Shown: positions 1-38,484 of the stretch, in pieces | Layout of the letters: every line of letters starts with the position of its first letter | Numbering within the stretch: position 1 is the stretch's first letter | Origin: a virus | DNA length: 38,484 nucleotides | Direction: 5' to 3' (one strand) | Virus record (IMG/VR): IMGVR_UViG_3300034358_000001 | Span: 1 to 38,484 of that record | The notes under the pieces: generated by a model | What the model saw: only the letters and a program-made list of their open reading frames with translations | What the model was told of the DNA's origin: nothing | The model's database searches: none | Program-made: the position numbers and the translations under genes

Positions 1-127
1 TAAGACCTTAGGTAAGACTCTAGGTAAGACCTTAGGTAAGACTCTAGGTAAGACCTTAGGTAAGACTCTAGGTAAGACCTTAGGTAAGACTCTAGGTAAG
101 ACCTTAGGTAAGACTCTAGGTAAGACC
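1..127. repeat. 24-bp tandem repeat array, left part
   Basis: Five perfect copies of a 24-bp unit plus 7 further bases. Each unit is two alternating 12-mers, taagaccttagg and taagactctagg. The first 111 bases are identical to the last 111 bases of the window (38374-38484), so the two arrays are probably the same locus cut open by the assembly. By position it corresponds to the short-repeat region that follows the left terminal repeat in T7. Copy number is probably unreliable because the array is longer than many short reads. Confidence 0.9.
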
Positions 128-345
128 ATAGAGACCCTTATCCTTAGGTTCACTCTCAGTCACTGCCTTAGGTTCATTCATAGAGTGGTTATCTATTATT
201 AATATCTACTATCTATCTAGCTTAGTGGTCTCTAAGAGCCTAGGAGGTACATAGAGTCGACTTAGAGTCTATGAGATGCTATGAGATGCCTTAGTCCCTA
301 AGGGTCGACTGAGAGCCTCTGAGAGCCTCTGAGAGGTATCTAGTT
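128..345. repeat. Non-coding leader with degenerate short repeats
   Basis: No gene is visible here. The stretch carries decaying copies of the ccttagg core of the terminal array (near 141 and 166). It also has 10-bp tandem repeats: two copies of atgagatgc(t/c) at 271-290 and nearly three copies of ctgagagcct at 309-338. This resembles the repeat-rich leader between the T7 left terminal repeat and the early promoters. Several AT-rich spots around 190-210 could be weak -10 elements, but no good -35 partner is present. Confidence 0.6.
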
Positions 346-368
346 TAATACGACTCACTAATGGGGGA
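346..368 (+). promoter_or_regulatory. Phage RNA polymerase promoter, phiOL-like
   Basis: TAATACGACTCACTAAT followed by GGGGG; predicted +1 at 363. It is identical to the T7 consensus from -17 to -3 and differs at -2/-1 (AT for TA). It is the first phage promoter in the window, the place of T7 phiOL. Confidence 0.9.
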
Positions 369-453
369 TTGGTATCTAAGATGATTACTCTCCACTCTAA
401 GTCCTACTTAAAGACCACTCTAAGTCCCCACTTCAAAGATTATCATAAAGTAC

Positions 454-483
454 TTGACTCTAAGATAGTAACTCCATTAGATT
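454..483 (+). promoter_or_regulatory. Candidate host sigma70 early promoter
   Basis: TTGACT (454-459), an 18-bp spacer, then TAGATT (478-483). This is the best sigma70-like pair upstream of the first gene, and an early host promoter (counterpart of T7 A1-A3) is required here because the phage polymerase is made from this transcript. The -10 matches only four of six positions, so the exact site is tentative. A TATCAT at 441-446 lacks a usable -35. Confidence 0.5.
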
Positions 484-603
484 GTACCTCAACACAACGA
501 TTGCCCTCTGAAACAACATGAGGTGTCACGGTAAGAACTGTGTTAGTGTTACACATCTACTCTCTCTCTCTATCTACCATATCTATCTTAAGGTTGAACC
601 ATA

Positions 604-1368
604 ATGAACACTTTCGGTACTCACATCCACACTGAACTGGCCTCCATCAAGAACCTGCCTATTAGTGCTCTCAATGAGCGTCAACCTCGCTTAGTCTCTT
701 TGCTTGCTGACATCGTGAACTACGAGACATCTGATGGTGACTATACGGTACACAACGAATGCTGTGAGTGTCAGGACTATTGGAACACCCTTAAGATGTA
801 CTCTAAGGACGTAGGCTTTAAGTTCCTTGGAGCTGGTCACTTCAGTGCTGTCTTTGAGCACTCACTGCTCCCTAATCGTGTAATTAAGGTAGGCTTTAAG
901 AAAGAGGACTCAGGTGCAGCCTATGCAGCATGGTGTCGAATGAATCAGGGTCGTGCTGGTGTCCCTACTATCCACGCTATAGCTCGTCACGCTGGTTGTT
1001 ACACAGTGGTTCTCGATAAGCTCTTTGAGTTCAACTCTGAGAAAGACTCTAAGAAAGACTCTGAGGTAACTCATTACTATGAACTAGCAGCAGCCTCTCT
1101 ATATGGTCGTGATACAGGCTTCTGGGATGACTTCAGTAAGAACCTAAAGAACACAATAAGTGACATCAGGTCCTTCTTTGTGGACATTGCTAGCTTTGAC
1201 CTACATGAAGGTAACGTGATGGTTAACTCTAATGGAGACCTAGTGATTACTGACCCAGTTAGTTGGACTCGTGAAGACACAATCAGTCGCACTAAGTTCC
1301 ACATTGATACCGATGAGCTACTGGCTGAGGTCAAAGAGGTAGCTGAGCGTGTAGCTGAGCGTCCTTAG
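604..1368 (+). CDS. 0.7: Early serine/threonine protein kinase, kinase domain only (gp0.7-like)
   Basis: Homologue of T7 gp0.7, which phosphorylates host proteins early in infection. The kinase core is visible: a Gly-rich GAGHFS loop (75-81), VIKVGFKK with the ATP-site lysine K95, an FDLHEGNVM catalytic loop with D199 and N204, and ITDP with metal-binding D217. At 254 aa it stops soon after the kinase fold. T7 gp0.7 is about 359 aa and carries a C-terminal domain that shuts off host transcription; that domain is absent here. The start at 604 follows a weak aaggt ribosome site. It is the first gene of the window: no gene 0.3-like anti-restriction gene precedes it. Confidence 0.9.
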   Translation: MNTFGTHIHTELASIKNLPISALNERQPRLVSLLADIVNYETSDGDYTVHNECCECQDYWNTLKMYSKDVGFKFLGAGHFSAVFEHSLLPNRVIKVGFKKEDSGAAYAAWCRMNQGRAGVPTIHAIARHAGCYTVVLDKLFEFNSEKDSKKDSEVTHYYELAAASLYGRDTGFWDDFSKNLKNTISDIRSFFVDIASFDLHEGNVMVNSNGDLVITDPVSWTREDTISRTKFHIDTDELLAEVKEVAERVAERP

Positions 1369-1417
1369 GGTTTACCTGAAGTTCCACCATAATTAAAGTT
1401 TTATATGCAATTAAAGC

Positions 1418-1446
1418 TTGACTATCACCAACAAGGACGTTAGGCT
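1418..1446 (+). promoter_or_regulatory. Candidate weak host promoter before gene 1 (T7 C-like)
   Basis: TTGACT (1418-1423), a 17-bp spacer and TAGGCT (1441-1446), in the 143-nt gap between the kinase and the RNA polymerase gene. T7 has a weak host promoter, C, in the same place. The -10 is poor, so this rests mainly on position. Confidence 0.3.
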
Positions 1447-1511
1447 ATCTCCACAGTCATGCTGTAACACACTATAGCTCTATACCCAGCTCTATACTCT
1501 GAGGAACCATA

Positions 1512-4160
1512 ATGACCATCATCGTTGCACCTAAGAATGACTTCTCTGATATCTCTAACGCAACAATGCCTTTCGATGTACTGTCTGAACACTATGGGGA
1601 GCTCTTAGCGGCCACTCAATTACAACTGGAACACGAAGCACACACTGAAGGAGAGAAGCGCTTCCTGAAGGCTATGGCGCGTCAGATTAAGGCAGGTGAA
1701 CTTGGTGATAGCGCAGTAGCTAAACCACTGCTCTCAACGTTGGCCCCTAAGTTCATCGAAGCGTGGAACACCTGGTTCACTGAGATTGACGCTAAACGTG
1801 GTGCTCGCCCTGTTGCATACACTAAGATTCAAGGTTGTGCAGCTGCAGCGGCTGCTTTCATTACACTTAAGGTTGTACTGGCATGTCTCACCAAAGAGGA
1901 GAGCTGTAATCTACAGCACGTGGCCTCTAAGATAGGTCGTAGCATTGAGGATGAACTACGTTTCGGGCGTATTCGTGACGAAGAGTCAAAGCACTTTAAG
2001 AATTACATTCAAGAAGCATTGAATCAGAGAGTCGGTCAGGTATACAAGAAGGCTTTCATGCAGGCTGTTGAAGGTAAGATGCTTGAAGCTGGTCAACTGA
2101 AATCAGAGTGGACTCAATGGACACCCGAGGAGACCATCCACGTAGGGGTCCGTATGTTGGAACTGCTGATTGCCTCTACTGGTCTCGTTGAGTTGACCCG
2201 TCCGTTTGCAGGTAACATCGAGAAAGACGGAGAGTACATTCACCTGGCCTCTGAGTACGTTGAGTTGCTCTCTAAGCGCGCTGGTGCGTTGGCTGCTATA
2301 GCTCCTATGTATCAACCTTGTGTAGTCCCTCCGAAGCCTTGGACTTCACCTGTAGGTGGTGGCTATTGGGCTGCTGGCCGTAAGCCTCTCTCAATGGTAC
2401 GCACAGGTTCACGTAAAGGTCTTGAGCGTTACAACGATGTGTACATGCCTGAAGTTTACAAGGCAGTGAATATCGCACAGAACACTCCTTGGAAAATCAA
2501 CAAGAAAGTACTGGAAGTCTGCAACGAGATTGTGAACTGGAAGAACTGTCCTGTTAACGATGTCCCGGCAATGGAACGTGGTGAACTGCCTGAGCGCCCA
2601 GCTGATATGGACACTAACGAGGTCTCTATGAAAGCGTGGAAGAAAGCTGCTGCTGCAATCTATCGCAGAGAGAAGGCCCGTGTGTCCCGTCGAATGAGCA
2701 TGGAGTTCATGCTTGGTCAGGCAAACAAGTTCACACAGTTCAAGGCTATCTGGTTTCCGTACAACATGGACTGGCGTGGTCGTGTCTACGCTATCCCTAT
2801 GTTCAACCCACAAGGTAACGACATGACCAAGGGTCTCCTGACCTTGGCTAAAGGTAAACCAATTGGTATCGATGGGTTCTACTGGCTTAAGATTCATGGC
2901 GCAAACACAGCGGGTGTCGATAAGGTCTCCTTCCCTGAGCGCATTAAGTTCATTGAGGATAACCACGAGAACATCTTAGCGTGTGCTGCTGACCCACTGG
3001 CCAACACTTGGTGGACTGAGCAGGATTCACCATTCTGTTTCTTAGCGTTCTGCTTTGAGTATGCAGGAGTGGAGCACCACGGGATGAACTACAACTGCTC
3101 TCTGCCATTGGCGTTTGATGGTTCTTGCTCAGGCATCCAGCACTTCTCTGCGATGCTGCGCGATGAAGTGGGAGGCAAGGCTGTTAACCTCCTGCCTTCT
3201 GAGGAAGTGCAAGACATCTACAAGATTGTGGCTGAGCGTGTCAATGAGCAACTGAGAGAGGATGCAATCAACGGTACTGACAACTCAGTAGAGACCATTA
3301 TCCACAAGGACTCTGGGGAAATCACTGAGAAGCTGAAGCTAGGCACTAAGGAACTGGCTGAACAATGGTTGTCCTACGGGGTGACTCGTAAGGTTACTAA
3401 GCGTTCTGTCATGACGTTGGCTTACGGTTCCAAAGAGTATGGCTTCCGTGACCAAGTGCTGGAAGACACCATTAACCCTGCAGTTGATGAAGGTAAGGGC
3501 CTAATGTTTACTCAACCTAACCAAGCTGCTGGCTACATGGCCAAGGCTATCTGGGCTGCAGTGTCAGTAACAGTGGTCGCAGCAGTTGAAGCAATGAACT
3601 GGCTAAAGTCTGCCGCTAAGTTGTTGGCTGCTGAAGTAGTAGATAAGAAAACAAAGACTGTACTCCGTAAGCGTTGTGCTGTTCACTGGACTACCCCAGA
3701 TGGTTTCCCTGTATGGCAGGAATACAAGAAGCCAGTACAGACCCGTTTGAACCTTATGTTCCTCGGTCAGATTCGCTTGCAACCTACAGTGAACACCAAC
3801 AGGGATGCAGGGATTGACGCTCGGAAACAAGAGTCAGGTATCGCTCCTAACTTTGTGCACTCAATGGATGGTAGCCACCTCCGTATGACCGTCTGTAAGG
3901 CTCATGATGCTTACGGTGTGGAAAGCTTTGCGTTGATACACGATAGCTTCGGGACAATCCCTGCGGACGCTGGAGCGCTCTTTAAGGCAGTCCGTGAGAC
4001 TCTTGTAGACACTTACGAAGAGAACGATGTACTCGCAGACTTCTATGAGCAATTCTCAGAGCAGTTACACATAAGCCAACTCAACGATATGCCTGAGATG
4101 CCTGCTAAGGGTACGTTGAATCTAAAGGAAATCCTCAAGTCAGACTTTGCGTTCGCTTGA
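1512..4160 (+). CDS. 1: T7-type single-subunit DNA-dependent RNA polymerase (gp1)
   Basis: 882 aa, against 883 in T7. It transcribes the class II and III genes from the phage promoters and supports DNA entry and replication priming. Visible motifs: DGSCSGIQHFS (motif A, catalytic Asp near 536), the KRSVMTLAYGS O-helix region, HDSFGT (motif C, D811) and the conserved FAFA C-terminal end. The specificity loop reads TRLNLMFLGQIRLQ: N747 equals T7 N748, which reads the -11/-10 bases, and the residue corresponding to T7 Q758 is also kept. T3 has Asp at the N748 position. This agrees with the T7-type GA at -11/-10 in most promoters of this genome. The start follows gaggaaccat. Confidence 0.98.
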   Translation: MTIIVAPKNDFSDISNATMPFDVLSEHYGELLAATQLQLEHEAHTEGEKRFLKAMARQIKAGELGDSAVAKPLLSTLAPKFIEAWNTWFTEIDAKRGARPVAYTKIQGCAAAAAAFITLKVVLACLTKEESCNLQHVASKIGRSIEDELRFGRIRDEESKHFKNYIQEALNQRVGQVYKKAFMQAVEGKMLEAGQLKSEWTQWTPEETIHVGVRMLELLIASTGLVELTRPFAGNIEKDGEYIHLASEYVELLSKRAGALAAIAPMYQPCVVPPKPWTSPVGGGYWAAGRKPLSMVRTGSRKGLERYNDVYMPEVYKAVNIAQNTPWKINKKVLEVCNEIVNWKNCPVNDVPAMERGELPERPADMDTNEVSMKAWKKAAAAIYRREKARVSRRMSMEFMLGQANKFTQFKAIWFPYNMDWRGRVYAIPMFNPQGNDMTKGLLTLAKGKPIGIDGFYWLKIHGANTAGVDKVSFPERIKFIEDNHENILACAADPLANTWWTEQDSPFCFLAFCFEYAGVEHHGMNYNCSLPLAFDGSCSGIQHFSAMLRDEVGGKAVNLLPSEEVQDIYKIVAERVNEQLREDAINGTDNSVETIIHKDSGEITEKLKLGTKELAEQWLSYGVTRKVTKRSVMTLAYGSKEYGFRDQVLEDTINPAVDEGKGLMFTQPNQAAGYMAKAIWAAVSVTVVAAVEAMNWLKSAAKLLAAEVVDKKTKTVLRKRCAVHWTTPDGFPVWQEYKKPVQTRLNLMFLGQIRLQPTVNTNRDAGIDARKQESGIAPNFVHSMDGSHLRMTVCKAHDAYGVESFALIHDSFGTIPADAGALFKAVRETLVDTYEENDVLADFYEQFSEQLHISQLNDMPEMPAKGTLNLKEILKSDFAFA

Positions 4161-4180
4161 TGGTTCGCTTGATGTAGATT

Positions 4181-4204
4181 TAATACGACTCACTATTAGG
4201 GAGC
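4181..4204 (+). promoter_or_regulatory. Phage promoter with a 1-bp insertion in the initiation region
   Basis: TAATACGACTCACTATTAGGGAG. The recognition part is perfect T7, but there is one base more between CACTA and GGG than in T7 (CACTATAGGG) and in the other promoters here. Initiation would fall at A4198 or G4199. It sits directly downstream of the RNA polymerase gene, in the phi1.1A region. Confidence 0.8.
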
Positions 4205-4260
4205 ATGGTAATACCACGGTAATACACTTTAAGATGACTCCAACAAGATGGTATATAAAT

Positions 4261-4283
4261 TAATACGACTCACTAATGGGAGA
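4261..4283 (+). promoter_or_regulatory. Phage RNA polymerase promoter (phi1.1A-like)
   Basis: TAATACGACTCACTAATGGGAGA with predicted +1 at G4278. This is the consensus form of the promoters in this genome. It is part of the probable origin. Confidence 0.92.
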
Positions 4284-4388
4284 GACACTATAAGAGGGTT
4301 TTAACCCTAAGATACTTTAAGACAAACCTTAAGATACTTTGAGATGACTCTAAGACACTTTAAGATGACTCTAAGTTGATATACATTT

Positions 4389-4411
4389 TAATAGAACTCA
4401 CTAATGAGAAC
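4389..4411 (+). promoter_or_regulatory. Phage RNA polymerase promoter, class II type (phi1.1B-like)
   Basis: TAATAGAACTCACTAATGAGAA, +1 at G4406. The -12 to -10 bases (GAA for CGA) and GAG for GGG at the start are departures from consensus, as is usual for weaker class II promoters of T7. Confidence 0.85.
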
Positions 4412-4422
4412 CAAACACTATG

Positions 4423-4469
4423 AGTTAAACTCAAGGTCATCTTAAAGAGGATGGCCTTCATGCTTAACT
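4423..4469 (+). ncRNA. RNase III processing stem (R1.1-like)
   Basis: AGTTAA (4423-4428) pairs with TTAACT (4464-4469), and AAGGTCATC (4433-4441) with GATGGCCTT (4450-4458), leaving an asymmetric internal loop. The same design, with CTCAAGG and GGCCTT, is found at 4955 and 11706 and is typical of T7 RNase III cleavage sites. It would create the 5' end of the 1.1-1.2 mRNA. Confidence 0.85.
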
Positions 4470-4525
4470 TAACCACAACCAGTACTCTAATCAAATCACA
4501 TACACACACAAAGGATACACACATT

Positions 4526-4675
4526 ATGAATCGCTCTAACTTCGAACGTACCATCAAGGCTGAACGTAAACGTGAACAAGAAGCATACGAAGAGTTCATG
4601 CCTAAGGGTCGCAAGCTTAACAAGACTACACGTGGTAACTCAGCTAAGCGTAACTGGCAGGAAGAGGAGGTTTAA
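4526..4675 (+). CDS. 1.1: Small basic protein gp1.1
   Basis: 49 aa, rich in Lys and Arg. The C-terminal half, KGRKLNKTTRGNSAKRNW, matches the end of T7 gp1.1 (KGRKLNKTKRDRSHKRSW), so it is recognised with good confidence; its function is unknown in T7 as well. I chose the ATG at 4526, preceded by aaagga. The upstream in-frame ATG at 4451 lies inside the RNase III stem and would add residues unlike T7. Its stop is two bases before the next gene. Confidence 0.85.
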   Translation: MNRSNFERTIKAERKREQEAYEEFMPKGRKLNKTTRGNSAKRNWQEEEV

Positions 4676-4677
4676 TC

Positions 4678-4923
4678 ATGAGTAGTTACTATAAGACACT
4701 TAGTGAGATTGCTCAGAGTGCTAACCTACAGATGAGCATGGAAAGATGGTATGATGAGGAACGTAGAGTACACGTCATCAATAGAAGCTATTACCTACTG
4801 GCAGGTTCCGGAGAGAGGCTTGTGATAGCCACCGCCAAGGAGTATGTAGGGTACGACTACGAGTTCTCTATGGAGTGTCTCAAAGCGATATACTCCATCC
4901 GAGAGTTCTTGAAGTGGGTCTAA
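4678..4923 (+). CDS. Small early protein at the gene 1.2 position (possible dGTPase inhibitor)
   Basis: 81 aa, start ATG 4678 after GAGGAGG located in the end of gene 1.1, so the two are translationally linked. T7 gp1.2 (85 aa) binds and inhibits the host dGTPase. Similarity is weak: a WYDE stretch at 23-26 (T7 has WYDA) and a C-terminal part with alternating acidic and hydrophobic residues ending FLKWV (T7 ends QLKDWK). Equivalent place, size and charge make a 1.2-like role plausible but not demonstrated. The stop codon overlaps the next phage promoter. Confidence 0.6.
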   Translation: MSSYYKTLSEIAQSANLQMSMERWYDEERRVHVINRSYYLLAGSGERLVIATAKEYVGYDYEFSMECLKAIYSIREFLKWV

Positions 4924-4943
4924 TAGGACTCACTAATGGGAGA
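4921..4943 (+). promoter_or_regulatory. Phage promoter (phi1.3-like)
   Basis: TAATAGGACTCACTAATGGGAGA, +1 at G4938. Its first three bases are the stop codon of the preceding gene. The -12 base is G in place of C. Confidence 0.9.
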
Positions 4944-4954
4944 TAGGCACAGAA

Positions 4955-4997
4955 AGTTAAACTCAAGGTCATCTTATGGTGGCCTTTGTGATTAACT
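4955..4997 (+). ncRNA. RNase III processing stem (R1.3-like)
   Basis: AGTTAA (4955-4960) with TTAACT (4992-4997), and AAGGTCA (4965-4971) with TGGCCTT (4980-4986). It has the same architecture as the stem at 4423 and lies between the 1.2-position gene and the ligase, where T7 has R1.3. Confidence 0.85.
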
Positions 4998-5051
4998 TTT
5001 ATTCACTAACCTACACACACATACAACCGATAACACTAAAGGAGTTCCATA

Positions 5052-6125
5052 ATGGAAATCACATTCAAGACCAGCCCACATAGGGCCGTACCGTTCGTTG
5101 AGTCTGCCGTTAAGACTGCACTTAAAGACGCAGGCTACCTAATGGCCGATCTTAAATATGATGGTGTACGTGGCAACATCGTGGTAGACAACTCAGCTGA
5201 CTGCTTGTGGCTATCCCGTGTCTCTAAGGTCATCCCAGCGTTGGAACATCTCAATGGGTTCGACCGGCGTTGGCAGAAGGTTCTCAATGATGACCGTTGG
5301 ATATTCCCTGATGGCTTCATGCTGGATGGGGAACTGTTGGTTAAAGGCGTTGACTTCAACACAGGGTCAGGCTTGCTGCGTACCAAGTGGTGCTCCCCTG
5401 AGAACTACAAGTGGGCTGAAGGTGACTTCGAGGTTACCTCTAAGAAAACACAGAGGACCTCATTCAGACTCCAACAGTCAGCACTGAAGGTTGTACTATA
5501 TGGGGCTATGACATTCCACGATATGGTTGAAGGCACAGCCTACGAGGTGATGAACCTCCTGATGCGTGAGCACGTAAAGAATATCATCCCGGTACTTCAA
5601 GACCACTTCCCGGAAATCGAGTGGTGCCAATCAGAGAGCTATGAGGTATACGACTACGTGGAACTTACAGAGCTCTACGAGAAGGTACGTGCAGATGGAC
5701 ATGAAGGTCTCGTAGTGAAGGACCCTCTTGGTTTCTATCAACGCGGTAAGAAGGCAGGATGGTATAAGCTTAAGCCGCTTGAAGAAGCTGACGGTGTAAT
5801 AGCTGGCCTCAATTGGGGTACTCCAGGTTTGGCTAACGAAGGTAAAGTGATTGGCTTTAGTGTGCTTCTTGAGACAGGTCGTCTAGTGGACGCCAACAAT
5901 ATCTCTCGCGCACTGATGGACGAGTTCACTTCTACTGTACTTAAAGCCAACGCGCTGACCCCTGAGGACCACCAGCTTCTTCTTGATACCGACAATTATT
6001 ACAACCCATATGATGGCTGGTCCTGCCAAGTGAACTATATGGAACAGACCAAAGATGGCTCATTGCGTCACCCATCGTTCCAATGCTTCCGCGGAACTGA
6101 GGACAACCCTAAGGAGAAGATGTGA
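5052..6125 (+). CDS. 1.3: ATP-dependent DNA ligase (gp1.3)
   Basis: 357 aa (T7: 359). It seals nicks during phage replication through an enzyme-AMP intermediate. Nucleotidyltransferase motifs are clear: KYDGVRG with the adenylated lysine K35 (motif I), ELLVKGVDF (motif III region), HEGLVVKDP (motif IV) and GWYKLKP (motif V), followed by the C-terminal OB-fold region. It starts at ATG 5052 after aaaggag. Its 3' end contains the ribosome site for the small ORF at 6122. Confidence 0.97.
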   Translation: MEITFKTSPHRAVPFVESAVKTALKDAGYLMADLKYDGVRGNIVVDNSADCLWLSRVSKVIPALEHLNGFDRRWQKVLNDDRWIFPDGFMLDGELLVKGVDFNTGSGLLRTKWCSPENYKWAEGDFEVTSKKTQRTSFRLQQSALKVVLYGAMTFHDMVEGTAYEVMNLLMREHVKNIIPVLQDHFPEIEWCQSESYEVYDYVELTELYEKVRADGHEGLVVKDPLGFYQRGKKAGWYKLKPLEEADGVIAGLNWGTPGLANEGKVIGFSVLLETGRLVDANNISRALMDEFTSTVLKANALTPEDHQLLLDTDNYYNPYDGWSCQVNYMEQTKDGSLRHPSFQCFRGTEDNPKEKM

Positions 6126-6184
6126 TAGTCATCCTACTGTTCCTCATCTTCATCTCAGCGGTAATGATATTCTGCTATGAGTAA
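6122..6184 (+). CDS. 20-aa hydrophobic peptide overlapping the ligase stop
   Basis: GTG start in a GTGA overlap with the ligase stop, preceded by AAGGAG five bases upstream. The 20 residues are almost all hydrophobic (begins MIVILLFLIF, ends CYE), enough for a single membrane helix. T7-group genomes carry tiny genes (1.4, 1.5) in this interval. The ribosome site and the clean overlap argue for translation; no function can be proposed. Confidence 0.5.
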   Translation: MIVILLFLIFISAVMIFCYE

Positions 6185-6186
6185 AC

Positions 6187-6215
6187 CAAAGGGTCGGTCT
6201 TAGGGCTGACCTTTG
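6187..6215 (+). other. Stem-loop after the ligase, possible processing site or early terminator
   Basis: CAAAGG (6187-6192) pairs with CCTTTG (6210-6215); after a bulged G, TCGG pairs with CTGA, making about ten pairs. No U run follows, so intrinsic termination is doubtful. T7 has its early terminator TE close to this place, and the AAGG/CCTT pairing also resembles the RNase III stems here. Confidence 0.45.
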
Positions 6216-6234
6216 CGTGTTGCTCTATACGACT

Positions 6235-6257
6235 CTATACGACTCACTAATGGAGAG
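6235..6257 (+). promoter_or_regulatory. Phage promoter (phi1.5-like) with a partial upstream duplicate
   Basis: CTATACGACTCACTAATGGAGA, +1 at G6252. The upstream half, ctctatacgact, is present a second time directly in front (6223-6234), a tandem duplication of part of the promoter. Confidence 0.85.
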
Positions 6258-6265
6258 AGACACTT

Positions 6266-6343
6266 ATGGTCTATTTTATCTTCGCCATAATCTTGACGTT
6301 CTGCCTAATGGTTATCGACGATAACTGTTGGCCGGACTGCTAA
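6266..6343 (+). CDS. 25-aa membrane peptide
   Basis: ATG 6266 follows GGAGAG at 6252-6257, which is at the start of the phage promoter transcript. The protein begins MVYFIFAIILTFCLMV, a single hydrophobic helix, and ends with a short Asp/Cys-containing tail (DDNCWPDC). Position suggests a counterpart of the tiny T7 genes 1.4/1.5. Unknown function. Confidence 0.5.
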   Translation: MVYFIFAIILTFCLMVIDDNCWPDC

Positions 6344-6372
6344 ATCTAAATGACTTCATAAGGAGGTACCCT

Positions 6373-6633
6373 ATGTTACGCTTACACTTCAACAAAGTTA
6401 ATGGCATCTTCTCTATACGTGGCACTGACCGTAGAACGGTAAAGTCATCTGAGCGTAAAGCTAAGATACCTTCCATCGGTGACACCATCGAGTTGGCTCC
6501 ACGAGTACACGCTGTGATTACTAAAGGTCTCTACGAGGAAGCGACAACTGGCTCCCGGCCATTCATACCGGTTCTTGTCACCCGTTTCCCTAAGGCTCGT
6601 TTGGTAATCAAGCGTATCAAGGAGATGTTCTAA
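6373..6633 (+). CDS. 1.6: gp1.6-like small basic protein
   Basis: 86 aa and strongly basic. The order (after the 1.5-like promoter, directly before 1.7) and size match T7 gene 1.6 (88 aa), whose role is unknown. The start MLRLHFNKVNGIFSIR at 6373 has a very strong AAGGAGG seven bases upstream, so I prefer it over the in-frame ATG at 6328, which overlaps the preceding peptide gene. The TAA overlaps the ATG of the next gene by one base (TAATG). Confidence 0.75.
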   Translation: MLRLHFNKVNGIFSIRGTDRRTVKSSERKAKIPSIGDTIELAPRVHAVITKGLYEEATTGSRPFIPVLVTRFPKARLVIKRIKEMF

Positions 6634-7127
6634 TGGTATCCTATGAGACATCAGTATTAAGAAAGCTAGTAGAGCTGAACGAGATGATGACCAATAGGGC
6701 TACCTGTCGCTCTGTTTGCTGCAACGGCATTGTCTGCGAGGAGTGCCCCTTCAGGCTGGGAGACTCCATGAATCTAGGGGATATACGCAAAGAATACCGT
6801 AGCCGTAAGTTGATAGACATTGAGGTAGACTATACGGACAACAGCGGCACAGTTGGTATCAACATCGAGGGTGCCTCTAGTGAACACAAGGCTGACCCCG
6901 TGAAGACTCCAAGTCACTACATGTTGTTCGATGGCACAGAGTCCATTGAGGTAATAGCTCGGTCCATGACTGTTAGTGAGTTCCGTGGGTTCTGCTTCGG
7001 GAACGTCTTGAAGTATCGACTACGTGCTGGCAAGAAGTCAGAGCTAGCCACCATGGAGCAGGACTTAAATAAGGCTGAGTTCTATAAGGAACTGTTCAAC
7101 AAACATAAGGAGCTTTGCCATGCGTGA
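6633..7127 (+). CDS. 1.7: Nucleotide kinase gp1.7
   Basis: 164 aa, shorter than T7 gp1.7 (196 aa), which phosphorylates dGMP and dTMP without a P-loop. The C-terminal 60% is nearly identical to T7: SHYMLFDGTESIEVIARSM, FGNVLKYRLRAGKKSEL and FYKELFNKHKE. The N-terminal cysteine cluster (CCNGIVCEECP) corresponds to a similar cluster in T7, but the first 35 or so residues of the T7 protein are missing. It is translationally coupled to both neighbours by overlaps. Confidence 0.92.
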   Translation: MVSYETSVLRKLVELNEMMTNRATCRSVCCNGIVCEECPFRLGDSMNLGDIRKEYRSRKLIDIEVDYTDNSGTVGINIEGASSEHKADPVKTPSHYMLFDGTESIEVIARSMTVSEFRGFCFGNVLKYRLRAGKKSELATMEQDLNKAEFYKELFNKHKELCHA

Positions 7128-7239
7128 GAACGCAGAGTGGTGCCTTAAGAAAGCTGAGGAGGCCATGAGGGATTACAACCAGCCCGCCGCTTTAGATTAC
7201 ATTGAGATGGCTAAGCTTTGGCTATCACGAATGAAATAA
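7120..7239 (+). CDS. 1.8: gp1.8-like 39-aa protein
   Basis: ATG 7120 overlaps the last codons of gene 1.7, with AAGGAG at 7107-7112 as ribosome site. The 39 residues ([16 protein letters not shown], ending LWLSRMK) form a probable amphipathic helix. T7 gene 1.8 (48 aa) has the same position, an EWC near its middle and a similar LWKSRG end. Function unknown. Confidence 0.65.
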
Positions 7240-7256
7240 CAATAGGAGTATTAAGT

Positions 7257-7448
7257 ATGTCCAACAACAATGAAGGTGCACTGGCCGGTAAGGACTCTAA
7301 GTTCTTTGTGACCGTAGAGAGCAGCTTACAGTCATTCGAGGTCCCTGTGTTCGCTCGGAGCCTTGACGAAGCCCATGAGTTAGCTGAGTGGCAATATGTC
7401 CCTGCAGGATTCGCTGTAACAAGAGTGAGACCTGAGGTGGAGCAGTAA
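7257..7448 (+). CDS. 2: gp2, inhibitor of host RNA polymerase
   Basis: 63 aa (T7: 64). T7 gp2 binds the beta-prime jaw of E. coli RNA polymerase and blocks sigma70 transcription, which keeps host polymerase from interfering with late transcription and packaging. Near-identical blocks are [25 protein letters not shown] and VTRVRP; the two arginines implicated in binding, R56 and R58, and E21 are present. Start ATG 7257 follows aggagta and gives the T7-like MSNNN N-terminus; the upstream in-frame ATG at 7218 is discarded. Confidence 0.95.
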
Positions 7449-7492
7449 GTATCTAGAAGGGTGATTTAAAGACTGTGGTCAACCATCTAAGT

Positions 7493-7515
7493 TAATAGAA
7501 CTCACTAATGGGGAC
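7493..7515 (+). promoter_or_regulatory. Phage promoter (phi2.5-like)
   Basis: TAATAGAACTCACTAATGGGGA, +1 at G7510. It has the same GAA substitution at -12 to -10 as the promoters at 4389 and 9225, and drives the single-stranded DNA-binding protein. Confidence 0.88.
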
Positions 7516-7559
7516 ACAACGTTCCCGACCCTAATTTCAAAACCAGAAGGAGATTTATC

Positions 7560-8267
7560 ATGGCTTTTGCAAAGAAAAAAGTATTTACTTCCGCTCGTGG
7601 CGTGGCCGAGCCTTATTGTTATTTAGCTAAACCGGACTTTGGTTTCGGTGACTTCAAGAATGAAAGAGGTACCTATAAAGTTTCACTCACCGTCTCGAAT
7701 GCTGACCCTCGTTGTCAGAAGATGATTGACGAAATATTCGAAGCGCATGAAGCTGACTATGCGGCTCGCTCTGAGGAGTACGAAGCTAATCCACCAAAGC
7801 TTATCAAGGGTAAGAAACAACTGAAGCCATACGTAGGTGATTTACCATTTACCGATAACGCAGACGGTACGACGACGTTCGTATTCAAATGCTATGGCTC
7901 GTATACAGACAGAAAGACTGGCGAGAACAAACCTATCGAACTTGCTATTGTTGATTCCAAAGGTCAGCGCATCCGTGGTGAACGTCCAGCCATTTCTGGT
8001 GGCTCAGAGCTGAAAATTAAGTACACACTTTATCCGTACGGCTGGTCAGCGGTAGCAGGTGCTTCCGTTAAACTGCAGCTAGATTCCATTATGTTAATCA
8101 AGCTGGTTGAGTTTGGTGCAGGAGGAGAGTCTGATTGGGCTGACGAGATTGAAGAAGAGGACGGCTATGTTGCATCGGATGCGCCTGCTCGTAAACCTGC
8201 CGCTCAGAAGCAAGAGGAGTGGGACGAAGAGGAATCAGAAGATGAAGACGAATCAGGTGACTTCTAA
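7560..8267 (+). CDS. 2.5: Single-stranded DNA-binding protein gp2.5
   Basis: 235 aa (T7: 232). It coats ssDNA at the fork and binds gp5 and gp4 through its acidic tail. The OB-fold body shows T7 blocks such as YEANPP, PFTDNADGTTTFVFKC and GASVKLQLDSIML. The C-terminal about 30 residues are nearly all Asp/Glu and end in SGDF; the terminal phenylalanine, essential in T7, is kept. Strong ribosome site AGAAGGAG. It follows its own promoter after a 44-nt leader. Confidence 0.96.
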   Translation: MAFAKKKVFTSARGVAEPYCYLAKPDFGFGDFKNERGTYKVSLTVSNADPRCQKMIDEIFEAHEADYAARSEEYEANPPKLIKGKKQLKPYVGDLPFTDNADGTTTFVFKCYGSYTDRKTGENKPIELAIVDSKGQRIRGERPAISGGSELKIKYTLYPYGWSAVAGASVKLQLDSIMLIKLVEFGAGGESDWADEIEEEDGYVASDAPARKPAAQKQEEWDEEESEDEDESGDF

Positions 8268-8312
8268 AGGAGGCAGCCAATCAACTATCAGCAATATTAA
8301 GGGAGGAAAAAC

Positions 8313-8768
8313 ATGGCAGCACGTTACGCAGCCCGCGGAGTGAGCCGAGTAGGTTCCTTCAGGTCAGGCTTAGAAAGTAAAGTACACCAACAGCTAGAGG
8401 CGAAAGGTATCAAGGCACAGTATGAGATGTGGCGCATTCCGTACAGCATTCCAGCTAGTATGCATAGTTACCGACCCGATTTCATTCTACCAAACGGGAT
8501 AATCATCGAGACGAAGGGGCTCTGGGAAAGCGATGATAGGAAAAAGCACTTATTAATCAAGGAGCAATTTCCAGAGTTAGACATTCGGATGGTCTTCACT
8601 TCGAGTCGCTCCAAGATATATAAAGGTTCCCCCACAAGCTATGGAGATTTTTGTGAGAAGAAGGGTATCCTCTTTGCTGACAAACTGATTCCTGTGGAAT
8701 GGCTCAAGGAGCCTAGGCGAGAGGTCCCCTGGGATAAACTAATTAAAGTAAATAAGGAGAACAAATAG
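8313..8768 (+). CDS. 3: Endonuclease I, Holliday-junction resolvase (gp3)
   Basis: 151 aa (T7: 149). The T7 enzyme cuts branched DNA, degrades host DNA together with gp6 and resolves phage concatemers. The catalytic residues of T7 (E20, D55, E65, K67) correspond to E21, D56, E66 and K68 here, within RSGLE, YRPDF and IIETKGLWESDDRKKH. Start ATG 8313 after GGGAGG. It lies directly behind gene 2.5; the HNH gene 2.8 of T7 is missing. It ends on the base before the lysozyme start. Confidence 0.96.
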   Translation: MAARYAARGVSRVGSFRSGLESKVHQQLEAKGIKAQYEMWRIPYSIPASMHSYRPDFILPNGIIIETKGLWESDDRKKHLLIKEQFPELDIRMVFTSSRSKIYKGSPTSYGDFCEKKGILFADKLIPVEWLKEPRREVPWDKLIKVNKENK

Positions 8769-9227
8769 ATGGCAAAAGTACAGTTCATACCACGCTCAGT
8801 AACGGAGGCTATCTTCGTGCATTGCAGCGCAACCAAGGCGTCAATGGACATCGGCGTACGTGAAATTTCGCAATGGCATCGTGAGCAGGGCTGGTTAGCA
8901 ATTGGGTACCATTTTGTCATCCGCCGAGATGGTACTATTGAGAAGGGACGCCCGGTCGATGTGGTAGGTTCTCACGTGAAAAATTGGAACAGTAAGTCAG
9001 TCGGTGTGTGTCTTGTAGGTGGCATTGATGATAGTGGGCGATATGAAGCTAACTTTACGCCTGCACAAATGGAATCACTTGACCACTTATTGTGGGAGCT
9101 CAAGACAACTCTATACCCTTATGCAGAAATTAAGGCACATCATGATGTCTCTGCGAAGGGCTGCCCATCATTCAACCTGAGTCACTGGCTGAAGACTGGT
9201 GAGCTAGTCACAAGCGACCATGGCTAA
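8769..9227 (+). CDS. 3.5: N-acetylmuramoyl-L-alanine amidase, T7 lysozyme (gp3.5)
   Basis: 152 aa (T7: 151). A zinc amidase that cleaves peptidoglycan at lysis and, in T7, binds and regulates the phage RNA polymerase. The zinc ligands are H18 (IFVHCSAT), H124 (KAHHDV) and C132 (GCPSF); the catalytic partners Y47 and K130 are also present. The N-terminal residues MAKVQF, needed in T7 for polymerase inhibition, are close to T7 MARVQF. ATG 8769 directly abuts the stop of gene 3, with AAGGAG in the end of that gene. Confidence 0.96.
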   Translation: MAKVQFIPRSVTEAIFVHCSATKASMDIGVREISQWHREQGWLAIGYHFVIRRDGTIEKGRPVDVVGSHVKNWNSKSVGVCLVGGIDDSGRYEANFTPAQMESLDHLLWELKTTLYPYAEIKAHHDVSAKGCPSFNLSHWLKTGELVTSDHG

Positions 9228-9247
9228 TAGAACTCACTAATGAGGAG
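9225..9247 (+). promoter_or_regulatory. Phage promoter (phi3.8-like)
   Basis: TAATAGAACTCACTAATGAGGA, +1 at G9242, overlapping the stop codon of the lysozyme gene. It drives the primase-helicase transcript. No gene 3.8 (HNH endonuclease in T7) is present downstream. Confidence 0.88.
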
Positions 9248-9325
9248 AGGACTTAGCTTCCTCCCTACCTTCTATCTAAGGGTGAACACAAAGTCACCCA
9301 CCAACAACAACTTAAGGAGTTCATA

Positions 9326-11109
<1,784 letters not shown>

Positions 11110-11113
11110 GAAT

Positions 11114-11136
11114 CAATAGGACTCACTAAGGGGATA
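11114..11136 (+). promoter_or_regulatory. Phage promoter (phi4.3-like), degenerate
   Basis: CAATAGGACTCACTAAGGGGATA, +1 near G11131. C at -17, G at -12 and AAG before the start depart from consensus; it lies directly after the end of gene 4. Confidence 0.8.
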
Positions 11137-11176
11137 GACACTCTGTTCCCTGCCGTAAACAAAGAGGAGACACACC

Positions 11177-11389
11177 GTGTTCATCTTAGTAAAAGCCCTG
11201 GGTCGCTTAGTATCCAAAATGTATATCCGCGAAGCACGTCTGTTGAACAAGAAAGCTAAGGCTGAAGGTGAAGCTGCCATCCGTCTTGCTAAGGCTGCTG
11301 AGGTTGCCAAACAGAAGTCGCTGGACAATGTAGACCAAGCTGCTCGTGTAGTACTGCAAGGTCAAGCTATCTCTAAATTCTTTCTATAA
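11177..11389 (+). CDS. 4.3: gp4.3 homologue
   Basis: 70 aa, the same length as T7 gp4.3, with matching start (MFILVKALGRL against MFKLIKKLGQL) and end (ISKFFL against LSKFFE). Rich in Ala, Lys and Glu, probably a long helix with a hydrophobic N-terminus. It uses a GTG start after AGAGGAG. Function is unknown in T7. Confidence 0.85.
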   Translation: MFILVKALGRLVSKMYIREARLLNKKAKAEGEAAIRLAKAAEVAKQKSLDNVDQAARVVLQGQAISKFFL

Positions 11390-11401
11390 AGGAGTAACAT
11401 C

Positions 11402-11704
11402 ATGTCTAAGTTCCCTGGTAACACAATACAGCTGTCTGACACTGTAGACCAGTATGCTCGTAGGGTTCACATCAACGTTCGTAACGACAAGGTCACCTTG
11501 GTGTATCGATGGAAAGACCGCAAGTCCTCCAAGTCTCACACACAACGTATGACCCTTGGTGATGTACAAGCAGCCCGGCTGATAGGTTCTGTGACTGTTG
11601 CCTCTGCGGTTGCTGTAGGTGACGACAAGGTGCGTGGTAGCGTACTGTCCAACACTTTGAAATCAGTGGCGTCACGCCTTGCGCATGAATCAAAACAGAA
11701 CTAA
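11402..11704 (+). CDS. 4.5: gp4.5-like protein
   Basis: 100 aa (T7 gp4.5: 89). Similarity is limited but co-linear: an early IQLSDT (T7 INLSDT), a central beta-rich part and an Ala-rich helical C-terminal half. It starts at ATG 11402 after AAGGAG, 12 nt behind gene 4.3. Function unknown. Confidence 0.7.
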   Translation: MSKFPGNTIQLSDTVDQYARRVHINVRNDKVTLVYRWKDRKSSKSHTQRMTLGDVQAARLIGSVTVASAVAVGDDKVRGSVLSNTLKSVASRLAHESKQN

Positions 11705-11705
11705 G

Positions 11706-11750
11706 AGTTAAACTAAAGGTCATCTTCATTGGTGGCCTTAGTGCTTAACT
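11706..11750 (+). ncRNA. RNase III processing stem (R4.7-like)
   Basis: AGTTAA (11706-11711) with TTAACT (11745-11750), and an inner AAGGTCA paired with TGGCCTT. Same family as the stems at 4423 and 4955; T7 has R4.7 between the same two genes. Confidence 0.85.
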
Positions 11751-11762
11751 TTTGCACAAAAA

Positions 11763-11785
11763 CTATTCAACTCACTAATGGGGAG
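11763..11785 (+). promoter_or_regulatory. Phage promoter (phi4.7-like), degenerate
   Basis: CTATTCAACTCACTAATGGGGA, +1 at G11780. The -17 to -11 part departs clearly from TAATACG, as in the T7 class II promoter at this site. Confidence 0.82.
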
Positions 11786-11793
11786 GATTAATC

Positions 11794-12198
11794 ATGCATA
11801 ACATCAAGCTAGACATCGCTAAGCTTCAGGATGAACTTTCGTTCTGCATAGAGGATGAGTCCTTAAGTGACTCTGCTATTAACTCTATGAAGAACTCAGG
11901 GTGGACCAACTTGAATGGTCGCTGGGTCAATCCTTCACTGAAGAGAATGTTAGATGAGTTCAATGTGGACTCTATGTCCAACATCAAGTATGGAGACTAC
12001 GTGATGACTCAAGGTGAGACCAACGGTGTCATCTGGTTCGTTCGTAATGTTGACGGTAATGCGCTTGACTGCTCCAACGTTGTTCGCATTGACCCATATG
12101 GCATCTCCGTAACAAACAACACAGCTCGTATCTATGCGCATCGTGTAAGGGTGATTGACCCTCTCCAACATATTGGATACGTCTTCAACATCAAATAA
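11794..12198 (+). CDS. 4.7: gp4.7 homologue
   Basis: 134 aa (T7: 135). Co-linear features with T7 gp4.7: an N-terminal IAKLQDEL helix, a SMKNSGWTNLNGRW segment and IKYGDYV before a beta-rich C-terminal half. Function unknown. Start ATG 11794 after GGGAGG, within the 5' end of the transcript from the promoter 14 nt upstream. It is followed by the polymerase gene after 13 nt. Confidence 0.75.
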   Translation: MHNIKLDIAKLQDELSFCIEDESLSDSAINSMKNSGWTNLNGRWVNPSLKRMLDEFNVDSMSNIKYGDYVMTQGETNGVIWFVRNVDGNALDCSNVVRIDPYGISVTNNTARIYAHRVRVIDPLQHIGYVFNIK

Positions 12199-12211
12199 AG
12201 GAGTACACACC

Positions 12212-14326
12212 ATGTTAGTCATGGACATCGAAGCAAACAACCTACTGGATAAGGTCACTCAGTTTCACTGTGGTGTACTGTATGACTACTCCAATGACTC
12301 ATACGCATCATTCAGGCCTTGTGACTTCTCGGCTTACCTTGACGCATTAGAAGCTGAGGTAGCACGGGGTGGGCTCATAGTCGGTCACAACATCACTAAG
12401 TATGATGCCCCAACGTTAACCAAGTTAGCCAAGTTGTTACTGAACCGTGAGTTCCACCTACCGCGTGACAACGTGATAGACACTCTGGTACTCACTCGCC
12501 TTATCTTTGCGAACATCAAGGACACCGATGCTGGTCTGTTGCGCTCTGGGAAACTCCCAGGTAAACGCTTTGGGTCTCACGCTCTGGAAGCTTGGGGATA
12601 CCGCTTAGGTGAAATGAAGGGTGAATACAAGGATGACTTTAAGAAGCTGCTTGAGGACGAAGGTGAGCTTTATGTTGACGGCATGGAGTGGCTCCACTTC
12701 AACGAGGAGATGATGGAGTATAACGTTCAGGACGTTGTGGTTACCAAGGCTCTACTCGAAGAGCTCTTGAGTCAGACCTTCTATTTCCCTAATGAGAACC
12801 CACAGGGACTCTCTGAGGCTGACCGCTTCTGGGCAGGTAGCTTAGAGTGCGTTAAGCTTGAGCACGATGCTGCGTGGCTTCTGGCTAAGATGGAGCGTAA
12901 TGGCTTCCCGATTGACACTAAGGCCCTAGAGAATCTCTACGCTGAACTGTCTGGTCGACGTGGTGAACTGCTGGTGGAACTGACCAATACGTTCGGCTCT
13001 TGGTACACTCCCAAGGGTGGCACTGAGTCCTTCCTGCACCCACGCACAGGTAAACCTCTGACCAAATATCCACGAGTGAAGACTCCAAAGTCTGGTGGTG
13101 TCTACAAGAAGCCTCAGAACAAGAAGCAACGTGAGGGAATTGAGCCCTGTGAGTTGGACACAAGGGACTTTATGGAGGGAGCTCCGTTCACTCCTGTTCA
13201 ACACGTGACCTTTAACCCATCAAGTCGTGACCACATCACGCGAGTACTTAAGATTGCCGGATGGGTTCCTGTAGAGTTCACTCCGAGTGGTGCACCTAAG
13301 GTTGACGATGAGGTGCTTGAGCACGTTAAGGTTGATGACACGAACGCTCAGCGATGCATTGAGTTAATCAAAGAGTACTTGATGATTCAGAAGCGAATAG
13401 GCCAGGTGGCTGAAGGTGACAACGGTTGGTTGCGGATGATTGCTGAGGATGGTCGTATCCATGGTAGTGTTAACCCTAACGGTGCTGTAACTGGACGAGC
13501 TACTCACAGCTTCCCTAATGTGGCCCAGGTGCCTTCTATCCGTGCATCCTATGGTGAGCCTTGTCGTGCTGCATTTGGTGCTGAACACAATCTGAGAGAC
13601 GGTAAGAGGGACCCTTGGATTCAGGTTGGGGTCGATGCGAGTGGTCTTGAGCTGCGATGCCTGGGTCACTTCATGCATCGCTATGATGGCGGAGAGTACG
13701 TTGAAACCATCTTGACTGGCGATATCCACACGAAGAACCAGTTGGCTGCTGGCCTGCCTACTCGTGATAACGCTAAGACTTTCATCTATGGGTTCCTCTA
13801 TGGGGCTGGCGCAGCTAAGATAGGCCAGATAGTCAACGGTACAGCAGAAGACGGTAAGAGACTCATTAAGAACTTCCTTGAGCAAACTCCAGCTATCGCT
13901 GCGTTACGCGAAGCAATCACTGAGACCCTAGTCAAAGACTCCAAGTGGGTTGGTGGTGAGCAGAAGGTGACATGGAAGCGCCGTTGGATTCGCGGGTTGG
14001 ATGGTCGTAAAGTCCACGTCCGTAGTCCACATGCTGCTCTTAACACACTGTTGCAATCTGCAGGTGCTCTCATTTGTAAGCTCTGGATTATTGAGACTGA
14101 GCGTCTGTTACTTGAGGCGGGCCTTAAGCATGGCTGGGATGGTGACTTCGCGTACATGGCTTGGGTTCACGATGAAATTCAGGTAGCTGCACGTACCCAA
14201 GAGATTGCAGATAAGATTGTTGAGTTAGCCCAACAGGCTATGCGTAACGTTGGGGACCACTTTGAGTTCCGCTGCCAGTTGGATACAGAAGGTAAGTCAG
14301 GTGCTAACTGGAAAGAATGCCATTAA
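12212..14326 (+). CDS. 5: DNA polymerase (gp5)
   Basis: 704 aa, exactly the T7 length. The N-terminal 3'-5' exonuclease has MDIEAN with D5 and E7. The polymerase domain has VDASGLELR (motif A, Asp near 475), the RDNAKTFIYGFLYGAG fingers helix and VHDEIQV (motif C, H653 and D654). The thioredoxin-binding insertion between H and H1 (about 258-333) is present and T7-like (GSWYTPKGGTESF, HPRTGKPLTKYPR), so host thioredoxin is probably the processivity factor. I use ATG 12212 (MLVMDIEAN) behind AAAGGAG; an earlier in-frame start at 12155 overlaps gene 4.7 and is not T7-like. Confidence 0.98.
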   Translation: MLVMDIEANNLLDKVTQFHCGVLYDYSNDSYASFRPCDFSAYLDALEAEVARGGLIVGHNITKYDAPTLTKLAKLLLNREFHLPRDNVIDTLVLTRLIFANIKDTDAGLLRSGKLPGKRFGSHALEAWGYRLGEMKGEYKDDFKKLLEDEGELYVDGMEWLHFNEEMMEYNVQDVVVTKALLEELLSQTFYFPNENPQGLSEADRFWAGSLECVKLEHDAAWLLAKMERNGFPIDTKALENLYAELSGRRGELLVELTNTFGSWYTPKGGTESFLHPRTGKPLTKYPRVKTPKSGGVYKKPQNKKQREGIEPCELDTRDFMEGAPFTPVQHVTFNPSSRDHITRVLKIAGWVPVEFTPSGAPKVDDEVLEHVKVDDTNAQRCIELIKEYLMIQKRIGQVAEGDNGWLRMIAEDGRIHGSVNPNGAVTGRATHSFPNVAQVPSIRASYGEPCRAAFGAEHNLRDGKRDPWIQVGVDASGLELRCLGHFMHRYDGGEYVETILTGDIHTKNQLAAGLPTRDNAKTFIYGFLYGAGAAKIGQIVNGTAEDGKRLIKNFLEQTPAIAALREAITETLVKDSKWVGGEQKVTWKRRWIRGLDGRKVHVRSPHAALNTLLQSAGALICKLWIIETERLLLEAGLKHGWDGDFAYMAWVHDEIQVAARTQEIADKIVELAQQAMRNVGDHFEFRCQLDTEGKSGANWKECH

Positions 14327-14358
14327 AATTAATTAGATATATACAGGAGGTGAACTAA

Positions 14359-14568
14359 ATGAATGATTACATTAAAGTCCTGGCTGCCATCAAAAGCTGT
14401 CCGAAATCCTTTCAGTCGAACTATGTGCGCAACAATGCGGCACTGGTGGCTGAGGCTGCGAGTCGTGGTCATCTCTCTTGCCTATCAGCTGATGGGCGTA
14501 ATAATGGCGCTTGGGAAGTAACAGGTTCCGGCGTTCGATTCCTTAAGAAACTAGGAGGTTGTGTATGA
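14359..14568 (+). CDS. 5.7: gp5.7, inhibitor of stationary-phase host RNA polymerase
   Basis: 69 aa, the same length as T7 gp5.7 and largely identical (VLAAIKSCPKSFQSNYVRNN, LVAEAASRGH, GVRFLKKLGGCV). In T7 gp5.7 inhibits sigmaS-dependent host transcription. The T7 gene 5.5 that normally precedes it (H-NS binding) is absent here, so gene 5.7 has its own start with AGGAGG and is not made as a 5.5-5.7 fusion. Confidence 0.93.
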   Translation: MNDYIKVLAAIKSCPKSFQSNYVRNNAALVAEAASRGHLSCLSADGRNNGAWEVTGSGVRFLKKLGGCV

Positions 14569-14840
14569 ACATTTATGAAGAACTCAATGCTTTACTGACC
14601 AAGAGCCTTAGCAGTACTGGCCTTCCTGAGACCTTCGAGGTATTTGAGTCTGGCAATTGGATTGCAGAAGATGACACTGAGAGCAAGATTGACATCATCA
14701 AGCACCTTCCTTCTGGTCGATTCTTTAAGTGTTTCTTCTCACGCTGTGGTAGTGACTATCAAGGATACGAAACAGTGTTCGATAGGTCTCGTGAAGTTGA
14801 ACCTTATGAGGCGACTGTGATTCTCTGGAGGACCAAATAA
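14565..14840 (+). CDS. Unrecognised 91-aa acidic protein in the 5.9 position
   Basis: ATG 14565 overlaps the stop of gene 5.7 (ATGA) and is preceded by AGGAGG; its own TAA overlaps the ATG of gene 6. The protein starts MNIYEELNALL, is acidic, has two cysteines (CFFSRC) and looks like a small mixed alpha/beta fold. T7 has gp5.9, the RecBCD inhibitor (52 aa), at this place, but I see no sequence similarity and the size differs. A counter-host role is possible from position only. Confidence 0.75.
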   Translation: MNIYEELNALLTKSLSSTGLPETFEVFESGNWIAEDDTESKIDIIKHLPSGRFFKCFFSRCGSDYQGYETVFDRSREVEPYEATVILWRTK

Positions 14841-15754
14841 TGAGTGCTTTATCTATTAGAGAATATCATGAATCACGCCAGGGTAAGACAGACAAGATGG
14901 TCCTAGTTATGGACGGGGACTGGCTGGTTTTCCAAGCGATGGCTGCAAGTGAAGTAGAGACACAATGGGATGAAGACACATGGTCCTTAGAGTGTGACCA
15001 TAAGAAGGCTTGGGGTATCCTAAACGACTCCATCAAGTCATACGCCTCTCGTAAGAAATCATGGGCAGGTGCTCCTATTGTCATGGCCTTCACTGACTCT
15101 GTGAATTGGCGTAAGGAACTCGTTGATTCCACATATAAAGAGAACCGAAAGGGCACTCGCAAGCCTGTTGGTTATCGTGCATTCGTTGAGCGTGTTCAAG
15201 CGTGCACCGACTGGACTTCAATTCTAGAGTCTCACCTTGAGGGTGACGATGTAATGGGTATCATCGGCTCAGGTGCTGCACATTTTGGATTCGAGAAGTC
15301 AGTCTTAGTGTCCTGCGATAAGGACTTCAAGACGATTCCTGATTGCGACTTCCTTTGGTGCACAACAGGCAACATCCTTAAGCAAGATATTAGCACAGCT
15401 AACTATTGGCACATCTTTCAGACCATCAAAGGTGACCTTACGGATGGTTACTCTGGGATTCCTGGTTGGGGTGATACGACTGCTGATTGGCTGGAGGCTC
15501 CTTATGCTTTTGAGCAGGTCGAGAAGATCTTTAAGTCAGGACCTCGTAAGGGTCAGACGGTCTTAGAGTGGCGCAAAGTTGAACAGGGTGACCTAACTCT
15601 GTGGGACTGCATTGTTACTCTAGGTGCCCGCGCTGGGATGACTGAACAGGAAATCATTAAGCAGGGACAGATGGCCCGCATCCTTCGATTTGATGAATAC
15701 AACTTTGATACCAAGGAGGTTACTTTATGGACGCCTACAGTTACATGGCCGTGA
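14840..15754 (+). CDS. 6: 5'-3' exonuclease (gp6)
   Basis: 304 aa (T7: 300). Member of the FEN/5' nuclease family; it removes RNA primers, degrades host DNA and acts in recombination. Metal-binding clusters are seen in LVMDGDWLVFQAM, FTDSVNWRKEL, LEGDDVMG and SCDKDFKTIPDCDF, followed by the helix-hairpin region GDLTDGYSGIPGWGD. The ATG overlaps the stop of the preceding gene; ribosome site ctggagg. Confidence 0.96.
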   Translation: MSALSIREYHESRQGKTDKMVLVMDGDWLVFQAMAASEVETQWDEDTWSLECDHKKAWGILNDSIKSYASRKKSWAGAPIVMAFTDSVNWRKELVDSTYKENRKGTRKPVGYRAFVERVQACTDWTSILESHLEGDDVMGIIGSGAAHFGFEKSVLVSCDKDFKTIPDCDFLWCTTGNILKQDISTANYWHIFQTIKGDLTDGYSGIPGWGDTTADWLEAPYAFEQVEKIFKSGPRKGQTVLEWRKVEQGDLTLWDCIVTLGARAGMTEQEIIKQGQMARILRFDEYNFDTKEVTLWTPTVTWP

Positions 15755-15828
15755 TTCTTTGGGCCAGCATCTTGGCTTCGTGTGCCTTTGTGGCCACCCT
15801 TGTTGACAGCTTAGGTTCCACCTTGTGA
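15727..15828 (+). CDS. 33-aa membrane peptide (gp6.3 position)
   Basis: ATG 15727 lies inside the end of gene 6 in another frame, with AAGGAGG eight bases upstream. The peptide is mostly hydrophobic (MAVILWASILASCAFVATLV), a single helix. T7 has the small gene 6.3 (37 aa) in this place. Function unknown. Confidence 0.65.
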   Translation: MDAYSYMAVILWASILASCAFVATLVDSLGSTL

Positions 15829-15886
15829 ACCATCAAGAAATCAAGTAGTTAACCCTTAGGTACCCTCTCTCTATGAGCCCGTTAAT

Positions 15887-15909
15887 TAATACGACTCACT
15901 ATTGGGAAG
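15887..15909 (+). promoter_or_regulatory. Phage promoter, first of three before gene 6.5
   Basis: TAATACGACTCACTATTGGGAA, +1 at G15904. Perfect from -17 to -2; the same ATT-GGGAAGG form is used before gene 13. Confidence 0.9.
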
Positions 15910-15993
15910 GGTGCCTATACGATACCTACTTTAGGATACACTTTGAGATGACTCTATGAGGACTCTGAGAGGACCATAAGATGATGTCAAAAT

Positions 15994-16016
15994 TAATACG
16001 ACTCACTAAAGGGAAG
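15994..16016 (+). promoter_or_regulatory. Phage promoter, second of three, T3-like initiation region
   Basis: TAATACGACTCACTAAAGGGAA, +1 at G16011. The CACTAAAGGG around the start is that of T3 promoters, while -17 to -5 is T7 type. Confidence 0.9.
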
Positions 16017-16088
16017 GACCCTTAAGATGACTACTCTAAGATAATCTTTGAGATGACCTTAAGATGACTCTAAGATGGTATACCAAAT

Positions 16089-16111
16089 TAATACGACTCA
16101 CTAATGGGAGA
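16089..16111 (+). promoter_or_regulatory. Phage promoter, third of three before gene 6.5
   Basis: TAATACGACTCACTAATGGGAGA, +1 at G16106, the genome consensus form. The transcript runs into the 12-G tract 16 nt after its start. Confidence 0.92.
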
Positions 16112-16121
16112 GACACTCTAA

Positions 16122-16133
16122 GGGGGGGGGGGG
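16122..16133 (+). repeat. Homopolymer run of 12 G
   Basis: Twelve consecutive G in the leader of gene 6.5, between the third promoter and the gene. True length may vary between particles or be a sequencing estimate. Confidence 0.8.
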
Positions 16134-16184
16134 TACCTTAAGATGACTACTCTAAGATAACTGTAAGAGAGAGAGGAGAGCTCT

Positions 16185-16430
16185 ATGCTAACCCAAATCA
16201 AGAAACACCTAGAGAACCCACAGGACATCCCTAATGTACCTCGTGCTGTCTCAGAGTACCTACAAGTTCAATTCAACGCTGGCTATGCCATGCAATCTGG
16301 ACTGATTAATCGTCTCAAAGCTGCTGGCTGGTCTGAGAGTTATCTTGCAGGATATCTTGCAGGTCTACAGTATGCGTCCCAAACGTTGGACGACATGGAG
16401 ACTATCAGGAAGGAGCTGGCTGAACCTTAA
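16185..16430 (+). CDS. 6.5: gp6.5 homologue
   Basis: 81 aa (T7: 84). Clear co-linear similarity: start MLTQIKKHLENP, then VSEYLQVQFNAGY and AAGWSESYLAGYLAGLQ. First class III gene; its function is unknown in T7. Ribosome site GAGAGGAG. The leader carries the poly-G tract. Confidence 0.88.
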   Translation: MLTQIKKHLENPQDIPNVPRAVSEYLQVQFNAGYAMQSGLINRLKAAGWSESYLAGYLAGLQYASQTLDDMETIRKELAEP

Positions 16431-16451
16431 CAACAGGAGGAGGAGGGAGCT

Positions 16452-16727
16452 ATGTGCTTTTCACCAAAGATTAAAACACCTAAGGTCGATACCAACCAGG
16501 TACGTGCTGTTGACCCAGCTCCACTTACAGAGGAACCTAAGGGCATCCTTTTTGGTGGTGACGATGAAGAAACTATTCAAGATGGTGTTAATCCAGAAGT
16601 ACCTACAGGTAGCAAGAAGTCTCTCAAGGTCAAACTTGATAGCCCATCATCTAAGACACTTCAGGATGACAAGTCTAAGAAAACTGGGGCTAGAGCGAAC
16701 ATCCGCAAGTCCCTATTCCAACAATAA
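16452..16727 (+). CDS. 6.7: gp6.7 virion protein
   Basis: 91 aa (T7: 88). The N-terminus MCFSPKIKTPKVDTNQVRAV is almost the T7 sequence, and the end (RANIRKSLF) matches T7 (RMKSSIRKSAFGG). In T7 gp6.7 is a minor virion component ejected into the cell early. The middle is low in complexity and hydrophilic. Strong AGGAGGAGGAGGG ribosome site. Confidence 0.92.
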   Translation: MCFSPKIKTPKVDTNQVRAVDPAPLTEEPKGILFGGDDEETIQDGVNPEVPTGSKKSLKVKLDSPSSKTLQDDKSKKTGARANIRKSLFQQ

Positions 16728-16748
16728 ATAATCATTAGGAGGTTTATC

Positions 16749-17045
16749 ATGGGTTTCGGCAAATCGCTTAAGAAAGCATTCAAGAAGGCTACGAATCCAG
16801 TAAGCAGTATCGTTAAGGGCGCTGTAGGGGCAGCTACCGGTCTATTAGGTGTCATGCCTGACCAACAGGCCACTCCTGTAGAGGCGCCCGCAGAGGCACC
16901 AGCAGCGCTCGTTGAGCCACCAAGCAAAGATGCTGTTGAGACAACTGATGACTCTCAGACCGAGAGTGGCAAGAAGAAGGCTCGTGCTGGCGGTAAGAAA
17001 TCTCTGAGTGTTGCTCGTAGCTCTGGCGGTGGTATCAACCTCTGA
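16749..17045 (+). CDS. 7.3: gp7.3 tail/virion protein
   Basis: 98 aa (T7: 99). In T7 gp7.3 is a small virion protein needed for adsorption and ejected with the DNA. The C-terminus is nearly identical to T7 (KKKARAGGKKSLSVARSSGG); the N-terminus is Lys-rich, followed by an Ala/Pro-rich middle. T7 genes 7 and 7.7 are absent around it. Confidence 0.93.
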   Translation: MGFGKSLKKAFKKATNPVSSIVKGAVGAATGLLGVMPDQQATPVEAPAEAPAALVEPPSKDAVETTDDSQTESGKKKARAGGKKSLSVARSSGGGINL

Positions 17046-17139
17046 GTCAGTGTGTGTGAATATCAAGAGGTGCCACCACTAAACCATCTTCAGGCTACTG
17101 TCAGAAGAGTCTATATCGTAAGACATGGAGGAATAATTA

Positions 17140-18747
17140 ATGGCCACACAAGCACGTGAAGGCTTCGCAGAGAATGGTGCCAAGAGTGTGTATGATTCAC
17201 TGAAGAACGACCGGAACTCCTATGAGACCCGCGCGGAGAACTGTGCGAAATACACCATCCCTTCGTTGTTCCCTAAGGACTCCGATAACGCCTCAACGGA
17301 TTATGTGACTCCGTGGCAAGCAGTAGGCGCTCGTGGTCTGAACAACCTGGCCTCTAAGCTTATGCTCGCTCTGTTCCCTATGCAGACGTGGATGAAGCTG
17401 ACAATCTCAGAGTTCGAAGCGAAACAACTCGTAGGTCAACCTGATGAACTCGCAAAGGTAGATGAAGGCCTATCTATGGTCGAGCGCATCCTGATGAACT
17501 ACATTGAGTCCAACTCATACCGAGTGACTCTATTTGAAACCCTTAAGCAGCTTATCGTAGCTGGTAACGCACTACTATATATCCCTGAGCCAGAAGGTTC
17601 TTACAACCCAATGAAGCTGTATCGCTTGTCTTCTTATGTTGTCCAACGAGACGCATTCGGCAACGTTCTTCAAATTGTTACCTTGGATAAGACTGCGTAT
17701 GCAGCACTCCCTGAGGACGTACGGAACTCAATGGATAGCGGTCAGGAACATAAAGGCGACGAAACGATTGATGTATACACGCACGTTTATCTTGATGAGG
17801 AAACAGGAGAGTACCTGAAGTACGAAGAGATTGATGGCGTTGAGGTTGATGGAACAGATGCTTCTTATCCGGTGGACGCTTGTCCTTATATCCCGGTACG
17901 CATGGTTCGCATTGACGGTGAATCCTATGGTCGCTCTTATTGTGAAGAATACCTTGGAGACCTACGCTCGTTGGAGAACCTTCAGGAAGCTATCGTTAAG
18001 ATGTCGATGATTAGCGCTAAGGTTATTGGCCTTGTGAACCCAGCTGGTATCACGCAGGTTCGTCGATTGACCAAAGCCCAAACGGGTGACTTCGTGTCTG
18101 GACGCCCAGAAGACATTTCGTTCCTCCAACTCGAAAAGTCCGCAGACTTCTCTGTGGCGCGTGTGGTGAGTGAGCAAATCGAAGGGCGCCTATCGTATGC
18201 CTTTATGCTTAACTCGGCTGTACAGCGTACTGGAGAGCGTGTGACAGCTGAAGAGATTCGTTACGTTGCAAGTGAACTTGAAGATACCTTGGGTGGAGTC
18301 TATTCGATTCTATCTCAGGAACTTCAGTTACCTATGGTTCGCGTTCTGTTGAAACAGCTGCAGGCCACCAAGTCTATCCCTGAGTTACCTAAAGAGGCCG
18401 TTGAGCCGACTATTAGTACAGGTATGGAAGCACTGGGCCGTGGTCAAGACTTGGATAAACTGGAGCGTACAATCGCTGCATGGTCTGCCCTGGCTCCACT
18501 GCAGAATGACCCGGACATCAACCTTGCTGTCATCAAGCTGCGCATCGCTAACGCTATAGGTATTGATACTTCAGGTATCTTACTGACTGACGAACAGAAA
18601 CAAGCACTGATGGCTCAACAGGCTCAAGGCACTGCAATGGAGAATGCCGCGGCTACGGCTGGTGCTGGTGCTGGTGCAATGGCCACTGCGAGTCCCGAGA
18701 ACCTTGAGAATGCTGCGGCTCAGATGGGAATGCAACCTACCATTTAA
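17140..18747 (+). CDS. 8: Portal (head-tail connector) protein gp8
   Basis: 535 aa (T7: 536). It forms the dodecameric portal through which DNA is packaged and ejected. Nearly the whole chain follows T7, for example YTIPSLFPKDSDNASTDY, GLNNLASKLMLALFPMQTWM and RTGERVTAEEIRYVASELED. An Ala-rich tail (about 500-535) ends MQPTI. Start ATG 17140 after ATGGAGG; the stop codon is the TAA of the next promoter. Confidence 0.97.
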   Translation: MATQAREGFAENGAKSVYDSLKNDRNSYETRAENCAKYTIPSLFPKDSDNASTDYVTPWQAVGARGLNNLASKLMLALFPMQTWMKLTISEFEAKQLVGQPDELAKVDEGLSMVERILMNYIESNSYRVTLFETLKQLIVAGNALLYIPEPEGSYNPMKLYRLSSYVVQRDAFGNVLQIVTLDKTAYAALPEDVRNSMDSGQEHKGDETIDVYTHVYLDEETGEYLKYEEIDGVEVDGTDASYPVDACPYIPVRMVRIDGESYGRSYCEEYLGDLRSLENLQEAIVKMSMISAKVIGLVNPAGITQVRRLTKAQTGDFVSGRPEDISFLQLEKSADFSVARVVSEQIEGRLSYAFMLNSAVQRTGERVTAEEIRYVASELEDTLGGVYSILSQELQLPMVRVLLKQLQATKSIPELPKEAVEPTISTGMEALGRGQDLDKLERTIAAWSALAPLQNDPDINLAVIKLRIANAIGIDTSGILLTDEQKQALMAQQAQGTAMENAAATAGAGAGAMATASPENLENAAAQMGMQPTI

Positions 18748-18767
18748 TACGACTCACTAATGGGAGA
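18745..18767 (+). promoter_or_regulatory. Phage promoter (phi9)
   Basis: TAATACGACTCACTAATGGGAGA, +1 at G18762; the first TAA is the stop codon of gene 8. Confidence 0.93.
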
Positions 18768-18808
18768 CAATACTGTTTCCCTTAGTTTAAACTTTAAGGA
18801 GATAAGCA

Positions 18809-19711
18809 ATGGCTGGTGAATCTAATGCTGACGTATATGCATCTTTCGGTGTGAACTCCGCTGTGGTAGGTGGTTCAACTCCGACCGACCATGAGCAAGC
18901 TATGCTCGAACTCAATGTTGCTGCCCGCGATGGTGATGATGCAATTGAGCTGGCACAAAGTGATGACCCGTATGGAAACCCTGACCCATTTGGCGAAGAT
19001 GAAGAAGAGGGCCGTACTGAGATTCGTATCAATGCTGATGGTGAGACTGTCGGTGAAGAATCAGGTAGTGAAGGAGAGGAAGCAGAAGGTGAAGACTTTA
19101 CACCAGTAGGTGACATTCCGTCTGAACTCAATGAAGCATCTGACCAACTGGAACAGCATGAGGCTGGGTTCCAAGAGATGGTAAATCAAGCCGCTGAGCG
19201 TGGTCTTGGTGAAGACGCTATTGTGCGCATTCAACAGGAATATGAAGAAGATGGTCTGTCCGAGAAATCATATGCGGAACTTGCCGCTGCAGGTTACTCC
19301 AAGGCATTCGTTGATTCTTACATCAAGGGTCAGGAAGCCCTCGTTGATTCCTACGTTAAGTCTGTCATGCAGTTCGCAGGGGGTGAGGCACAGTTCCAAG
19401 CTGTGTATGCCCATCTCGAAGTGAACAACCCTGACGCTGCTCAGTCTCTGGTATCCGCATTGGAGAACCGTGACCTGTCAACCGTTAAGGCAATCCTGAA
19501 TCTCGCTGGTGCCTCTCGTACCAAGGCGTTTGGTAAACCTGCTGCCCGTAGTGTTGCGAAAAATGCAATCCCAGCGGCTCCTGTAAGAACCAAACAGATT
19601 GGCTTTGAGTCTCAAGCTGAGATGATTAGTGCAATGTCTGACCCTCGTTATCGTTCTGACTCCAAGTTCCGTGCTGAAGTGGAGCGTAAGATGCAATACA
19701 GTTCGTTCTGA
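18809..19711 (+). CDS. 9: Scaffolding protein gp9
   Basis: 300 aa (T7: 307). Internal scaffold for procapsid assembly, removed before maturation. Typical features: Asp/Glu-rich N-terminal half (residues about 65-110), helical C-terminal half and a basic capsid-binding end (YRSDSKFRAEVERKMQ). The leader and ribosome site (TTTAAGGAGATAAGCA) are of the strong T7 late type. It is followed by the capsid promoter. Confidence 0.95.
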   Translation: MAGESNADVYASFGVNSAVVGGSTPTDHEQAMLELNVAARDGDDAIELAQSDDPYGNPDPFGEDEEEGRTEIRINADGETVGEESGSEGEEAEGEDFTPVGDIPSELNEASDQLEQHEAGFQEMVNQAAERGLGEDAIVRIQQEYEEDGLSEKSYAELAAAGYSKAFVDSYIKGQEALVDSYVKSVMQFAGGEAQFQAVYAHLEVNNPDAAQSLVSALENRDLSTVKAILNLAGASRTKAFGKPAARSVAKNAIPAAPVRTKQIGFESQAEMISAMSDPRYRSDSKFRAEVERKMQYSSF

Positions 19712-19714
19712 AAT

Positions 19715-19737
19715 TAATACGACTCACTAATGGGAGA
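19715..19737 (+). promoter_or_regulatory. Phage promoter (phi10)
   Basis: TAATACGACTCACTAATGGGAGA, +1 at G19732, four bases after the end of gene 9. It drives the capsid gene. Confidence 0.93.
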
Positions 19738-19859
19738 GACAAATCAATCGGCCCAACCAACTGAGTAAAGTTTATCCTCCCTGAGTTACACAATGAGAAC
19801 CAACTCGTTTCAAGTAGTACCTCACAAATTTATCTTAAACTAATAGAAGGAGATTCAAC

Positions 19860-20915
19860 ATGGCTAACATGACTGGTGGGCAGCAAATTGGTAAAGACCA
19901 GGGTAAAGGAGTATCTTCAAGTGACAAACTAGCGCTGTTCCTAAAGGTGTTTGGTGGTGAAGTTCTGACTGCGTTCACTCGCACCTCGGTCACCATGAAC
20001 AAACACTTGGTTCGCTCCATTCAATCCGGTAAGTCCGCTCAGTTCCCTGTGCTGGGTCGTACCAAGGCTGCTTACCTGCAACCAGGTGAGAACCTCGATG
20101 ACAAACGTAAAGACATGAAGCACACTGAGAAGACCATTAACATCGATGGCCTGCTGACTGCTGACGTGTTGATTTACGACATTGAAGACGCAATGAACCA
20201 CTACGACGTTCGCTCTGAGTACACCGCACAGTTGGGTGAGTCTCTGGCAATGGCTGCTGATGGTGCTGTACTGGCTGAAATGGCCAAGCTGTGTAACCTT
20301 CCCGCGGCTTCCAACGAGAACATTGCAGGTCTTGGTGATGCAAGCGTTCTGACTATCGGTACTAAAGCGACTCTGGAAGTTGACCAGGTTAAACTGGGTC
20401 AGGCTATCATCGCTCAGTTGACTCTGGCTCGTGCCCGTCTGACTTCTAACTACGTACCTTCAAGTGACCGCGTGTTCTACACAACTCCTGAGAACTACTC
20501 TGCGATTCTGGCTGCTCTGATGCCGAACGCTGCCAACTATCAGGCGCTGATTGACCCATCAACTGGTTCTATCCGCAACGTGATGGGCTTTGAGGTTATT
20601 GAAGTTCCACACCTGACCGCTGGTGGTGCTGGTGATGACCGTGAAGATGCTACCGCTAATCAGAAACACGCATTCCCTGCGACTGCTTCAGGTGACGTTA
20701 AGGTTGCTCTAGACAACGTGGTGGGCCTGTTTAATCACCGCTCCGCTGTTGGTACTGTGAAGCTTAAGGATATGGCTCTGGAACGTGCTCGTCGCGCAAA
20801 CTTCCAAGCTGACCAAATCATTGCTAAGTACGCTATGGGCCACGGTGGTCTGCGTCCAGAAGCATGTGGCGCACTGGTATTTGGCGCCCCTGTGTCTGCT
20901 GGTCGTGCCAAGTAA
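19860..20915 (+). CDS. 10A: Major capsid protein (gp10A)
   Basis: 351 aa (T7 10A: about 345). HK97-fold capsid subunit. The N-terminus (MANMTGGQQIGKDQGKG) is the T7-tag region; conserved blocks include ALFLKVFGGEVLTAF, KSAQFPVLGRT, YDIEDAMNHYDVRSEY and FQADQIIAKYAMGHGGLRPEA. T7 makes a longer minor form, 10B, by -1 frameshifting near the end. Here the chain ends in normal frame, stops follow in all frames and the terminator begins 16 nt downstream, so no 10B extension is possible. Leader of 128 nt and AGAAGGAG ribosome site. Confidence 0.97.
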   Translation: MANMTGGQQIGKDQGKGVSSSDKLALFLKVFGGEVLTAFTRTSVTMNKHLVRSIQSGKSAQFPVLGRTKAAYLQPGENLDDKRKDMKHTEKTINIDGLLTADVLIYDIEDAMNHYDVRSEYTAQLGESLAMAADGAVLAEMAKLCNLPAASNENIAGLGDASVLTIGTKATLEVDQVKLGQAIIAQLTLARARLTSNYVPSSDRVFYTTPENYSAILAALMPNAANYQALIDPSTGSIRNVMGFEVIEVPHLTAGGAGDDREDATANQKHAFPATASGDVKVALDNVVGLFNHRSAVGTVKLKDMALERARRANFQADQIIAKYAMGHGGLRPEACGALVFGAPVSAGRAK

Positions 20916-20930
20916 GTGATAACTAAATGA

Positions 20931-20967
20931 ACCCCTTGGGTACCTTCGGGTGCTTGAGGGGTTTTTT
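20931..20967 (+). terminator. T-phi class III terminator
   Basis: A 13-14 bp stem (ACCCCTTGGGTACC with GGTGCTTGAGGGGT, several G.U pairs) closed by a UUCG tetraloop and followed by six T. It lies directly after the capsid gene, as T-phi in T7, whose stem also ends GAGGGGTTTTTTGCT. Partial read-through supplies genes 11 and 12. Confidence 0.97.
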
Positions 20968-20986
20968 GCTACAGGAGGATTACACT

Positions 20987-21577
20987 ATGCGTTCCTACGA
21001 AACAACCCTTGAGACAGGTGAAGAGCTGGCTGCTGTCAACGACATCTTGGCCTCTATAGGCGAACCACCAGTATCCACTTTGGAGGGTGACTCCAACGCT
21101 GATGTGGCCAATGCCCGTCGAGTGCTCAATAAGATTAACCGACAGATTCAAGCGAAGGGTTGGACGTTCAACATTGAGGAGGGCGTACAGCTTACTCCAG
21201 ACGTGTTCAACCGTTTGATTCCCTACATGAATGACTACCTCGCTATGTTCTCTTCAGGTGGCTCTACGGCCTACGTGAACCGTGGTGGCTACGTATATGA
21301 CCGTACAACCAACACAGACCTGTTCGATGGACCAATAGAGGTAAACCTGATTCGTCTGCGTGAGTTCTATGAGATGCCTGAGTGCTTCCGCTCGTGGATT
21401 GTCACCAAGGCAGCCCGACAGTTCAACAACAGGTTCTTCGGGGCCCCTGAGATTGACGCGGTGTTGGCTGAGGAAGAACAGGAAGCCAGGGTTGCCTGCA
21501 CAGAGTATGAGCTCGACTTCGGTAACTTCAACATGCTGGATGGTGACGCCTTCGTTGGTGGTTTGCTGTCTCGTTAA
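20987..21577 (+). CDS. 11: Tail tubular protein A, adaptor (gp11)
   Basis: 196 aa, the T7 length. It joins portal and tail nozzle. Conserved blocks: [62 protein letters not shown] and [18 protein letters not shown] 20987 follows ACAGGAGG right after the terminator; the in-frame ATG at 20927 lies just upstream of the terminator stem and is rejected. Confidence 0.97.
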
Positions 21578-21604
21578 TTAATAAAAAAACTAAGGAGGTT
21601 CCAC

Positions 21605-23992
21605 ATGGGTCTCATCTCCCAATCCGTCAAGAACCTGAAAGGCGGTATCAGTCAACAGCCTGACATCTTACGGTTCCCCGAACAGGGTTCCGAGCAGATT
21701 AACGGTTGGTCATCTGAAACTGATGGTTTACAAAAGCGGCCACCTACAGTGTTCACAAAGACACTTGGCGATGTTGCCCACCTATCTACCGATGGCCGAA
21801 AACCGTTGATTCACCTTATCAACCGTGATGCCAACGAGAGATACTATGTGGCGTTCCATGGGGGAGGAATCAAGGTTCACACTCTGGAAGGCCGCGAGCT
21901 TGCTGTCAGAGGAAACATGGATTACGTTAGGTGCAACAACCCTCGCGATGACTTGCGGATGGTCACTGTGGCTGACTACACGTTCATTGTGAACCGTAAC
22001 TATGTTGTACGTGGTAACGGTCAGATTAACTACGTACTTCGAGAAACTGGTGATGCCCTCGTTAGTATACGAGGTGGACAATATGGTCGCACCTTGTCTA
22101 TCGCTATTAACGGGAACGCCCCACAGGCTACTGTCCAGATTGCTAACGGTACGGACCCGGGCCACGTGCAGCAAACGGATTCTCAATGGCTTGTAGCACA
22201 ACTTGCGCTGCAACTCAGGACTAACCTCACTGGATGGACTTTCAACGAAGGCCCAGGCTTCATCCACATCATCGCTCCGACAACAGACGCCATCCGCTAC
22301 ATTGAGACCAAGGATGGCTATGGGAACCAGTTGATGAGCTCTGTGTTGCACCAAGCGCAAAGCTTTACCAAGCTACCAGTCGAGGCTCCCAATGATTACG
22401 TTGTGAAGATTGTTGGTGACACCTCAAAGACAAGCGATGCGTTCTACGTTCAGTATGATTCGGTACGTAAGGTCTGGAGGGAGGTAGCAGGATGGGGCAT
22501 CGAGTCTGGGTTCAACAACGGTACCATGCCACACGCTCTGGTTCGTCAACCTGACGGTAACTTTGAGCTGAAGCAACTGGATTGGGGTAAGCGAACTTGT
22601 GGTGATGACGACACCAACCCATTCCCTTCAGTGAAAGACTCCACGATTAACGATGTGTTCTTCTTCAGGAACCGCTTAGGCTTCCTCTCTGGCGAGAACA
22701 TCATCATGTCGAAGACGTCCAGGTATTTTAACTTGTTCCCTTCCAGCGTGGCCAACCTGTCAGATGATGACCCGATTGATGTTGCGGTCTCACACAACCG
22801 TATCTCAGTACTGAAGTATGCCGTACCGTTCTCAGAGGAGCTCCTATTGTGGTCCGACCAAGCTCAGTTCGTTCTTTCAGCATCTGGAATCTTGTCACCT
22901 AAGACAGTTGAGTTGAACCTTACCACGGAGTTCGATGTGAGTGACCAGGCGCGGCCATTCGGGCTAGGCCGAGGGATTTACTTCGCGTCACCTCGCGCCA
23001 AGTATATGAGCCTCAACCGTTACTATGCGGTACAGGATGTGAGCTCTGTGAAGTCTGCTGAGGACATGAGCGCTCACGTGCCAAGCTATGTGCCTACTGG
23101 TGTGTTCTCTATTCGAGGCTCAGGTGCAGAGAACTTTGTGTCCATCCTCTCGGTGAACGCCCCGAACAAGGTGTTCATCTACAAGTTCCTGTACTTGAAC
23201 GAAGAGGTTGTTCAACAGTCGTGGTCACACTGGGACTTAGGGAAGGATGTAGAAGTACTGGCTGCTGATTCCATTGGCTCCACTATGTACATCCTCGCAA
23301 GGAACAGGTCACATACCTACATGTGCAAACTGAACTTTACGAAGAACACCGTAGACTTCACTGATGAACCTTACCGCCTCTATATGGACCATAAGACCAA
23401 GCTTAGGATTGCCGCCTCGGCTTATGATGACGATACGTACCGCACACGTGTGCTCATTACTGACCACTACGGGATGAACTTCTGGACAGGTGATGTGTAC
23501 GTTGTAGGCCTCGATGGCCAAGTGCACAAGTTCTCACCGCCTGATGGTGGCTGGCCCGCTGGTCGCCCTGAGATTTATCTCAATGGTGACTGGAGCAACA
23601 AAGAAGTGTTCGTAGGGTTCGCTATCAACTTCCGTTATGTGTTCAGTAAGTTCCTCATCAAGAAGGCAGCTGACGATGGTTCCACTGCTACCGAGGACAT
23701 TGGTCGCTTGCAGTTACGCCGTGCATGGATGAACTACGAGGAGTCTGGAGCATTCGATGTAGAGGTAGAGAACACCTCAAGACTCTTCAAGTACACAATG
23801 GCTGGTGCCAGGCTTGGTTCAAACTCGTTGCGTGTAGGAGGCCTCAACGTGGGTACAGGACAGTTCAGATTCCCTGTTGTTGGTAACGCTCAGTTGAACA
23901 TTGTGCGAATCGTCTCTGACCACACTACGCCTCTAAACGTGATTGGGTGCGGATGGGAAGGGAACTATTTGAGACGCTCTTCTGGTATCTGA
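21605..23992 (+). CDS. 12: Tail tubular protein B, nozzle (gp12)
   Basis: 795 aa (T7: 794). Six copies form the nozzle of the short tail. The N-terminus (GLISQSVKNLKGGISQQPD) and many blocks (for example FPSVKDSTINDVFFFRNRLG, VSHNRISVLKYAVPFSEELL) are typical of the family. Ribosome site AAGGAGG. Made by read-through of T-phi. Confidence 0.97.
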   Translation: MGLISQSVKNLKGGISQQPDILRFPEQGSEQINGWSSETDGLQKRPPTVFTKTLGDVAHLSTDGRKPLIHLINRDANERYYVAFHGGGIKVHTLEGRELAVRGNMDYVRCNNPRDDLRMVTVADYTFIVNRNYVVRGNGQINYVLRETGDALVSIRGGQYGRTLSIAINGNAPQATVQIANGTDPGHVQQTDSQWLVAQLALQLRTNLTGWTFNEGPGFIHIIAPTTDAIRYIETKDGYGNQLMSSVLHQAQSFTKLPVEAPNDYVVKIVGDTSKTSDAFYVQYDSVRKVWREVAGWGIESGFNNGTMPHALVRQPDGNFELKQLDWGKRTCGDDDTNPFPSVKDSTINDVFFFRNRLGFLSGENIIMSKTSRYFNLFPSSVANLSDDDPIDVAVSHNRISVLKYAVPFSEELLLWSDQAQFVLSASGILSPKTVELNLTTEFDVSDQARPFGLGRGIYFASPRAKYMSLNRYYAVQDVSSVKSAEDMSAHVPSYVPTGVFSIRGSGAENFVSILSVNAPNKVFIYKFLYLNEEVVQQSWSHWDLGKDVEVLAADSIGSTMYILARNRSHTYMCKLNFTKNTVDFTDEPYRLYMDHKTKLRIAASAYDDDTYRTRVLITDHYGMNFWTGDVYVVGLDGQVHKFSPPDGGWPAGRPEIYLNGDWSNKEVFVGFAINFRYVFSKFLIKKAADDGSTATEDIGRLQLRRAWMNYEESGAFDVEVENTSRLFKYTMAGARLGSNSLRVGGLNVGTGQFRFPVVGNAQLNIVRIVSDHTTPLNVIGCGWEGNYLRRSSGI

Positions 23993-24018
23993 TTTACAAA
24001 AAAAACACCCCGACCTAT

Positions 24019-24041
24019 TAATACGACTCACTATTGGGAAG
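24019..24041 (+). promoter_or_regulatory. Phage promoter (phi13)
   Basis: TAATACGACTCACTATTGGGAA, +1 at G24036. A run of eight A followed by acaccccg and, after the promoter, aaggggt flanks it; the ACCCC/GGGGT pair could fold around the start. Confidence 0.92.
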
Positions 24042-24065
24042 GGGTTTACTCCAAGGAGACACTTT

Positions 24066-24476
24066 ATGATTATCAGACCTACAACTGACAGTGACTTTGA
24101 GAACTTCGAGCCGTCACCTGAAGACATCGCTGAGGCTAAAGCCTACGGTATCGAACCAAGCTTCCCACCAGCATCCGAGTGTGTAACTCTGAGTCTCCAC
24201 GGGGAACCTTTAGCTATTGGTGGTAACGAGGGAGATAGGGTTTGGTTTGTGACCTCAGCTCAAGCGTGGCGCTTAAGGAGCAACACTAAGCGAAAGTTCC
24301 GCAAGCTTATTATGGAGTATCGTGACCTGATGTTGACCAAGTATCCGACCATATGGAATTACGTGTGGGTTGGCAACACGTCACACATACGGTTCCTGAA
24401 GTCCATAGGCGCCGTGTTCCACAATGAGTTTACAGGCCCCAGTAGGCAATTCCAATTATTTACAATAGGAGGTTAA
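24066..24476 (+). CDS. 13: Internal virion assembly protein gp13
   Basis: 136 aa (T7: 138). In T7 gp13 is needed for assembly of the internal core. Conserved: AEAKAYGIEPSFPPASECVTLSL, KRKFRKLIMEYRD and WNYVWVGNTSHIRFLKSIGAVFH. The fold region with VGNTSHIRFLKSIG resembles an acetyltransferase-like arrangement, but no activity is known. Start ATG 24066 after AAGGAG, 25 nt inside the transcript from the promoter. Confidence 0.95.
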   Translation: MIIRPTTDSDFENFEPSPEDIAEAKAYGIEPSFPPASECVTLSLHGEPLAIGGNEGDRVWFVTSAQAWRLRSNTKRKFRKLIMEYRDLMLTKYPTIWNYVWVGNTSHIRFLKSIGAVFHNEFTGPSRQFQLFTIGG

Positions 24477-24477
24477 T

Positions 24478-25071
24478 ATGTGCTGGACTGCCGCAATACC
24501 AGTTGCCATGTCAGCTGCTCAGGGTCTCCAAAGCAACCTGCAGAATCAACAGGCGTCAGCCGCTGCAATCAATCAGTCTCGTGGACAACAGGTCGAGATG
24601 ATTAAGCAAATGAACTACACGGATGCAAACCTGAAGTTGAAGGAACGCGACCTTGTTGACTCAACCGTCCAAGAGCTTACCCAACATAATATGAACCGAG
24701 TGCGCAACATGGGAACTATCCGTGCTGCCATTGGCGAAGGTATGCTGGAAGGAAACTCAATGGACAGAGTGGCCAATGTAACTGAAGGTGACTTCCTGCG
24801 TGAACGCCAGGGACTTACTGATAACTACCATCGAGACTATTCGGTAATCTTAGGTGAACGCATTAGTAACCAAGAGCAAACAGTAAGTCAGATTAAGCAG
24901 ATGCAGAAGGCTGAGCCCAAGCTGAAGAGTAAGCGCTCAATAATCCTTGAGACTCTGGCGCAAGCTGCAGGTTCTGCGGGGAGTGTTGCTGCTGCAGGTG
25001 CCTTTAAGGGTGGCTCATCTGGCAAGGCTGCCCCAATCACAGCAGCTAAAGGAACAAAGACCGGGAGGTAA
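24478..25071 (+). CDS. 14: Internal virion protein gp14
   Basis: 197 aa (T7: 196). Core protein ejected into the cell, in T7 forming the outer-membrane part of the DNA channel. The N-terminus MCWTAAIPVAMSAAQ is near T7; NRVRNMGTIRAAIGEGMLEGNSMDRVAN is well conserved. An Ala/Gly-rich hydrophobic C-terminal stretch (LAQAAGSAGSVAAAGAF) may insert in a membrane. Ribosome site AGGAGG; follows gene 13 by one base. Confidence 0.95.
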   Translation: MCWTAAIPVAMSAAQGLQSNLQNQQASAAAINQSRGQQVEMIKQMNYTDANLKLKERDLVDSTVQELTQHNMNRVRNMGTIRAAIGEGMLEGNSMDRVANVTEGDFLRERQGLTDNYHRDYSVILGERISNQEQTVSQIKQMQKAEPKLKSKRSIILETLAQAAGSAGSVAAAGAFKGGSSGKAAPITAAKGTKTGR

Positions 25072-25074
25072 ACA

Positions 25075-27351
25075 ATGAGTAAATTATCAAGTACGTTAGG
25101 TAACATAGCTACTCCCGGTATGTCCAGACTTCGTGGGACAGGCACCGTGGACTACAAGGCAGCAAGCGTTGGGGTTGACCCCAGCTACGAGCGCAAGTCT
25201 CAACTGATTGATACTGTAGGTAAGATGGCCCAAGTAGGCGCTGATACCTACGGTAAGTACAAAGAGAATCAGCGAGCCAAGGCCGATGAGCGCTCCAACG
25301 AGATTATCCGCAAGTTGACCCCTGAGCAACGCCGTGAAGCAATCAACAATGGAACCCTGCTGTACCAGGATGACCCCTACGCAATGGAAGCCCTGAAGCT
25401 GAAGACTGGTCGCAACGCTGCGTATCTAGTCGATGACGATGTGGCACAGAAGGTTAAGAACGGTGAGTTCCGTACTCGTGAGGAGATGGAGCAGTATCGC
25501 CATAACCAACTGCAAGAGGGTGCCAAGTCCTTTGCTGAGCAGTTCGGCATCAACGAGACTGATGAATACTTCCAGAAGGGTTTCAACTCTGATATCACCG
25601 AGCGTAATATCTCACTGTATGGTGCTCATGATAGCTTCCTTAGCGAACAGGCTAAGAAAGGTGCTGTTATTAATAGTCGTGTCGAACTTAACTCTGTGTT
25701 GAGCGACCCAGCGACTCTGCGCAGCCCTTACGCTGGAGAGTTCTTTGAGAACTACTTCAAGGCCGGTCTGACCACTGGTAGTATCCCAAGTGATGACCAA
25801 GCTTTCTCGATGGTAGCTCAGGGGCTTAACGATGTGGTCAACAAAGAGGGTGGCGCTCAGTTCCTCCAACAGATTGAGAACCGCAAGATTACTCTTCACG
25901 GGAGGGAAGCAACCTACAAGGACTTAATGGGGAACGAGCAGTGGAACGCCATGATGATTAAGGCGCAACACAATGAGTTCCAGCTGAACGCTAAGAAGAC
26001 TGAAGGCTTCAAGCTGAACGTGAACTCTGCGTTAAACCAAGAGGACATTGGTAGGGGCTGGGAGATGCTGCAGGGGTACAAGCAGGAACTTGATAAGCTG
26101 CAGCCAGGTGAAGAGATGACTCCTGAACGTGAGTTGTTGATTAGTGCTCAGGCTCAGATGCAGGACAAGTTCAAGCAGGAATCGTCTGCTACCGCTGAAG
26201 CGCTGGATAAGCAGCAGAAGACCATCAATAAGCAGTCTGTGATTGACGCTCAGTTCGAGAAGCGCCTGAAGGGACAGTATGTCTCCACTTCGTATAGCGA
26301 GATGCCAACCAACGAGAACACCGGTGAGTTTACTCACAGTGACATGGTGAACTACGCGAACAAGAAGCTGGCTGATATTGACAACATGGACTTGACTCCT
26401 GCTCAGAAAGACAAGATGAAGCTGGACTACATTAAGGCTGACTCCGAGAAGGGTGCTTTCCGTTCTGCGGTAGGTGAACTCATTGGTGACGCTGAGAAGG
26501 AATGGTCGGCTGCTGTGATTAATGGCAAGATGCCTCAAGACCCTGTGGCACTCAACGCCCTTCGCCGCATGCGCAACACTGACCCTGAACTGTTCGCTGC
26601 ACTATACGCAGATAAAGCTGAGATGTTCCTGACGATGGACATGATGGACAACCAAGGGATTGACCCTCAGGTTCTACTGGATGCCGACAAGTCACGTAAA
26701 GGGCTCACTAAAGAGATGCAATACGAAGACGATAAGGCTTGGTCTTCCCTGAAGAACAACTCTGAGTCTCCTGAGCTATCCCGTATGCCAGCCACTCTGG
26801 ACGCTGGTGCTCGCAAGATATATGACTCTGTGAAGTACCGGACAGGTAACGCTGATATGGCTATGCAACAGGTCGATAAGTATCTCAAAGAGAACACTAC
26901 GACTTTCACAAGCGATAACGTTGATGGTGATACCATTGGTGTTGTGACCCGTAATGCTCTTCGCGTGACCGACGACCCCGACTCTTGGAAACAAGGTAAG
27001 GACATCCTTGATGAATCAGCGAAGAAGCTTGCAGAGACCAACCCTTGGATTACCAACAAGCAGCTATCCATCTTTGAGCGTGGTGGTGAGGTTCACATGA
27101 TGGACACTACCGGACAGGTCCATGTGGTTTACGACAAGGAGCTGATGACTAAGATGTATCAGGATAACCAACGTAAGCTGGACGAGAAGGCTCGTGATGA
27201 AGCACTCAAGAACGCCAATAAGCGTACCTTACATACCCGCGCAATGAACAATAATAGAGAACGTGAGGCTAAGAAGCCAAAGCGTGAAGGCTCTATGTAT
27301 GACTCAGTGAGCGCAAAAGGTGTGTTTGATACTCTTACTGGTAAAGAATAA
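25075..27351 (+). CDS. 15: Internal virion protein gp15
   Basis: 758 aa (T7: 747). Component of the internal core and of the ejected periplasmic DNA tunnel. Long, largely helical and rich in Lys/Glu/Gln, without membrane segments, as the T7 protein. Recognised mainly by position between 14 and 16, by length and by the family-like N-terminus with GTGTVDYKAA. Ribosome site GGGAGG overlaps the end of gene 14. Confidence 0.95.
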   Translation: MSKLSSTLGNIATPGMSRLRGTGTVDYKAASVGVDPSYERKSQLIDTVGKMAQVGADTYGKYKENQRAKADERSNEIIRKLTPEQRREAINNGTLLYQDDPYAMEALKLKTGRNAAYLVDDDVAQKVKNGEFRTREEMEQYRHNQLQEGAKSFAEQFGINETDEYFQKGFNSDITERNISLYGAHDSFLSEQAKKGAVINSRVELNSVLSDPATLRSPYAGEFFENYFKAGLTTGSIPSDDQAFSMVAQGLNDVVNKEGGAQFLQQIENRKITLHGREATYKDLMGNEQWNAMMIKAQHNEFQLNAKKTEGFKLNVNSALNQEDIGRGWEMLQGYKQELDKLQPGEEMTPERELLISAQAQMQDKFKQESSATAEALDKQQKTINKQSVIDAQFEKRLKGQYVSTSYSEMPTNENTGEFTHSDMVNYANKKLADIDNMDLTPAQKDKMKLDYIKADSEKGAFRSAVGELIGDAEKEWSAAVINGKMPQDPVALNALRRMRNTDPELFAALYADKAEMFLTMDMMDNQGIDPQVLLDADKSRKGLTKEMQYEDDKAWSSLKNNSESPELSRMPATLDAGARKIYDSVKYRTGNADMAMQQVDKYLKENTTTFTSDNVDGDTIGVVTRNALRVTDDPDSWKQGKDILDESAKKLAETNPWITNKQLSIFERGGEVHMMDTTGQVHVVYDKELMTKMYQDNQRKLDEKARDEALKNANKRTLHTRAMNNNREREAKKPKREGSMYDSVSAKGVFDTLTGKE

Positions 27352-27376
27352 GCAAACCCACAATAGGAGGTTCCTC

Positions 27377-30300
27377 GTGGATAAGTATGATGCAAAACAG
27401 CCTCATGAATATGATGGCTACTTTCAACAGGCGGCAGACTCTCACGGGGTCTCCTATGACCTTCTTCGTAAAGTAGGTTGGAATGAATCCCGTTTTAACC
27501 CCAAGGCTCAATCCCCAACAGGACCAAGAGGTGTCATGCAGTTTACCAAAGCGACCGGTAAGGCTTATGGGCTGATGACTGATGAGGACTTCAATGACCC
27601 CGCTAAGTCTATCGACGCTGGGGCTAGATACATGTCAGACCTAGTTAAGAAGTTTGGTGGTGATGAACTTAAAGCTGCTCTTGCGTACAACCAAGGCGAG
27701 GGTAAGAATGGTGCTCCACAGCTTCAGGCATATGACAAGGGTGACTTCGCGTCACTCTCTGAGGAAGGCCGCGGTTACATGAGGAACCTACTCGACGTTG
27801 CTCAGAGTCCACGTAAAGGTGAACTTGAGGCGTTCGGGGGCATCACCCCAAAGGGTAAAGGTATTGCGTATGAGGATGCGATGTCAGGTATTGGTAAGGA
27901 GCCCAAAGTGTCTTCCACCGATTTACCTGAGTCGCAGGGCTTTTCAGTGGCTGGCAAAGAGCAACCCAAGCCTAACCAACCTTTCGGTAAGGACTATTGG
28001 GAAGCTAAAGGACAAACACTTGATGAAGCAGACCAACGTAGTACCTTCTTCGGATTCGGTAATGCTGCTGAAGCAGAAGTCTCCAACTCAACCTTGGGTG
28101 TCGCTTTCCGTGCTTCTCGTACTGATGGTGGCTTTGACGTCCTTTCTGATGTACTTCAACCGACACGGTTCAATAACCACATTTGGTCTCCTGAAGAACT
28201 GGAGCGTATTCGTAACGAAGTGAAGAACCCCGCGTACATGAATGTTGTGCTGGGTGGTAACTCTGAGACTCTTGATGACCTCATTAAGTTAGCCAACGAG
28301 AACTTCGAGATGGACGCTAAGGCCTACGAGGGAGGAATGGGTGCACGCTTGAGCGCTGGTATCATTGGAGCTGCTGTCGACCCTTTGAGTTTCGTGCCAT
28401 TGGCCGGTATTGGCGCTAAGGGATTCAAGCTGGTGAACAAGGCATTAATTGTAGGTAGTCAAGCTGCTGCACTCAACGTTGTCTCTGAGGGTGTCCGTAC
28501 GTCGGTTGCTGGTGGACAAGAACACTATGCAGAAGCTGCCCTTGGTGGACTCATCTTGGCTGGTGGGCTCTCTGCTATCACTGACGGTATCGCCCGTGGA
28601 CTCCGTAAGTCTGGTGTAGAACAGATTGAGCGACCCTTTGATGCTGCACACATGCGGTTCGAAGTTCGTGAGACTGCTCGTAACACCGATGGTTTTGATG
28701 GTTCCCGCCTGCCCCCAAGTGAGGAGCGTGTCTTCGATAACTTCAACGGCGTGGACTATTCTCCATTGCCAAGTGAGCCTGGTGCTGTAGTGCTGCGTGA
28801 TGGTTCTATCATCAGTGACACCAACTTAGCTAACCCACTGACTGCCCGTGAGTTCGCTGATATTGACCCTGAGCGCGCTGCATGGGGTGTGCCGATGGGT
28901 GGACTATCTGAGATTGGTCTGCGTACCCTGCGCTCAGAGGTACCTGAGATTCGTAGTATTGCTTCTGACTTGGTTCGCTCACCTACAGGGATGCAATCGG
29001 GCTCACACGGTAAGTATGGCGCAACTGCTTCTGACATCAAGGAGAGACTGCATAGTACCAACCAGCGCACGTACAACGATGTACATGATGCCATGCGTGA
29101 GGCCCTCAAAGACCCTGAGTGGTCAGTGGGTGTCTTCCGTACTGGTGCCCAAGGTGCCCGCCAGGAAATCTACAAGCGTGTAGCGTTAGCAATCGAGCGA
29201 CCAGAACTTCAGGCAAACTTAACGAAAGCTGAGAAGAAGGTCATGGGGTTGATTAAAGACCACTTCGACGTGAAGCGTGAGATGATGGAGAACCCTTCTG
29301 TGTTTGGTAATAAGGCCACCAGCATCTTCCCTAACAGTCGTCACAAAGGGACTTACGTACCTAACGTGTACAGCCGTGAGGCAAAGCTTCTGTACGCTCG
29401 AGAGATTGGTGATAACGATGGACTGCAAGAAGCAATCGCTGCCAGTTGGATGACATCTTACCGTTCACGACCTGAAGTAAAAACTCGTGTTGATGAGCAC
29501 CTAGCTGAGGTCATGGGTATTGACGCTAAGGCTGTGACTGAAGAGATGGTGATGAAACATGCCAGTGATAAGGCTTATGGTATCGCTAAGACCGATGAGT
29601 TTAACAGCTCGTCAGTCATTGAGGATAACATTGATGGTCTCAGTGGGATTGAGCGTAACTCATTCCTTGAAGCCCGTAACCTGTTCGATAGTGACATGCC
29701 AATCACCTTGCCTAACGGTAAGTCATTCTCAGTGAACGACCTGCGTGACTTCGACATGAAGCACATCATGCCTGCATATGACCGTCGAGTTGATGGTGAC
29801 ATTGCAATCATGGGGGGCACCGGGAAGACAACTGCGGAGCTAACAGCTGCCATCAAGGCTCTAGATAGTAAGACTGGAGGTAAAGGTAAGGTTAAAGGTG
29901 AAGTGGCCGCACTGAAGGATACCCTTAAGATTCTAACTGGGCGCGCTCGCCGCAATCAGGATACGATTGGTGACACCTTGGTTCGCTCTCTTAATGATAT
30001 GTCATTCTTCACAAAGAACGCATATATGGGCCTTCAGAACCTCACGGAAATCTCTGGGATGCTCGCTAAGGGTAACGTCAGGGCAATGCTTCACGGTATC
30101 CCTGTGCTCCGTGACTTAGCGTTCCGCAATAAGCCTGTCTCTGGGAATGAACTGAAAGAGCTTCACTCTGCTATATTTGGCAAAGAGTTCGACCAGTTAA
30201 TCAGACCGACCCGTCAGGACATCATTCAGCGACTCAGGGAGTCCACAGAGGCAACAAACACCACGACCAATGTAGTCGGTACCATCAAGCACGCAACCCA

Positions 30301-31327
30301 AGAGCTGGCCACTCGGTCTCCGCTGACTAAGTTCCTGAATGGCACGTCTAACTATCTGCTGGACACTGCTCGTCAAGGGATGATGGGTGATATTGTTTCT
30401 CATGCCTTAACCGGTAAGGGAGCCAATAAGTGGATTAAGAAAGACATGCTGAGGTCAGCAAGTATCACTAAGGAACAGTGGGATGGAATACAGAATCTTA
30501 TCCGGGAGAATGTGATTCAAGGTGCTGATGGTAAGTTCACCTTCAAGGACAAGAAGGCTCTTGCTAATGACCCTCGGGCTATGGACTTATGGCGAATGGC
30601 AGACAGGGTAGCAGATGAGACTATGCTGAGACCACACAAGGTATCCGCTCAGGATTCTAAAGCGTTTGGTGCCCTTGCGAAGATGGTCTTACAGTTCAAG
30701 ACGTTCGTCATCAAGTCACTCAACGCTAAGACTATCCGTTCAGGTGCTGAGGCCTTTAAGAACCGCCGGGCTTCCGATATGGCTCTAACTTACGCAATCT
30801 CTGGTGGCATCGCTGCTGGTTACTACGTGATGCAGGCCCACATGAAGGCCGCTGGTCTTCCTAAAGAGCAACAGAAGGACTACCTGAAGAGGGCTCTTGA
30901 CTCTAAGATGATTGCCTACGCGATGGCTTCTCGAAGCTCTCACTTGGGCTCACCTATCTCTATTGGTAACTTCGCTATGACCGCTGCTGGTTATGACCAA
31001 GGGAACCTTGTGCGCTCTACTATTCTACCTAAAGGAGACCAGAAGCGTGACAGGGACAACCCGTGGACTGCTCGCGACGGAGGTGACTCTATCATGAAGG
31101 CAATAGGTGAACAGGTTCCAGCGTTGGGCTTTGCTGGTGCTGTAGTGTCAGGCTCTAAGAACCTCGCAGGTGTACTGACTGCTCCGAGCAAAGTGACTGA
31201 GAGGGACTTCATGACTGGCTTGATGAATTCTCATCGTGAGATGATACCGAACGACCCGGTGTCCCAACAGTTACTCATTAAGTTCTATGAGGCTAACGGG
31301 GTGCACATCAAGAGGGAGAAGAAATAA
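27377..31327 (+). CDS. 16: Internal virion protein with transglycosylase domain (gp16)
   Basis: 1316 aa (T7: 1318). Ejected protein that locally opens peptidoglycan and lines the inner-membrane DNA channel. Residues 1-150 are a lytic transglycosylase (SLT) domain: WNESRF with catalytic E37, GPRGVMQFTKATG and AALAYNQGEG. The rest follows T7 throughout (for example DLVRSPTGMQSG, LRDFDMKHIMPAYDRRVDGD, VLQFKTFVIKSLN). I choose GTG 27377 (MDKYDAKQPHEYDG) behind ATAGGAGG because it reproduces the T7 N-terminus; the longer reading from 27320 overlaps gene 15. Confidence 0.97.
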   Translation: MDKYDAKQPHEYDGYFQQAADSHGVSYDLLRKVGWNESRFNPKAQSPTGPRGVMQFTKATGKAYGLMTDEDFNDPAKSIDAGARYMSDLVKKFGGDELKAALAYNQGEGKNGAPQLQAYDKGDFASLSEEGRGYMRNLLDVAQSPRKGELEAFGGITPKGKGIAYEDAMSGIGKEPKVSSTDLPESQGFSVAGKEQPKPNQPFGKDYWEAKGQTLDEADQRSTFFGFGNAAEAEVSNSTLGVAFRASRTDGGFDVLSDVLQPTRFNNHIWSPEELERIRNEVKNPAYMNVVLGGNSETLDDLIKLANENFEMDAKAYEGGMGARLSAGIIGAAVDPLSFVPLAGIGAKGFKLVNKALIVGSQAAALNVVSEGVRTSVAGGQEHYAEAALGGLILAGGLSAITDGIARGLRKSGVEQIERPFDAAHMRFEVRETARNTDGFDGSRLPPSEERVFDNFNGVDYSPLPSEPGAVVLRDGSIISDTNLANPLTAREFADIDPERAAWGVPMGGLSEIGLRTLRSEVPEIRSIASDLVRSPTGMQSGSHGKYGATASDIKERLHSTNQRTYNDVHDAMREALKDPEWSVGVFRTGAQGARQEIYKRVALAIERPELQANLTKAEKKVMGLIKDHFDVKREMMENPSVFGNKATSIFPNSRHKGTYVPNVYSREAKLLYAREIGDNDGLQEAIAASWMTSYRSRPEVKTRVDEHLAEVMGIDAKAVTEEMVMKHASDKAYGIAKTDEFNSSSVIEDNIDGLSGIERNSFLEARNLFDSDMPITLPNGKSFSVNDLRDFDMKHIMPAYDRRVDGDIAIMGGTGKTTAELTAAIKALDSKTGGKGKVKGEVAALKDTLKILTGRARRNQDTIGDTLVRSLNDMSFFTKNAYMGLQNLTEISGMLAKGNVRAMLHGIPVLRDLAFRNKPVSGNELKELHSAIFGKEFDQLIRPTRQDIIQRLRESTEATNTTTNVVGTIKHATQELATRSPLTKFLNGTSNYLLDTARQGMMGDIVSHALTGKGANKWIKKDMLRSASITKEQWDGIQNLIRENVIQGADGKFTFKDKKALANDPRAMDLWRMADRVADETMLRPHKVSAQDSKAFGALAKMVLQFKTFVIKSLNAKTIRSGAEAFKNRRASDMALTYAISGGIAAGYYVMQAHMKAAGLPKEQQKDYLKRALDSKMIAYAMASRSSHLGSPISIGNFAMTAAGYDQGNLVRSTILPKGDQKRDRDNPWTARDGGDSIMKAIGEQVPALGFAGAVVSGSKNLAGVLTAPSKVTERDFMTGLMNSHREMIPNDPVSQQLLIKFYEANGVHIKREKK

Positions 31328-31347
31328 TACGACTCACTAATGGGAAG
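31325..31347 (+). promoter_or_regulatory. Phage promoter (phi17)
   Basis: TAATACGACTCACTAATGGGAA, +1 at G31342; its first TAA is the stop codon of gene 16. Confidence 0.93.
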
Positions 31348-31394
31348 GCTAACAACAAGCTTCCCACCTTAATTTCAACTGAAGGAGGTACAGC

Positions 31395-32990
31395 ATGGCT
31401 CTCAGAATTCGTACCGTGATGACTTACCCGCTTAATGGTTCCACGGAGTTTCTCATACCGTTTGAGTACCTGGCCCGTAAGTTCGTCACTGTGACCCTCG
31501 TTGGTCAAGACCGTAAAGAACTAGTACTTAATCAGGACTTCCGATTCGTAGAGAAAACTAAGATTCAAACTACTCGGGTATGGACAGCCTCAGATGGCTA
31601 CACCCTAATCGAGATTCGCCGTTTCACCTCCGCAACTGAGCGTCTGGTTGACTTTGCTGATGGGTCAATCCTGCGTGCATACGACCTGAACATCTCTCAG
31701 GTGCAAACACTCCACGTTGCTGAGGAAGCCCGTGACCTTACAGCGGATACTATCAGTGTCAATACCGATGGGCACCTGGATGCTCGCGGTCGTAGGATTG
31801 TGAACGTTGCTGACCCCACCGAGGACTATGATGCTGTCAACCTACGCACAGTGAGGAACTGGAATGATGGTGCCTATCAGTCATACCTTAAGGCTCAACA
31901 GGAAGCCACACGCGCAACGCAACAGGCTGACAGAGCTACCAGTGCGGCTACCCTTGCTGCGGCCTCTCAGAGTGCTGCTGCTACTTCTGAAGTGAATTCT
32001 AAGAGCAGTGAGACTGCTGCGAAGGCCTCTGAGAATAGTGCGACAGCTTCCGCCACCAGGGCACTGGCATCTGAAGTAGCTGCTAATGGTCACGCTACCC
32101 GAGCAAACACCGAGGCTACTCGCTCTACAACTGAGGCTGACCGCTCAAGAGATGAGGCTAATCGCTCCAAGAGTGAAGCTGACCGTGCCAAACTGGAAGC
32201 AGATAAGCTCGGTAACATGAACGAACTGGGTGGTGCCTTAGAGTCCGTTACTGGAACAACTGTGAAGTGGAGGGGCGCCCACTGGTTCAAGACTGGTTTG
32301 GAGTTAGTACATACCGAACCATTCATTGACTTCCATCACAACAACAACGAGGGGGCTGACTACACGCATCGACTCGTAGCAGACACCGCGGACCGACTCA
32401 GAGTGTCCTCTGGGTTACATGTGGACAACAACCTGACTGGTGGTGGCAACTGGAGTACACCCAATAACATCACCGGTGGCTACGTAGAGTCAGCTACGGA
32501 CGTATTGGCGAAGCGTCACCTACTCGCTGAGGGTAACCTGTCCCTCAATGGAGACCGTAGGTGGATTGTCTCATTTAAGACTAACGATGGTCAGAGTCGA
32601 ATGAATTTCTACAAAGACCCAACCAGTGACCTGCGTATTAACAACGGCATTGAGGGAGGCGGTGACTTTATAATCAAACGTGATAACTCACTGGGCTGGG
32701 GCGTTGCTGGCTCCACTCTGTCTGGAGACGGTAACCTATATGGTACTCGTTGGGGAGGCTGGTTGTATGACTACATTGCACGCACCTTACTAATTGAAGT
32801 GGCACAGGGTGGTGCTGTTAGGCACGACTTGACCGGTCAGTTTAGCTTTGAGACTCCTAATGGTCACAGCATTACAGGCTGGGAGTCAGCCACACAAGAC
32901 GGCAGCGTCCGTTACACTAAGTGGTGGAGCCGCCAGCTCCTGCGCAGGACCACTACATCGGGCTGGATAGCGTGTGGTCGTACCAGCTAA
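31395..32990 (+). CDS. 17: Tail fibre (gp17), divergent distal domain
   Basis: 531 aa (T7: 553). Trimeric fibre for host recognition. Residues 1-150 are the T7-type tail-binding domain (TVMTYPLNGSTEFLIPFEYL, RTVRNWNDGA). Residues about 150-265 are a long Ala/Ser/Glu/Arg-rich heptad region, a coiled-coil shaft. From about 270 on there is a different Gly/Asn-rich beta domain (WRGAHWFKTGLELVHTEPF, IDFHHNN) ending in CGRTS; its tip is not that of T7, so the receptor may differ. No intramolecular chaperone or enzymatic motif is visible. Confidence 0.92.
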   Translation: MALRIRTVMTYPLNGSTEFLIPFEYLARKFVTVTLVGQDRKELVLNQDFRFVEKTKIQTTRVWTASDGYTLIEIRRFTSATERLVDFADGSILRAYDLNISQVQTLHVAEEARDLTADTISVNTDGHLDARGRRIVNVADPTEDYDAVNLRTVRNWNDGAYQSYLKAQQEATRATQQADRATSAATLAAASQSAAATSEVNSKSSETAAKASENSATASATRALASEVAANGHATRANTEATRSTTEADRSRDEANRSKSEADRAKLEADKLGNMNELGGALESVTGTTVKWRGAHWFKTGLELVHTEPFIDFHHNNNEGADYTHRLVADTADRLRVSSGLHVDNNLTGGGNWSTPNNITGGYVESATDVLAKRHLLAEGNLSLNGDRRWIVSFKTNDGQSRMNFYKDPTSDLRINNGIEGGGDFIIKRDNSLGWGVAGSTLSGDGNLYGTRWGGWLYDYIARTLLIEVAQGGAVRHDLTGQFSFETPNGHSITGWESATQDGSVRYTKWWSRQLLRRTTTSGWIACGRTS

Positions 32991-33012
32991 CAACAACAAT
33001 AAGGAGAACACA

Positions 33013-33351
33013 ATGTTTACTTTTAGAAACGTAGAGTCCTACTTCCATCCACACCCTGTGTTTCCTGATGCGATTTACTTCAGGGACTCATTGGGCCGGG
33101 ACTTCTACGAAGAACGTAACAAGCTAACTGACGGTTGCCACGTAGTTACCGTTGGTCCAACTGGGGAAGTTGTAGGTTTCACCACGTGCATTGTGAACAA
33201 GCCCACCAGCCTACTCGAGAACGTCAGTCTCTTTGAGGTCGACCCTGAGACTCTTCCTGCCACCTTCCTTGAGCGCTGCTGGGACTGGAAGTTCGATGAG
33301 TCCACCCGGAGTGTTTATAAGGAGGAACAGGATGCTGTCACTGGACTTTAA
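33013..33351 (+). CDS. Unrecognised 112-aa protein between tail fibre and holin
   Basis: ATG 33013 after AAGGAG, 22 nt behind gene 17; an in-frame upstream ATG (32974) lies within gene 17 and lacks a ribosome site. The protein begins MFTFRNVESYFHPHPVF, is aromatic-rich and acidic, and has no membrane segment or signal peptide. T7 has no gene between 17 and 17.5. Small proteins next to fibre genes are often fibre chaperones or attachment factors, so such a role is a guess from position. Its end overlaps the holin gene by 20 bases. Confidence 0.75.
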   Translation: MFTFRNVESYFHPHPVFPDAIYFRDSLGRDFYEERNKLTDGCHVVTVGPTGEVVGFTTCIVNKPTSLLENVSLFEVDPETLPATFLERCWDWKFDESTRSVYKEEQDAVTGL

Positions 33352-33538
33352 TAATGAAATCGTTAAGGCTGCACCCATTGCGGGTGTGGCTGGTGTCGAT
33401 GGCATGGCCCGCTTGTTCTGGGGCCTATCGCTCAACGAGTGGTTCTATGTGGCCGCTATCGCATACACGGTGGCTCAGATTGGTGCCAAGGTAGTCGATG
33501 TGATTATCAAATGGAAGAAGGAGACTAAAGATGTCTGA
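33332..33538 (+). CDS. 17.5: Holin (gp17.5)
   Basis: 68 aa (T7: 67), type II holin that permeabilises the inner membrane at lysis. Nearly T7 throughout: MLSLDFNNEIVKAAPI, LSLNEWFYVAAIAYTVAQIG and KVVDVIIKWKK. One transmembrane helix (about 33-50) with a Lys-rich C-terminal tail. ATG 33332 after AAGGAGG; overlaps the preceding gene and gene 18. Confidence 0.95.
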   Translation: MLSLDFNNEIVKAAPIAGVAGVDGMARLFWGLSLNEWFYVAAIAYTVAQIGAKVVDVIIKWKKETKDV

Positions 33539-33797
33539 TAAAACTCTCATCATGTTCCTCGAAGCACTGGACACTGAGATGGCACAACGTATGCTGGCGG
33601 ACCTACAAGACGATAAACGTCGATGCCCTCAGTTGTACAACGCAATCGGGAAATTACTGGACCGCCATAAGTTCCAAATCTCTAAGCTCCAACCTGACCA
33701 AAACATCTTGGGTGGACTGGCAGATGGACTGAAGGAGTACAACAACTCGGTAGGGACTTCTGGTCTCACTGATGATGACCTGTACACGGTGAACTGA
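33531..33797 (+). CDS. 18: Small terminase subunit (gp18)
   Basis: 88 aa (T7: 89). Recognises phage concatemers and loads the large subunit. Conserved: MFLEALDTEMAQRMLADLQDD, LYNAIGKLLDRHKFQISKLQPD and GLTDDDLYT. Overlaps the holin stop (ATGTCTGA), with AAGGAG in the holin gene. Confidence 0.95.
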   Translation: MSDKTLIMFLEALDTEMAQRMLADLQDDKRRCPQLYNAIGKLLDRHKFQISKLQPDQNILGGLADGLKEYNNSVGTSGLTDDDLYTVN

Positions 33798-33800
33798 TGG

Positions 33801-33846
33801 TAATACTCAAGGCCCCTATATGTAGGGGTCTTTCATGAATTATCAT
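33801..33846 (+). ncRNA. RNase III processing stem (R18.5-like)
   Basis: AAGGCCCCTA (33809-33818) pairs with TAGGGGTCTT (33823-33832) around a TATG loop, with further weaker pairing outside (TAAT with ATTA). It carries the CTCAAGG start of the other processing stems and lies between genes 18 and 18.5, the T7 R18.5 position. Confidence 0.75.
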
Positions 33847-33896
33847 ACTACGTGGTGACAACGCTACGTTGATTCTGTAGAAAGACGGGAGGCATT

Positions 33897-34343
33897 ATGC
33901 TGCTATTTTTAAAGAAAGCACTCCCTTGGGTACTCTTAGTTGGTGCACTGTTTCTAGGTGGTGCCAAGTATGGGTATGACAAGGCAAACACTAAATGGGA
34001 ACAGGAGGTACACAATGAGTACGTCAAGAGAACTGAGGCGACTGCGAATAAACAAGCTGCTGTCAATGCAGTATCACAGGAGTACCAAGACGACCTTGCG
34101 GCGCTGGAAGGCAGTACTGATAGGGTTATTGCTGATTTGCGTAACGATGGTAAGCGCCTGCGGGTCAAGCTATCAAGTACCTCACGAGAACTCCAAGATA
34201 ACGGTGGATGCCTCATTGATGGTAGAGCCGAACTTGACGAAGAGTTTAGTAAGCGTCTTATCGGAGTAACCCAAAGAGGCGACGCTTGGATTAAGGCACT
34301 ACAGAACACAATCATAGAGATGCAACAGAAGGAGAACAAGTAG
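33897..34343 (+). CDS. 18.5: Rz-like inner-membrane spanin (gp18.5)
   Basis: 148 aa (T7: 143). i-spanin: an N-terminal membrane helix (about 8-21, PWVLLVGALFLGG) followed by a long periplasmic coiled-coil (QEVHNEYVKRTEA, LAALEGSTDRVIADLRNDGKRLRV). With the lipoprotein encoded inside it, it fuses inner and outer membranes at lysis. ATG 33897 after GGGAGG. Confidence 0.95.
   Translation: MLLFLKKALPWVLLVGALFLGGAKYGYDKANTKWEQEVHNEYVKRTEATANKQAAVNAVSQEYQDDLAALEGSTDRVIADLRNDGKRLRVKLSSTSRELQDNGGCLIDGRAELDEEFSKRLIGVTQRGDAWIKALQNTIIEMQQKENK
34015..34269 (+). CDS. 18.7: Rz1-like outer-membrane spanin lipoprotein (gp18.7), nested
   Basis: 84 aa, fully nested in gene 18.5 in another frame, as in T7 (83 aa). 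ATG 34015 after CAGGAGG. A basic N-terminus and the hydrophobic AVLIGLLLICVTM lead to a lipobox VSAC with the lipidated cysteine C49. The end ITVDASLMVEPNLT is close to T7. Forms the spanin complex with gp18.5. Confidence 0.93.
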   Translation: MSTSRELRRLRINKLLSMQYHRSTKTTLRRWKAVLIGLLLICVTMVSACGSSYQVPHENSKITVDASLMVEPNLTKSLVSVLSE

Positions 34344-34400
34344 TGGATACCTCATGCACCAAAACCTTATGGACACTTATGATTACGAGAGGAGGCCACT

Positions 34401-35504
34401 ATGTCCACAAAAGCTAAGAACGTTCAAATCATTACACAATTAAAAGGAGATTTCGTCGCGTTCCTGTTCGTCTTGTGGAGGGCCTTGAATCTACCAGTAC
34501 CGACCAAGTGTCAGATTGATATGGCACGTACGCTCACTAATGGAGACCACAAGAAGTTTATCCTACAGGCGTTCCGTGGTAGCGGGAAATCCTTTATCAC
34601 CTGCGCGTTCGTTGTGTGGGTGCTGTGGCGGGACCCTCAACTAAAGGTGCTCATCGTGTCTGCCTCTAAGGAACGTGCTGATGCCAACTCCATCTTCATC
34701 AAGAACATCATCGACCTCTTGCCATTCCTCGAGGAGTTGAAGCCTAAGCCAGGACAGCGTGACTCCGTGATTAGCTTTGATGTGGGACTTGCCAAACCTG
34801 ACCACTCACCCTCTGTGAAGTCTGTAGGTATTACTGGGCAGCTGACTGGTAGTCGTGCTGACATCATCATTGCGGATGACGTTGAGGTCCCTGGTAACAG
34901 CTCTACAAGCTCCACCCGTGAGAAGCTGTGGACGTTAGTAACAGAGTTTGCTGCATTGCTCAAGCCTCTACCTACAAGCCGCGTAATCTATCTGGGGACG
35001 CCTCAGACCGAGATGACCCTGTACAAGGAACTTGAGGACAACAAAGGATACTCTACGATAATCTGGCCTGCACAATACCCACGTAATGCTACAGAAGCCC
35101 TGTACTACGGAGACCGCTTGGCTCCTATGCTGAGGGCTGAATACGATGAGGGCTTTGAGGTGCTCGCTGGGCAACCTACAGACCCTGTCCGATTCGACGC
35201 TGACGACCTTCGTGCTCGCGAGCTGGAATATGGCAAGGCAGGTTACACTCTACAGTTCATGCTCAACCCGAACCTGAGTGATGCCGAGAAGTACCCTCTA
35301 AGACTCCGTGACGCCATTGTGTGCCCTGTAGACACTAAGCGTGCCCCTTTGTCCTACCAGTGGTTGCCGAACCGTCAGAACGCCAATGAGGAGCTTCCTA
35401 ACGTGGGTCTTAAGGGTGACGACATCCATAGCTTCCACACAGCCTCAAGTAAGACCGCTGAGTACCAGCAGAAGATTCTTGTGATAGACCCTTCGGGTCG
35501 TGGT
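34401..35504 (+). CDS. 19: Large terminase subunit gp19, exon 1 (ATPase and start of nuclease)
   Basis: First 368 codons of the packaging motor. The ATPase domain has Walker A FRGSGKS, Walker [10 protein letters not shown] and GTPQTEM; conserved T7 blocks run to [11 protein letters not shown]. That last segment carries D363, by position the first catalytic aspartate of the C-terminal RNase H-like nuclease. The exon ends on a codon boundary (GGT) at the predicted 5' splice site. Without splicing, eight intron-coded residues follow to a TAA at 35529-35531, giving a 376-aa protein without nuclease. Joined to 36188-36838 it gives 584 aa (T7: 586). ATG 34401 after AGAGGAGG. Confidence 0.96.
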
Positions 35505-36187
35505 GAACTCTTTGCCTCGACATTAAACTAACCTCTCTAATTGCTGGGACATCTCTTGTAGACAATCAGCAGCGAAGCCCATCACCGGGAACGTTCAACG
35601 ACTAACAGTACACCTATGCTTGGTGGAAACGGGAGGCTCCTCAATAGTGAGGATGAAGATATAGTCTGGACTCTATGGCGACATAGAGAAAGAGCCTTAG
35701 CAAGCTCTCAACAAACAACCTTACTACAGATATCCCAATGGAGGATTAAACCAAATGAAGAATCGACTTTATCGTGTATACCACATCAGGCCACTCGGAG
35801 AGACAGATACCTCTAAGTTCTACGTAGGTATCACCAAGAACTCACTGAGCTTCCGCCTAAGCCAACACATGACCTCTCAGAGGCCTATAGGAACCATTCT
35901 ACGGGACTTAGGTAGAGAGTCTGTGGAAATCATCAGCCTGTTCTTTGGGAGCCGTGAGGCAGCCTTACAGCTCGAATATGAGCTACGTCCTGATATGAAC
36001 ATAGGGTGGAACTTAATGGCTGGTGGTAACTGCAGTAAAGACGTTAAGGTGAAGCTGAAGTCACCTGACGGGATTCTTTATGCTCCGTATAGTCTCACAC
36101 AGTTCTGCAACGAGCACGGACTGGTTACCGCTAATGTACGCAAAGTCATTAATGGTGAACGGAGACATACCAAAGGTTGGACAATCG
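35505..36187 (+). ncRNA. Group I self-splicing intron (IA type) in the large terminase gene
   Basis: 683 nt. P1: exon UCGUGGU (35498-35504) with internal guide GCCUCGA (35514-35520), G.U at the splice site. P10: UCUUU (35509-35513) with exon-2 AAAGA (36188-36192). P3: 35532-35537 with 35631-35636. P4: 35542-35546 with 35567-35571. P5: ACA/UGU. P6: 35578-35580 with 35587-35589. P7: GACUA (35600-35604) with UAGUC (35662-35666). P7.1: CACC/GGUG (35611-35625), the extra stem of IA introns. P8: 35639-35652. P9: seven pairs with GCGA loop, 35671-35688. Conserved boxes GTTCAACGACTA and AAGATATAGTC resemble T4 td. It ends in G36187. All core helices precede the endonuclease gene. Splicing joins GRG to [10 protein letters not shown], the uninterrupted T7 sequence. 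Confidence 0.96.
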
Positions 36188-36195
36188 AAAGATGA
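35755..36195 (+). CDS. Intron-encoded GIY-YIG homing endonuclease with NUMOD-type DNA-binding end
   Basis: 146 aa. Residues 1-91 form a GIY-YIG nuclease domain: YRVYHI (6-11) and FYVGITKN (22-29) stand for GIY and YIG, then R34, H38, probable catalytic E74 (QLEYEL) and N86 (GWNLMAGG). Residues about 100-146 ([28 protein letters not shown]) look like a NUMOD/intron-encoded-nuclease helix-turn-helix repeat. It would cut intronless terminase genes at the insertion site and so spread the intron. ATG 35755 follows GGAGGA. Codon 145 spans the 3' splice site and the stop TGA (36193-36195) is in exon 2, so full-length protein needs unspliced RNA. Confidence 0.93.
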
Positions 36196-36838
36196 AACTG
36201 GGTATGCAGTACTCTATACCCTCAATGGGTACATCTACCTGATGGAAGTGGGTGGCTACCGAGGAGGCTATGATGACCCTACCTTAGAGAAGCTCGCTAA
36301 GAAAGCCAAGCAGTGGGACATACAGACGGTAGTCCACGAGAGTAACTTCGGTGACGGTATGTTCGGTAAGGTATTCCAGTCGACCCTACTGAAGCACCAT
36401 AAGTGTTCCATGGAAGAGATTCGCGCTAGAGGTATGAAAGAGCTGCGCATCTGCGACACCATTGAGCCACTCATGGGTTCACACCGTTTGGTTATCCGTG
36501 ATGAGGTTATCAGGGAGGACTACCAGACTGCGCGTGACGTCGATGGTAAGCATGACGTTCGATACAGTGCATTCTATCAGATGACCCGTATGACCCGCGA
36601 GAAGGGCGCTGTGGCCCACGATGACCGGGTGGATGCTTTAGCTTTAGGCATCGAGTGGTTACGTGAAGGGATGCAGGTTGACAGTAAGATAGGAGAAGAG
36701 GAGATGACTCTAGAGTTCCTAGAGCATCACATGGAGAAAGCTATCGTCGGCGGTGAGATGGCCCGTGAGTTAACCTCAGGTGGCGTAGACATCTACTACG
36801 AAGACGATGGGGATGGGGTGTCCTTTATGGGATGGTAA
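36188..36838 (+). CDS. 19: Large terminase subunit gp19, exon 2 (nuclease domain)
   Basis: 216 codons following the intron. It starts [20 protein letters not shown] and continues T7-like ([74 protein letters not shown]). This is the rest of the headful/concatemer-cutting nuclease; [11 protein letters not shown] carries the last acidic metal ligands. The end ([18 protein letters not shown]) matches the acidic T7 end. The open frame extends upstream to 36080 only because the intron has no stop in this phase; it has no ribosome site there. Confidence 0.95.
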
Positions 36839-36862
36839 TACTTAAATTGAGGGAGGTAAGAA

Positions 36863-37324
36863 ATGAAGGTGGCAATTGACCCTATAACTGGTTGCCACAA
36901 CTTCCTTGGGTGTAAGACCAATGGTGGTTACGGTAGGGTTCGTGTCAAGGGTGTCCATTGGATGGCCCACAGATACGCCCTACACGTCCACCTACGGCGT
37001 CCACTTAAGGGTGGTTGTGTTGTTATGCATATGTGTGATAATCGCGCCTGCGTGAACCCTGAGCACCTTAAAGAGGGTACTCAGAAGGAGAACATGGATG
37101 ACTGTAAGGCCAAGGGTAGGATGTACCGTCCAGGAGCTAAGAACCCAGCTAGGGGTGACAACAGTAAGAACGCTCTGATTAACATTATGAAGAGACGTAA
37201 CGAGACCATACAGCAGGTGTTAGCACACAAAGGCAAGCCAAAGGTGGTAGCTGAGGAGCTCGGGCTGAACTACCATTGGGTGCGTGATGTGCGTAACGGT
37301 AAGATAGTTATGCAAGAATTATGA
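36863..37324 (+). CDS. Free-standing HNH homing-type endonuclease
   Basis: 153 aa. HNH_3-type motif: HRYALHVHLRRP, then HMCDNRACVNPEHLKEGT with H56, C58, C63, N65 and H68, the same family as T7 gp2.8/3.8/5.3/7.7. The C-terminal part (about 125-147, KVVAEELGLNYHWVRDVRNG) is a helix-turn-helix-like DNA-binding segment. ATG 36863 after GGGAGG, 24 nt behind the terminase stop. T7 has no such gene here, while the HNH genes T7 carries elsewhere are all absent from this genome. Confidence 0.93.
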   Translation: MKVAIDPITGCHNFLGCKTNGGYGRVRVKGVHWMAHRYALHVHLRRPLKGGCVVMHMCDNRACVNPEHLKEGTQKENMDDCKAKGRMYRPGAKNPARGDNSKNALINIMKRRNETIQQVLAHKGKPKVVAEELGLNYHWVRDVRNGKIVMQEL

Positions 37325-37569
37325 ATAAATAAGCAGACATAGCAGTGATATGTAGTAAACCTTAAGTTACTGTTTTGTCTGTGTTAGTCTAATTGAACTC
37401 GCTAATGGGAGGGGCCCCCTAAGATAACTTAAAGACACTTATAGACTGCTTATGCAAAGTGCATACTCAGTGAATGACTGTTAGCCTACTTACAGTGGGA
37501 TGGTGATTATGATTATATCCATCCCCACTATCAGTGATAACATCAAGACTAACGTAAGGAGGACACTCT
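37325..37569 (+). other. 245-nt gap with the phiOR-like promoter
   Basis: Contains the promoter at 37390 and the leader of gene 19.5. AT-rich repeats of the taagataactt type follow the promoter. No gene is seen. Confidence 0.7.
37390..37412 (+). promoter_or_regulatory. Phage promoter (phiOR-like)
   Basis: TAATTGAACTCGCTAATGGGAGG, +1 at G37407. It shares the unusual TAATTGAACTC recognition part with T7 phiOR. G at -6 is a further change. In T7 this promoter serves as right-end origin and helps packaging. Confidence 0.85.
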
Positions 37570-37725
37570 ATGAAACTGTTAGCCATTATCAAGAACGTGG
37601 CAACACATAGATTGACCTACCGGTTTCTCGTTGTACTTGCTGCTGCCATTGGTTACACATCTAGTGCTGAACACATCGGTCAACTGGAAGCTGTGCTCTG
37701 TGCTCTACTTACTTGTGTTCCTTAG
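37570..37725 (+). CDS. 19.5: gp19.5 small membrane protein
   Basis: 51 aa (T7: 49). The centre HRLTYRFLVVLAAAIGYTS equals T7 HRVTYRFLVVLCAALGYAS, and the end (LEAVLCALLTC) matches too. One or two hydrophobic helices. Function unknown. ATG 37570 after AAGGAGG. Confidence 0.92.
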   Translation: MKLLAIIKNVATHRLTYRFLVVLAAAIGYTSSAEHIGQLEAVLCALLTCVP

Positions 37726-38022
37726 GATTGCTATCGGAGCCTGATGGCTCGCCTTTTAGTGATTATGGTCGATATTCATCTTCCCTATAATCACTGTAAG
37801 AAGTCAACTCTTTGAGTAGTACTCATGGCCTCTTAGGGTCTTCAGGTCTTACCGCTATGCTCCTGCGTAGCACCTGATGTCTAACCTTATGATAGAGGCT
37901 GTGAGTGTGGGTAACCTTAGGTACCTTAAGGCTACTCTGAGTCTAACCTTAGGGCTACCTAGAGAGATAGATGGGACCTTATGAGAGCCTTTAAGAATCT
38001 TACAGAAAACTCTAAGTGGGTA
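37726..38022. other. Right non-coding region before the terminal repeat
   Basis: No gene. Contains the weak terminator, a 9-bp inverted repeat (AGTGATTAT 37758-37766 with ATAATCACT 37787-37795) and scattered ccttagg/ccttaag motifs from about 37910. It corresponds to the T7 short-repeat region left of the right terminal repeat. Confidence 0.6.
37736..37757 (+). terminator. Possible weak terminator after gene 19.5
   Basis: GAGCC (37737-37741), TGAT loop, GGCTC (37746-37750), then gcc and TTTT. The stem is short and the T run starts three bases late, so efficiency is doubtful. It is the only candidate after the last gene. Confidence 0.4.
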
Positions 38023-38252
38023 TCTCATAGTATGTAACTTAAAGTTCCCCCCTATGGCCTCTCTCAGTCCACACTAAGTCCTACCTACCCCCCAAGGGTA
38101 ACTATAGGTACAACTCTAGGTACCACTAGGTTCTATGAGTAACACTAGGTTCTATGAGTAACACTAGGTTCTATGAGTAACACTATGAGTACCACTAGAT
38201 GTAGTGGGTGGGGGGACATTGGGGCACTATGTGTAGGCCTCTTTGTGTTCCT
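38023..38252. repeat. Inferred direct terminal repeat, present once (about 230 bp)
   Basis: Begins TCTCATAGTATGTAAC and soon has TTAAAGTTCCCCCC, closely matching the start of the T7 terminal repeat as I recall it. It ends CCTCTTTGTGTTCCT, matching the T7 right end, and is followed by ATCTGTA, like the T7 polymerase pause signal ATCTGTT at the concatemer junction. Length 230 bp agrees with T3 and phiYeO3-12 repeats. Contains three tandem 19-bp repeats. In virions it should be at both ends; the single copy implies a collapsed assembly. Confidence 0.65.
38125..38181. repeat. Three tandem 19-bp repeats
   Basis: Perfect copies of actaggttctatgagtaac at 38125, 38144 and 38163, followed by a partial copy (actatgagtaccactag). 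They lie inside the inferred terminal repeat. Confidence 0.9.
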
Positions 38253-38260
38253 ATCTGTAT
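38252..38260 (+). promoter_or_regulatory. Candidate RNA polymerase pause signal at the concatemer junction
   Basis: TATCTGTAT. In T7 the polymerase pauses at ATCTGTT next to the right end of the repeat, and this pausing helps terminase cutting. One base differs here. Its place directly after the inferred repeat end supports both assignments. Confidence 0.5.
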
Positions 38261-38330
38261 GTGACCCATAAGTAACTCCTTATGTCCTCTCTCTGTAACT
38301 CTCCACACCAATCCTTACTATCAAAGATAG

Positions 38331-38484
38331 CCTTAGGTAAGACTCTAGGTAAGACCCTAGGTAAGACTCTAGGTAAGACCTTAGGTAAGACTCTAGGTAA
38401 GACCTTAGGTAAGACTCTAGGTAAGACCTTAGGTAAGACTCTAGGTAAGACCTTAGGTAAGACTCTAGGTAAGACCTTAGGTAA
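38331..38484. repeat. 24-bp tandem repeat array, right part
   Basis: Starts ccttagg, then alternating 12-mers; one early unit is a variant (taagaccctagg at 38350). From 38374 to the end (111 bases) it is identical to bases 1-111. Together with the left part it probably forms one array directly behind the terminal repeat. Confidence 0.9.

Follow-up and report, generated by a model that had tools for sequence, protein, structure and literature searches.

A group I intron encoding a putative GIY-YIG homing endonuclease in the large terminase gene of a T7-like phage

How would a T7-like phage make its large terminase (TerL) when gene 19 is broken by 683 nucleotides of insert? The question is raised by IMG/VR virus record IMGVR_UViG_3300034358_000001, the whole of which, 38,484 nucleotides, was analyzed and is here called the window. 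The plus-strand terL frame opens with ATG 34401 and, if read without splicing, stops at TAA 35529–35531, just within the insert. The Rfam covariance-model search that had been proposed as a check in the first-pass annotation gives a single match at the gathering threshold in the window, both strands considered. This is Intron_gpI (RF00028) at 35495–35688 (+); it scores 76.6 bits (gathering score 50; E 6.5e-18) and covers the full model (1–253). The group I intron itself occupies 35505–36187 (+), its borders being set by the pairings P1 and P10 and by protein continuity.

Both splice sites can be read directly from these pairings. P1 (35498–35520) joins exon UCGUGGU (35498–35504) to IGS GCCUCGA (35514–35520), with the U35504–G35514 wobble at the 5' splice site, which falls after U35504, and one U–U mismatch; an equally mismatched P1 is readable in the Slopekvirinae phage P284. 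P10, of five base pairs, joins UCUUU (35509–35513) to exon-2 AAAGA (36188–36192), and the final intron base is G36187. In the core, all on the plus strand, P3 (35532–35537/35631–35636), as placed by the covariance model, encloses P4, P5 and P6. P4 lies at 35542–35547/35566–35571, the guanosine-binding helix P7 at 35600–35604/35662–35666, P8 at 35638–35643/35648–35653, P9 at 35671–35677/35682–35688, and a P9.1-like hairpin at 35691–35695/35704–35708. As to the subgroup IA extensions between P7 and P3, P7.1 is present at 35611–35625 (paired 35611–35614/35622–35625), and P7.2 is not seen. P2 is absent from the window intron.

The predicted fold is supported by the covariance model and by covariation, and little by thermodynamic folding, minimum-free-energy structures of the window intron being no better than those of shuffles (z -0.90). 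When the window structure is laid over 12 related introns, double-sided changes fill 59 cells; shuffles give 23.7, and no slid control exceeds 42. P7 is invariant in 12/12, P4 is paired in all 12 with four compensatory pairs, and P9 is 100% paired with five. P3, P7.1, P8 and P9.1 are paired in 31–58% of cells, the alignment being gapped or ambiguous in those helices. The first-pass annotation had held, from the letters alone, that gene 19 is interrupted by a group I intron bearing a homing endonuclease, and the RF00028 match, the splice pairings and the 584-residue join bear this out to the base. Its U·G pair at the 5' splice site, its terminal G and its contention that P1 and P10 fix both splice sites are all found as described. 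It had further drawn P3 through P10 together with P1 and P7.1, and here P1, P3, P4, P7, P7.1, P8, P9 and P10 can indeed be drawn; P5 is weak in this intron. Judged from sequence, terL contains a genuine and well-built group I intron, which carries a GIY-YIG gene and is of ordinary mechanism.

That mechanism would run as follows. In late mRNA the ribozyme core, putatively of type IA in view of P7.1, would bind GTP at P7 and cut after U35504 of P1. Exon 1 would then be ligated to exon 2 by way of P10, restoring a TerL of 584 residues. RNA left unspliced would bear the GIY-YIG frame with its own ribosome-binding site, and the endonuclease made from it would cleave gene 19 in co-infecting phages that lack the intron, at a nearly invariant motif, repair then copying the intron in. 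We infer self-splicing, cleavage and homing. A self-splicing group I intron, putatively of type IA, with GIY-YIG homing, inserted at the IDPSGRG/KDETG junction of a Berlinvirus-related, T7-like terL, is very probably the best explanation of the locus.

The last step, homing, would fall to the endonuclease. The endonuclease gene (35755–36195, +; 146 aa) follows a Shine-Dalgarno sequence, GGAGG at 35740–35744 (+), 10 nt before ATG 35755. Its GIY-YIG domain, PF01541, scores 23.5 bits, near the cut-off of 22.6, and its C-terminus is I-HmuI-like, with PF22083 (I-HmuI NUMOD-like) above its cut-off. A profile search recovers I-HmuI (1u3e). TAL-effector matches of the same profile in the PDB were rejected as spurious, no single stretch passing alone. 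Residues Y9, Y23, R34, H38, E74 and N86, which by position correspond to the GIY-YIG catalytic residues known from I-TevI, are invariant in 11 homologues. The AlphaFold model has a mean pLDDT of 80.6 and is weak at 81–96, and its fold matches are all weak, the best being I-HmuI (E 0.0057), with the similarity to I-TevI weak too. A middle segment of ~20–40 residues, carried by all ten aligned homologues, is missing. Taken with the low model confidence there, this absence suggests that the enzyme may be reduced or decaying, and hence that the intron might splice while its shortened endonuclease no longer cuts, being inherited vertically on its way to loss. We regard this as unlikely, if far from negligible, given that the frame is open behind a good ribosome-binding site and that the protein keeps both its catalytic residues and its I-HmuI-like domain at the C-terminus. 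The last two residues and the stop codon use exon 2 (36188–36195; TGA 36193–36195), so that the excised intron has no stop in the endonuclease frame, and the full-length enzyme would be expected only from unspliced RNA.

Splicing itself is the step to which the terminase protein speaks. Exon 1 (34401–35504, +; 1104 nt, 368 aa) encodes the ATPase domain and the first nuclease strand, IDPSGRG, and exon 2 (36188–36838, +; 651 nt, 216 aa) the remaining nuclease domain. Excision of 35505–36187 leaves 584 residues in frame, followed by a stop codon and with no internal stops. The first-pass reading of a GRG-KDETGY join thus stands, and IDPSGRG-KDETGY matches both T7 and Erwinia phage pEa_SNUABM_57, a Berlinvirus, to whose TerL the spliced protein is 90.2% identical (78.7% to T7 gp19). 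Only in the spliced protein is the RNase H-like nuclease domain of the T7 type (PF22530) complete (1–108), at residues 362–469, where it scores 133.4 bits vs 120.9 for exon 2 alone. Against pEa_SNUABM_57 exon 1 has 98 synonymous and 27 non-synonymous codon differences and exon 2 has 52 and 30; both exons differ mostly synonymously, which points to (purifying) selection on the whole gene.

Could the terminase instead be made as two polypeptides, an ATPase and a nuclease, with the insert no more than an endonuclease gene and a dead intron? Exon 2 could begin in frame inside the insert, at ATG 36080 or ATG 36134, so two open reading frames do exist, and the K1E record lists a comparable second half as a gene of its own. 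Neither start codon, however, has a good ribosome-binding site before it, and the break falls inside the nuclease domain, leaving the IDPSGRG strand with its conserved Asp in exon 1 and the rest in exon 2. The ribozyme core and splice pairings, moreover, are intact and conserved, and we consider two separate polypeptides very improbable. Still less credible is an assembly chimera or a chance similarity, with no intron in the window phage; the insert is known from one virus record, and the exact core pattern has no second copy in IMG/VR, but the exons are intact, in frame and parted at a sensible site, the IGS and P10 fit the phage's own exon bases, and homologous introns stand at the same site elsewhere.

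With the self-splicing intron as the preferred reading, we can ask where else such introns occur. The 80 closest IMG/VR TerLs (80/80) are uninterrupted at the nuclease motif. Among phage records with T7-like TerL matches (E 1e-14), 1214 of 1218 read across the junction, as judged with an 80-aa query spanning it at a coverage of at least 80%. Of the other four, which fall below that coverage, one is cut short by the record edge yet crosses the junction. On these two counts, no other interrupted T7-subgroup TerL was found among the 80 IMG/VR TerLs and 1218 phage records, with a small reservation for the remaining three.

Beyond that subgroup the insertion has many relatives. A tblastn search with the window endonuclease matches 48 phage records, and in 22 the match spans at least 80% of the protein. 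The full-length records that were examined all place it within split TerL genes of Autographiviridae. These are P284, Henu2_3, ZH4 and PA28 (Slopekvirinae), K1E, phD2B, P433.1, SE29, K1-ULIP33 and cp4 (Molineuxvirinae), VEN (Colwellvirinae), and Kpp-61. All of the examined records except K1-ULIP33 (L014) exceed the RF00028 gathering score; the K1-ULIP33 core is almost the same as that of K1E and departs once from the AGATAT stretch, which is invariant elsewhere. Insertion points were read against the uninterrupted KP34 and SP6 genes. The Slopekvirinae introns (Klebsiella P284, Henu2_3 and vB_KpnP_ZH4; Pseudomonas PA28) match RF00028 and carry a GIY-YIG gene, as in the window, and are inserted after DP[S/A]GxG, at the same codon. 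They are longer, at 795–802 nt vs 683 nt, with endonucleases longer than the 146 residues of the window's, to which they are 49–53% identical (tblastn). The Molineuxvirinae and Colwellvirinae introns (K1E, phD2B, K1-ULIP33, P433.1, VEN) interrupt the same nuclease motif and carry a homologous GIY-YIG gene; they come directly after DPAG, which puts them 6 nt upstream of the point used in the window, and their endonucleases are ~31–35% identical to the window's (tblastn). The window intron thus has what characterizes TerL introns of the Autographiviridae, namely insertion in the DP[S/A]G nuclease motif and a homologous GIY-YIG gene.

Other breaks in terL came to light in the same records. In ZH4 and Henu2_3 the TerL Walker B motif is the site of another group I intron, inserted after IPDD (L001 1918–2167; L002 1967–2212) and without an annotated endonuclease gene, so that terL in these two phages lies in three exons, the pieces of which the records annotate separately. 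RF00028 also matches twice (L017 2555–2824 and 2940–3162) just upstream of the annotated terminase of Acinetobacter phage YMC13/03/R2096, beside an HNH gene; terL of this phage, too, is probably split.

Environmental contigs supply the nearest ribozymes. The window endonuclease alone retrieved no relatives from IMG/VR, and an alignment of endonuclease relatives retrieved 10 loci. One, on IMGVR_UViG_3300033144_001577 (L101/L110), has an RF00028 match, an insertion point identical to that of the window, and the core closest to the window's (70% over 179 columns). Another, on IMGVR_UViG_3300033558_000011 (L100), matches RF00028 and is inserted one codon earlier. The TerLs of these two contigs are only ~46–48% identical to that of the window. 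Further loci are Molineux-like. Searched as a pattern, the window-type 5' junction occurs on the L101 contig only, and a looser core pattern matches 38 loci, of which only L110, on that same contig, lies in a TerL related to the three queries. In L103 (1541–2336) and L106 (727–1477) TerL similarity is broken a second time, over ~0.75–0.8 kb, at a point ~300 residues before the intron site.

Do the gene, the ribozyme and the endonuclease share one history? In the TerL tree the window groups with pEa_SNUABM_57 and T7 (100/99 and 100/100). The ribozyme-core tree joins it to L101 and L100 (100/99), and the AU test rejects a clade of the window core with those of the Slopekvirinae (p 0.00015), which places the latter in another lineage. 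The endonuclease tree puts the window with the Slopekvirinae (94/96), and a concordant placement is not rejected there (p-AU 0.104). Slopekvirinae TerLs are only ~33% identical to the window TerL, as against ~50% for the endonucleases, and together with the trees this favours horizontal movement; the endonuclease has perhaps been exchanged between introns. A mosaic may be imagined, in which a core of T7-like and environmental TerL lineage acquired, by exchange at the same target site, an endonuclease of Slopekvirinae lineage, and the intron newly entered the T7 subgroup. Firm as the core result is, the endonuclease tree is compatible with concordance (p-AU 0.104), and we therefore offer this mosaic as a suggestion, plausible if somewhat short of an even chance.

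The first-pass annotation had ventured that a gene 19 intron in this group may be new. As a kind of intron it is not; the phD2B announcement of 2014 describes a large terminase gene interrupted by an intron that carries a homing endonuclease gene, an arrangement that its authors found otherwise, within the Autographivirinae, only in K1E (PMC4246154), and the Slopekvirinae and Colwellvirinae examples are homologous. What stands is the narrower claim, for the T7 subgroup (Studiervirinae-like TerL) apparently has its first example here, as far as the collections searched go. No published T7-subgroup TerL intron was found in the open-licence literature, from which a case could be missed. A new subfamily thus appears to be added to a known kind. 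Introns in terL also occur in unrelated phages, and splicing has been demonstrated for those of the Bastillevirinae (SIOphi, phiAGATE; PMC11878797) and of ICP1 (PMC10448857). These go with VSR-like nucleases and an adjacent T5orf172 nuclease, respectively, whereas the window has a GIY-YIG enzyme. Terminases are among the usual phage targets according to one review (PMC3984707). In T7-like phages group I introns are placed in the DNA polymerase gene 5 by Bonocora and Shub (2004), as cited in PMC11878797; these, too, interrupt an essential gene, though a different gene and site, and in the window gene 5 has no interruption. The TerL intron family now reaches the T7 subgroup, that of a model phage. 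Homologous and presumably mobile introns occur in several phage subfamilies, no more than two codons apart, in a single motif of the packaging motor, which makes them a tractable case for homing-site drift and for recombination between ribozyme and endonuclease. Annotators should join such split terminases, not list two genes.

Some features of the surrounding genome may be recorded here. A free-standing HNH endonuclease gene (36863–37324) follows gene 19 and resembles gp19.4 of phage 13a. Close relatives have a perfect T7-type promoter downstream of gene 19, at the phiOR position, which is missing in the window; a remnant, TAATTGAACTCGCTAATGGGAGG, lies at 37390–37412, after the HNH gene, with 4 mismatches in the 15-base core. 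The two ends of the window (1–80 and 38405–38484) carry the same repeats, alternating TAGGTAAGAC units in which the ends have at least 60 bases in common; this would fit a T7-like terminal repeat and a genome that is nearly complete.
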